A DNA stretch of 46,631 nt from Bacteroidaceae bacterium. Lineage in GTDB: Bacteria; Bacteroidota; Bacteroidia; Bacteroidales; Bacteroidaceae. The notes under the pieces were generated by a model that had not been told where the DNA came from, ran no database searches, and worked only from the letters and a program-made list of their open reading frames with translations. The position numbers and the translations under genes were made by a program. Location of the stretch: contig JAFZFO010000010.1 in assembly GCA_017555845.1 (NCBI GenBank), positions 1 to 46,631 on the forward strand, written 5' to 3'. Shown one piece after another: positions 1-46,631 of the stretch; the first letter of the stretch is position 1, and every line of letters starts with the position of its first letter.

Positions 1-3000
1 CGGCAACATTGAGTGCCTCAATACCTACATACTCATACTCGTTAACGTCGTATGGGAGTGCTATGCTCAATGCGTTCACATTGGCAAGAGCCTTACCCTT
101 ATCGGTTATAACAACATCCTCGCCAGCCTTGTAGCTCTTCTTGTCTGCTTCGATGCAGAGTGAGCCTGCAACCTTGTTCTCGGGCTTTTCATAAACGCCG
201 TCACCGATGCGTGTCGCAGCTGTTGAGATGTCATAAGCATCGATGAGACCGTTCTCGTTGATGTCGCCTATGCTGATGTACTCGAAGTCGCTGTCGCTCT
301 TGCGCAAGCCGGTGTAGTTGAGGTATGATGTCAAGTCGTTCTCGTCAACCTTCTTGTCCTTGTTGATGTCGCCCGACAAGTATGTCTCTGTGCCAGGAAC
401 CTTGAAGATGTACATTTCGCGGCCTGAACCGAAGTTTCCGACAGCCTCTGTTACGTTAATCTTTATGTAACGTGCCTTTGGCTTGTTGTCGAATGTCAGA
501 ATCTTGGTCTCGCCGTTGCGCTCCCACTTGATATCCATTGGCTCGCTCCATGTCTCCTTGTTTGTGCTGTAGCAGAGTGTTGCCTTTGTGATTGTACCGT
601 TGCCGGCATCCTCGCGGCCAAGATAGTGGAGTTTGTCAAGAGTAGAAAGACCGTTGAGGTCGATAACCATCTCGAAAGGAACTGCCTTGCCGCTCCATGC
701 GGTGTGCCAGATGTTGCCCTCGTCAAAGTCGAAGAGTCTGTTTGTTCCCTGACCGCCCTGGTTTGGACAGCTTGTTGTAGCAGTGATACCTGTGATAGCC
801 CACTCAAGAGGGTTGCTCTTTGTGGTAGTCTTAACCTCGCTCCACTCCGATGCACCGTTCTTGTTCACTGCACGGACTGCAAATGTGTAATCTGTTACAG
901 GCTGTAGGTCTTCGAACAATAGGCTTGTGTTCTTTATAGTGCTATATATGCGTCCCTCGAAGAGAATTTCGTAGTAATCGGCATTTGCAACCTCGTTCCA
1001 TGTTGGAGTAATTGTATATGCTTGACAGTTCTCGTCGGTTACTGTTGCCTTTGGTGCTTCAAGAGCTCCCTCGTTTGCAAGCAAGTTGCTTTCGATGTTG
1101 AACTCATAACCCTTTATGTTCAATACGATTGCATTTGCTGTAACGTCGTTCTTTGCAACCTTAACCATAATGACAGGGTTCTTAATCATTTCAACCTTCT
1201 CGAACTCACTGCCTGCTGTTGCAAAACGGTTGAGGTTAGGCTGTGCATCGTAGAACCATACGTTCTCGCCGTTGTTGAACTCTTCGATTGATGCAACCTC
1301 TGTCAACTTGATGCTCTTCTTGCCAACCTTTGCTGTGATTTTCTTTGGCTGTGCGCTTGCGTTGACCTTGAAGATTGTGGTCTTCTCCTTGACGAAACCG
1401 TTGAAGTCACCCTTTGTAGGGTTGATTGTAACAGTTACATTGCCCTTTGCGTCGCAGTTCTGCTCAATGAGAGTAGTTGTGAACTGGCCTGCACGGTACA
1501 GTTCTGTTACACCGTCGTCATCGTATTCAGTGAATGATGTTGCACCCTGTGGGTAGATCTCGTACATGCGCAATGCCTTGTCCATCTCCTTGACGTTGTT
1601 GTTAGGAGCTGTGGTTGGGATGATTGCACCTGCCTTCACGAATACAGGGAGCTTCCAGAGTGGAGTGTCGAAGTTGTTGATTACGCGGCCACCCTCGTAA
1701 GCCTCGCCGGTGAAGTAGTCATACCATGTACCCTCGGGCAAATAGATGTTGTTGCGGATATCGTTGCCCTGGGCATCCATTGCTGTGTTCTGGTAGATTG
1801 GAGCAACAAGGATGTATGGACCATACATGTACTGGTAACGTGTTGCCTCGCTCATTGTATATGCGTTGGCCTCGTCCTCGAGGAACATTGCGCGCATCAT
1901 TGGCTTGCCGTCAACAGCCTCGCGTGCGATGCTGTATGTGTAAGGCATGAGCTCTGACTTCATCTTCATGTATGTACGGTTGATTGATGTAGCAGGCTCG
2001 CCGAGAGCGTGAGGATACTTCTCGTTTGCACCCCAACCGTCCATGTTGAGCATCATTGGAGTGTAGGTCTTCCACTGGTACTCGCGAACGAATACAGGAA
2101 CGTTCTTGCCACCGAAGATACCGTCAACGTCGGATGTGATGTTTGGCTGGCCCGAGAGACCTGAACCGATGAATGTAGGGATGTGGAAACGGATGTACTC
2201 CCACTCGCCACCTGTCTGGTCACCGCTCCATATTGTAGCATAGCGCTGTGTGCCAGCCCAACCGTCGAGAGAGATGATGAATGGACGTGCGTTGTTGCCG
2301 TAGTATGTCATGATGCCGGCAGCGTCGGTAACACCGTTCAAACCGAACGAGTAACCTGCGCCCACCCAAGCAACGTCGGTCTTGAGCACGCGTACACCTG
2401 CGTCACGTACCTCGCGTACAAGGTCACGCTGCAAGAGAGCGCTCACGCCCTCACGTGGGTGGAGGTTCGACTCGGTCCACAAACCAATCTCAACACCCTT
2501 TGCACGGGCATAGTCACCGAACTCCTTCAAGTTCTGTACGTTGCCCTCGAGTGTCTCGGTCTGGCCATAGCCCGCACCGTAACCGTCATTGGGGAGGAAC
2601 CAGCCGAGTGGCATGTCCTGTGAAAGGTAACGGTCAACAGCTGCACGTGCCGAGAACTGATAGTTGTTCTTCTCGCCGTTGAGTGACTCCTTTGTACCGC
2701 CGTTGTCTGTCTGGCTCTCCTTGTAACGCTTGCCATCCTCGTAGAGCATGCCGTTGCCATCGTTGCTTGGTGTCCAGTAGTCGCGGTTGTATGCGTTGAG
2801 GTGACCTACATAGAAACCGAACTTTGGCATCAATACAGGGTTACCTGTCAGCTGGTAGAAGTCGTTGAGCAGTGCAATGCCGTCGCTGTTTACCATGAAG
2901 AATACATCGAGGTAGTCGCTCTCATGCATGAGTGTAACCTTTCCTGCCTCCTCGCCGCCGAAGTTGTATGTACCCTTGTTGAAGGTGTGCCACATGAAAC

Positions 3001-3640
3001 CGTAGCCGTTTGATGACCAGAAGAATGGAGCAGGTGATGCCACACCGCCGTCGGTCCAGCTGTTTGTGTTCTCAATTGCAATCTTCTTGCCGGCGTGTGA
3101 GAAACGGCCGTTCTGCACGCCACCGCCGTAGAAGAACTCGCCTTCGTTGCCCTTGAGTGTGAGTGTAGTCTTTGATTTCTTGAAAAGCACAGGCTCAACC
3201 TCCTCGAATGCTACCTTGCCGGTAGTGAGGTCGGTAACCTTGATCTGTCCTGTTGCCTTGCACACTGCTACCTCAACCTTGCCGGTTGTGATTGTGTACA
3301 TTTTCTCGGCCTCGTTCACTGCAAGTGCCTTGACCTCCTTGCGTGGGTTGTCAACGAGGATTTGTGCTTCGGGATAACCCTTCATTGGCTTTGGATCGCG
3401 TACGATGCCACCGTTGATGTCGCGGAACATACGGAAGATGTTGTCGCCATAGAAGTCGAGGGTAACTCTCTGGCCATCGCTCAAGCGGAGCTCAACTGTG
3501 GTGGGGTTGATTTTCTCAACCGCAACAACGCCTGCAGCCTTTTCGCCGTCATTCGAAGCGAAAACCTGTGAAGGCACAGCGGCTGTCAAAAGTGCAGCCG
3601 ACAGCAAGATTGCCTTGATGCTTTTTGGTGTAAATCTCAT
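1..3640 (-). CDS. Secreted multimodular GH31 glycoside hydrolase with dockerin- and cohesin-like C-terminus (3' end cut by window)
   Basis: An open frame of 1213 codons runs off the left edge without a stop, so the C-terminus is missing. The start at 3640 gives a signal peptide (residues 1-28, ending PSQVFA). In order: N-terminal beta-sandwich (about 30-260), GH31 TIM barrel (about 265-570), a C-terminal beta region resembling DUF5110 (about 700-780), fibronectin III (about 860-940), F5/8-type C/CBM32-like domain (about 944-1085), dockerin-like pair of calcium loops (GDINKDKKVDENDL at 1090 and GDINENGLIDAYDI at 1125), then the start of a cohesin-like strand region. GH31 catalytic aspartates are visible: D422 in LKTDVAW (nucleophile) and D474 in WSGDQTGG (acid/base). 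The family cleaves alpha-glycosides. The motifs and module order recall GH31 alpha-N-acetylgalactosaminidases acting on mucin-type O-glycans, but this subfamily call is inference from memory. Probably exported to the periplasm or cell surface. Confidence 0.9.
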   Translation of the reverse strand, partial: MRFTPKSIKAILLSAALLTAAVPSQVFASNDGEKAAGVVAVEKINPTTVELRLSDGQRVTLDFYGDNIFRMFRDINGGIVRDPKPMKGYPEAQILVDNPRKEVKALAVNEAEKMYTITTGKVEVAVCKATGQIKVTDLTTGKVAFEEVEPVLFKKSKTTLTLKGNEGEFFYGGGVQNGRFSHAGKKIAIENTNSWTDGGVASPAPFFWSSNGYGFMWHTFNKGTYNFGGEEAGKVTLMHESDYLDVFFMVNSDGIALLNDFYQLTGNPVLMPKFGFYVGHLNAYNRDYWTPSNDGNGMLYEDGKRYKESQTDNGGTKESLNGEKNNYQFSARAAVDRYLSQDMPLGWFLPNDGYGAGYGQTETLEGNVQNLKEFGDYARAKGVEIGLWTESNLHPREGVSALLQRDLVREVRDAGVRVLKTDVAWVGAGYSFGLNGVTDAAGIMTYYGNNARPFIISLDGWAGTQRYATIWSGDQTGGEWEYIRFHIPTFIGSGLSGQPNITSDVDGIFGGKNVPVFVREYQWKTYTPMMLNMDGWGANEKYPHALGEPATSINRTYMKMKSELMPYTYSIAREAVDGKPMMRAMFLEDEANAYTMSEATRYQYMYGPYILVAPIYQNTAMDAQGNDIRNNIYLPEGTWYDYFTGEAYEGGRVINNFDTPLWKLPVFVKAGAIIPTTAPNNNVKEMDKALRMYEIYPQGATSFTEYDDDGVTELYRAGQFTTTLIEQNCDAKGNVTVTINPTKGDFNGFVKEKTTIFKVNASAQPKKITAKVGKKSIKLTEVASIEEFNNGENVWFYDAQPNLNRFATAGSEFEKVEMIKNPVIMVKVAKNDVTANAIVLNIKGYEFNIESNLLANEGALEAPKATVTDENCQAYTITPTWNEVANADYYEILFEGRIYSTIKNTSLLFEDLQPVTDYTFAVRAVNKNGASEWSEVKTTTKSNPLEWAITGITATTSCPNQGGQGTNRLFDFDEGNIWHTAWSGKAVPFEMVIDLNGLSTLDKLHYLGREDAGNGTITKATLCYSTNKETWSEPMDIKWERNGETKILTFDNKPKARYIKINVTEAVGNFGSGREMYIFKVPGTETYLSGDINKDKKVDENDLTSYLNYTGLRKSDSDFEYISIGDINENGLIDAYDISTAATRIGDGVYEKPENKVAGSLCIEADKKSYKAGEDVVITDKGKALANVNALSIALPYDVNEYEYVGIEALNVA

Positions 3641-3715
3641 AACAGTAGTTTTATAAATTGTTTATGTTTTTCTCTCAAACGGATGGGCTCCGCCGGCGCG
3701 GTATCCCACAATTTG

Positions 3716-3723
3716 CAAAATTA
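3716..3723 (-). promoter_or_regulatory. Putative -7 element for the GH31 gene
   Basis: On the minus strand this reads TAATTTTG, an exact match to the Bacteroidota TAnnTTTG -7 element. It would place the transcript start near 3709 and leave a leader of about 70 nt. No clear -33 TTG is seen at the usual spacing in the very A/T-rich stretch beyond it. The leader contains a GC-rich patch (about 3687-3705) that could fold, but I do not recognise a riboswitch. Confidence 0.4.
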
Positions 3724-3828
3724 TAAAATAAATTATATTAATATATTATATAAAGCGAAAACTTTTGAAAATAGGGTGTTTTATTGTAATAAATGGCTTT
3801 TACGACGGCGTTTTTGCGCTTTTTGATG

Positions 3829-3836
3829 TATCTTCG
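3829..3836 (+). promoter_or_regulatory. Putative -7 element for mutS2
   Basis: TATCTTCG followed by CA lies 41 nt before the mutS2 ATG. It differs by one base from the TAnnTTTG consensus, and the same TATCTTCGCA core occurs in front of three other transcription units in this window (17543, 22847 on minus, 41857 on minus). Confidence 0.45.
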
Positions 3837-3877
3837 CACTCCAAAACAAAAAGAAACCACAGCGACCGAAAACTACG

Positions 3878-6400
3878 ATGATATATCCGCAGAATTTTGA
3901 GACAAGAATAGAGTTCGATGCTATCCGTCGCATGCTCAAGGACGAGTGCCTTTGCCCTTTGGGCAAGGAACGTGTCGATGACATGCAGTTCATGACCGAT
4001 TTTGACACCATAAGCCGCCGCCTTGATGAGGTGGTGGAGTTCTTGCGTATTCTGCAGGTAGAGGATGGCTTCCCTGCCGACTTCTACTTTGATGTACGTG
4101 AGCCGTTGCAGCGCATACGTATCGAAGGCATGTATATGACTGCCGATGAGCTTTTCTCGCTGCGCCGTTCGCTCGATACCATAGGACGCATCCTCTCGCT
4201 GCTGCGCAAGCAGAGCGGCAATGCTGCCGATGGCGACGATTCGCCTCTCTATCCGTCGCTCCGTGCTCTTGCCGGCGATGTTGAGGCATTCCCACGCATC
4301 ATACGCGACATAGATACCATCATTGACAAGTTCGGCTCGGTAAAGGACAGCGCCTCGCCTGCCTTGGCGCGCATTCGTGGCGACCTTGCACGCACATCGA
4401 GCGGCATATCACGTACCTTGAACAGTATTCTTCGCAAGGCCCAGGCCGATGGACTGGTGGAGAAGGATGCCTCGCCCACAATGCGCGACGGCCGCCTTGT
4501 AATCCCTGTTGCTCCGGCACTCAAACGCAAGATGGGCGGTATTGTGCACGACGAGTCGGCAAGCGGAAAGACTGTTTTCATTGAGCCTGCCGAGGTTGTT
4601 GAGGCCAACAACCGCATACGCGAGCTCGAGGCCGAGGAGAAACGCGAGATCATTGCCATTCTCACAGCCTTCTCACTTGAGCTGCGCCCACAGGTGCCAC
4701 AGTTGCTCATGGCGTATGAGTTCCTTGGCGAGATGGATTTCATCCGCGCAAAGGCCGAGCTTGCCGCGCGTTTCAATGCCGTCAAGCCATCTATTGACAA
4801 CCGCCCCATGATGGATTGGGGTACAGCCATCCACCCATTGCTGGAGATGTCACTGCGCAAGCATGGCCGCAAGATGTCGGCACTCGACATTGAACTCGAT
4901 GGCGACCGCCGCATACTGCTCATCTCGGGCCCCAATGCCGGTGGTAAGTCGGTGTGTCTCAAAACTGCAGGTCTTCTGCAGTATATGCTGCAGTGCGGTT
5001 TGCTTATTCCCGTGCACGAACGCAGTAAGGCAGGTATCTTCAGAAGCCTTTTCATTGATATCGGCGACCAGCAGAGCATTGAGGATGACTTGAGTACCTA
5101 CTCGAGCCACCTGCTCAACATGAAGCATACACTCCGCAATTGCGACAAGCATTCACTCATTCTCATCGATGAGTTCGGTGGCGGAACCGAGCCTCTCATC
5201 GGTGCAGCCATTGCCGAGGCTCTGCTCAAGCGTTTCAACGAGCGCGGTGCTTTCGGTATCATAACCACACACTATCAGAACCTGAAGCATTTTGCCGATG
5301 CCACACCTGGCATTGTCAACGGAGCCATGCTCTATGACCGTGGCGAGATGCGCCCGCTCTTCCAGTTGCAGATAGGCAACCCCGGCTCATCGTTCGCCGT
5401 TGAGATTGCGCGCAAGATCGGACTCCCCGAGGAGGTCATTGCCGATGCATCGCAGATTGTGGGTAGCGACTACATACAGAGCGACAAGTACCTGCAGGAT
5501 ATTGTGCGCGACAAGCGCTATTGGGAGAGCAAGCGCAAGAATGTGCATCAGAAGGAGAAGGAACTCGATGAGATTCTTGGCAAGGTGCAGGAGCAGGGCG
5601 ATGAACTCAAGAAGAGCCGCAAGCAGATTCTCAAGGATGCACGCGAGGAGGCCGAGCGACTGTTGCGCGAGGCAAATGCAAAGATTGAGAACACCATACG
5701 CACCATTGTCGAGGCCAAAGCCGAGAAGGAGCGTACACGCCAGGCACGCCAGGAACTCAACGACTTCAGCAAGCAGCTCGAGGAACTTGCAAAGCAGAAG
5801 CTGCAGATGCAGACCGACCGCGAGATGGCAAAGATTCTTGCCCGTCAGGAGCGCAAGAAGAACGGCAAGCAGCCTAAGGGCAACAACGCCCCTGCAGCAG
5901 CCGATAGCAAACCACAGCAACCCGAGCGCAAACAACCGCGCATTGAGGTTGGCATGTATGTGCGCATAGCAGGACAGCAGGCCATTGGCGAGGTAATGAC
6001 ATTGAAACAGAATTCGGCAGTAGTGCGCTTTGGAGCAATAAAATCAACCGTTTCCATCGATAGATTGCAGCCAAGCGAGGCCCCAAAGGAGGAGGTACGC
6101 AAGGTATCGTTCCTCTCAAGCGAGACACAGGAGCAGTTGCATAACAAACGTTTGAATTTCAAGGAGGATATCGATATTCGCGGAATGCGTGGCGAGGAGG
6201 CTGTGCAGACTGTGGGCTATTTCCTTGATGATGCCGTCGTGTGCAATGTACACCGCGTGCGCATACTCCACGGTACAGGTAACGGAATATTGCGCACCCT
6301 CGTACGCCAGTATTTGAGCACACAGCCGTTTGTGAAGCATTTCCACGATGAGCACGTGCAGTTCGGCGGCGCCGGAATCACGGTGGTGGAAATAGGTTAA
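3878..6400 (+). CDS. mutS2: Endonuclease MutS2 / ribosome-splitting ATPase family protein
   Basis: 840 aa, the usual length for MutS2. It has the MutS-like core and clamp domains, an ABC-type ATPase with Walker A GPNAGGKS (351-358) and Walker B LILIDEFGGGTEP around D431-E432, a long charged coiled coil (about 530-660), and a C-terminal Smr domain (about 764-839) with DIRGMRGEEAV and the HGTGNG loop. The mismatch-recognition domain of MutS1 is absent. MutS2 proteins suppress homologous recombination or, in Bacillus, split collided ribosomes (RqcU); which role applies here cannot be read from sequence. It stands alone on the plus strand with its own promoter. The ATG at 3878 directly precedes conserved sequence, so the start is well supported. 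Confidence 0.96.
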   Translation: MIYPQNFETRIEFDAIRRMLKDECLCPLGKERVDDMQFMTDFDTISRRLDEVVEFLRILQVEDGFPADFYFDVREPLQRIRIEGMYMTADELFSLRRSLDTIGRILSLLRKQSGNAADGDDSPLYPSLRALAGDVEAFPRIIRDIDTIIDKFGSVKDSASPALARIRGDLARTSSGISRTLNSILRKAQADGLVEKDASPTMRDGRLVIPVAPALKRKMGGIVHDESASGKTVFIEPAEVVEANNRIRELEAEEKREIIAILTAFSLELRPQVPQLLMAYEFLGEMDFIRAKAELAARFNAVKPSIDNRPMMDWGTAIHPLLEMSLRKHGRKMSALDIELDGDRRILLISGPNAGGKSVCLKTAGLLQYMLQCGLLIPVHERSKAGIFRSLFIDIGDQQSIEDDLSTYSSHLLNMKHTLRNCDKHSLILIDEFGGGTEPLIGAAIAEALLKRFNERGAFGIITTHYQNLKHFADATPGIVNGAMLYDRGEMRPLFQLQIGNPGSSFAVEIARKIGLPEEVIADASQIVGSDYIQSDKYLQDIVRDKRYWESKRKNVHQKEKELDEILGKVQEQGDELKKSRKQILKDAREEAERLLREANAKIENTIRTIVEAKAEKERTRQARQELNDFSKQLEELAKQKLQMQTDREMAKILARQERKKNGKQPKGNNAPAAADSKPQQPERKQPRIEVGMYVRIAGQQAIGEVMTLKQNSAVVRFGAIKSTVSIDRLQPSEAPKEEVRKVSFLSSETQEQLHNKRLNFKEDIDIRGMRGEEAVQTVGYFLDDAVVCNVHRVRILHGTGNGILRTLVRQYLSTQPFVKHFHDEHVQFGGAGITVVEIG

Positions 6401-6476
6401 AGGACAAAGGTTAAAGGGCAAAGGTTAAAGGACAAAGGTTAAAGGGCAAAGGGCAAAGGTTAAAGGGCTTAAAGCT
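6394..6476 (+). repeat. Tandem heptamer/14-mer repeats after mutS2
   Basis: Starting inside the mutS2 stop codon, the DNA repeats the 14-mer AAAGGTTAAAGGAC or its GGGC variant about four to five times, with one extra 7-nt AAAGGGC unit, so the basic period is seven. Each unit carries a TAA. The remaining sequence to 6620 (the end of menA) contains no gene; it has short repeats of CACTCGTTG (near 6565 and 6595) and a small CTCGT/ACGAG hairpin near 6597-6610. I see no intrinsic terminator there. Confidence 0.8.
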
Positions 6477-6620
6477 GCGAGTGAGTGAGGTGTGAACCGA
6501 CAGAAAGATGTTGCAAGGCAGTTCTCTGCTTTAACCACACTTCGTGCGATTGAACCTCGACTGCACTCGTTGCGTGCGTAAATAAATTTCCGCCCACTCG
6601 TTGGTACGAGCTTTCCGCTT

Positions 6621-7490
6621 TCAGTTTGCTGCTATGGCAGCAGCAAGCAGCATCAGCGAGAAAACAAGCAGTGTAACCGCTGTTTTGCCAAGCAGGGGGT
6701 TGAGCGCAGCACCCTGCGCTTTCTTCATATATTGCCGGTTCTTCAAGTGCAGGCCAAAGTATATCAACACAATAGGCAAGCTCCACAGACGCAGCTTCAT
6801 CCACACGGGTAACATCGCTGCCATTGCAACCACGCCTGCCAGCATGTAGCACCATCCCATGACTTTGCGACCGAATATTACCACCGTTGTGTTTTTGTTC
6901 ACAGCCTTGTCGTCCTCCATGTCCCTGTAGTTGTTGACAATGAGTACGTTTGCGGCAAGCAGGCCCACGGCAAATGAAGTGAGCAATGTGTGGTAGTCGA
7001 ACGTGCCCGTCTGCAGATAACAGGTAAATGTGACAGGCACAACTCCAAAGAAAACTATGACTGCAACATCGCCCAAGCCGTGGTGCGACAAGGGGTAGGG
7101 GCCGGCGCTGTATCCCAACGCAAATAATGCAATTGTTGCGCCTACAAATATTAGCCACCATGGACCAAAGAACAGCATTGTGCAACCAATGACTGCTGCA
7201 ACGGCAAGTGTTGCATATGTGGCACGTTTCATGGCCTTTGGCGTAATCTCGCCCTCGGTCACTCCACGGCGGAAACCCTCTCGTCCTTTCCTGTCAATGC
7301 CGTTCCTGTAGTCGTAATACTCGTTACCGAAATTCGATGCAATCTGTGCCAATCCTGCAAACAATACGCACAGCAGTGCCACAACGGCATTGAACGAGCC
7401 TTGCAGCAAGGCACATGCTGTACCGCAAAGAACGCCGGCAAGGCTCACCGGCAGTGTCCTCAAACGCATTGCTTCAATCCACTTCTTCAT
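6621..7490 (-). CDS. menA: 1,4-dihydroxy-2-naphthoate polyprenyltransferase (MenA)
   Basis: 289 aa, UbiA-superfamily prenyltransferase with about eight to nine membrane segments. The first aspartate-rich motif is NFGNEYYDYRNGID (N53, D60, D66) and the second is NNYRDMEDDKAVNKNT (D190-D194), which bind Mg2+-diphosphate of the prenyl donor. The extended N-x6-D-x5-D form and the MRLRTLPVS start are characteristic of MenA, which attaches the polyprenyl tail to DHNA to make demethylmenaquinone in the inner membrane. It lies 13 nt downstream of the SBF-family transporter and is probably co-transcribed with it. The other men genes are not in this window. A polyprenyl diphosphate synthase that could supply a donor is at 23874. 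Confidence 0.93.
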   Translation of the reverse strand: MKKWIEAMRLRTLPVSLAGVLCGTACALLQGSFNAVVALLCVLFAGLAQIASNFGNEYYDYRNGIDRKGREGFRRGVTEGEITPKAMKRATYATLAVAAVIGCTMLFFGPWWLIFVGATIALFALGYSAGPYPLSHHGLGDVAVIVFFGVVPVTFTCYLQTGTFDYHTLLTSFAVGLLAANVLIVNNYRDMEDDKAVNKNTTVVIFGRKVMGWCYMLAGVVAMAAMLPVWMKLRLWSLPIVLIYFGLHLKNRQYMKKAQGAALNPLLGKTAVTLLVFSLMLLAAAIAAN

Positions 7491-7503
7491 CTTGCATTCT
7501 GGT

Positions 7504-8370
7504 TTATGATGTTGCTCTCTCCTTGCGTCTTATGCAATAGACATATACAAGCAGAATCACATTCATGAGCAAGGCATATATTATGGCCGGTAACGCCATC
7601 TCGCCGCTGTTGAAGATGAATGGCGACGATGCAATGGCAATTGCCTGTGCCGCGTTCTGCATTCCCACCTCAATGACAATAGTGCGTCTCACGGCTGCGT
7701 TTGAACCGCTTATGCGCGACAGTCCTCCACTGCATAGCATGGCAACCAGAATAAGCAATGCACCCGAAAGGCCAAGCACGGCAAAGTTGTCGGCAATCTC
7801 GCTCCTGTATTGCAGGAAGAACACTGCAGCAAGTGTCATCAATGCCGGGAAAGCAAGCTTGCCAAGCACACGTGCGACCTTTGTTGCTGCATCAGGCTTT
7901 ATCTTGCGGAAAAGAGCACCGGCCAACAACGGCACGAACAACAGTATAAGGTTCTGCACCAGTAGCTTGCCAATGGGCAAGTGGATATCCAGCCCGTTGG
8001 CGCTTGACACATAACCGGCAACAAACGCCATTATCACAGGCAAGGTAAACAGAGTGATTATGCTGCTTAATGCAGTCAGGGTTACCGACAGTGCCACATC
8101 GCCTTTGGCCAACATTGAAAACACATTGGATGAACTGCCGCCCGGGCAGCATGCAACCAATACCAAACCCATAAAATATATAGGCGGCAACTTCAATGCC
8201 CATGCAACGGCAAACGCAATCAGCGGTAGCAGAATGATCTGGCCCAACATACCCAACGCCACAGCCTTGGGGTTTCTTGCCACACCGGTAAACGCCTTCC
8301 TGTCAAGGTCAATGCCCAGCAGAAACATCAATACAATGAGAATGGGCATCACAATCCATATAGTATTCAT
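7504..8370 (-). CDS. Bile acid:sodium symporter (BASS/SBF) family transporter
   Basis: 288 aa, nearly all hydrophobic, with about nine to ten transmembrane segments. It carries the family signature CCPGGSSSN (74-82) in the crossover helix and the sodium-site motif EVGMQNAAQA with E234 and Q238, matching the E/Q pair of the structurally known bacterial ASBT homologues. The family moves bile acids, keto acids such as pantoate or pyruvate, or other organic anions with Na+. Substrate cannot be assigned here. It is the first gene of a two-gene unit with menA, with a good promoter upstream. The link to menaquinone synthesis is positional only. Confidence 0.9.
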   Translation of the reverse strand: MNTIWIVMPILIVLMFLLGIDLDRKAFTGVARNPKAVALGMLGQIILLPLIAFAVAWALKLPPIYFMGLVLVACCPGGSSSNVFSMLAKGDVALSVTLTALSSIITLFTLPVIMAFVAGYVSSANGLDIHLPIGKLLVQNLILLFVPLLAGALFRKIKPDAATKVARVLGKLAFPALMTLAAVFFLQYRSEIADNFAVLGLSGALLILVAMLCSGGLSRISGSNAAVRRTIVIEVGMQNAAQAIAIASSPFIFNSGEMALPAIIYALLMNVILLVYVYCIRRKERATS

Positions 8371-8406
8371 AAGCGGAATTCTTTTAAAGTCATTTGATTA
8401 CATCCG

Positions 8407-8439
8407 CAAAAATAAGATAAAAGCTATGGAATTTCCAAA
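8407..8439 (-). promoter_or_regulatory. Promoter for the SBF transporter-menA unit
   Basis: On the minus strand TTTG (8439-8436), 21 nt, then TATTTTTG (8414-8407), matching the Bacteroidota -33/-7 arrangement closely. The transcript would start near 8400 and leave a leader of about 30 nt before the ATG at 8370. Confidence 0.55.
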
Positions 8440-8607
8440 TAGTATTCCTTCTTGTTTAATGATTAAGAACTTTCAATTTAAGGAAAACGCACCTTTTGTT
8501 AGAAAAAAGTGCTATCTTTAAAATATCAGATACACCTTCATGCTTAAAGTTAAGTTTTTTGCCTGTTGTAAGTGTAATGTATTTTCTGTCAAATAATTGG
8601 ATACAAC

Positions 8608-8638
8608 AACAGCTCCACGCGGACCGCGTGGAGCTGTT
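8608..8638 (-). terminator. Perfect inverted repeat, probable terminator of the DUF349 gene
   Basis: AACAGCTCCACGCGG and its exact reverse complement are separated by one base: a 15-bp arm each side, 19 nt after the DUF349 stop. The tract after the stem on the minus strand is only moderately T-rich, so termination is inferred from position and stem strength. The rest of 8440-8607 has no gene that I can see. Confidence 0.65.
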
Positions 8639-8657
8639 CTATTGATTGGTGGGGCTT

Positions 8658-10526
8658 TTACTTTGCCTCTTTTTCTATTTCGTCTTCAACGAGGTGTATC
8701 TTCTCAAGGATTACCTTGGCATCCTGTTTGAGTTTCTCAACCTTCTGGCGCATTACGTCGACAAGGCTTGCGCCTTTCTTGTTCGATACGCTGAGGAAGC
8801 CGATGTTGTTCTCGTATGTGGCAATCTCGCTCTTCATGGCCTCGTACTGGCGGATGAGGTGCTCGCGTTCGCGCTGAAGGCTACCTGCGCCCTTGCCCAT
8901 GTTGTTGCGGAAGTTGGCGAGCTTGCGCTCGTTGGCGCTGGCGTGGAGCTTGTCATAGAGTGCATTGCTTGCCTCGCGGTACTCCTTGTAGAGCTTGTCC
9001 TTCTCCTTGAATGGTACAAAGCCTATGCTGTTCCACTCCTGTGTGAGTGCCTGGAGCTGCTTGGTCTGCTCGGGGGCGGGGAGGGTGGTGTCTATTGCCT
9101 TGATCTTCTCGATGACGGCGCGCTTGAGCTTGAGGTTCTCCTGCTCTACATTGCGCTGTGATGATGTGGCTGCGTTGCGGCGCTCGAAGAAGTAGTCGCA
9201 AGCGCTGACAAAGCGCTTCCACAATGCCTCGGAGTGTTTCTGTGCCACGGCGCCAATCTCTTTCCACTCTTTCTGCAGCTTGGCGAGCTTGTCGGCTGTT
9301 GCCTTCCAGTCCTCGCTCTCCTTGAGTGCCTCGGCCTGTTCGCAAAGCTCTTTCTTGCGCTCGAGGTTCTTGGCAAGGGTGCTCTTTGCCTCCTTGAAGA
9401 ACTCGCTCTTCTGAACGAAGAAGTGGTCGCATGCTGCGCGGAAACGCTCGAATATCTTGAGGTTCATCTTCTGTGGTGCAAAGCCAATCTCCTTCCATGC
9501 TGCCTGCAGGTCAAGAATCTGCTGTGTGGCGTTGTTCCATGCCTGGTATGTTGTGAGGGCTGCGAAGTCCATCTGCTCAATCTGCTCGCAGATGGCTGTC
9601 TTCTTGTCAAGGTTCTCCTGTTCCTTCTCCTTCTTTGCCTCGAAGTGCTCCTGGTGACGGCGGTTGACAATGGTTGATGCTGCCTTGAAACGGTTCCATA
9701 CCTCCTCGCGCAAGTCGGGAGCTACGGGGCCTGTCTCGCGGAACTCGTTGTGCAGCTGCTGCAACTGGCGGAACGCGCCAATGACGTCGGTGTCCTCGGC
9801 AAGTGCCTCGGCCTGTGCGCAGAGCATTGTCTTTGTCTCAAGGTTCTTCTTGAAGTCGTATTCGCGGAACTCGCTGTTGATTTTCAATACATCGTAGAAC
9901 TGCTCGACGAGCAACTGGTACTGCTTCCAGAGTGGAGCAACCTGGCTCTGAGGTACGTTCTTGATCTCTTTCCATGATGCCTGGAGTGCGCGGAACTCGT
10001 TGACCTCGGGGGTGCCCTGTGCGGCCTTCTCTACAAGTGCCTGCAACTGCTGGAGCAACTGCTGTTTCTTCTCGAGGTTGTCCTGCATCTCCTTTTCCTG
10101 TGCTGCAAGCCAAGCGTTGCGCTTTGCCTTGATCTGGTTCATGTGCTGCTTGAAGGTCTCCTCAAGCTCATCGGGCTGTGGAACAAAGAGTGCTTCCTCG
10201 CCACCCTGTGCCACGTGCTCCTTGAGGGCTGCCTCAATCTCGGCTGTGCGCATGCGGTAGAACTGTACCTTCAAGGCTTCGGTCTCGGCTTTGCTGTTGA
10301 GCGCATCGTCGCTCTCGGCAATCGCCTGGAGTCGCTCGATGATTTCCTGACGGCTTACCGGTCTTGCTGCCTCGCTCTCGTTTACTGCATCCTCAGTTTG
10401 TGGAGTCTCCTCGTTGATGCTGTTCTGCTGTGTAAACTCAGTCGTAGCGGCGTTGACAGCCTCATCAGGAGTACTCGCAATGTTCAGCTCTTGTGGCTGT
10501 ACATTCGATTTGATACTTTCGCTCAT
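8658..10526 (-). CDS. DUF349 repeat, coiled-coil protein
   Basis: 622 aa from the ATG at 10526 (MSESIKSNVQ). An in-frame ATG 19 codons upstream (10583) exists but would add an untypical hydrophobic stretch, so it is not preferred. After an acidic N-terminus (about 1-60) the protein is a series of about five DUF349 helical repeats, recognisable by recurrent W-K-E-I-G and F-Y/F-F-x-x-R motifs and charged heptads, ending in a coiled coil. No signal peptide or membrane segment, so cytoplasmic. DUF349 proteins are widespread in Bacteroidota and Actinobacteria and remain poorly defined; no enzymatic motif is visible. It is a single-gene unit with its own promoter and terminator. Confidence 0.9.
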   Translation of the reverse strand: MSESIKSNVQPQELNIASTPDEAVNAATTEFTQQNSINEETPQTEDAVNESEAARPVSRQEIIERLQAIAESDDALNSKAETEALKVQFYRMRTAEIEAALKEHVAQGGEEALFVPQPDELEETFKQHMNQIKAKRNAWLAAQEKEMQDNLEKKQQLLQQLQALVEKAAQGTPEVNEFRALQASWKEIKNVPQSQVAPLWKQYQLLVEQFYDVLKINSEFREYDFKKNLETKTMLCAQAEALAEDTDVIGAFRQLQQLHNEFRETGPVAPDLREEVWNRFKAASTIVNRRHQEHFEAKKEKEQENLDKKTAICEQIEQMDFAALTTYQAWNNATQQILDLQAAWKEIGFAPQKMNLKIFERFRAACDHFFVQKSEFFKEAKSTLAKNLERKKELCEQAEALKESEDWKATADKLAKLQKEWKEIGAVAQKHSEALWKRFVSACDYFFERRNAATSSQRNVEQENLKLKRAVIEKIKAIDTTLPAPEQTKQLQALTQEWNSIGFVPFKEKDKLYKEYREASNALYDKLHASANERKLANFRNNMGKGAGSLQREREHLIRQYEAMKSEIATYENNIGFLSVSNKKGASLVDVMRQKVEKLKQDAKVILEKIHLVEDEIEKEAK

Positions 10527-10623
10527 TCTTTTCTGTTTTTGGTTTATAAAAAATACAACACAAAAAACAATGTGGCTTCCCATTTATTCAACGGAAAGCC
10601 CATTTGTCTTTCTGCAGTTTCTG

Positions 10624-10631
10624 CAAATATA
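10624..10631 (-). promoter_or_regulatory. Putative -7 element for the DUF349 gene
   Basis: Minus strand TATATTTG, an exact TAnnTTTG match. It implies a start near 10617 and a leader of about 90 nt before the ATG at 10526, which also supports that ATG over the one at 10583. No convincing -33 TTG was found. Confidence 0.4.
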
Positions 10632-10711
10632 ATGGTTATTTTAAGATTTGGTTTAAAAAAACAAGAAAAAAAGGTTTTTGCAGCTCTTTTAGCCCTTTGT
10701 GCCTATTGTCC

Positions 10712-11932
10712 TTATTTCATTTTGACCTCAATGATGCATGGAAAGGCATAGCTGCGGTCGTTGCGCAGGTTGAGGCTGTGGTGCAGGTTGGCGATGGTGC
10801 GGCGTGGCTTGACGCGTGCAATCTTCTTGCCATTGTGGCGTATGGTAACCTTCTTGTCAAGGTCGACAAGGTGGTCGTTGAGGTAGATGGTGAGCTTGCT
10901 GTAGTCGCACTGTGCGATGTTGATGTCGTTGCCGTCGATATTGGCAATGACTGTTTTGCCTTGCTCAACCTCATCGGCAGGGGCTGTGAGCCAATAGAAG
11001 TGCTCACGTGTGACAAACTCCTGTCGCCATACAATCTGCTTTGGGTATGGCGCACGGCGGTACTGTGCCATCCAGCCTATTGCGGCGGTGTCGACACGGT
11101 CCATCCAGTGGCCTTTGCCTTCAATGATGTTGTTGCTGTGTATGTACTTGCCGGGGTGCGCTGCGCTGAGCGAGTCCATTACCTGTGACTTCTCCTTGGC
11201 AAGGGTGTTGCGGTTGTAGTAGTGGTCGTGCTCACCCATCCATATCATGTATGGGGTGTTGATGAGGTTAATCTGTGATGACTCGCCGGGGTGGCCTGCC
11301 ATCATTGAGGCGGCTGCCCACTTGTCGGCCATGCGTGGGGCAAGGCGCCACACGCCGTCGCCACCGGCCGAGTAGCCCATGAGGTATACCTTGTTGGGGT
11401 TCACGCCCTCGAACACTACGCAGGCTCTGATGACATCCTCGAGCATCTCATCGAGGCCTTTGCGGTGCCACAGGTCCGATGTGTTCCATGGTGCGCGTGG
11501 GGCGATGTACACACCCTCGGCAGGCTCGTAGAGATATATCTGGTTCATCCACTGCTCGTCATTGACCTCTTTGGGGCAGTGGCCGCCACCATGCATTGAG
11601 ATGTAGAGGCTGCGGCCGTCCTTGGGGGCGGCACCGAACACGCGGCAGGCGCAGGCGAGCTTGATGGAGTCGTGCGAGATGGTCATGCGCTGCCACTGTG
11701 GGCCAAGCTCCTGGGCGCTCTTCCTGAGCCACAGGGAGTCGATGATGTATGCCGCCTCGTTGCTGTCGGCCTTGCTGAGTTTCTTGTTGGCAAAGCGCTG
11801 CACGGAGAGTTCACCCTGGGGGGCACTGAGCCAGGCCTTGAAATCCTGTACCTGGGCTGTTGAAACGGATGGTGCAAAAAGCAACAATGCCGCGATGGCG
11901 GCAATTGTTGTTATGAAATTGATTCTTTTCAT
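10712..11932 (-). CDS. Secreted alpha/beta hydrolase (esterase/depolymerase-like)
   Basis: 406 aa with a signal peptide (1-26, ending STAQ). The alpha/beta-hydrolase fold is indicated by the oxyanion-hole-like HGGG (114-117), the nucleophile elbow GYSAGG (S188), an acid candidate D236 in GEHDHYYNR, and H275 in GKGHWMD, in the canonical Ser-Asp-His order. The region resembles the feruloyl esterase/PHB-depolymerase-like group; a C-terminal part of about 110 residues with beta character follows. The substrate is unknown: an ester in the periplasm or outside is the reasonable limit. It is the last gene of an operon with rsmA and mgtE, starting 4 nt after the mgtE stop, although neither neighbour suggests its job. 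Confidence 0.82.
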   Translation of the reverse strand: MKRINFITTIAAIAALLLFAPSVSTAQVQDFKAWLSAPQGELSVQRFANKKLSKADSNEAAYIIDSLWLRKSAQELGPQWQRMTISHDSIKLACACRVFGAAPKDGRSLYISMHGGGHCPKEVNDEQWMNQIYLYEPAEGVYIAPRAPWNTSDLWHRKGLDEMLEDVIRACVVFEGVNPNKVYLMGYSAGGDGVWRLAPRMADKWAAASMMAGHPGESSQINLINTPYMIWMGEHDHYYNRNTLAKEKSQVMDSLSAAHPGKYIHSNNIIEGKGHWMDRVDTAAIGWMAQYRRAPYPKQIVWRQEFVTREHFYWLTAPADEVEQGKTVIANIDGNDINIAQCDYSKLTIYLNDHLVDLDKKVTIRHNGKKIARVKPRRTIANLHHSLNLRNDRSYAFPCIIEVKMK

Positions 11933-11936
11933 TTAT

Positions 11937-13289
11937 TTATAACATTATTTTACTCAGCGCCATTGATATTATCATGTAGAATGTCATACCGCTGAGGTCG
12001 TTTATAATCTGTATGAACGGTCCCGTGGCAACTGCCGGGTTGATGTTGATTCTCTCGAGCACCATGGGGATGAATGTTCCGAATGCCGAGGCAAAGAGCA
12101 CTACGACAAAGAGACTGAGCGGAACGGCCAATGTCACGATGTCGACGGCACCGTACACAAAGAAGTTGTATACATAGACCATCAGTGACAATATGGTGGC
12201 GTTGATTATGGCTACAACCATCTCCTTGAGGATGTGCCTGAAGATGTGGTGCGGATTGAGTGAGTTGTTGGCAAGTCCCTGCACGGTGATGGCCGATGAC
12301 TGTGTGCCTACGTTACCTCCCATACCGGCAAGCAACGGGATGAACAGTGCCATCTCGGGGTGGCTGCCAAGGGTGTTTGTGAAACAGTTCAGCAACAGTG
12401 ATGAACCGATACCTCCTAACATGCCGATGATGAGCCATGGCAGGCGTGCCTTTGTCTGCACGAACACGTTGTCGCTTGTCTCCACGTCCTGGGTAAGACC
12501 GGCGGTAAGCTGCTGGTCGTGCTCGGTCTGTTCACGAACCTCATCCATGATATCGTCGACGGTAATCTGTCCCACAAGGCGGTTGATCTTGTCGACAACG
12601 GGTATTGCCACCAGGTTGTACTTCTCGATGAGCATTGTTACCTCATCGATGGGGGTGTCGACATCTACACTGATGATGTTGGTCTCCATTACGTGTTTCA
12701 CTTTAGAAACCGATGGGCTGGTAATCATCTTTTTCAGTGGGAAGAGACCGCACAGGCGCTCATCATCATCCACTACGTAGATGTAGTATATGTCATCGAG
12801 CTCCTCGGCCTGCTGGCGCATCTCCTTGAGACACTCGGGCATACTCCAATTGCCGTTAACGACAACCATCTCGGTACTCATGAGACCACCGGCGGTGTCC
12901 TCGTCATACTGCAGAAGGTCTACGATGTCGCCGGCCAGCTCAATGTCCTGAAGGTTTGAGAGGACCTCTTCCTGCTTCTCCTCGTCCATCTCACGGATAA
13001 TCTCAACGGCGTCGTCGGTATCCATGTAGTTGACGAAGCGTTTGGCAATGGCCTCGGAGGGGAGTTCCTCGAGAAGCTCGTTACGCAGGTCTTCGTCCAT
13101 CTCGATGAGGGCATCGGCTGCCGTCTCGTTGTCAATCTGACGGTAGAGGAAGCGTGCCTGCTCGGTGGTGAGCTCAAGACAGATCTCGGCGATGTCGGCA
13201 GGGTGCAGCTTTGAAACCGCTTCCTGCACCATCACGGAGTCTTTTTTCTCTATAAGCTCCTTTATGTGGTTGATGAATTCCTGAGTCAT
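11937..13289 (-). CDS. mgtE: Magnesium transporter MgtE
   Basis: 450 aa. The N-terminal superhelical MgtE_N domain (about 1-125, rich in L-x-x-E/D repeats) is followed by a CBS pair (about 130-255, sensing cytosolic Mg2+) and a membrane domain of five helices (about 285-450). The membrane part contains PLLAGMGGNVGTQSS, the conserved pore segment of MgtE channels. All parts are present and the length is normal. It lies 12 nt after rsmA and 4 nt before the hydrolase, so the three are probably one transcript. No M-box riboswitch could be located, and the short gap to rsmA leaves no room for one. Confidence 0.95.
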   Translation of the reverse strand: MTQEFINHIKELIEKKDSVMVQEAVSKLHPADIAEICLELTTEQARFLYRQIDNETAADALIEMDEDLRNELLEELPSEAIAKRFVNYMDTDDAVEIIREMDEEKQEEVLSNLQDIELAGDIVDLLQYDEDTAGGLMSTEMVVVNGNWSMPECLKEMRQQAEELDDIYYIYVVDDDERLCGLFPLKKMITSPSVSKVKHVMETNIISVDVDTPIDEVTMLIEKYNLVAIPVVDKINRLVGQITVDDIMDEVREQTEHDQQLTAGLTQDVETSDNVFVQTKARLPWLIIGMLGGIGSSLLLNCFTNTLGSHPEMALFIPLLAGMGGNVGTQSSAITVQGLANNSLNPHHIFRHILKEMVVAIINATILSLMVYVYNFFVYGAVDIVTLAVPLSLFVVVLFASAFGTFIPMVLERININPAVATGPFIQIINDLSGMTFYMIISMALSKIML

Positions 13290-13301
13290 AAATCTCTGCT
13301 T

Positions 13302-14087
13302 TTATGCCAAATCACGTTCAACTTTGTTTGTCAACTCAATGAAGTCCTCGATTGACAGCTGCTCGGGGCGCTTGTCAAGGACGGGGTCGCTCAACAGCTG
13401 CGACTCCTTGCCCACAATCTGCTGGATGGAGTTACGCAGTTTCTTGCGTCGCTGGTTGAAAGTGCCCTTTACTATCTTGCGGAACAGTTCCTCGTTGCAT
13501 TCCAATGACTGGCGGCTGTTGCGCTGCATCAATACTACGGCACTCTTTACCTTCGGTGGGGGCGAGAATACGTTCTCGTCGACGGTGAAAAGGTATTCAA
13601 CATCGTACCACAACTGTATGAAGATGCTGAGGATGCCATAGGCCTTTGTGCCGGGCTTGGCAGCAAGGCGCTCGCCCACCTCCTTCTGTATCATGCCGCT
13701 ACAGTAGGGGATGAACTCCTTGTAGTCGAGCATCTTGAAGAAGATCTGGCTCGATATGTTATAAGGGTAATTGCCGATGAACATGAATTGTTCGCCATCG
13801 TAAAGGCGGTCGAGGTGCATTTTAAGGAAATCATCGGGGATGATGTTCTCCTCCTGCAACTGGGGCAGGTTGCTGCACAGGTAGGCAACGGATTCCTCGT
13901 CAATCTCCACTACTTTCAGCGGGTGCTGCTTTTCGAGCAGGAAACGGGTAAGTACACCCATACCCGGGCCGACCTCAAGGATGGGGATGCCTGGACATAC
14001 ATCAACGGTGTCTGCAATTCTTTTTGCAATGGACAAATCAATGAGAAAATGTTGTCCTAATCTTTTTTTTGCCGTTACTTCCTTCAT
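13302..14087 (-). CDS. rsmA: 16S rRNA dimethyladenosine transferase RsmA (KsgA)
   Basis: 261 aa from the ATG at 14087 (MKEVTAKKRLGQHFL). A TTG two codons upstream is a less likely start. SAM-binding motif I is LEVGPGMGVLT and the catalytic motif IV is GNYPYNISS, the N-L/Y-P-Y form that holds the target adenines. The C-terminal helical domain is complete. The enzyme dimethylates two adjacent adenines in the 3' terminal helix of 16S rRNA during small-subunit maturation. It heads the operon with mgtE, and a divergent membrane protein gene shares the upstream region. Confidence 0.95.
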   Translation of the reverse strand: MKEVTAKKRLGQHFLIDLSIAKRIADTVDVCPGIPILEVGPGMGVLTRFLLEKQHPLKVVEIDEESVAYLCSNLPQLQEENIIPDDFLKMHLDRLYDGEQFMFIGNYPYNISSQIFFKMLDYKEFIPYCSGMIQKEVGERLAAKPGTKAYGILSIFIQLWYDVEYLFTVDENVFSPPPKVKSAVVLMQRNSRQSLECNEELFRKIVKGTFNQRRKKLRNSIQQIVGKESQLLSDPVLDKRPEQLSIEDFIELTNKVERDLA

Positions 14088-14147
14088 CGCCAATCGCTTT
14101 TTTATTTAATAATGCTTAAAAAAGCAGTTTTTCTTCAATAATTATTT

Positions 14148-14155
14148 TATCTTTG
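14148..14155 (+). promoter_or_regulatory. -7 element for the flippase-like gene
   Basis: TATCTTTG followed by C is a textbook Bacteroidota -7 element, giving a start near 14162 and a leader of about 70 nt to the GTG at 14232. The predicted transcript overlaps the 5' end of the opposing rsmA transcript. Confidence 0.55.
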
Positions 14156-14193
14156 CGAAAATACTTCGCGCTTTTAGCGCCGTCGCAATGTTG

Positions 14194-14228
14194 CAAAGTT
14201 AACCAAAACTATTAAAAACACTCCAAAA
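14194..14228 (-). promoter_or_regulatory. Promoter for the rsmA-mgtE operon
   Basis: Minus strand TTTTG (14228-14224), 22 nt, then TAACTTTG (14201-14194), fitting -33/-7 of Bacteroidota. The start would be near 14187, about 100 nt before rsmA. It faces the plus-strand promoter at 14148-14155. Confidence 0.5.
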
Positions 14229-14231
14229 GTT

Positions 14232-15230
14232 GTGAAAAAGATTTTAAATTATACGTTAAAAACAGCGTTGCCTATTGTACTGGGTGCTTTCATCCTGTAC
14301 ATGGTGTACGATGATTTTGACTTTTCGCAGTTCTGGAGCGGGCTCAAGGAGATGAATCTCGTGTGGTTCACGGTTTCGGTCATCTTCGGTATAATGAGCC
14401 ATGTTATAAGGGGTTGGCGTTGGAAACTGACACTTGCTCCTTTGGGGTATAACCCCTCGGCGGCAACATGTGTCGACTCGGTCTATGTGGCTTATGCCGC
14501 GAATCTGGTGCTTCCACGCGTGGGCGAGGTGTCGCGCTGTGTGATACTCGAGAGGCATGAACATGTGCCTTTTGCGCATGCGCTCGGTACGCTGGTTATG
14601 GAGAGAATGCTTGACACATTGATGGTGCTGCTCATTACACTTGTTGCGGTGGCATTGCAGTGGCCGGTGTTCTGCGAGTATGTGAGTGAGGCCGGCATAC
14701 AGGTGCCCGGTGGCGCAATGCTCTCGACACCGCGCGGCATGGTCATTGCCCTGCTTTCAATGGTGGCAATAGCGGTGTTGCTGTTCTACTTCTTGCGCAA
14801 GTTGTCAATCTGGCAAAAGATAAAGTCGTTTGCGGCACGTTTCATGGAGGGACTTCTCTCCTTGAAAAAGATGAAGGACGGCTGGCTGTTCGTTGTTGAG
14901 ACAGTGGGTATATGGTTCTGCTATTTCATGCAGTTCTACCTGTGTTTCTTCTGTTTCGGCTTCAGCAGTGGCCTGTCGGTGGCGGCGGCGTTGCTGCTCT
15001 TTGTCGGCGGCAGCATAGCGGTGGTGGTGCCCACACCCAACGGGGCCGGTCCATGGCACTATGTCATTATAGGCATCATGGTGCTTTATGGCGTTACAAC
15101 AACCGATGCGCAGGTTTTTGCGTTGATAGTACATAGTACCCAGACGCTGCTTGTTGCGGTGCTTGGACTGTATGGTATTGCGGCATTGCAGTTGAGGGCA
15201 ATGAGGGCAAACAGAAAGATAAATAATTAA
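14232..15230 (+). CDS. Lysylphosphatidylglycerol synthase TM region / flippase-like integral membrane protein (UPF0104)
   Basis: 332 aa starting at a GTG (14232); a GTG start is chosen because the frame has no upstream ATG and the N-terminal MKKILNYTLKTALP segment is typical of the family. It has about eight hydrophobic segments and the family-typical PRVGEVSR and VMERMLDTL motifs. Relatives include the membrane half of MprF and archaeal AglD-neighbour proteins. In Bacteroidota they usually stand alone, without the aminoacyl-transfer domain, and the function is unproven, with lipid flipping proposed. Here too no transferase domain is attached. pepD follows after 34 nt with no terminator between. 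Confidence 0.85.
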   Translation: MKKILNYTLKTALPIVLGAFILYMVYDDFDFSQFWSGLKEMNLVWFTVSVIFGIMSHVIRGWRWKLTLAPLGYNPSAATCVDSVYVAYAANLVLPRVGEVSRCVILERHEHVPFAHALGTLVMERMLDTLMVLLITLVAVALQWPVFCEYVSEAGIQVPGGAMLSTPRGMVIALLSMVAIAVLLFYFLRKLSIWQKIKSFAARFMEGLLSLKKMKDGWLFVVETVGIWFCYFMQFYLCFFCFGFSSGLSVAAALLLFVGGSIAVVVPTPNGAGPWHYVIIGIMVLYGVTTTDAQVFALIVHSTQTLLVAVLGLYGIAALQLRAMRANRKINN

Positions 15231-15238
15231 AAGGTATA

Positions 15239-15255
15239 AATATTAACAATTAACA
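15239..15255 (+). repeat. Short heptamer repeat before pepD
   Basis: ATTAACA occurs twice in direct succession between the flippase-like gene and pepD. It is a second, shorter instance of seven-base periodicity in an intergenic gap, comparable with the array after mutS2. Confidence 0.5.
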
Positions 15256-15264
15256 TTTTCTATT

Positions 15265-16722
15265 ATGGCAATAACAATTAAGGATCTTCAGCCACGCGAG
15301 GTGTGGAAGCACTTTGAGGCGTTGACACAGGTGCCTCGCCCATCGGGCCACCTTGAGAAAATACAGAAATATCTGCTCGACTTCGGTAAGAGCATCAATG
15401 TAGAGACATGGCAGGACGAGGCAGGCAACATCATCATGCGCAAGCCTGCTACTCCAGGTCTTGAGAACCGCAAGGGTATTATCCTGCAGGCACACATGGA
15501 CATGGTGCCACAGAAGACTCCGGACAGCAAGCACGATTTCATCAATGATCCTATCACTACAGTAGTGAAGGGCGACTGGCTCTATGCCGACAACACCACT
15601 CTCGGTGCCGACAATGGTCTTGGCGTTGCTGCAATCATGGCAATCATGGAGGATTCTTCACTTCAGCACGGTCCACTTGAGGCTCTCATCACTGCTGATG
15701 AGGAGACCGGTATGTTCGGTGCTTTCGGCCTCAAGGGCGGCGAGCTCGAGGGCGAGTTGCTGTTGAACCTCGATTCAGAGGAAGAGGGTGTCCTCTACAT
15801 CGGTTGTGCCGGTGGTCTTGACATCTCGGCTTCAATGGAGTTCATGGCAGAGGAGAGCGATGATGCCGATGTTGCTGTGCGCGTTCAGCTCAAGGGCTTG
15901 CGTGGCGGTCACTCAGGTCTTGAAATCAACGCTGGTCGCGGTAATGCAAACAAGCTCATGGCGCGTTTCGTACGTGAGGCTATGGATGAACTTGCAGTTG
16001 TTCTCGCAAGCTGGAACGGTGGCAACATGCGTAATGCCATCCCTGCAAGCTGTGAGGTTGTGCTCACATTGCCCGAGGAGGCTATCGATGAGCTCAAGGA
16101 GATTGCAGCAAAGTACGAGGCTCTCTACAACAGCGAGTATGCTACAATTGAGGAGGGTATCACAATCACTGTGAGTGAGACCGAGATGCCTGAGACTGTT
16201 GTACCACAGGAGATCCAGGATAACCTTGTTGATGTTATCCTCGCTTGCCACGACGGCGTATTGCGCTTCATCCCAACAATCCCCGACACTGTAGAGACAT
16301 CAAGCAACCTCTCTATCGTTACTATCGGTGAGGGTAAGGCCGAGATCAACATCCTCGCACGCAGCTCTTGCGATACAATGAAGGAGTTCCTCGCATTGCA
16401 GCTCTCAAGCTGTTTCGCAATGGCCGGCATGAAGGTAGAGCTCAGCGGCGGTTACAGCGGCTGGCAGCCAAACGTGAACTCTCCATTGTTGGCGGCGTTG
16501 AAGACTGCATACAATGAGATGTTCGGCAAGATGCCTGATGTTCGCGTTATCCACGCTGGTCTGGAGTGCGGTATCATCTCTACAAACTATCCAAAGATGG
16601 ACATGGTTTCATTCGGTCCTACATTGATGTCTCCTCACTCTCCAACTGAGCGTGTTGAGATTCCGACAGTAGAGAAGTTCTACTCGCTTGTAAAGGCGCT
16701 TGTAGTGAATGGCGTGCTTTAA
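15265..16722 (+). CDS. pepD: Aminoacyl-histidine dipeptidase (PepD, M20C family)
   Basis: 485 aa, the expected length. Metal-site motifs of the M20 di-zinc peptidases are visible: LQAHMDMV (His and Asp ligands), TLGADNGLG (bridging Asp), ADEETGMFG (catalytic Glu and Glu ligand), LLNLDSEEEG, and the C-terminal HAGLECG. The lid domain insertion spans about 185-370. It hydrolyses Xaa-His and related dipeptides in the cytoplasm. Codon use here is more biased to highly expressed forms than in neighbouring genes, which suggests strong expression. It ends at a strong terminator. Confidence 0.95.
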   Translation: MAITIKDLQPREVWKHFEALTQVPRPSGHLEKIQKYLLDFGKSINVETWQDEAGNIIMRKPATPGLENRKGIILQAHMDMVPQKTPDSKHDFINDPITTVVKGDWLYADNTTLGADNGLGVAAIMAIMEDSSLQHGPLEALITADEETGMFGAFGLKGGELEGELLLNLDSEEEGVLYIGCAGGLDISASMEFMAEESDDADVAVRVQLKGLRGGHSGLEINAGRGNANKLMARFVREAMDELAVVLASWNGGNMRNAIPASCEVVLTLPEEAIDELKEIAAKYEALYNSEYATIEEGITITVSETEMPETVVPQEIQDNLVDVILACHDGVLRFIPTIPDTVETSSNLSIVTIGEGKAEINILARSSCDTMKEFLALQLSSCFAMAGMKVELSGGYSGWQPNVNSPLLAALKTAYNEMFGKMPDVRVIHAGLECGIISTNYPKMDMVSFGPTLMSPHSPTERVEIPTVEKFYSLVKALVVNGVL

Positions 16723-16740
16723 TACACGTCTCCTATTTAT

Positions 16741-16776
16741 AAAAAAGGCTCCCGAATGCATTCGGGAGCCTTTTTT
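16741..16776 (+). terminator. Intrinsic terminator after pepD
   Basis: A perfect 18-bp inverted repeat: GGCTCCCGAATG paired with CATTCGGGAGCC, flanked by six A and six T. It has a strong GC stem with a U-tract, 18 nt after the pepD stop. Confidence 0.92.
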
Positions 16777-16860
16777 GTGTTTATGGTGGCATTATTCCAA
16801 CTTTTTTTGGCGGTTATTGAAAAAAAGAGATTAAAAGTGTTTTTTTTATAAAAAAAATAA

Positions 16861-16868
16861 TAATTTTG
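16861..16868 (+). promoter_or_regulatory. -7 element for the DUF3332 gene
   Basis: TAATTTTG, exact TAnnTTTG, preceded by a long A/T-rich tract. It implies a start near 16875 and a leader of about 50 nt. Confidence 0.5.
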
Positions 16869-16925
16869 CGGTCAAGCGATTGGGCTTTCTGGTCGTGCAG
16901 ATACATTAACTTAAATTATATGATT

Positions 16926-17468
16926 ATGAAAAAGACATTTAAACTTTCAGCGTTGTTGCTTGCTGCAACTATCATGTTCTCATCTTGTATCGGTTCTTTC
17001 CGTTTGACAAATCAGGTTAAGGACTGGAACCAGTCAGTAAGCAACAAGTGGGTTAACGAAGTTATATTCTTGGCTTTCCACATTGTGCCAGTTTATGAGA
17101 TTACAATGTTCATCGACGCTCTTATCCTCAACTCTATCGAGTTCTGGTCAGGCAAATCGGCTTCTGTTGAGGCTGGTGACTCAAAGATCGTGAAGAACAG
17201 CCAGGGTCAGGATGTTGAGATCACTGCAATGGAGAATGGTTACACTCTCTCAAACGGTGATATGTCAATGAACCTTTTGTTCGATGAGGAGACTCAGGTA
17301 TGGAGCGCAGAGTACAACAACCAGACAACACAGTTGATCAAGATGGTTGACGACAACAATGCTCAGCTTTTCCTTATGAACGGCGATGTTATGGACGTTA
17401 CATTGGATGCTCAGGGTGTTGAGCTCGCTCGTCAGTGCATGACAAACTGCTTTGCAATGGGTAAATAA
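16926..17468 (+). CDS. DUF3332 family lipoprotein
   Basis: 180 aa from the ATG at 16926 (MKKTFKLSALLL). An ATG two codons earlier (16920) is also possible; the ATG further upstream at 16866 would add residues lying across the promoter and is rejected. A lipobox precedes C21 (MFSSC), so it is a lipoprotein. After residues resembling SFRLTNQVKDWNQSVSNKWV there is a hydrophobic segment (about 45-70), typical of DUF3332, a Bacteroidota and Proteobacteria family of unknown function. Codon use is strongly biased, suggesting abundant expression. It is a monocistronic unit bounded by its own promoter and terminator. Confidence 0.88.
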   Translation: MKKTFKLSALLLAATIMFSSCIGSFRLTNQVKDWNQSVSNKWVNEVIFLAFHIVPVYEITMFIDALILNSIEFWSGKSASVEAGDSKIVKNSQGQDVEITAMENGYTLSNGDMSMNLLFDEETQVWSAEYNNQTTQLIKMVDDNNAQLFLMNGDVMDVTLDAQGVELARQCMTNCFAMGK

Positions 17469-17492
17469 TGAGGTATAACCTCTTTTGATATG

Positions 17493-17527
17493 ACATAGCC
17501 GCCTTTTTGGGCGGCTATGTTGTTTTT
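17493..17527 (+). terminator. Intrinsic terminator after the DUF3332 gene
   Basis: ACATAGCCGCC pairs with GGCGGCTATGT (11 bp, loop 17504-17509), followed by TGTTTTT. Confidence 0.88.
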
Positions 17528-17542
17528 ACGGGGCTTATTTGC

Positions 17543-17550
17543 TATCTTCG
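17543..17550 (+). promoter_or_regulatory. -7 element for meaB
   Basis: TATCTTCG followed by CAAAAGA; this 15-mer is identical to the one before porQ on the other strand. The predicted start is near 17555, which makes the ATG at 17573 preferable to the one at 17561. Confidence 0.45.
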
Positions 17551-17572
17551 CAAAAGATGAATGACTCTGTTT

Positions 17573-18682
17573 ATGGAACATCCCGAGAACAACGAGGCTT
17601 ATAAAGGGCTGAGAGTGAATGATGGAGTGGAGGCTTTGGGGCCTGTGAATCCATATCTTGCCACAATGCGGCGCAAAAGGGCGGCGCAACTGTCGGTGAA
17701 TGACTACGTGGAGGGGGTATTGCGTGGCGATGTCACGGTACTCAGCCGTGCTGTGACTCTGCTTGAGAGCCTGCTGCCCGAGCATCAGGCAATGGCGCAG
17801 GAGGTGGTGGAGAAGTGTCTGCCACATTCGGGCAAGTCGCTGCGTGTGGGAATAACAGGTGTGCCCGGTGCCGGAAAAAGTACTTCAATAGATGCTTTCG
17901 GCATGCATCTTCTTGCCAACACTGCAGGGAAGTTGGCCGTGCTTGCAGTTGACCCCAGCAGTGAGCGCAGCAAGGGCAGTATCCTGGGCGACAAGACGCG
18001 AATGGAGAGGTTGTCGGCGCACCCGCGTGCATTCATACGCCCCAGTGCTTCTGCAGGTTCGTTGGGCGGCGTGGCGCGAAAGACACGTGAAACGATAATA
18101 CTGTGTGAGGCTGCAGGATATGACAATATCTTTGTTGAAACGGTTGGCGTGGGACAAAGCGAGACAGCGGTCTATTCAATGGTCGATTTCTTCCTGCTTA
18201 TACAGATTGCTGGTGCCGGAGATGAACTGCAGGGTATAAAGCGTGGAATAATGGAGATGGCCGATGGCATTGTGATAAACAAGGCCGACGGCGAGAATGC
18301 CGATGAGGCACGCCGCGCGGCAGTACATTACAGGAATGCGTTGCAGCTGTTCCCCATGCCGGCAAGCGGCATGCGTCCCGAGGTGCTTACATACTCGGGA
18401 TTCTATGATCTGAACATAGAGAACGTGTGGGGGATGATAGACAATTATATTGCAAAAGTGAAGGCGAGCGGCTGTTTTGATGAACGCCGACGCTATCAGC
18501 AGAAATATTGGATGTATGAGGCCATAGACGAGCAGCTGAAGGCACGTTTCTATAATGCCGATGGAATGGCGGATATCCTTTCCCGTTATGAGCAGCTGCT
18601 CCTTCAGGGTAAGACTACCTCTTTTGCCGCAGCAGGCAAGGTACTTGATTATTTTGATAAAATTGGGAACGGAAATGTGTGA
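17573..18682 (+). CDS. meaB: Methylmalonyl-CoA mutase-associated GTPase MeaB (ArgK/LAO ATPase family)
   Basis: 369 aa from the ATG at 17573 (MEHPENNEAYKGL). An in-frame ATG at 17561 would lie almost on the predicted transcript start. G1/P-loop is GVPGAGKST (96-104), the G4-type motif is VINKADG, and the switch region contains VETVGVGQSE. MeaB is the G-protein chaperone that protects B12-dependent methylmalonyl-CoA mutase and gates its cofactor, a step of propionate formation through succinate. The mutase genes (mutA/mutB) are not in this window. Its stop overlaps the start of the downstream cyclo-ligase by 8 nt, so the two are translationally coupled. Confidence 0.93.
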   Translation: MEHPENNEAYKGLRVNDGVEALGPVNPYLATMRRKRAAQLSVNDYVEGVLRGDVTVLSRAVTLLESLLPEHQAMAQEVVEKCLPHSGKSLRVGITGVPGAGKSTSIDAFGMHLLANTAGKLAVLAVDPSSERSKGSILGDKTRMERLSAHPRAFIRPSASAGSLGGVARKTRETIILCEAAGYDNIFVETVGVGQSETAVYSMVDFFLLIQIAGAGDELQGIKRGIMEMADGIVINKADGENADEARRAAVHYRNALQLFPMPASGMRPEVLTYSGFYDLNIENVWGMIDNYIAKVKASGCFDERRRYQQKYWMYEAIDEQLKARFYNADGMADILSRYEQLLLQGKTTSFAAAGKVLDYFDKIGNGNV

Positions 18683-19208
18683 CAAAAGAGCATTGAGACG
18701 TGCGGTGCGTGAAAGGATTGCGATGATTGAAGCGCCCGATGCGCAGGAGCGTTCAGCTGTCATATGCGAGGAGGTAAAAAGACATATTGCGGTGAGCGGT
18801 GCAAGGGTGGTGGCGCTCTTTTCTCCATTGGGCGATGAGCCGCAGCTGTGGCCATTGGTGGAGCATCTGGCGCAGAGACTGTCGGTTGTGCTTCCACGTG
18901 TGGAGGGGGATGTGATGAATTTCTACTCTTTTGACAGGGGTATGATGGCTACGGGTGCCTTTGGGATAAATGAGCCGCAGGGTGGTGTGCCTGTTCAGGC
19001 CTACGAGATTGAGGCGATAGTGGTTCCAGGCGTTGCCTTTACTGAAAGTGGTGCACGAATGGGGCGCGGAAAGGGGTTCTATGACAAGTATCTGTCGCAG
19101 GATGATTTTTCGGCGTTGAAGATTGGCGTCTGTTACCGTGAACAGATTGTGCCGGAGATTCCGGCAGAGCCGCATGATGTTCCGATGGATGTCGTGATAT
19201 ATAAATGA
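18675..19208 (+). CDS. 5-formyltetrahydrofolate cyclo-ligase
   Basis: 177 aa from the ATG at 18675, which overlaps the meaB stop; a much earlier in-frame ATG at 18555 lies deep in meaB and is rejected. The signature GRGKGFYDKYL (130-140) binds the ATP phosphates, and PLGDEPQLWPL and the VPGVAFTESGARMGRG block are typical of the MTHFS family. It converts 5-formyl-THF to 5,10-methenyl-THF with ATP, returning the storage or inhibitory folate to the active pool in the cytoplasm. Length is normal for the family. The coupling to meaB is positional and has no obvious metabolic reason. Confidence 0.93.
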   Translation: MCDKRALRRAVRERIAMIEAPDAQERSAVICEEVKRHIAVSGARVVALFSPLGDEPQLWPLVEHLAQRLSVVLPRVEGDVMNFYSFDRGMMATGAFGINEPQGGVPVQAYEIEAIVVPGVAFTESGARMGRGKGFYDKYLSQDDFSALKIGVCYREQIVPEIPAEPHDVPMDVVIYK

Positions 19209-19234
19209 AGGAGAGCCACGTGGCTCTCCTTCAT
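19205..19234. terminator. Bidirectional terminator between cyclo-ligase and pfkA
   Basis: ATGAAGGAGAGCCAC is followed directly by its exact reverse complement (15-bp arms), sitting between two convergent genes. The left arm begins within the cyclo-ligase stop codon. Confidence 0.75.
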
Positions 19235-19257
19235 CAGTTGTTGTACATATTGGAATG

Positions 19258-20244
19258 TTATGATGCGAGAATCTCCTGTGCGCGTACAGTGTCACGGTCA
19301 AGGGGTTTGTCGTCCTTGATGGCTTTGGTAAACGGAATGTATACAATCTCGTTGTTCTTGAGACCTACCATGACATTGCGCTGGCCCTCGAGCAGTGCGT
19401 CAACGGCAGCCACGCCAAGGCGGCTTGCGAGGATGCGGTCGTTTGCTGTTGGGCTACCGCCACGCTGCAGGTAACCAAGGATTGACACGCGTACGTCGAG
19501 TTCGGGGAAACGCTGGCGCATGCCATCGGCAACCTCCATGATGTTGTAGTCCTTCTCGCGGCCCTCGGCAAAGAGAACGATACTGCTGCTCTTTGTGCGG
19601 CGCAGACCGTTGGCGATGAACTGGTTGATCTTCTCGAACTCGGGGTCGATCTCGGGGAGTACGCAAGCCTCGGCACCGGTTGCGATTGTACCGTTGAGAG
19701 CAAGGAAACCCGCGTCGCGGCCCATAACCTCAACGATGAAAAGGCGCTCGTGTGATGATGCGGTGTCGCGGATCTTGTCGACACACTCCATGATAGTGTT
19801 GAGGGCAGTGTCGTAACCGATTGTGGTGTCAGTACCGTATAGGTCGTTGTCGATGGTTCCGGGCAATGCGATACATGGGATGTCGAACTCGCGTGCAAGG
19901 TTGTATGCTCCGGTGATAGAACCGTCGCCACCAATTACAACGAGTGCGTTGATGCCCTCTTTCTGCAGTGTCTCGTATGCCTTTGCACGGCCTTCTTCGG
20001 TCTTGAACTCGTCGCAACGGCTTGTCTTGAGGATTGTGCCTCCGCGCTGGATGATGTTACTTACGTTCTCGGTCTTGAACTCCTTGATCTCTCCGGTCAT
20101 AAGTCCTTTGTAACCACGATAGATGGCCTTTACCTTAATGCCGTGGAAGATGCAGGCGCGAGTGACGGCGCGGATAGCTGCATTCATGCCGGGTGCGTCA
20201 CCTCCGGATGTCAAAATACCGACGCATTGGATTTTGTTTTTCAT
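19258..20244 (-). CDS. pfkA: ATP-dependent 6-phosphofructokinase
   Basis: 328 aa, close to the bacterial PfkA length. It has SGGDAPGMN (13-21), GGDGS (105-109) and PGTIDND (128-134). The glycines in GGDGS and PGTIDND are those of ATP-dependent enzymes; PPi-dependent ones have Asp and Lys instead. It phosphorylates fructose 6-phosphate in glycolysis, in the cytoplasm. It is last in the porQ-cmk-ispH-pfkA operon, 1 nt after ispH. A PPi-dependent enzyme is also encoded in this window (45464), so the organism has both donors. Confidence 0.96.
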
Positions 20245-20245
20245 A

Positions 20246-21115
20246 TTACTTGTTATTATAGTTGATTATAGTAGTCTTACAATTCTCCATCAGCCATTTG
20301 GGGGTGGATGTGGCTCCGCAGATGCCAATCGACTGCACTCCGGTGGTGAGGCTCAGGTCAAGGTCCTCGGGACCCTCTATCTGATATGAATTCGGGTTCA
20401 TCTTCTTGCACTCATCGAACAGGATGCGTCCGTTTGAGCTCTTCTTGCCGCAGACAAAGAATATCAGTTCGTGTGATTTTGCGAACTCCCCAATGCCGTT
20501 GAGGCGGTTGGCAACCTGTCCGCATACGGTGTTGAACGACTCGCATTCCCTCTCCTTGTCGACGTGCTCCTTTATCTCCTGGACAACATGTCTGTATCCT
20601 TCGAGCGATTTGGTTGTCTGTGAGTAGATGTATGTGTTCTTGTCTTTTGCTATCTGGTCTATCTGCGAACTGCTTTCAATGACGGTGGCTGCGCCATGTG
20701 TCTGTCCCACAAGGCCAAGCACCTCGGCATGTCCGGCTTGTCCGTAGATGATTATCTGGCTGTCATTGCCGTTTGTCTCCTGCCATTTCTTCTTTATGCG
20801 CTGCTGCAGCTTGAGCACTACAGGGCAGGTGGCATCAATGATCTCGAGATTGTTCCTTTTGGCTATTTCGTATGTTGCCGGGGGCTCGCCATGGGCTCTG
20901 AAAAGAACCTTGGCATTGTGCAGTTTGGCGAACTCATCGTGGTTTATGGTGATGAGGCCAAGCTTCTCGAGCCTGTCGCACTCTATACGGTTGTGCACAA
21001 TGTCGCCAAGGCAATAGAGCGTTTCGCCCTTTTGCAGCTCCTCTTCGGCTTTCTTTATGGCTGTTGTTACACCAAAGCAGAATCCTGAATGTTCGTCTAT
21101 CTCGATGTTGAGCAT
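20246..21115 (-). CDS. ispH: 4-hydroxy-3-methylbut-2-enyl diphosphate reductase (IspH)
   Basis: 289 aa. The three iron-sulfur cysteines are present: C13 (SGFCFGV), C97 (ATCPVV) and C198 (TVCGQ), along with the substrate-binding CGATSTP near 266-272. IspH carries out the last step of the MEP pathway, HMBPP to IPP and DMAPP, with a [4Fe-4S] cluster in the cytoplasm. Its start codon overlaps the cmk stop by one base (TAATG), so translation is coupled. Its products feed the polyprenyl synthase at 23874 and, eventually, MenA. Confidence 0.96.
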
Positions 21116-21801
21116 TATCGTGTGATGTTGTTGAATTGTTCAATAAGCCACTCCATCTGTTGTTCGCGGGTGAGGTTGCTGTTGTCAAGCAACAGGGCAT
21201 CGTCGGCCTGTTTCAGAGGGCTCACTTCGCGTGTCTGGTCAATATGGTCGCGCAGGAGGACATTGTCAAGGATCTCCTGGAAGTTTGCGTTGTCGCCGCG
21301 TGCTGTGAGCTCGTCGTAACGGCGCTGTGCACGTACCTCGGCCGATGCGGTTACAAATACCTTCATCTCGGCATTGGGGAACACTGTCGTGCCAATGTCA
21401 CGGCCGTCCATGACAATGCCTTTCTTCTCGCCCATGGCACGCTGCTGCTCAATCATCTCGCTGCGTACAAAGTCGAGCGCTGCAACCTGGCTCACTACCT
21501 GTGAAACCTCGAGTGAGCGTATCTCGTGCTCTACGTTCACGCCATTGAGGAATGTGAGCGAGTTCTTTGTCTCGGGGTCGGCCTCGAATGTGATGTGTAT
21601 CTCGCCCATTCTGCTACGCAAGGTCTCGGTATCTATTGAACTGCCGTTGATGAGGCCGTTCTGCATGCAGTAGAGTGCAACGGCACGGTACATGGCACCG
21701 CTGTCAAAATAGAGGTAGCCGATGTTGCGTGCAAGAGCCTTTGCCATTGTGCTTTTGCCGCATGATGAGAAACCGTCGATTGCTATGATTATTCTTTTCA
21801 T
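21115..21801 (-). CDS. cmk: Cytidylate kinase
   Basis: 228 aa with P-loop GFSSCGKST (10-18), the GRDIGT motif (NMP-binding) and the C-terminal Arg-rich lid ([11 protein letters not shown]). It phosphorylates CMP and dCMP to the diphosphates in the cytoplasm. The stop overlaps the ispH start by 1 nt; porQ ends 20 nt upstream. cmk and ispH are neighbours in many Bacteroidota and in other phyla. Confidence 0.95.
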
Positions 21802-21821
21802 ATATGTCGTGTTTTTGTTTA

Positions 21822-22796
21822 TTAGAGTGAATAGGCAATATTGAAGAGCAGTGATGATGATGATATGTGCAGCTGGTTGTAGGATGCGCTGAACTTGATC
21901 CTGTTCAGATGCAGTCCGGCTCCAAGGCTGAAGCCTGTGAGGCCTCTTGCCGTGGAGAGCTCTCTGCTCGTTCTGTAATTGTATCCGATGGATGCGTAGA
22001 AATTGTCGCCAATGAGGATGTCTGCACCAAGAACGATGTGCTTGATCAGCAGTTCTCCAAAATTATCCTTGCTGCCGTCGGCATTGTAGAAGTCGGTCGC
22101 CTTCCAACGGTGGAGGTTGACAAGGGTTCCCGACAACAGGATGGGGGCGTGTGCAAGACGCTTGGTGAAACCCAACTGTATGTCTATGGGCATTATCTCA
22201 TGCTCTGTTTCAAAGGTCATTACCTGTCCGCCAAGGTTCTTGAATGTCAGTGAGGCCGAGAAGTCGTTGTCGGGGTTGTAATAGTTCAAGCCAAGATCCA
22301 CTCCTATTGCGAGTGAGTTGAGGCTCTCGTATTGCGAATAGATGAACTTGCCCGACACACCGCCGCTCCAGTGTTCGCTCAACAGGTTGCTGTACATGAA
22401 GGCCAACTCCATGTCCATGGCGCGGAATGTGCCTGTAAAGATATTGTCGTGTGTATATCCGTCGAACTTGCCGTAGTCGATGTATCTTGCAGCCACGGCT
22501 CCTGCGGAGCGTTCGCCGAAGGTCTTGTTGAATGCGGCTCCGGCAACCTTGCTGCCGCTCATGTATGTCATGAACGAGAGGTCGATGGTCTTGTCCGATA
22601 CGTTGATGAGCAGTGCAGGATTGTGCATTGACATTGAAAGGTCGTCATCGATTATGGAGATGTTGCTGCCGCCGAGTGCTGCTGCATGCGACGAGTAGGG
22701 CAGCCTCAAAAAGTTGAAGGCGCTCTCTCCACCCTGGGCCATGATGGTTGCGGGGATAAATAGAAGTATGTATAAAAAAGTTTTTATAGGCTTCAC
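21822..22796 (-). CDS. porQ: Type IX secretion system protein PorQ
   Basis: 324 aa from a GTG at 22796 ([13 protein letters not shown]), which gives a clean signal peptide ending IMAQGG. An ATG at 22838 adds 14 residues but lies about 9 nt after a -7 element, too close for a normal leader. The mature protein is a beta-barrel-like outer-membrane protein opening with [20 protein letters not shown] and containing [10 protein letters not shown], both diagnostic of PorQ in the PorV/PorQ group. PorQ belongs to the T9SS attachment and export machinery. No other por/gld genes are nearby. It leads the cmk-ispH-pfkA operon. Confidence 0.85.
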
Positions 22797-22846
22797 TTTA
22801 TTTTGTTTTTCCCAAGTATGTATGTCCGGCAGTGACATTTCTTTTG

Positions 22847-22854
22847 CGAAGATA
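22847..22854 (-). promoter_or_regulatory. -7 element for the porQ operon
   Basis: Minus strand TATCTTCG followed by CAAAAGA, identical to the meaB promoter core. The start is predicted near 22840, so the GTG at 22796 leaves a leader of about 45 nt. Confidence 0.45.
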
Positions 22855-23014
22855 ATGCTTTTTTTTTTCTTTTCTTGTTGCGGCCCTATAAATTACCCTA
22901 TTTTATATTTAAATATTACAACGCCGAAAGTGCTCTTTTAAGCCTTATTTCCGAAAAAATATATTAAAAACAAAAAAAAGATGGAATATGTCGTGTGTAT
23001 TGAAAAATATTGTT

Positions 23015-23022
23015 TATTTTTG
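23015..23022 (+). promoter_or_regulatory. -7 element for the TonB-family gene
   Basis: TATTTTTG, exact consensus, with a predicted start near 23029 and a leader of about 38 nt. The surrounding 22855-23014 is A/T-rich and holds no gene. Confidence 0.45.
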
Positions 23023-23066
23023 TCGTTTAGAAAGAGTAACCTTGCTAAATATATACAAATACGATA

Positions 23067-23807
23067 ATGGACAAAGGAAAAAATCAAGATTTTAAAGGCG
23101 CAGAACTGCTCGAGGTAAAGAAGAGCGGTAAGGCTAATTTGGAGCAGAATCGTACAACTTGGTTGTTGATGGGATTTGTGTTTGCTCTTGTGACACTGTT
23201 TGCCGGACTTGAGCTTACTGAGCAGCAGGATAAGGAAGAACAGCCTGCTCCAAAGAGTAAGTCAAAGGATGACATCATTGTAGTAGTAGAGGAAATTCCT
23301 CCTTTGGTAATTGAGAAGAAGGTGATTCCTCCTCCACCACAGGCTAAGAAGATTGTCGATGTGATCAAGGTCGTTGAGGACGAGGTTGAGATCGACGAGC
23401 AGGAGCTTGTGTCAGTTCAGGATATGAGCGAGTATGCCGATGTTGAGGAGACAGACGTGGTATTCGTTGAGGAAGAAGTAGAAGAGGAGCAGATCTTCGA
23501 CGTTGTTGAGGAGCAGCCCGAATTCCCCGGTGGTATGCAGGCTCTTATGAGATACTTCAAGGACAACATCAAGTATCCACGTGTATCACGCGACAACAAC
23601 TCACAGGGTAAGACTTTCGTGAAGTTTACAGTAAACACCGACGGTTCTATTCAGGATACTGAGGTTATCCGTTCTTCAGGTGACATCTACCTTGACAAGG
23701 AGGCTATCCGTGTGATTGAGGCGATGCCAAAATGGAAGCCTGGTCGTCAGTTGGGTAAGGCTGTGCGTGTGAAATTTGTATTGCCGGTTAACTTCCGTTT
23801 GCAGTAA
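23067..23807 (+). CDS. TonB-family energy transducer
   Basis: 246 aa. A cytoplasmic basic N-terminus (1-30) is followed by one membrane helix (about 31-50), an acidic and proline-containing periplasmic linker (about 52-150, with alternating E/V stretches and the PPPP-like IPPPPQAKK), and a C-terminal TonB domain (about 160-246) with QPEFPGGMQALMRYF, GKTFVKFTVNTDGSI and MPKWKPGRQLGKAVRVKF. TonB proteins pass proton-motive energy from ExbB/ExbD to outer-membrane receptors. exbB, exbD and a SusC-like receptor are absent here. Strongly biased codon use suggests high expression. This domain form is usually called TonB or Gram-negative TonB C-terminal in Bacteroidota. Confidence 0.92.
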   Translation: MDKGKNQDFKGAELLEVKKSGKANLEQNRTTWLLMGFVFALVTLFAGLELTEQQDKEEQPAPKSKSKDDIIVVVEEIPPLVIEKKVIPPPPQAKKIVDVIKVVEDEVEIDEQELVSVQDMSEYADVEETDVVFVEEEVEEEQIFDVVEEQPEFPGGMQALMRYFKDNIKYPRVSRDNNSQGKTFVKFTVNTDGSIQDTEVIRSSGDIYLDKEAIRVIEAMPKWKPGRQLGKAVRVKFVLPVNFRLQ

Positions 23808-23823
23808 AATTTGATAACAACAT

Positions 23824-23857
23824 AAAAAAGAGGCTGCGTAATGCAGCCTCTTTTTTT
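23824..23857 (+). terminator. Intrinsic terminator after the TonB-family gene
   Basis: AAAAAAGAGGCTGC pairs with GCAGCCTCTTTTTT around a five-base loop and is followed by a T-tract. The next gene begins 17 nt later. Confidence 0.92.
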
Positions 23858-23873
23858 AATAAATAGGAATAAT

Positions 23874-24848
23874 ATGTATACTTGGGAGGATTTAAGGAAT
23901 ATTGTAAATGAGTTTATAGACAATCTGGAATTTGAGCGTGAACCACGCGAACTGTACGCTCCTGTGCGCTATACTCTGGAGCAGAGCGGAAAACGTGTGC
24001 GTCCGGTGCTGTTTCTTCTGGCCTATAATATGTATAAGGAATGCGTGCGCGAGGCGCTCTATCCGGCCGTGGCTGTCGAGACTTACCATAACTATACACT
24101 CATCCATGACGACGTGATGGACAGGGCTGTGATACGTCGTGGAAAGCCTACCGTGTGCGCGAAATGGGGCGATACTGCAGCGATCCTTTCGGGTGATACA
24201 ATGCTTGTCCTCGCATACGAGTTCCTGTCGCATGTTCCTGCCGACAAGCTCCCTGCCATGCTTGCGTTGTTCACTGAGACCGCCAAGGAGATTGGCGATG
24301 GACAGCAGTATGACCTCGACTTTGAGAAACGTGACGATGTTGCCGAGGAGGAGTATATGGAGATGATCCGCCTGAAGACATCGGTTCTTCTTGCCGCTTC
24401 GCTCAAGCTGGGTGGTATACTTGCCGGTGCAAGTGAAAGTGATCTTGCCAACTTGTACAGCTATGGCGAGACCATTGGTCTTGCATTCCAGTTGCAGGAT
24501 GACCTGCTCGATGTATATGCCGATGAGAAACTCTTTGGCAAGAAGATTGGTGGCGATATCTGTTGCAACAAGAAGACATTCCTCCTGATTACTGCCATGA
24601 ACCTTGCATCGCCTGAGCAGCTTGCGCAGATGAAGGCATGGATGGAGAAGGAGGAGTTCGATGCGCAGGAGAAGGTGGCATGGTTCACAGCCATGTATAA
24701 CGAGCTTGGTGTGAAAGAGGCTTGCGAGAAACGCATACGTGAGCTTTTTGCCAAGTGTGATGCATATATCGATGCCATCTCCGTTGCAGAAGAGAAGAAG
24801 ACTTCGCTCAAGGCTTTTGCCAATATGATTCTTGATCGTAATCTTTAA
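23874..24848 (+). CDS. Polyprenyl diphosphate synthase (trans-isoprenyl, FPP/GGPP type)
   Basis: 324 aa from the ATG at 23874 (MYTWEDLRNIV). A more upstream ATG at 23841 is inside the terminator and is rejected. The first aspartate-rich motif is DDVMD (79-83) and the second DDLLD (209-213), with the GKRVRP diphosphate-binding motif at 39-44. Residues before the first motif (TYHNYTLIH) contain Tyr at -5 and -8 positions, which tends to limit chain length, so a short-chain FPP/GGPP product is likely, not certain. It is cytoplasmic, elongating IPP/DMAPP from the MEP pathway. It heads a dense run of six genes to 29557. Confidence 0.9.
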   Translation: MYTWEDLRNIVNEFIDNLEFEREPRELYAPVRYTLEQSGKRVRPVLFLLAYNMYKECVREALYPAVAVETYHNYTLIHDDVMDRAVIRRGKPTVCAKWGDTAAILSGDTMLVLAYEFLSHVPADKLPAMLALFTETAKEIGDGQQYDLDFEKRDDVAEEEYMEMIRLKTSVLLAASLKLGGILAGASESDLANLYSYGETIGLAFQLQDDLLDVYADEKLFGKKIGGDICCNKKTFLLITAMNLASPEQLAQMKAWMEKEEFDAQEKVAWFTAMYNELGVKEACEKRIRELFAKCDAYIDAISVAEEKKTSLKAFANMILDRNL

Positions 24849-24860
24849 TATATTTCAGGA

Positions 24861-25577
24861 ATGCCTTATCGCCGATTACCAAAGACCGACCAGGCTCGCA
24901 TACGCGCATTGAAGGCTGCCGTTGACAGCAGTATAAGGGGCGGCATATATACACAGGTCCTTACGCACAACACATACCATCGTGCCAAGGATCTGCTCGA
25001 GCGTTTCTCGCGCGAGGTGGATGTCTACAAGCGTTGTGTTGCCGAGCAGTCATCGAAAAAGGGAAATGAGCAGTACGATGCCGCACTGAAGAAGGCGAGA
25101 ATGTATGTATCGCACTTCATTCAGGTGTTGAGCATGTGTATAATGCGTGGCGAGATTGCGCGCAACAAGCGTCCTTATTATGGCTTGCCCGAGAACGAAG
25201 ACACTGTACCCAACCTGTTCTCCGAGGCTGCTGTCCTTGAATGGGGACAGAAGATAATGGCCGGCGAACAGCGCCGTCAGGCCGAGGGTGGTGTTGCTAT
25301 ATATAATCCCACTATGGGACGTGTGTCGGTGGTTTTTGCACTTTTCAAGGAGATGTATGACAGGCATCATTTCCTGCAGAACCGCACTGCCGAGGCTCTT
25401 GCGAACATTTCGAATATGCGTTACGATGTCGATGAACTCATATTCGAGATCTGGGGCGAGGTGGAGAACTCTTTCGCTTCCTTGAGTGGCGATGCGCGCA
25501 TAAAGAAATGTACCGAATATGGTGTGATTTATTATTATCGCCCCGACAGGGCAAAAAAGGAACCGGCCGATGATTGA
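24861..25577 (+). CDS. Conserved hypothetical protein, function unknown
   Basis: 238 aa, cytoplasmic (no signal peptide or membrane segment) and largely helical, with many R/K and Y residues. Recognisable blocks are KAAVDSSIRGGIYTQVLTHN near the N-terminus, FIQVLSMCIMRGEI, PENEDTVPNLFSE and a C-terminal VIYYYRPDRAKKE. I do not recognise a domain. It sits between a prenyl synthase and tatD and overlaps the tatD start by 8 nt, so it is translated together with them; similar Bacteroidales proteins are, from memory, found beside tatD. The ATG at 24861 is 12 nt after the upstream stop and the N-terminus looks natural. Confidence 0.85.
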   Translation: MPYRRLPKTDQARIRALKAAVDSSIRGGIYTQVLTHNTYHRAKDLLERFSREVDVYKRCVAEQSSKKGNEQYDAALKKARMYVSHFIQVLSMCIMRGEIARNKRPYYGLPENEDTVPNLFSEAAVLEWGQKIMAGEQRRQAEGGVAIYNPTMGRVSVVFALFKEMYDRHHFLQNRTAEALANISNMRYDVDELIFEIWGEVENSFASLSGDARIKKCTEYGVIYYYRPDRAKKEPADD

Positions 25578-26358
25578 GTTTGTCGATACGCATACCCATC
25601 TTTTCACAACTGAATTCGATGCCGACAGGGCCGACGCAGTGCAGCGTGCTGTCGATGCCGGTGTGGGGACTTTGTGTCTGCCGGCTATAAATGAAGAGTC
25701 GCTGCCGTCGTTGATGGCAATGTGCGATGCCTTCCCCGGTGTGTGCCATCCGATGATAGGTCTGCATCCTACGGAACTTGGCGATGATTACAATGGCGTG
25801 CTCGACAGGATGTACGATATCCTGAAAAGTGATGACCGCTTTGTGGCGATAGGCGAGGTGGGGCTCGATTTCTATTGGGATGATACAAGAAAAAAAGAGC
25901 AGGAAGATGTCTTCCGCAGGCAGATAGAGTGGGCGTTGGAGACTGGTCTTCCGCTTGCAATACATTCGCGTAGCGCCTTTGATGAACTGTATGACATAAT
26001 GGATGAATATCGTGGCCGTGGCCTGCGTGGTGTGTTCCACTGCTTCTCGGGCAGCGATGACGAGGCTTGTAAACTCCTGTCGTTCGACGGTTTCTATCTG
26101 GGTGTCGGCGGTGTGGTGACATACAAGAAATCCACTTTGCCCTCAGTGCTCAAGTCAGTTCCGCTTGAAAGGGTGTTGCTTGAGACCGACTCGCCTTATC
26201 TTGCTCCGGTACCAAGGCGTGGAAAGCGCAATGAAAGTGCCTATGTGCCTTTTGTCGCCGATTTTTTGGCTACGGTATATGACTGTACTGTGGAGCAGGT
26301 TGCTGCTGTTACAACAGCCAATGCGCGTACTCTTTTCCCTAAAATTGCCAAATCATGA
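25570..26358 (+). CDS. tatD: TatD-family metal-dependent hydrolase/DNase
   Basis: 262 aa, full length. Metal ligands of the amidohydrolase fold are clear: H8 and H10 in DTHTH, E in GEVGLDFYWD, H in AIHSRSAFDE, H in GVFHCFSGS and D in ETDSPYLAP. TatD proteins are Mg2+-dependent 3'-5' exonucleases on single-stranded DNA or RNA and have D-aminoacyl-tRNA deacylase-like relatives; the exact substrate in Bacteroidota is unproven. Its start overlaps the previous stop by 8 nt and its stop overlaps the next start in an ATGA junction. Confidence 0.93.
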   Translation: MIEFVDTHTHLFTTEFDADRADAVQRAVDAGVGTLCLPAINEESLPSLMAMCDAFPGVCHPMIGLHPTELGDDYNGVLDRMYDILKSDDRFVAIGEVGLDFYWDDTRKKEQEDVFRRQIEWALETGLPLAIHSRSAFDELYDIMDEYRGRGLRGVFHCFSGSDDEACKLLSFDGFYLGVGGVVTYKKSTLPSVLKSVPLERVLLETDSPYLAPVPRRGKRNESAYVPFVADFLATVYDCTVEQVAAVTTANARTLFPKIAKS

Positions 26359-27422
26359 AATTAGACAATATAGATATATTCAACCGAGGTGGGCAACCGG
26401 TGATTGTTGCCGGTCCTTGCAGTGCCGAAAGCGAAGAGCAGGTCATGCAGGTGGCTACGGAACTCTCAAAACGTGGTGTGAATATCTTTAGAGCCGGTAT
26501 CTGGAAACCGCGTACACGTCCCGGATGTTTTGAGGGTGTGGGCAAGATGGGATTGCCTTGGCTCTCAAAGGTAAAAAGTGAGCTTGGGATGTGTGTCACA
26601 ACCGAAGTGGCCACAGCCGAGCATGTTGAGCTGGCGCTTGCTGCCGGTATCGACATTCTTTGGGTTGGTGCGCGCACCACAGCCAATCCCTTTGCTGTGC
26701 AGGAGATTGCCGATGCCTTGCGTGGCTGCGATGTCCCTGTGCTTGTAAAGAACCCCGTAAACCCCGATATCGAGTTGTGGATAGGTGCGATGGAGCGCCT
26801 GAACAATGCCGGTATTACACGCCTTGGCGCAATACATCGTGGCTTTTCATCCTATGGCGAGAAGTGTTTCCGCAATGCTCCACAGTGGCAGTTGCCAATA
26901 GAACTGCGCAGACGCTTCCCGGGATTGCCATTGCTCTGTGATCCAAGCCACATAGCCGGCAAGCGTGAACTTATACTTTCGCTTTCGCAGCAGGCAATGG
27001 ACCTGAATTTCGATGGACTGATGGTTGAGACACACTGCAATCCCTATTGTGCCTTGAGCGATGCACGCCAACAGGTTACGCCCGATGAACTGATGGCAAT
27101 TCTCGGAAAACTGGTTCATCGTGTGGCTGTTGCCGACAATGCCGATTTCCAGTCCTATCGTGAGCATATTGATGAGATTGATCGCGAACTGATGAGGCTA
27201 CTCTCAAAGCGTATGGAGATTGCGAGAGAGATAGGCGAGCTCAAGCGTGAGAAGGGCATGATGGTTTTCCAGCCATTGCGATACAATGAGATAATGGAAC
27301 GCTACGTGAAATTCTGTGCCGATGGCAAGATTGAGGTCGATGCGGTGCGTGAAATATTCGAACTCATACACTCCGAGAGTATCCGTCAGCAGCTTTCTGT
27401 AATGAACAGCAACGAGGTCTGA
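26355..27422 (+). CDS. Bifunctional DAHP synthase / chorismate mutase (AroQ type)
   Basis: 355 aa fusion. Residues 1 to about 255 are a class-I beta-type DAHP synthase: AGPCSAESEEQV (19-30), KPRTRPGCFEG, WVGARTTANPF, VKNPVNPD, CDPSHIAGKR and the metal histidine near ETHCNPYCALSDARQQVTP. Residues about 266-350 are an AroQ chorismate mutase (REHIDEIDRELMRLLSKRM, AREIGELKRE). DAHP synthase condenses PEP and erythrose 4-phosphate; the mutase half usually acts also as a regulatory domain sensing prephenate. The usual tyrA and pheA neighbours of this fusion are not present; it sits between tatD and a transport gene pair, with ATGA overlap upstream and a 1-nt gap downstream. Confidence 0.93.
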   Translation: MKLDNIDIFNRGGQPVIVAGPCSAESEEQVMQVATELSKRGVNIFRAGIWKPRTRPGCFEGVGKMGLPWLSKVKSELGMCVTTEVATAEHVELALAAGIDILWVGARTTANPFAVQEIADALRGCDVPVLVKNPVNPDIELWIGAMERLNNAGITRLGAIHRGFSSYGEKCFRNAPQWQLPIELRRRFPGLPLLCDPSHIAGKRELILSLSQQAMDLNFDGLMVETHCNPYCALSDARQQVTPDELMAILGKLVHRVAVADNADFQSYREHIDEIDRELMRLLSKRMEIAREIGELKREKGMMVFQPLRYNEIMERYVKFCADGKIEVDAVREIFELIHSESIRQQLSVMNSNEV

Positions 27423-27423
27423 A

Positions 27424-28551
27424 ATGATGCGTCTGTTCAGGAATATATTCAGCTCTTTATCTCTGTTTGTGCTTCTGCTATCCTGTGGAGGCGCAAAAGG
27501 AGAACTCCCACATGTTGATGGCGAGGTGGTGCCCATGCACTATTCTTCTTTGTTGTCCATTGTCGAGTGTGATGGCTATACGGTGGTGGATGTTGCCGAT
27601 CCGTGGAAGGATGCAACGATGCAAAGGTACATCCTTGTACCTTCTGTCATGGAATTGCCTGCCGATTTGCCAGACGGGGTGTTGCTGCGTACACCGCTTG
27701 AAAATGTGATACTTTTTTCGGGAGTCCATGCCGGCCTGCTCAGTGAACTTGGTGCCGACAAGGCCATTAAAGGTGCCTGTGATGTCCAATATATGTATTG
27801 TGATGCTGTCGCAGCCGGGCTTGCAGCCGGCACTGTCATCAATTGTGGCAGTTCGTTGAATGTTGATGCCGAGGCTGTCATGCAGGTGTTGCCCGATGCC
27901 GTCTTTGTCCTTCCTTACGAGAACGGGGGCTTTGGAAAACTCGATAATTTAGGCTTCCCACTTGTTCTATGCGCCGATTATATGGAATCCTCTCCGCTTG
28001 GCTGTGCCGAGTGGATGCGTTTCTATGGCCGTCTGTTCGGGCTTGCGACAAAGAGCGACTCGCTCTTTTGGGCAGTATGCAATGAATATGAGTCCTTGCG
28101 CAATGCCGCAAAGGATGTTGGAACCCGTCCTAAACTGATGTGCGAACTCAAAAGCAGTTCGGCATGGTATGTACCATGTGGCGGGAGCACTATGGGACGT
28201 ATGTATGCCGACGCCGGTGCCGATTATCTATTTTCTGCCTATGGGGGCAGTGGTTCGGTGCCACTCTCTTATGAAGTCGTGCTCGACAAGGCTGCCGATG
28301 CCGATGTGTGGCTTTTCAAATATAACTCGGATGTTGACAGGACATACGCATCCCTGTTGTCCGATTTTGCAGGTTATTCACATTTCAAGCCGTTCAGACA
28401 ACGCGACATATATGCCTGCAATACACGTTACAGGCATCTGTTCGAAGAGACCTCTTTCCACCCTGAAAGGCTTTTGAAGGACCTTGTTGCCATACTGCAT
28501 CCACATATTTTGCCCAATCATACATTGCGCTACTATGAGAAGATGTTTTGA
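27424..28551 (+). CDS. ABC transporter periplasmic binding lipoprotein (iron-siderophore/B12 class)
   Basis: 375 aa with lipobox LLSC and C21 as the lipid-modified cysteine. The remainder is a two-lobe metal-chelate binding domain of the BtuF/FepB group, with a Glu-bearing VLLRTPLENVILFSG and IKGACDVQYMYCD region in lobe 1 and CELKSSSAWYVPCGGSTMGR in lobe 2. It is anchored in the membrane facing the periplasm and would deliver a chelate (iron-siderophore, heme or cobalamin) to the partner permease. The length exceeds simple BtuF (about 245 aa), in line with Bacteroidota homologues. It overlaps the permease start by 17 nt. Confidence 0.85.
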   Translation: MMRLFRNIFSSLSLFVLLLSCGGAKGELPHVDGEVVPMHYSSLLSIVECDGYTVVDVADPWKDATMQRYILVPSVMELPADLPDGVLLRTPLENVILFSGVHAGLLSELGADKAIKGACDVQYMYCDAVAAGLAAGTVINCGSSLNVDAEAVMQVLPDAVFVLPYENGGFGKLDNLGFPLVLCADYMESSPLGCAEWMRFYGRLFGLATKSDSLFWAVCNEYESLRNAAKDVGTRPKLMCELKSSSAWYVPCGGSTMGRMYADAGADYLFSAYGGSGSVPLSYEVVLDKAADADVWLFKYNSDVDRTYASLLSDFAGYSHFKPFRQRDIYACNTRYRHLFEETSFHPERLLKDLVAILHPHILPNHTLRYYEKMF

Positions 28552-29557
28552 CAAAAGAAACTTTGCCTATGCATTGGCGGCTCTGGTGCTGCTTCTGCTG
28601 TTTGCAGCCAACCTGTTCTATGGAAGCATTGACATACCTCGTGGTGAGGTGTTGTCGATATTGACTGGCGGTGGTGCCCAACGCGATGTATGGCGTGTAG
28701 TGGTGCTTGAGACGCGTCTGCCACAGGCGTTGACGGCATTATTGGCAGGTGCTTCGATATCAGTAGCCGGTTTGCTTTTGCAGACTCTTTTCCGTAATCC
28801 ACTTGCTGGCCCCGAGGTTCTTGGAGTGAATAGCGGTGCCGGGCTTGGCGTGGCACTTGTAATGCTTCTGGCGGGCGGATTCTCTACTTTCGGTATTGGT
28901 GGTTATTTTGCTGTGCTCGGCGGTGCTTTTCTTGGAGCACTCTTTGTGATAATGATAATACTGTTGCTTGCAACGCTCCTGCGCAACAATATGTTCCTGT
29001 TGATAGCAGGTGTTGCTGTCAGTTATATGACATCATCGGCAATAACACTGCTCAACTACTTCTCGACTGCCGAGGGTGTTCACTCATATATGATCTGGGG
29101 AATGGGTTCTTTCGGTGGTGTGGCAATGTCACAGATGCCGTTCTTTGCCCCTGTAACGCTGGTACTGTTGATGGTGTCACTTGCTTTGGCAAAACCTCTG
29201 AATGCCTTGCTGCTTGGAGATGCCTATGCGGTCAATCTTGGAGTGAATGTAAAGGCTGTGCGCGCGGTGGCATTGTGTGTCACAGGGCTTTTGACAGCTG
29301 TCGTTACAGCTTTCTGCGGTCCGGTGTCGTTCATCGGCCTTGCAGTGCCGCATATTGCCCGCATTTCGCTAAGCAGCAACAACCATCTTCGCCTTATCCC
29401 GGCAACCATAATGCTTGGTGGAGCAGTGGCTCTTCTGTGCAATATTGTGTGCCAGTTGCCTGGTCAGAGCGGCCTGTTGCCTTTGGGCGCAATCACACCG
29501 CTGATAGGTGCTCCCGTAATCATTTATGTGGTCATCAAAAATAGGGGACTGAGATAG
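28535..29557 (+). CDS. FecCD/BtuC-family ABC transporter permease
   Basis: 340 aa from the ATG at 28535 (MRRCFDKRNFAYAL); the in-frame ATG at 28484 lies well inside the upstream gene and is rejected. About ten membrane segments. Family motifs: RLPQALTALLAGASISVAG, FRNPLAGPEVLGVNSGAG and the cytoplasmic coupling region CGPVSFIGLAVPHIAR. It is the permease half of an iron-chelate or cobalamin importer and pairs with the preceding binding lipoprotein. The ATP-binding subunit that nearly always follows is missing: the next gene is ilvD. Confidence 0.92.
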   Translation: MRRCFDKRNFAYALAALVLLLLFAANLFYGSIDIPRGEVLSILTGGGAQRDVWRVVVLETRLPQALTALLAGASISVAGLLLQTLFRNPLAGPEVLGVNSGAGLGVALVMLLAGGFSTFGIGGYFAVLGGAFLGALFVIMIILLLATLLRNNMFLLIAGVAVSYMTSSAITLLNYFSTAEGVHSYMIWGMGSFGGVAMSQMPFFAPVTLVLLMVSLALAKPLNALLLGDAYAVNLGVNVKAVRAVALCVTGLLTAVVTAFCGPVSFIGLAVPHIARISLSSNNHLRLIPATIMLGGAVALLCNIVCQLPGQSGLLPLGAITPLIGAPVIIYVVIKNRGLR

Positions 29558-29584
29558 TCCTGTCGAGAAATTATAACCGGCTAT

Positions 29585-29606
29585 AAGAATAAATATTTTT
29601 ATTCTT
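29585..29606 (+). terminator. Weak A/T-rich hairpin after the permease
   Basis: AAGAATAAA and TTTATTCTT form a 9-bp stem with a 4-nt loop, followed by GTTTTG. The stem is A/T-rich, so termination would be leaky; it also borders the -33 element of the ilv promoter and might instead be a regulator site. Confidence 0.35.
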
Positions 29607-29608
29607 GT

Positions 29609-29640
29609 TTTGCGTAAACTGAAAAAATAGAGTAATTTTG
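29609..29640 (+). promoter_or_regulatory. Promoter of the ilvDBN operon
   Basis: TTTG (29609-29612), 20 nt, TAATTTTG (29633-29640): an excellent -33/-7 pair. The start is near 29647, leaving a leader of about 107 nt before ilvD. I looked for a leucine/isoleucine/valine-rich leader peptide or T-box and saw neither. Confidence 0.65.
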
Positions 29641-29753
29641 CAGCCGATTTTGAATGTGTTCGGGTGTCGTTGGAGATAATGACATTCAGTGGCTCCCGAA
29701 ACGCTCCTTTCTCCCATATAGAGAAGGGTGTTTTTATTATTAAATTCAGCAAT

Positions 29754-31556
29754 ATGAAGATAAAACTGAGAAGCGCCCAATGTACCGAAGGCCGCCGTAT
29801 GGCAGGTGCCCGTGCACTTTGGATAGCCAATGGTATGAAGCGCGAAATGTTCGGCAAACCAATCATTGCCATAGCTAACTCCTTTACACAGCTTGTTCCG
29901 GGCCACACCCATCTGCACGAGGCCGGACAGATTGTCAAAGCAGAAATAGAGAAACTCGGTTGCTATGCTGCCGAGTTCAATACAATTGCCATTGACGATG
30001 GTATTGCAATGGGCCACGACGGCATGCTCTACTCATTGCCATCACGTGACATCATTGCCGACAGTGTAGAGTATATGTGCAACGCCCATAAGGTTGATGC
30101 GCTTGTGTGCATCTCCAACTGTGACAAGATTACTCCGGGAATGCTCATGGCCGCTATGCGACTCAATATCCCTACAATCTTTGTGTCGGGTGGTCCAATG
30201 GAAAAGGGTACCTGGAAAAACGAGAACCTCGACCTTGTAATCGCAATGGTAAAGGCTGCCGACAATACAGTGGGCGACGATGAACTTGCCGAGATCGAGA
30301 AGCGTTCTTGCCCCGGTTGCGGCAGTTGCTCGGGTATGTTCACTGCAAACTCAATGAACTCGCTTACCGAGGCTATCGGTCTCTCGTTGCCGGGTAACGG
30401 AACAATCCTCGCAACCCACGCCAACCGTGTGCAGTTGCTCAAGGATGCTGCAAAGCAGATTGTTGCCAATGCAATGAAATATTACGGCGAGGGCGACGAG
30501 AGCGTTCTTCCACGCAGCATTGCATCACGTGCAGCGTTCATCAATGCCATGACACTGGATATTGCAATGGGTGGTTCTACCAATACAATCCTCCACCTGT
30601 TGGCTGTTGCCGGCGAGGCGGGTGTCGACTTCACAATGAACGACATCGACGCTTTGAGCCGCCGCGTACCATGCCTCTGCAAGCTCGCGCCCAACAGCGC
30701 AAAATACTCAATGCAGGATTGTGGCCGTGCCGGTGGTATAATCGGTATCCTTGGCGAATTGGCAAAGGGTGGCCTGCTCGATACTACAGCACTCCGTGTC
30801 AACGGTTCTACACTTGGCGAGGACATTGCAAGATACAGCATCACTGGCGACAGCATCGACAGCGAGGCAAAGCGCATCTACAGCACTGCGCCAGCAAATG
30901 TGTTCTGCAATACAATGGGTGCGCAGGAGTGTACCTATGAGACACTCGATACCGACAGACAGAACGGCTGTATCCGTTCACTCGAGAATGCATATACCCG
31001 CGATGGCGGTCTTGCAATCCTCTTCGGTAACATTGCAGCCAACGGTTGCGTGGTAAAGACAGCAGGTGTCGATGAGAGCATCTGGAAGTTCACAGGCAAG
31101 GCAAAGGTCTTCGATTCACAGGAGGCTGCCGTGGAGGGAATCCTCGGCGGTGCAGTTCAGGCCGGCGACGTGGTTGTCATTGTGTACGAAGGTCCAAAGG
31201 GCGGTCCCGGTATGCAGGAGATGCTCTATCCCACATCATACATCAAATCGCGTCATCTGGGCAAGGAGTGTGCGCTCATTACCGACGGCCGTTTCAGCGG
31301 CGGTACATCGGGCCTGAGCATCGGCCACATCTCTCCCGAGGCTGCAGCCGGCGGCAACATCGGCAAGTTGCGTGACGGCGACATAATTGACATTGACATC
31401 CCAGCACGCACCATCAATGTACGACTCACTGATGAGGAACTCGCGGCCCGTACAATGTTCCCATTGACACGTGACCGTGTCATCTCAAAGAGCCTCAAGG
31501 CCTATGCCTCTATGGTAAGTTCGGCCGATAAGGGCGGTATAAGAATAATTGAATGA
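29754..31556 (+). CDS. ilvD: Dihydroxy-acid dehydratase
   Basis: 600 aa from the ATG at 29754 ([18 protein letters not shown]). Upstream in-frame ATGs (29664, 29679) lie in the leader and are rejected. Cluster motifs: [10 protein letters not shown] (C123) and [18 protein letters not shown] (C186-C192), with the E. coli-like [13 protein letters not shown] segment in place of the cysteine that plant-type [2Fe-2S] enzymes carry, which suggests an oxygen-sensitive [4Fe-4S] enzyme. It dehydrates dihydroxyisovalerate and its homologue in valine and isoleucine synthesis, in the cytoplasm. First gene of the ilvDBN unit, 6 nt before ilvB. Confidence 0.97.
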
Positions 31557-31562
31557 TAATTT

Positions 31563-33257
31563 ATGAGCAAAGATATGATAACAGGTAGTGAGGCTCTTTT
31601 GCGCTCACTTATAAATGAGGGTGTCGATACCATTTTCGGTTACCCTGGCGGTTCAATCATGCCGGTGTTCGATGCCCTGTATGACCATCGTACCGATTTC
31701 CGCAACGTACTTGTGCGCCACGAACAGGGTGCCGTGCATGCGGCCCAGGGCTATGCCCGCAGTTCGGGTAGGGTGGGTGTCTGCATTGTGACAAGTGGTC
31801 CCGGTGCAACAAATACCCTTACAGGTATCAGTGATGCCATGCTCGACAGCACTCCGGTGGTAGTAATTGCCGGTCAGGTAAGCTCGGCAGTGCTTGGTAC
31901 CGATGCATTCCAGGAAATTGACTTCGTGGGTATCACACAGCCAATCACAAAGTGGAGCTATCAGGTGCGCCGTCCCGAGGATGTCGCTTGGGCAGTGGCA
32001 CGTGCCTTCTACATTGCAGGAACAGGTCGTCCCGGTCCCGTAGTGCTCGACTTTACCAAAGATGCCCAGGTGTCAATGGTCGATTATCAGCCTGCGTCAG
32101 TGGACAGCGTGCGCAGCTATATCCCTTATCCCACACCATCAGAGAGCGCAATGGCCGAGGCTGCACGTCTCATCAACGAGGCCGAGCGCCCATTCATGCT
32201 CGTAGGACAGGGTGTTGAACTTGGCGAGGCACACAAGGAACTTATGACATTCGTGGAAAAGAGCGGTATTCCCGTTGCACGTACTCTCATGGGACTCTCT
32301 GCTTTCCCCACCGACCATCCGTTGTGTGTAGGTATGTTGGGAATGCATGGCAACTACGGTCCTAATGTCAACACCAACAAGTGCGACCTGCTCATTGCTG
32401 TAGGTATGCGTTTCAGCGACCGTGTGACAGGCAAACTCTCGACATATGCAAAGCAGGCAAAGGTAATCCACATAGACATTGACCATGCCGAGATCAACAA
32501 GAACGTGACTGTCGATGTCCCCATTGTCGGCGATTGCAAGGAGGTTCTTGCAGGCCTCACAGCCCTTGTACAGCCAAAAGAGTATACCGAGTGGGTAAAG
32601 AGTTTTGCCGAGTACAATGCAATTGAGTATGACAAGGTCATCGACAAGGCCCTGCATCCAACAGAAGGCCCGTTGCTCATGGGCGAGGTTGCCCGTAAGG
32701 TAAGCGAGGCGACAGCCAACAAGGCAATCCTTGTTACCGATGTCGGCCAGAACCAGATGATGTCGAGCCGTTACTTCAAGTTCACACAGCCCCACAGTAT
32801 CCTCACCTCGGGAGGTCTTGGAACAATGGGCTACGGTTTGCCTGCAGCCATCGGTGCAAAGATGGCGATGCCCGAGCGTACCGTATGTCTCTTTACCGGC
32901 GATGGCGGTTTCCAGATGAACATCCAGGAACTTGGAACAATCATGGAGCAGGGTGTCGGCGTGAAGATGATTCTCCTCAACAACAACTATCTTGGCAACG
33001 TACGCCAGTGGCAGGAACTCTTCTTCAACCACCGCTATTCATGGACCCCAATGCTCAATCCCGAGTACTCGCTCATCGCTCAGGGCTATGGTATCCCTTC
33101 GCGCCTTGTTATCGAGCGCAGCGAACTCGATGAAGCCATCCAGGAGATGCTCTCGACTGATGGCCCATTCCTTCTGCATGTTGCAGTAAAGGAGGAGGAC
33201 AACGTGATGCCAATGACCGAGCCGGGTGCAACAATCAGTGACATGAGATTTGAATGA
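31563..33257 (+). CDS. ilvB: Acetolactate synthase, large (catalytic) subunit
   Basis: 564 aa, three-domain ThDP enzyme. The ThDP-activating Glu is E54 in VRHEQGA. The FAD-binding central domain is about 190-345, and the ThDP/Mg motif GDGG (446-449) reaches NNN in LLNNNYLGNVRQWQ. The biosynthetic (AHAS) features, including the GYPGGSIMPVFDALY opening, are intact. It condenses two pyruvates, or pyruvate with 2-oxobutyrate. It is followed 7 nt later by the small subunit. Confidence 0.97.
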   Translation: MSKDMITGSEALLRSLINEGVDTIFGYPGGSIMPVFDALYDHRTDFRNVLVRHEQGAVHAAQGYARSSGRVGVCIVTSGPGATNTLTGISDAMLDSTPVVVIAGQVSSAVLGTDAFQEIDFVGITQPITKWSYQVRRPEDVAWAVARAFYIAGTGRPGPVVLDFTKDAQVSMVDYQPASVDSVRSYIPYPTPSESAMAEAARLINEAERPFMLVGQGVELGEAHKELMTFVEKSGIPVARTLMGLSAFPTDHPLCVGMLGMHGNYGPNVNTNKCDLLIAVGMRFSDRVTGKLSTYAKQAKVIHIDIDHAEINKNVTVDVPIVGDCKEVLAGLTALVQPKEYTEWVKSFAEYNAIEYDKVIDKALHPTEGPLLMGEVARKVSEATANKAILVTDVGQNQMMSSRYFKFTQPHSILTSGGLGTMGYGLPAAIGAKMAMPERTVCLFTGDGGFQMNIQELGTIMEQGVGVKMILLNNNYLGNVRQWQELFFNHRYSWTPMLNPEYSLIAQGYGIPSRLVIERSELDEAIQEMLSTDGPFLLHVAVKEEDNVMPMTEPGATISDMRFE

Positions 33258-33264
33258 CAACGTT

Positions 33265-33819
33265 ATGGAAAAGAAACTATTTACTATAATCATATATACC
33301 GAGAATATTGCCGGTATGCTTAACCAGGTAACAGCCGAGTTTACCCGCCGAATGATGAACATTGATACCATCACGGCATCATCATCATCAATTGAGGGAG
33401 TACACCGTTACACCATATCTTTGTGGGGCGAGGAGGATTCTGTCAATAAGGTTACAAAGCGCATTGAAAAGAAGGTCGATGTCCTCAAGGCCGATTACTA
33501 CACCGACAAGGAGATCTTCTTCCAGGAGGTTGCCCTGTACAAGCTCTCCACTCCAAAGATTCTTGAGAACAGCGAGATTTCGCGAGTGATTCGCCACAGC
33601 AACGCACGTGTCATGGAGGTCAATCCCAACTACACTGTTGTCGAGATTACCGGTTCAACCGATACCGTCGTGAGCCTCTACAACGAGTTTGTGTCGCTGC
33701 AGTGTATGTTGCAGTTCGTGAAATCGGGTCGTGTGGCGGTGCCACGTGCCCTTCACGATAATCAGGCCGATTTACTGTTCAATGAGGATTACAAACGTAA
33801 ATCAATCGACAAACGATAA
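33265..33819 (+). CDS. ilvN: Acetolactate synthase, small (regulatory) subunit
   Basis: 184 aa from the ATG at 33265 (MEKKLFTIIIYTENIAGML). A TTG at 33250 overlaps ilvB and is not preferred. An N-terminal ACT domain (about 3-80) binds valine for feedback inhibition; the C-terminal domain (about 85-165) includes SGRVAVPRALHD. It activates and regulates the large subunit. A terminator follows directly, so ilvC and leu genes, often part of this operon in relatives, are elsewhere. Confidence 0.95.
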   Translation: MEKKLFTIIIYTENIAGMLNQVTAEFTRRMMNIDTITASSSSIEGVHRYTISLWGEEDSVNKVTKRIEKKVDVLKADYYTDKEIFFQEVALYKLSTPKILENSEISRVIRHSNARVMEVNPNYTVVEITGSTDTVVSLYNEFVSLQCMLQFVKSGRVAVPRALHDNQADLLFNEDYKRKSIDKR

Positions 33820-33826
33820 ATTACCG

Positions 33827-33855
33827 ACAAGTTCCGCATCGCGGAACTTGTTTTG
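33827..33855 (+). terminator. Intrinsic terminator after ilvN
   Basis: ACAAGTTCCGC pairs with GCGGAACTTGT across a three-base loop, followed by TTTG. Confidence 0.85.
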
Positions 33856-33874
33856 TTATTGGAATGGATCAAAA

Positions 33875-33911
33875 TAGGGAAAATCCTCCCTTTTTGTAGG
33901 ATTTTTCCCTA
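33875..33911. repeat. 13-bp inverted repeat upstream of the low-complexity protein gene
   Basis: TAGGGAAAATCCT (33875-33887) and AGGATTTTTCCCTA (33898-33911) are inverted copies with one bulged T and a 10-nt loop. It ends 21 nt before the -7 element at 33933, so it covers the -33 region. It could be an operator or a second terminator from the ilv side. Confidence 0.7.
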
Positions 33912-33932
33912 TAAATGCTCCCTTATTGTATC

Positions 33933-33940
33933 TATTTTTG
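33933..33940 (+). promoter_or_regulatory. -7 element for the low-complexity protein gene
   Basis: TATTTTTG, exact consensus, 32 nt before the ATG at 33973. No clear -33 TTTG at the usual distance; instead the right arm of the inverted repeat (33898-33911) ends there. Confidence 0.5.
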
Positions 33941-33972
33941 TACCAGAGAAAAAGAATTAATGATATACGGCT

Positions 33973-35256
33973 ATGAAAAAGTTTGTTTTGTTTTTATTGT
34001 TGACAACCCCTCTCCTTTCTTGGGCACAGGTCGATGACATGTATTTCGTTCCAAAGAAAGAGAAGAAGGTTCTTGTTGTCAAGAGTGCCGAGGAGGTCTA
34101 TATTGCCGATGATGAAAATCTGGTTGTTGAAGGAGACTATAGCGGTTATGATGACTATACCGATGAGTATGTTGATGAGGTAGAGGCAACATCCTACTTT
34201 ACCAACGATCTCTATGACCTTGTTGATGACTATACCTATTCAAACCGCATTGTCCGTTTCCAGTCGCCACGCAGGTTGCTCTCAAGTACCCTCTATTGGG
34301 ACTTGAAGTACAATTGCGGCATAAATGACTGGTTTGTGTACGATGATGGCTATGCCGTATATATATATCCTACGGCAAACAATTACTATTACAACTATCC
34401 CTATTACTATAACTGGACCAACAGATGGAACTGGACCTCATACCACAATTGGTATTATCCATATTACAGCTATAATAACTGGTATCACTACAACCACCAT
34501 TGGCACACTCCACACTGGCATGCTCACCATACACCAAACGTGTCATGGCGTCCATCGTACAATAATGGAAGAATTCCAACCAATGGAAATCTTGCAACAA
34601 CACGTGGTGCGACAAAACCACGCCGCGAACAGCCCGTACGTACAGTTGCAGGTAATGGCTCCCCACGTCGCGAACAGCCAAGCCGCACAGTTGCCGGCAA
34701 TACCAACCCACGCCGCGAACAGCCTGTGCGCACAGTGAACGGTAGCAGTAATCCCCGTCGTGAGCAGCCTTCACGTACAGTAAATGGCAACAACAATTTC
34801 CGTCGTGAGCAGCAGGTGCGCACAACCGCAACCGGCAGCGCCAACCCACGTCGCGAGCAGCAGGTACGCACAACTGCATCCGGCAGCGCCAACCCACGTC
34901 GCGAGCAGCAGGTACGTACAACCGGTGGCACTAACGGCCAGCGTCGTGAGAACGGCTCGTCAGGCACTGTGAATCGCCAGCACCAGTCGCGCACTTCTGT
35001 CAACAGCAGCAATGTCAAGCGCACATCTACATCCACTTCGGGCAGTGTACGCCGCAGTGACAGTGGCAGCTCTAACAGGTCTTCAGGCGGATATAGCCGT
35101 CCAAGCAGTACCAGTGTTTCACGTTCAAGCGGTAGCTCAAGCTCAAGATACAGTTCCGGCAGCAGCCGAAGCAGCAGTAGCAGCAATGGTGGCGGCAGCA
35201 GCATGAGAAGTAGCAGCGGTGGCGGTGGCGGCCGAAGCGGCGGCTCACGCAGATGA
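33973..35256 (+). CDS. Secreted low-complexity protein with RREQ tandem repeats and an S/G/R tail; function unknown
   Basis: 427 aa with a signal peptide (1-19, LLSWAQ). Layout: an acidic, tyrosine-containing segment (about 45-90, DDENLVVEGDYSGYDDYTDE), a short block that looks folded (about 91-134, QSPRRLLSSTLYWDLKYNCG), an aromatic/histidine-rich region (135-191, repeated YYY/NW and HHWHTPHWHAHH), seven basic repeats of 15-16 residues with core PRREQPVRT (216-322), and a Ser/Gly/Arg tail (about 350-427). The charge is split: acidic at the N-terminus, strongly basic at the C-terminus. No enzyme motif is seen. It is exported and lies 47 nt before an OmpP1/FadL-like gene with no terminator between, so they are probably co-transcribed. 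Distant Bacteroidota homologues with the N-terminal block are likely, but I cannot search. Confidence 0.85.
   Translation: MKKFVLFLLLTTPLLSWAQVDDMYFVPKKEKKVLVVKSAEEVYIADDENLVVEGDYSGYDDYTDEYVDEVEATSYFTNDLYDLVDDYTYSNRIVRFQSPRRLLSSTLYWDLKYNCGINDWFVYDDGYAVYIYPTANNYYYNYPYYYNWTNRWNWTSYHNWYYPYYSYNNWYHYNHHWHTPHWHAHHTPNVSWRPSYNNGRIPTNGNLATTRGATKPRREQPVRTVAGNGSPRREQPSRTVAGNTNPRREQPVRTVNGSSNPRREQPSRTVNGNNNFRREQQVRTTATGSANPRREQQVRTTASGSANPRREQQVRTTGGTNGQRRENGSSGTVNRQHQSRTSVNSSNVKRTSTSTSGSVRRSDSGSSNRSSGGYSRPSSTSVSRSSGSSSSRYSSGSSRSSSSSNGGGSSMRSSSGGGGGRSGGSRR
34618..34938 (+). repeat. Tandem repeats encoding seven RREQ units
   Basis: Seven in-frame units of 45 or 48 nt, each encoding P/F-RREQ-P/Q-V/S-RT-V/T plus a small G/N/S/A spacer. 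Units five and six are the closest at the DNA level (near-identical GGCAGCGCCAACCCACGTCG blocks about 45 nt apart), which points to recent duplication; an eighth, degenerate QRREN unit follows. Confidence 0.9.
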
Positions 35257-35303
35257 TTTACCGCACCTGCATTTTGAAAACGAACACAAATAAGAAAACT
35301 TCT

Positions 35304-36821
35304 ATGAAACGCATATTATATTTCCTTTTCCTGCTCCCACTCGGCATGAGTGCCCAGAATATGTATGATGTGGCACCCTTCTTCGGTAACGACCTTGTAG
35401 GAACAGCACGCTTCATCGGTATGGGTGGCTCTATGAGTGCGCTGGGTGCCGATCTCTCGACAATGGGTACCAACCCTGCCGGAATGGCAATGTACCGCAG
35501 CAATGATTTCTCCTTTACCGCTGCGTTGGATGTGAACAGCAACAAGGCTCTCTATGAAGGTTCAAAGTCTTCTATGGTCGGAGCAAATGCATATGTCGGC
35601 AACACTTCATTCGTGATATCTTCGGAGTATGAGGACAGCGATCTCAAATTCCTCAACTTCGGTTTCGGATACCGTCGCAAGAATAATCTTTCGGGTGCTT
35701 TTGACATGTATGGTGCATCCAACAGCTACTCACAGCAGTATGTCTTTGAGAACCTCTACAATTCAAAGCCATTTGATTATCTGAATATCAAGAGCTCAAT
35801 GTATGATACATTCTCATACAGCTGGTTGCCATTGTTCGCAGCCGATGCCGGTCTTTATGACGAAACAGGGGAGAACTTTATCACATACCCTGATACAGCT
35901 CTTGTGTGGTACCCCGATGAGTTGGCCTTCTATGAGGAGACACGTGGCGGTGTACACGCAATAGACTTCAACCTCTCGGCAAACCTCAATGATCGTGTCT
36001 ATCTCGGTGCAACCATGAGCGTATCTGTGGTTGACTATAATAGATATTCAGAGTACAGGGAAATAGGCTCTAACAACGATATCTATATACTCGAGAACAA
36101 CCAGTATCTCAGTGGAACAGGCTTCGATATCAAATTGGGTGCCATCTTCCGTCCGTTTAAGTACTCTCCATTCAAGGTTGGTCTGGCGCTCCACACACCC
36201 ACTTGGTATAGCCTTAACCAACGCAGCTCGGCCTCAATACTTGGTCCAAGCGGAATACGTTACAGCACAACCGACAAGGAACTGTATGACGGCGTCTTGT
36301 CCGTGAGCAGCACTTTGAAGACCCCTTGGCGAGTGAATGCATCAATGGGATATACTTTCGGAACATATCTTGCACTCAATGCCGAATATGAATATGTCAA
36401 CTATGCCAAAAACAGGTTCATCGGCAACGGACAGCTTGTAAAGGCGCAGAACGAGGAGATCGGTTGCAATATGCAGGCGCAGCACACAGTGCGTGTGGGT
36501 GCCGAGGTCAATATCTCGGGTTTTGCGGTGCGCGCAGGTTACAACTATATCACTGCCCCCTTTGTGCAGGGAGCATATAAGGAACTCTATAATGCAGCAG
36601 TGACAGAGACCTCGACCGACTATATGAATCGTTTCGGCAAGAATGTCGCAACCTTGGGCTTCGGCTATCGTGGAAGCTTGTGCTATTGGGATTTCGCTTA
36701 TAAGCTTGATATACAGAAGTCCGAGTTCTATCCCTTCTATGACTACGATTTCGTGAATCCGGGTGCGGCGGTAAGAGAAATGAACCATTCGATTGTCGCA
36801 ACAGTGGGCCTGCGTCTCTGA
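35304..36821 (+). CDS. OmpP1/FadL/TodX-like outer membrane protein
   Basis: 505 aa from the ATG at 35304 (MKRILYFLFLLPLGMSAQN), with signal peptide. An in-frame upstream ATG at 35253 overlaps the previous gene and lacks a leader-like sequence. The mature start DVAPFFGNDLVGTARFIGMGGSMSALGAD, then the TNPAG box, is characteristic of Bacteroidota FadL/OmpP1-type barrels, often labelled hemin receptor. Alternating hydrophobic strands run to a C-terminal leucine after aromatic residues. It would form a hydrophobic-solute channel in the outer membrane; the solute is unknown. Probably co-transcribed with the low-complexity protein. Confidence 0.85.
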   Translation: MKRILYFLFLLPLGMSAQNMYDVAPFFGNDLVGTARFIGMGGSMSALGADLSTMGTNPAGMAMYRSNDFSFTAALDVNSNKALYEGSKSSMVGANAYVGNTSFVISSEYEDSDLKFLNFGFGYRRKNNLSGAFDMYGASNSYSQQYVFENLYNSKPFDYLNIKSSMYDTFSYSWLPLFAADAGLYDETGENFITYPDTALVWYPDELAFYEETRGGVHAIDFNLSANLNDRVYLGATMSVSVVDYNRYSEYREIGSNNDIYILENNQYLSGTGFDIKLGAIFRPFKYSPFKVGLALHTPTWYSLNQRSSASILGPSGIRYSTTDKELYDGVLSVSSTLKTPWRVNASMGYTFGTYLALNAEYEYVNYAKNRFIGNGQLVKAQNEEIGCNMQAQHTVRVGAEVNISGFAVRAGYNYITAPFVQGAYKELYNAAVTETSTDYMNRFGKNVATLGFGYRGSLCYWDFAYKLDIQKSEFYPFYDYDFVNPGAAVREMNHSIVATVGLRL

Positions 36822-36847
36822 TGGCATGACGGAACATCCATAAACGG

Positions 36848-36875
36848 GAAAGGAACTGCCATGGCAGTTCCTTTC
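36848..36875. terminator. Bidirectional terminator between OmpP1-like and DUF4421 genes
   Basis: GAAAGGAACTGCC-AT-GGCAGTTCCTTTC is a perfect palindrome lying 26 nt after one stop and 6 nt after the other, between convergent genes. Confidence 0.85.
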
Positions 36876-36881
36876 TCGTTG

Positions 36882-37937
36882 TTATTGTTTTCTTTTCCAG
36901 AAATAGAATCCTATATAGGCCTCCAACACTCCAAAGCCATCTCTTATGTACAGGTCGCCCTTGTTGAAACAATAGGTGTGCGATTCAAGTGATGCTCCGG
37001 CGTAGTACCGGTTATTGTTGTATACCAGTGCCGCACGTGTCATGAAGTCCATGTTCATGCCGGCCTGCAGGCTGCTGTTGTCAGTGTATTCAAGCCTTGC
37101 CTTCTTGTAGCTCACAGCCGGCTCAAACGATATTCCTGCCAGGAAATTCTTTGAGAAAACCCAGTTGTAACCATATCCGAGGCTGATGCTGAAGTCATTC
37201 ATCCTTACCTCCTTGAACTTGAGCTCATCCACCAAATCTGCTTTGATAATGGGATCAAGCCCGTCATGGTTGAATGATAGTTTCTGCCAGTTGTATCCTG
37301 CACCCAGGATGAATGAACCGGCGCTTGCACGTTGTATTGTCGACTGTCCCAATGCGGCAGAGTAGGAGAAACGCTTGTTGAATGCATAGCATAGTCCTGC
37401 TCCCAACTGCCTTACGGTTGTCAGTCCATCGCACTCCCAGCTCCCGTCTTTCAGCAGTCCCTCTCCGCTACCGAACCCTTCGAGCCTGTTGACCTTGTAT
37501 CCTTCGCTGCCCTTGCGGTAAAAGAGGTCAAGTGCGAATCTTGTAGAGTAGAGGCTCGTGTTGAACTCCTGTAGCGGGCGGTTCTCCCTCAAGTCAAAGC
37601 TGTAGCCTACAATGAGCCATCTCCAACCAATGTTCAATGACATCACGTTGCGCCCATCGGGTACAATGCCTATGCTTTGTCCGGCAGTGCCGAAACTGTA
37701 ATGCTCGTAGCTGTATGAATACTCCGGCATGAACGTCATGTTATACCGGTTCTTCTCAATGTATGTGGTGTCAACATCATTCAACACGTAACCTATGAAG
37801 TCTACAGTGCCCTGCACTATCTTCTTGAGCTTGCCGCCGGTGTTCTCCTGCGCAGCAGCATGAATGGAGAACATCAGGACAATAATTGTCATTATTGCTC
37901 TGATACCATATATGTAACTGCTGCCTTTTGTCTTCAT
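36882..37937 (-). CDS. DUF4421 domain outer-membrane protein
   Basis: 351 aa with a signal-like N-terminus (about 1-29, IHAAAQ). After a short helix it is beta-rich with alternating hydrophobic strands and ends FYFWKRKQ. DUF4421 is a Bacteroidota family of predicted outer-membrane barrels with no proven role. Motifs such as DVDTTYIEKNRYNMTFMPEY and the IGWRWLIVGYSFDL strand fit it. It is the last gene in a five-gene minus-strand operon, starting 2 nt after the Gfo/Idh/MocA stop. Confidence 0.85.
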   Translation of the reverse strand: MKTKGSSYIYGIRAIMTIIVLMFSIHAAAQENTGGKLKKIVQGTVDFIGYVLNDVDTTYIEKNRYNMTFMPEYSYSYEHYSFGTAGQSIGIVPDGRNVMSLNIGWRWLIVGYSFDLRENRPLQEFNTSLYSTRFALDLFYRKGSEGYKVNRLEGFGSGEGLLKDGSWECDGLTTVRQLGAGLCYAFNKRFSYSAALGQSTIQRASAGSFILGAGYNWQKLSFNHDGLDPIIKADLVDELKFKEVRMNDFSISLGYGYNWVFSKNFLAGISFEPAVSYKKARLEYTDNSSLQAGMNMDFMTRAALVYNNNRYYAGASLESHTYCFNKGDLYIRDGFGVLEAYIGFYFWKRKQ

Positions 37938-37939
37938 TT

Positions 37940-38920
37940 TCAGATTATTTTTCCAAGTATCTTGTCAAGAACCCAGTTCGTTGGTGTCGCGCTCACGCTG
38001 TCGCATTCGCAATGGCCAATCTGCTGTATGTGCTCCACGATGTTGCGTATTAGCGGCAACTGCACATATGGTGGGTTTGGCACGTTGAACTGCTGTGTGC
38101 CGTCAATTGTCCTCAATTCAATTGGCTCAAAGGTAAATACCGAGAACTTGATACAGCCTTTGCTGCCGAAAATCTCTATGTGGTCCTCTTTCGATGACTC
38201 ATCCGATACAAAACACCAGGATCCCGAGCCTGGTATTCCGCTCTCGAACTTGAAGCATGCACTCACTGTGTCCTCGACCTTGTACAGTCCGCCACGGTTA
38301 GTGCTGTAGCCCTCGGCATACAGTATGCAACCGAACATCTCCTGCAACAGGTCTATCTGGTGTGGCGCAAGGTCATAGAAGTATCCTCCACCGGCAATGG
38401 CAGGGTTTACTCGCCATGGGAGGTTCTCGCGGTTGTAGTCGAGGTCACGTGGCGGCACAGCAAAACGTATCTGCACGTTCAGCACGTTGCCAATCTGTGG
38501 CAACAGTTCCCTGACCTTCTGGAAATAGGGCAGGTAGCGGCGGTAGTATGCCACAAAACATGGAACGCCCGTCTCCCTTGAAACCCTGTTTATGCGTGTA
38601 CAGTCCTCGTAGTTGGCTGCCAACGGCTTCTCAACGTATACAGGCTTTCCGGCCTTCATTGCCATGATGGCAAATGTGGCGTGCGACGATGGCGGTGTTG
38701 CAATATATATGGCATTTACCTCAGGATCATCAATTAGAGCCTGTGCGTCGGTGTACCAATGCTGTATATTATGGCGTTTTGCATACTCCTTTGTCTTCTC
38801 CTTGTCGCGTCCCATTACAGCCACAACCTCCGAGCCCTTTATCAGCGGAAATGCAGGGCCGCTTTTCTTCTCTGTAGCCTCGCCACAGCCAATAAAACCC
38901 CATTTGACAGTAGTGTTCAT
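37940..38920 (-). CDS. Gfo/Idh/MocA family NAD(P)-dependent oxidoreductase
   Basis: 326 aa, no signal peptide. The Rossmann motif GFIGCGEAT (8-16) and the conserved EKPLA (97-101), where Lys is catalytic, are present; the C-terminal domain has the DLAPHQIDLLQ helix with the Asp-His pair. Members oxidise or epimerise sugars, inositols or sugar-nucleotides; the substrate is open. It is unusual that a cytoplasmic enzyme lies within an otherwise envelope-protein operon (porin 13 nt upstream, DUF4421 2 nt downstream). Confidence 0.92.
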   Translation of the reverse strand: MNTTVKWGFIGCGEATEKKSGPAFPLIKGSEVVAVMGRDKEKTKEYAKRHNIQHWYTDAQALIDDPEVNAIYIATPPSSHATFAIMAMKAGKPVYVEKPLAANYEDCTRINRVSRETGVPCFVAYYRRYLPYFQKVRELLPQIGNVLNVQIRFAVPPRDLDYNRENLPWRVNPAIAGGGYFYDLAPHQIDLLQEMFGCILYAEGYSTNRGGLYKVEDTVSACFKFESGIPGSGSWCFVSDESSKEDHIEIFGSKGCIKFSVFTFEPIELRTIDGTQQFNVPNPPYVQLPLIRNIVEHIQQIGHCECDSVSATPTNWVLDKILGKII

Positions 38921-38933
38921 GATAGGTGTTCCT

Positions 38934-41057
38934 TTAGTTATAGAAATTCCATGACAATCCGAACCACAATGTCGATGGGTTCAGCGGATGGTGCGGAACA
39001 AGGAAATAGTTGCTGCTTCCCAGCCCCTTGTTCACGTGGTAATATTTCACATAGAAACGTGTCTGTTTCAACAGGAAGTTTGCATATACCGTTGCAAGCG
39101 GGTAGTTGCCGATCTTGATTCTGGCATTCTGGTTCTGCTGTACGAACTGTCCCAGTGCCGGCATATACTCCGGTGCATAGTAACTTGTGAAGTACCATGC
39201 GTCGGCTCCAATCTCGGTGTGCAGCACCTTGGCTATTGTGAACTTCAGGAAGAAGTTAGCGTATGCATTCAATGCCGGCAACGGCAACACATCCTGATTG
39301 CTGCTGTACTGGTAAGTCACCGCGGTGTTCAGGTTAAGGATACCGTACTTGAAATCCTGTTTCAGCGATGCTGCAATCACCTGTATGTTACCATTCTCCT
39401 GTTCCACGTTGAAGCGGTTCAGGTAGTCGCTCCTGTTTGGTGCAAGAATGGAGTGGTTCGCAATGTACGTGTAGTTCTTCACGTTCTCCACGCTCACATT
39501 CAGCCTTGTCCTTGAATATGGAACCTCAATGCTGCCCTCAATGCGTGTCTTGAACTCTTTTGCAAGGTCATTGTCCCACCAGAAGTGCTCCGAGTGGTAG
39601 TGGCGGTAGTAGAACGAAGGCCTGTTGTTCTTCATGAACGCCTTGGCCGAAATGTTTATGTCCTTCTTCCATAGCTTGAAGTTCAGGTCCACACCTCCGT
39701 CCAACGAGAATGCTCCCAGGTCGCTGCCTATCACGGCTGTCGAGCCCTCGGCATGGTAGCGCAAATGCTTGCCTCTTGTGCTCGATACAGCTCCGCCAAC
39801 ATACAAAGAGTGCTCGTTATATGACTTTATGCACTCCTGTGGGGTGCCGGCGATGGTGTCGGGCAAACGGTAACGGTCATATTTGTATTCGGCAAAAGCC
39901 GTGATGTTTGCAAAAGCCCATTTCCTGAATCCTTCGCATAGTGACAGCGCAACCCTGTTGTCAATAGAAAGGTCATTGGTGTTGTCTACCGAGTCGTGTG
40001 GCAGGAACGTGTCGGCATAGTAGTTCCTTGGCAGTCTGTGGTTAATGTACTCATGGCGCAGGAACGACACCTCGGCAGTGTGTGTCAGGCGCGCCACGCT
40101 CACGAACTCCGTTGCAATGGAGTCATTTGCCACTTCCGGTATGTCTGCAACCGCAATAGTGTCCGATGGTACATCTGTCGTGTCTGCGGCAATAGCATCC
40201 GCTTCCTTCTTCCTGTAATATCCCCAGTTGTAGTTATGTGTGAAGAACAGGTCATAGACATCGTTTCTGCTCCATGTGGCATCCAATTTTACCGGAATGT
40301 CGGCAGTGCCCATATTTGTTCCTCCGCCATCGGTGTCCTCGGGGCGTGTGATGTAACGGTCATCGGTAATACCGCCGTTCTCTCTCGTCTTCATTTTATA
40401 GCGGCTTGCCAGCAAGTGATAGTTGTACCTGTCACTGCGGTAGAACGAGAATAGTGAGAAGTTTATCAGTGATGTCGACTGCTTGTCATATCGTCCTCGG
40501 CCATAGAGATAGTCGAACAGGAATCCAATGCCGAAATGCTTGCCTGCATTTGTAGTAAAATAGGCCCTGAAACGGTCGTCTCCATCCACCTTGTTGCCCG
40601 ATGAATGATAGCTCAGATTAGTGTATGGCGATTTTGTGTCAGTGAATATGAACCTGTCAGGGGTGGTGTAGAAGTAGTCGAACGGCTGCAGAAAGTCATA
40701 AGCCGTGCCGGTCGGGCGGTTGAAGTACAACCTTGTCTCTCTTGGAGTACCCATGTTGCCCAGATAGTTGTATTCGCCGTTGATGCCCTCGGTAAGATGC
40801 CAGTTCTGGAACATGAACTGCAGGGTGTCGGCATTGATCTCCATCTTGTTGCCGAATCTCCTGTCCACCTTCCATTGGTGTATCTCCTTCGGGACAATGA
40901 GCTCTTTCTTTGTGCTGTCCTTGGGGTTGTCCTTGAATGGGCTGAACACATCGCCGTGTCCCAGTCCACCGCCGCCGTCGGTGCTCTTCTTGAGGCTCTG
41001 ACCGCTTGCAATTACGGGTACGGCAATGAGTAACAGGTATAGTAGTCTCTTGATCAT
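38934..41057 (-). CDS. Putative porin (Porin_10 type), outer membrane beta-barrel
   Basis: 707 aa with a signal peptide (1-19, PVIASGQ). After a Gly-rich linker it has a long run of amphipathic beta strands ending GLSWNFYN, an aromatic C-terminus typical of barrel insertion. The block WKVDRRFGNKMEINADTLQFMFQNWHLTEG and the RPTGTAYDFLQPFDYF region match the Bacteroidota putative porin family (Porin_10). It is a large outer-membrane channel with unknown cargo. It starts 8 nt after the stop of the 56-aa membrane protein. Confidence 0.88.
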   Translation of the reverse strand: MIKRLLYLLLIAVPVIASGQSLKKSTDGGGGLGHGDVFSPFKDNPKDSTKKELIVPKEIHQWKVDRRFGNKMEINADTLQFMFQNWHLTEGINGEYNYLGNMGTPRETRLYFNRPTGTAYDFLQPFDYFYTTPDRFIFTDTKSPYTNLSYHSSGNKVDGDDRFRAYFTTNAGKHFGIGFLFDYLYGRGRYDKQSTSLINFSLFSFYRSDRYNYHLLASRYKMKTRENGGITDDRYITRPEDTDGGGTNMGTADIPVKLDATWSRNDVYDLFFTHNYNWGYYRKKEADAIAADTTDVPSDTIAVADIPEVANDSIATEFVSVARLTHTAEVSFLRHEYINHRLPRNYYADTFLPHDSVDNTNDLSIDNRVALSLCEGFRKWAFANITAFAEYKYDRYRLPDTIAGTPQECIKSYNEHSLYVGGAVSSTRGKHLRYHAEGSTAVIGSDLGAFSLDGGVDLNFKLWKKDINISAKAFMKNNRPSFYYRHYHSEHFWWDNDLAKEFKTRIEGSIEVPYSRTRLNVSVENVKNYTYIANHSILAPNRSDYLNRFNVEQENGNIQVIAASLKQDFKYGILNLNTAVTYQYSSNQDVLPLPALNAYANFFLKFTIAKVLHTEIGADAWYFTSYYAPEYMPALGQFVQQNQNARIKIGNYPLATVYANFLLKQTRFYVKYYHVNKGLGSSNYFLVPHHPLNPSTLWFGLSWNFYN

Positions 41058-41065
41058 TCAGCTCC

Positions 41066-41236
41066 TTAATTTACGAAACGGAGAATGAACTCCATTATCT
41101 TGAAGGCCAAGGCTGTCATTCCTGTGATTACGAAACCGTTGCCATAGCCATTGACCATGAACAATACAAATGTAACGGCTGCTCCTATAAGGAACAGCAC
41201 GTTAAGGATATATCTTATCTTGTCAATGGTTCTCAT
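41066..41236 (-). CDS. Small (56-aa) membrane protein
   Basis: An easily missed gene: ATG at 41236 to TAA at 41066, 56 codons plus stop. The product begins MRTIDKIRYILNVLFLIGA, then has two hydrophobic stretches (about 9-27 and 35-50) separated by VNGYGNG, and ends FILRFVN. Its ATG overlaps the stop of the DUF4468 gene in an ATGA arrangement, and the porin ATG is 8 nt beyond its own stop, so it fills an otherwise empty 175-nt gap exactly. That spacing and the coding-like composition support it as a real gene. No family is recognised; a small inner-membrane protein is the likely product. Confidence 0.75.
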   Translation of the reverse strand: MRTIDKIRYILNVLFLIGAAVTFVLFMVNGYGNGFVITGMTALAFKIMEFILRFVN

Positions 41237-41820
41237 TCGTTCAATGCTTTTGTAAGTTCATCTATAAGCTGATCCTTGAGCTCAATGGTCTTGTTGCGGA
41301 ACTTGCCCTCGAATTTCTTCAGTTTGCCGTTCTTTCCAAAAGCATTGTCATCGGTAATCCACTCCTCGGCAATCATCTTTATGCCTCCCTTCTCATCCTC
41401 ATCATCATACCAATAGTTTATGCGTGAAAGGTGGAAGTTGCAGTTGCCGTCCTGGGCTGTGAGTGTGAGGAAATAGTACATTCTCGCTCTGCTCAACACA
41501 AAGACGGTGCTCTTGAATGTGATGTACTCCTCGCCCTTTATTATTATTGTGTTGGGCTTCTCGCTGTCGTAGCGCTTTGCCGCAATCACGGTAGGTTTCA
41601 CAAAACGCTTTGCAATCCATTCGTTGGCCTTCTCCTCAATCTGTGCCGCAGTGAGCCCTTTGGCCGGAATGTCTGTCTCGAATGTCACTTTGCCATTCAC
41701 GACGGGCACGTCGGCTACGTTTGTTGCAGTTTCTGCCTTTTTGCCTTTATTTATCTGCTGTGCTTGTGTTCCGCCTACTGAAAGCAGCGCAAGAACAACC
41801 ATTAACAATATCTTTTTCAT
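41233..41820 (-). CDS. DUF4468 domain-containing secreted protein
   Basis: 195 aa with a signal peptide (1-20, GGTQAQ). The DUF4468 domain, predicted to have a TBP-like fold, starts near residue 40 (VVNGKVTFETDIPAKGLTA) and includes a helix AAQIEEKANEWIAKRF followed by beta strands (IIIKGEEYITFKSTVF, RMYYFLTLTAQ). The C-terminus is charged and helical. It is a Bacteroidota family of unknown function, usually exported. It is the first gene of the five-gene envelope operon and ends overlapped with the 56-aa gene. Confidence 0.88.
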   Translation of the reverse strand: MKKILLMVVLALLSVGGTQAQQINKGKKAETATNVADVPVVNGKVTFETDIPAKGLTAAQIEEKANEWIAKRFVKPTVIAAKRYDSEKPNTIIIKGEEYITFKSTVFVLSRARMYYFLTLTAQDGNCNFHLSRINYWYDDEDEKGGIKMIAEEWITDDNAFGKNGKLKKFEGKFRNKTIELKDQLIDELTKALNE

Positions 41821-41856
41821 AATCTCCGTAATAAATCAGGAATGCTTTTAACTATG

Positions 41857-41887
41857 CGAAGATAATACAAAAGTGAAAAGAAAACAA
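41857..41887 (-). promoter_or_regulatory. Promoter of the DUF4468-porin operon
   Basis: Minus strand TTG (41887-41885), 20 nt, TATCTTCG (41864-41857) followed by CA. The start is near 41850 with a leader of about 30 nt. Confidence 0.5.
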
Positions 41888-41985
41888 GAAAAAAACAGCT
41901 ATCTCGCGCCCGTCGGGCTGTTATGTGCTGTTAAAAAATCTTTTGTTGCGTTTGCGTGGCCCTGCATTACAAAAATATCGGCTTA

Positions 41986-42019
41986 TTTTTGTGTTTTCTG
42001 CCAACCTGTATTACTTTTG
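41986..42019 (+). promoter_or_regulatory. Promoter of the PASTA-rluD unit
   Basis: TTTTTG (41986-41991), 20 nt, TACTTTTG (42012-42019). It predicts a start near 42026, which supports the ATG at 42083 and excludes the in-frame ATG at 41873. Confidence 0.55.
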
Positions 42020-42082
42020 CATTTAAGTGACGGAGTATGCCCACAGGGCAATGCTCCAATTGGATATGAATTTGTTATTGAT

Positions 42083-42730
42083 ATGAAAGATACGGAATTT
42101 GAGCCAAAGGCGAAAACTGCAAAGAATGGCAAAAAGAGCACTAAGGTAACATTCAAGAAAAGGATAAAGGTGTTGGCAATCAATCTGTTGGCAATGCTTC
42201 TGGTCATTGCGATCCTGCCTTGCCTTGTACTTGCATGGGTCGACAGTTATACAAACCATGGCGAGACATGTGCAGTCCCCGATGTATGTGGCATACAGCT
42301 CGAAGAGGCCATTGAAGTTCTCGGCAGCGAAAAGCTCGGCTATGCAGTCGTTGAGCGCCGTTTCAAGGAGAACGCCGCCGCCGATGAGATTGTCATGCAG
42401 TATCCCGCGCCCGGTTCCAGTGTAAAGGAAGGACGTAAGATAGGCCTTGTTGTCAATACCTCGGTAAAGCCCAACCGCACTATACCCCAGGTCATTGACA
42501 ACCGTACATACCGCGAGGCCGAGTCGCATATCAAGGCTTCGGGCTTTGTCATTGAGAGAGTCGATACCATCCCCGGCGAAAAGGATTGGGTCTATGAACT
42601 CCGTTACAACGGCAAGCGTCTTGCCAACGGCGAGGCCATTCCTATGGGCTCTTCGTTGACAGTAGTGATTGGTAGTGGACAGGTTGAGGATGCCGATGAA
42701 CCGGTCTTTGATTCAAATTTTGACATCTGA
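42083..42730 (+). CDS. Membrane-anchored PASTA-domain protein
   Basis: 215 aa from the ATG at 42083 (MKDTEFEPKAKTAKNG). A lysine-rich cytoplasmic N-terminus (1-28), one membrane helix (about 29-51), then two PASTA domains in the periplasm (about 62-128 with VPDVCGIQLEEAIEVL, and about 132-198 with IPQVIDNRTYREAESHI). PASTA domains bind peptidoglycan-related ligands in Gram-positive kinases and PBPs; here no kinase or penicillin-binding domain is attached. Such stand-alone PASTA proteins beside rluD are common in Bacteroidota. rluD follows after 6 nt. Confidence 0.9.
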   Translation: MKDTEFEPKAKTAKNGKKSTKVTFKKRIKVLAINLLAMLLVIAILPCLVLAWVDSYTNHGETCAVPDVCGIQLEEAIEVLGSEKLGYAVVERRFKENAAADEIVMQYPAPGSSVKEGRKIGLVVNTSVKPNRTIPQVIDNRTYREAESHIKASGFVIERVDTIPGEKDWVYELRYNGKRLANGEAIPMGSSLTVVIGSGQVEDADEPVFDSNFDI

Positions 42731-42736
42731 TGCCCT

Positions 42737-43804
42737 ATGATGGATGAGCTGACTCCCGATTTGCTTGATATTGACGAACTCGAGACCGAAGAGACCCTGT
42801 TCCGTGAGCTGCATATAACAGCCGATAGGGGACAGTCGCCTGTGCGCATAGACAAGTTCCTTGTCGACCACGTAGCCAACACTTCACGTAACAAGATCCA
42901 GCAGGCTGCCGATGCCGGTTCAATCTCCGTCAACGGAAAGGTTGTAAAGAGCAACTACAAGGTAAAGCCAGGCGACGAGGTTGTGATTACATTCAACACC
43001 CCGGCCTACGACAATACCATTGTCCCCGAGGATATCCCTCTCGATGTTGTCTATGAGGATAATGACCTCATGGTCGTGAACAAGCCTGCAGGCCTGGTTG
43101 TACATCCCGGCTGTGGAAATACACACGGAACACTCATCAATGCCGTGGCATGGCATCTGAAGGATAATCCCGAATTTGATCCCAATGACCCACAGGTGGG
43201 TCTTGTGCACCGCATCGACAAGAATACATCGGGCCTGCTCGTTGTCGCAAAGACAGCCTTTGCAAAGGCTCATCTTGGAATGCAGTTCTTCAAGAAGACC
43301 ACCAAGCGCACCTACAATGCCGTGGTGTGGGGCAACCCCAAGGATGAGACGGGTACCGTTGTCGGCAATATCACACGCAATCCACGCAACAGGTTGCAGA
43401 TGTGCGTGTCGTCCGATGAGAATGTAGGCAAGTATGCCGTTACACATTATCGCGTGCTTGAGCGTCTGAGCTATGTGTCTTTGGTGGAGTGTAATCTTGA
43501 GACCGGCCGTACACACCAGATAAGGGTGCATATGAAACACATCGGCCACATCCTTTTCAATGACGATGTCTATGGTGGCGATGAGATTCTGAAGGGAACC
43601 AATTTCAGCAAGTACAGCCAGTTCGTGCGCAACTGCTTCAAACTGTGTCCACGTCAGGCGCTGCATGCCAAGACTTTGGGATTCGTGCATCCCACAACTG
43701 GTAAAGAGATGTATTTCGACTCGGAACTTCCGTCCGATTTTGTTTCTATGGTCGATGCATGGCGCCGCTATTCAAGCGCAAGTGCAGCATATCTGGAAGA
43801 ATAA
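42737..43804 (+). CDS. rluD: RluA-family 23S rRNA pseudouridine synthase (RluD-like)
   Basis: 355 aa. An N-terminal S4 RNA-binding domain (about 36-85, RIDKFLVDHVANTSRNKIQQ) is followed by the catalytic domain with LVHRIDKNTSGLL, where D161 is the catalytic aspartate, and by the NKPAGLVVHPG and TGRTHQIRVHMKHIGH blocks. It matches RluD (helix 69 uridines in 23S rRNA) by size and S4 domain; RluC has a similar layout, so the target is inferred. Cytoplasmic. Probably co-transcribed with the PASTA gene. Confidence 0.9.
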   Translation: MMDELTPDLLDIDELETEETLFRELHITADRGQSPVRIDKFLVDHVANTSRNKIQQAADAGSISVNGKVVKSNYKVKPGDEVVITFNTPAYDNTIVPEDIPLDVVYEDNDLMVVNKPAGLVVHPGCGNTHGTLINAVAWHLKDNPEFDPNDPQVGLVHRIDKNTSGLLVVAKTAFAKAHLGMQFFKKTTKRTYNAVVWGNPKDETGTVVGNITRNPRNRLQMCVSSDENVGKYAVTHYRVLERLSYVSLVECNLETGRTHQIRVHMKHIGHILFNDDVYGGDEILKGTNFSKYSQFVRNCFKLCPRQALHAKTLGFVHPTTGKEMYFDSELPSDFVSMVDAWRRYSSASAAYLEE

Positions 43805-44157
43805 TTGCATTTTTTGTTTGCCAAATTGCCAGTTCTGTAGCAAGTCAATGTGGGTGACGATGTTCTAAAATCTTAATTTGCCTGTCATTTTTCCCCTTAA
43901 ACTTTGGTCGTTTATAGTGCTGCGATGAAAAGTAGGGAAAGAAAGACTTGATTTTAATCCAAGTGACTAAGGTTGGAGACTGCTTTAAAATACAACGACG
44001 AGCGAAAGCGAGAATCGTACGGCATGTCTATTGAGCCTAATTACTGTTGTTCTTTTGCTTAGATGCTCAAATAGGAATTGTCCTAAAATACTATAGGATA
44101 AATTCCTCTTTTTCCTTTATCCCGTTTGCCGATATTTGCAAAAAGAATTTCAGGACT
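43805..44157. other. 353-nt gap with no recognised gene
   Basis: Between rluD and the DUF4476 gene. I see no convincing reading frame, tRNA or IS end. It contains a small CTTG/CAAG hairpin near 43949-43965, a GAGCGAAAGCGAG hairpin-like segment near 44000-44012, a longer imperfect hairpin at 44073-44107 and a pyrimidine-rich tract near 44104-44120. Its base composition is unlike the neighbouring genes. It could hold a small RNA or decayed sequence. Confidence 0.4.
44073..44107 (+). terminator. Imperfect hairpin with pyrimidine-rich tail
   Basis: AGGAATT-G-TCCTA pairs with TAGGA-TA-AATTCCT around an 8-nt loop (AAATACTA), followed by CTTTTTCC. It could end a transcript from the rluD side or from the unexplained stretch, or be part of the DUF4476 leader. 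Confidence 0.45.
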
Positions 44158-44598
44158 ATGAAAAGAATCAGTTTCTCAATCGTGCTTTTTGCAATGTTGC
44201 AGTTGCCGCTTTATGCAGCATCTTCAGTTTTGAATGCCAATGTCGGAAATGCCGCAGTTCTTCCAGTCGGGGAACACGCCAATATACCGCGCATGCGTGC
44301 TGCAGCTATGGATAGATCCGATTTCAAATTGTTGTGTTCTCTGTTGAAGAAGGAATCTTTTGACAAGGATTGTGTCAAGATGATACGTGTTGCCTGCATC
44401 GGTAACTATTTCACATCGCGCCAGTGTGCCGATATGCTCTCAATCTTGAGCTTTGACTCAAATAGGTTGGAGGCTCTTGAATATATTGCACCACGTGTCA
44501 TTGACAAGCATGCGTGTGATGTGATATTGAAGGAGTTTTCGTTTATTTCAAACAGAGAAAAGGCCGAGGAATTGCTTAGGGGACATAAACATCGTTGA
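44158..44598 (+). CDS. DUF4476 domain secreted protein
   Basis: 146 aa from the ATG at 44158 (MKRISFSIVLFAMLQLPLYAA), with signal peptide (1-20). The C-terminal half (about 50-140) is helical: DFKLLCSLLKKESFDKDC, FTSRQCADMLSILSFDSNRLEAL, and FSFISNREKAEELL, matching the DUF4476 layout of short helices found in Bacteroidota and some animals. Function unknown, probably periplasmic. It ends 1 nt before the stop of the convergent GH25 gene. No good -7 element was found directly upstream; GATATTTG near 44131 is a poor match. Confidence 0.8.
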   Translation: MKRISFSIVLFAMLQLPLYAASSVLNANVGNAAVLPVGEHANIPRMRAAAMDRSDFKLLCSLLKKESFDKDCVKMIRVACIGNYFTSRQCADMLSILSFDSNRLEALEYIAPRVIDKHACDVILKEFSFISNREKAEELLRGHKHR

Positions 44599-44599
44599 G

Positions 44600-45448
44600 T
44601 TATTTTATCCTCAACTTTTCAAGTTCCTCGGGTGTGCCGTTGAATATATTGATATCAACCTTCTCGCTAATTCCCGGCAGTCGGCCGTTCTCGGTGCACT
44701 GCCATATTATCCACTCGTTGTCAATTCCGGGATCGTTTGCATTGTATCGTGCTATCCACAGAGGGTAGCCGTTGAAGTTCTCATTGTTGATATGGCGGCT
44801 GTGGAACTTCTTGTATGTATAAATGATGGGCTTGACACCATAATGCTTTTCTATGGTGCTGATGAAGGTCTTCAGCTCCTCTCTGTATGCCACGGCATCC
44901 ATTGGCTCCTCCTCAACGTCAATCATTGGGGGCAGGTCGCCCGGCTCCAGCTTTACTTTGCCGATGAACGTCATGGCCTGCTTTTCGCCCGATGACTTGG
45001 TGCTGAAATAGTGATATGCGCCGCGCACAAAACCGTTCTTCTTTGCCGCACTCCAATTCTTTGCAAAGCGTGTGTCGTTGTGGCTGCTGCCCTCGGTAGC
45101 CTTGATGTATACAAAACTTATTGGCGGTTCGTTATTGGTACCTTTCTTCAGTGCTCTCCAGTTGATGTCTCCCTGGTGGTGCGAAATGTCAATACCATAT
45201 ACCGAATAGCCTTCGGGGATGCATGTTCCGTAAATCTTGTGTCCCGTGCATGGCCTGAAGCGGTTGAATGCCGGCTCAATGAACGGCTTGTATGCAAGAG
45301 CCAACACGCTGAAAGTAATGAGCGCCGAGATGAGCACATATTTCCATGTGGCCATGACACGCGGTTTCTTGCGTGTATAAGATGGTCGGCGGGCAGAATT
45401 CTTCTTCCGTCCGCCGACCTTTTTTGATATCTTTTTGGCTTTTGCCAT
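44600..45448 (-). CDS. Membrane-anchored GH25 lysozyme
   Basis: 282 aa from the ATG at 45448; a TTG one codon upstream is not preferred. A basic N-terminus (1-32, rich in K/R) and one membrane helix (about 35-53) anchor it with the enzyme in the periplasm. The GH25 domain (about 82-280) shows D87 in GIDISHHQG and the D177-x-E179 pair in MIDVEEEP, the catalytic Asp-x-Glu of this family, plus GAYHYF. GH25 enzymes cleave the MurNAc-GlcNAc bond of peptidoglycan. It lies 15 nt after pfp and is probably co-transcribed with it. Confidence 0.92.
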   Translation of the reverse strand: MAKAKKISKKVGGRKKNSARRPSYTRKKPRVMATWKYVLISALITFSVLALAYKPFIEPAFNRFRPCTGHKIYGTCIPEGYSVYGIDISHHQGDINWRALKKGTNNEPPISFVYIKATEGSSHNDTRFAKNWSAAKKNGFVRGAYHYFSTKSSGEKQAMTFIGKVKLEPGDLPPMIDVEEEPMDAVAYREELKTFISTIEKHYGVKPIIYTYKKFHSRHINNENFNGYPLWIARYNANDPGIDNEWIIWQCTENGRLPGISEKVDINIFNGTPEELEKLRIK

Positions 45449-45463
45449 CAAGTTTTCCGAGTA

Positions 45464-46631
45464 TTACTTCTGCTGCTCAAGAGCAAGAGTCTTTGTAGTC
45501 TGGTCGCAAACCTCTGTTGGGCCAAAGTACTGGATAGGACCTGGGTAAACATAGCATGTCTCCTTAGCCCACTGCTCTCTGTTTGCTGCAAATGTCTTGA
45601 AAGGTGCACCATTGAGGTCAACGAGTGCCTTCTGGATAACTGGCTTCATTTCGCCGTGACGACGCTCCATGTTCATCATCATAGTGATGGGGATACCACC
45701 TGCAACCCACTCGGCAGCAGGAGCTGTTGTGTTGCGTACTGATGACATGTAACCTGTCTTGCCTGCAGCGATGAGCTGTGAAGCGTTGTAACCGAGAGCG
45801 TAGCAGTAGTCAGCATCGTAGTTAGATGGAGCTGCGCAACGGCCCTCATAACCGAAGAAGTGGTGCTGAGCGTTGAACTTGCCGGTGTACTTGCCCTCTG
45901 CCTTCCAGGCTGCGAGCTTGTTTGAAACCATCTCCGAGAGCAACTTCTCTGTCTCGATGAGAGATACCTGAACGTTACCGTGTGGGTCGCGGTCCATTGT
46001 CAACTGGCGTGCAACACCTGCAGGGAGGCTTGCGTAAACAGCTGCGTTGTCGCTTGAGAGCTGGTCGATGATGTACTGACGCTGCTCCTCAGGAGCTACA
46101 GCGTTGTACTCCTCGCCCTTGTGAGCCAACAGGTCGTTGAGCTCGGCGATGAGAGCCTTCATTGCAGGAACGAACTCGATGAGACCCTCTGGGATGAGGA
46201 CTGTACCGAAGTTGTTGCCCTCAGCTGCGCGGTCAGCAACAGCCTGTGCAATAGAAGTAACGATGTCGTCGAGTGAAAGAGCCTTCTGCTCAACCTCCTC
46301 CGAGATGATACAGTAGTTAGGCTGTGTCTGCAATGCGCACTCAAGAGCGATGTGTGAAGCCGAGCGACCCATCAACTTGATGAAGTGCCAGTACTTCTGT
46401 GCCGAGTTGCAGTCACGCTGGATGTTACCGATAACCTCTGAATAAACCTTACATGCTGTGTCGAAACCGAATGAAGTCTCAATGTAAGCGTTCTTCAAGT
46501 CACCGTCGATAGTCTTTGGACAACCGATAACCTGAACACCTGTGTTCTTTGCTGCATAGTACTCGGCGAGTACGCAAGCGTTGGTGTTAGAGTCGTCACC
46601 ACCGATGATTACGAGAGCCTTGATGTCAAGC
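45464..46631 (-). CDS. pfp: PPi-dependent phosphofructokinase (5' end outside window)
   Basis: 388 codons are open to the right edge; the N-terminal part lies outside. The visible N-terminal portion has [11 protein letters not shown] and [10 protein letters not shown]: the Asp of GGDDS and the Lys of PKTIDGD are the residues that distinguish PPi-dependent from ATP-dependent enzymes (GGDGS/PGTIDND in pfkA of this window). [21 protein letters not shown] and the FGYEGR region are also typical. It reversibly interconverts fructose 6-phosphate and fructose 1,6-bisphosphate using PPi, in the cytoplasm. Strong codon bias implies high expression. GH25 follows after 15 nt. Confidence 0.95.

Follow-up and report, generated by a model that had tools for sequence, protein, structure and literature searches.

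A probably disordered exported protein and its neighboring FadL-fold barrel in a Bacteroidaceae genome and across Bacteroidota

The partner gene, the barrel gene and their control region

The window, a stretch of 46,631 nucleotides from a Bacteroidaceae bacterium (contig JAFZFO010000010.1 of assembly GCA_017555845.1), carries two consecutive forward-strand genes that are the subject of this study. The first (33973..35256, +) starts with ATG and encodes a protein of 427 amino acids, here called the partner, with an ordinary (non-lipoprotein) signal peptide. The second (35304..36821, +) begins 47 bp past the stop of the partner gene, runs in the same direction and encodes a protein of 505 amino acids that a predicted model and Foldseek searches indicate to be an outer membrane barrel. 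The signal peptide of the partner (33973..34029, +, residues 1-19; cleavage site set by eye, without a predictor) overlaps a helix at residues 2-16 of the predicted model and is followed by a DDMYFVP motif (34033..34053, +, residues 21-27). This motif lies in an acidic, Tyr-rich head with a conserved core (34030..34377, +, residues 20-135), the core extending from YSNRIVRF (residue 89) up to IYPT. Next comes an aromatic/His block (34378..34557, +, residues 136-195), which is 38% Tyr, Trp and Phe and 15% His, contains HHWHTPHWHAHH with its first residue at 175, and keeps its aromatic character, not its His, across relatives. Seven RREQ repeats (34621..34908, +, residues 217-312), confined to few species, start at residues 217, 232, 247, 262, 277, 293 and 309 within a span of 45-48 bp DNA tandem repeats (34618-34924). 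A Ser/Gly/Arg tail (34963..35253, +, residues 331-427), in which Ser and Gly make up 60% of residues and YSRPSSTS begins at residue 374, ends the protein with RR. Net charge is -15 over residues 21-135 and +14 over residues 331-427. The charge-segregated layout proposed in the initial annotation, with its acidic head, aromatic/His block, seven repeats and Ser/Gly/Arg tail, is real.

Shuffling the mature partner sequence 5000 times never reproduced the acidic head or the aromatic/His block (0/5000 each). The charge of the basic tail was reached in 74/5000 shuffles and, taken alone, is therefore only mildly unusual. Among 92 open reading frames of at least 250 amino acids from the window and 13 loci of the order (14 sources, with frames on both strands counted), exactly 14 passed the tail test, one per source, and the same 14 passed the aromatic test. 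The description of an exported, low-complexity protein of no known family also held, as the partner matched no family in Pfam, NCBIfam or PADLOC and a profile of its head found no solved structure at E 10. A role as a defense system was rejected on the absence of a PADLOC model match. The predicted model has a pLDDT of 44, so that the partner is probably an intrinsically disordered protein, although so low a value could instead stem from a thin alignment. Such proteins may have been annotated as vitellogenin II precursor, a designation for which we found no confirmation in the literature.

The operator-like repeat noted previously upstream of the genes was found at 33875-33908 (+), before the operon, in the form TAGGGAAAATCC-N10-TAGGATTTTTCC, and is kept across the genus and by some members of the family. 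All 28 genus upstream regions reached a score of 15 or more out of 20, and 26 of them reached 16 or more, against a maximum of 14 in 300 random A+T-rich sequences (80% A+T, not matched for dinucleotides; a separate control used window sequence shuffled by dinucleotide). Outside the genus, scores of at least 16 occurred in 3/31 cases (three genomes of the same family), 0/20 and 0/17. These genus scores, the random control and the outside-genus counts indicate an operator that is real but lineage-restricted. Six genus genomes searched whole had one operator each, before the partner-barrel operon. Separately, a second operator-like site with two mismatches lies in the window genome (G000) before a gene for a small, exported-looking protein (G000:C66:30147-30180; L163). 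Between the operator and the partner gene, TATTTTTG (33933..33940, +) is a -7-like element that fits the Bacteroides -7 consensus, TAnnTTTG, and a consensus scan placed a terminator-like hairpin (36843..36880, +) 3' of the barrel gene. The next genes in the window lie on the other strand (36882-37937, -, and 38934-41057, -) and include those for proteins of the DUF4421 and Porin_10 families.

Relatives of the partner

With partner residues 1-135 as the query, matches were obtained in 35/61 genomes searched, including 34/37 within the genus, and a profile built from 25 heads matched 125/392 genomes of the order. The N-terminal block, whose lack of conservation would have spoken against the initial annotation, is thus conserved. 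A set of 96 partners, in which identical sequences were counted once, was then compared; loci L019, L027, L054, L134 and L142 yielded no protein for it, L032, L097 and L138 were omitted, and 13 partners from outside the class and four later ones from within it are not part of it. A strict DDxYF-like motif in the DDMYFVP region and the core R[IL]xRF were each present in 28/28 genus partners, and the motif Y-x-R-x-x-S-T precedes the tail in 27/28. Across the 96 members, a loose D-x-Y form (scored without a chance control) was found in 92, a net-negative first third in 93, a Tyr/Trp-rich stretch in 95, a positively charged final 100 amino acids in all 96 and a C-terminal Arg in 89. The middle repeats, in contrast to these kept features, vary between species, and three or more RREQ copies occur in just 4/28 genus members; the seven repeats are present in the window protein as first described, but they are local, and we rejected them as a functional unit. 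Judged from these sequences, the partner family keeps its layout and composition and not its repeats, the retained elements being the DDxY motif, a short core, the acidic head, an aromatic block and a tail rich in Arg, which usually terminates in Arg. Conservation of layout and composition rather than of sequence is why the partner escapes family databases: no single family matches more than 1/41 partner-family members tested.

The same comparison bears on the suggestion that the partner is a secreted protein that binds Cu or Zn through clusters of His. The HHWHTPHWHAHH segment at residue 175 and a clustered-His pattern in 17/28 genus members are what such a protein might show, but His content ranges from 0 to 4.9% over the 96 members, with a mean of 1.7%, and the clustered pattern is found in 15/68 members outside the genus. 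The family as a whole is unlikely to serve in metal binding, which was rejected as the main role because His is not conserved; as an account of the partner, we regard it as very improbable.

One genus member presents a different arrangement. At L097 (G005:C99, 1883-4501) the partner tail is in frame with the mature part of the barrel, the signal peptide of the barrel is missing and the partner N terminus lies in another frame; L019 is likewise listed. The contig is short, and the join at L097 may reflect a fusion that exists in nature, damage to the gene or misassembly.

The barrel and its pairing with the partner

The predicted model of the barrel has a pLDDT of 89 and forms a 14-strand barrel of the FadL fold, in agreement with the OmpP1/FadL-like barrel named in the initial annotation. 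Its best matches among the solved structures listed were BamG, FadL, TodX and CymD, with Bacteroides thetaiotaomicron BamG as the top Foldseek match. By sequence, the window barrel matched no solved structure at E 10, no Pfam family at E 10 (Toluene_X, PF03349, included) and no NCBIfam family (NF033709, PorV/PorQ, included), whereas at E 0.01 PF03349 matched 16/28 and NF033709 matched 23/28 of its relatives. The barrel therefore differs from FadL, TodX and the other Toluene_X proteins, and from PorV/PorQ, in lacking a match to the corresponding model; to our knowledge, classical FadL has no disordered partner. In the model, helices at 20-63 precede the strands, as would be expected for a FadL-type plug, and N57-P58-A59, which resembles an NPA motif that the structure entry of a FadL mutant names, is invariant in 28/28 aligned barrels.

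These features raise the question of whether the barrel moves a hydrophobic compound in the manner of FadL or TodX, with the aromatic block of the partner receiving or delivering it on the periplasmic side. The closeness of the fold to CymD, TodX, FadL and BamG, the invariant Asn-Pro-Ala and the nearly universal Tyr/Trp-rich stretch of the partners all fit such a role. However, a disordered acceptor of 400 amino acids with a long basic tail would be unusual for a ligand carrier, and the window barrel is without a Toluene_X match, so that we consider ligand transfer rather unlikely.

In the window genome (83% complete), the barrel has a single match. A profile of 28 barrel sequences matched 377/392 genomes of the order, mostly once (with up to three candidates scored per genome), 108/119 genomes at the class level and 64/99 in a phylum sample, where genomes outside the class accounted for 41/75. 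Because it is absent from 15/392 order genomes, 11/119 class genomes and 34/75 genomes outside the class, including all 21 sampled genomes of the outside-class family f174, the barrel is neither universal nor proven to be ancestral to the phylum.

Several samples show the partner and the barrel together. The barrel was found in 33/33 genomes selected for carrying the partner, and in 34/34 (these 33 and the window genome) it lies downstream on the same strand, with start-to-start distances of 0.96 to 1.9 kb. In order genomes with compared positions, the two adjoin in 75/79 (81 listed partner positions were taken, judged to have a listed barrel, and 79 were common to both lists); in the other four the matches are on separate contigs, and in three of these the partner lies no more than about 1 kb from where its contig begins. 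Of 20 selected order loci in which the barrel was present and the partner profile gave no match, 20 carry a gene for a protein with this layout immediately upstream. With the barrel as the starting point, a partner lies upstream in 21/23 class loci (17/19 and a further 4/4), where L143 was scored as positive although its N terminus is unresolved, and in 13/13 loci from outside the class, two of them behind antisense frames. Altogether, 54/56 loci not selected for the partner have one upstream of the barrel; the 20 order, 19 class and 13 outside-class loci were hand-picked, mostly from higher-scoring barrel rows, and are a nonrandom sample, the 20 order loci having additionally been chosen for an absent partner profile match. 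The pairing is thus shown, at the level of sequence, across the order, the class and beyond, and this conserved pair points to an old cell envelope module, with the qualification that adjacency of two genes need not mean binding of their products. Three genomes are of separate note: G501 (L134) and G507 (L142), at the class level, have the barrel and no such partner upstream, which makes them natural cases for testing dispensability, and the order genome G091 has a partner profile match and no barrel match among the up to three candidates scored.

The wider gene neighborhood likewise appears to show the age of the pair. In 29/39 order and class loci, assessed by eye, a prolyl-tRNA synthetase-like gene stands in front of the pair and points away from it, and the two such neighbors that were tested both match proS_fam_I above the cut-off. 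In some gut relatives, the divergent neighbor is prmA-like (one tested). Other genes near the pair are more variable. In 8/13 outside-class loci (L166-L168, L171, L172, L175, L177 and L178), the pair is preceded by an extra gene for a protein of about 245-273 amino acids with a PTAG- or PSAG-like motif. Among five of these that were tested, three resemble the exopolysaccharide protein YjbH weakly, one of them above the Pfam cut-off, and none of the five was named as YjbH by NCBIfam. At four order loci (L102, L104, L109 and L126), genes for small membrane proteins that look alike by eye precede the pair on the same strand, and the one tested is a DUF308 protein with weak likeness to HdeD.

Location of the partner and possible roles of the pair

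The signal region of the window protein ends in LLSWAQ without a lipobox Cys, and ordinary signal peptides are also present in the genus partners (28) and, after correction, in 31 order partners with a profile match. Among the 96 distinct partners, 30 are putative lipoproteins, called by regular expression after three false calls (L035, L036 and L129) were struck by eye; they comprise 14/20 order proteins without a profile match and 16/17 class proteins. The 13 partners from outside the class all have a CYT lipobox Cys (12 GCYT and 1 SCYT). Passages of the literature describe the known surface export signal of this phylum as acidic and near the Cys (PMC5080379), with two or more acidic residues within the first six positions (PMC12578637). 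This rule derives from few species and is silent on nonlipidated partners such as the window protein. No acidic residue is found at +2 to +7 in 29/30 lipoprotein partners (the remaining one has D/E), and 2/13 of those from outside the class have a single Glu at +4, none having two acidic residues. Because the lipidated relatives mostly lack the acidic export signal, we infer that the ancestral partner was a lipoprotein on the inner, periplasmic face of the outer membrane, as the pattern suggests. A surface or matrix-forming role, as in the initial annotation, is possible, but the same 29/30 relatives make it less likely than a periplasm-facing one.

This has consequences for a reading that makes the barrel a dedicated exporter, or an anchor at the cell surface, with the partner as its cargo, a sticky surface matrix. 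SprF serves SprB and offers an analogue for such export. FadL-fold barrels of the phylum partner surface proteins, BamG binding BamH, and a substrate-shuttling role has been proposed for PorV, according to portions of one study (PMC12578637). The aromatic and basic composition of the partner would be sticky, and the window partner, with its ordinary signal peptide, could leave the cell. Set against these points are the scarcity of acid at +2 to +7 in the lipoprotein relatives, the predicted plug-like helices of the barrel and the partner's lack of a match to any type IX sorting model. The Pfam and NCBIfam libraries include type IX C-terminal sorting models, and the partner matched none of these families (0), on which ground we rejected it as type IX cargo and by which it also departs from the PorV/PorQ system. 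Export of the partner by the barrel is, in our estimate, unlikely.

The partner could alternatively be a pilot or chaperone that assists the assembly or stability of this one barrel. Its gene directly precedes that of the barrel wherever the two were seen together, and its relatives are lipidated and probably periplasm facing. Pilot proteins, however, are usually small and folded, and two class genomes keep the barrel with no partner upstream, so that an assembly factor seems a distinctly improbable answer.

Among the closest described systems is BamG/BamH of the Bacteroidota BAM complex, in which a FadL-fold barrel likewise has a partner; the genes for BamG2/BamH2 form a putative operon, according to part of one report (PMC12578637). 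BamH is a surface lipoprotein resolved by cryo-electron microscopy, whereas the window partner is predicted to be disordered and carries no surface signal. We rejected the identification of the barrel as BamG itself: the BamG model NF053685 (cut-off, 250 bits) had its only match in the window genome (G000) in another gene (C5:24042-25235; 332.7 bits), the window barrel being absent from its matches at E 10, and in two relatives it matched the paralogous barrel weakly, at about 30 bits. The tyrosine-rich feature described in a passage of PMC12578637 is a BamA loop and not the partner protein. The portions of two BAM papers available to us (PMC12611786 and PMC12578637) describe BamG and yielded no mention of the partner-barrel pair; nor did we find a published description of the pair in partly accessible sources whose scope mostly excludes subscription journals, preprints and supplements.

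Our main reading, to which we give a probability of about 0.45, is that the partner is a disordered partner of the adjacent FadL-type barrel and that the two form an old outer membrane module. The conserved pairing, the lipid-anchored relatives and the multivalent composition fit a disordered protein that would bind the barrel and reach into the periplasm. In the lineage of the window, the lipid anchor appears to have given way to an ordinary signal peptide. The nonlipidated partner would therefore have to be kept in place through contacts with other proteins, of which the barrel is the most likely one. In a tentative working model, aromatic-arginine and charge contacts would join the head and the aromatic block to the barrel and to one another. 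The basic Ser/Gly/Arg tail would extend into the periplasm and bind an anionic envelope polymer, for example, peptidoglycan. Binding of the tail to such a polymer would tether or cluster the barrel, and we favor tethering or clustering through the basic tail over export, ligand hand-over and chaperoning.

The combination of an aromatic block with an arginine tail is reminiscent of FUS. We speculate, as an unlikely extension of the model, that the partner forms condensate-like assemblies around the barrel at the periplasmic side of the outer membrane and so ties that membrane to the cell wall. We know of no counterpart for such condensate-like organization of the envelope around a dedicated barrel, which, if true, would extend from Bacteroidales of the gut to remote lineages of the phylum. 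Apart from this speculation, the pair represents a gap in the envelope parts list of Bacteroidota, given that almost every order genome sampled has the barrel and that a dedicated, probably disordered partner accompanies it even in remote lineages of the phylum. With the two recognized as belonging together, a function can be tested directly in model strains, and the existence of lipoprotein and ordinary secreted forms of the partner constitutes a natural experiment.

A candidate orthologue of the barrel, by description only, is the FadL-type outer membrane protein PG1626/PGN_0477 of Porphyromonas gingivalis. Passages in the literature describe PG1626 as a phylum-specific putative hemin receptor of 554 amino acids that C. 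hutchinsonii lacks and one Chlorobi species has (PMC1887533) and as a FadL outer membrane receptor (PMC10470040). It appears as a minor band that copurified with PorK/PorN without cross-links, according to part of one report (PMC4980022), and among 20 listed vesicle proteins in each of two strains, in an excerpt of another (PMC4335976). If PG1626 is the orthologue, the barrel would be abundant in vesicles.
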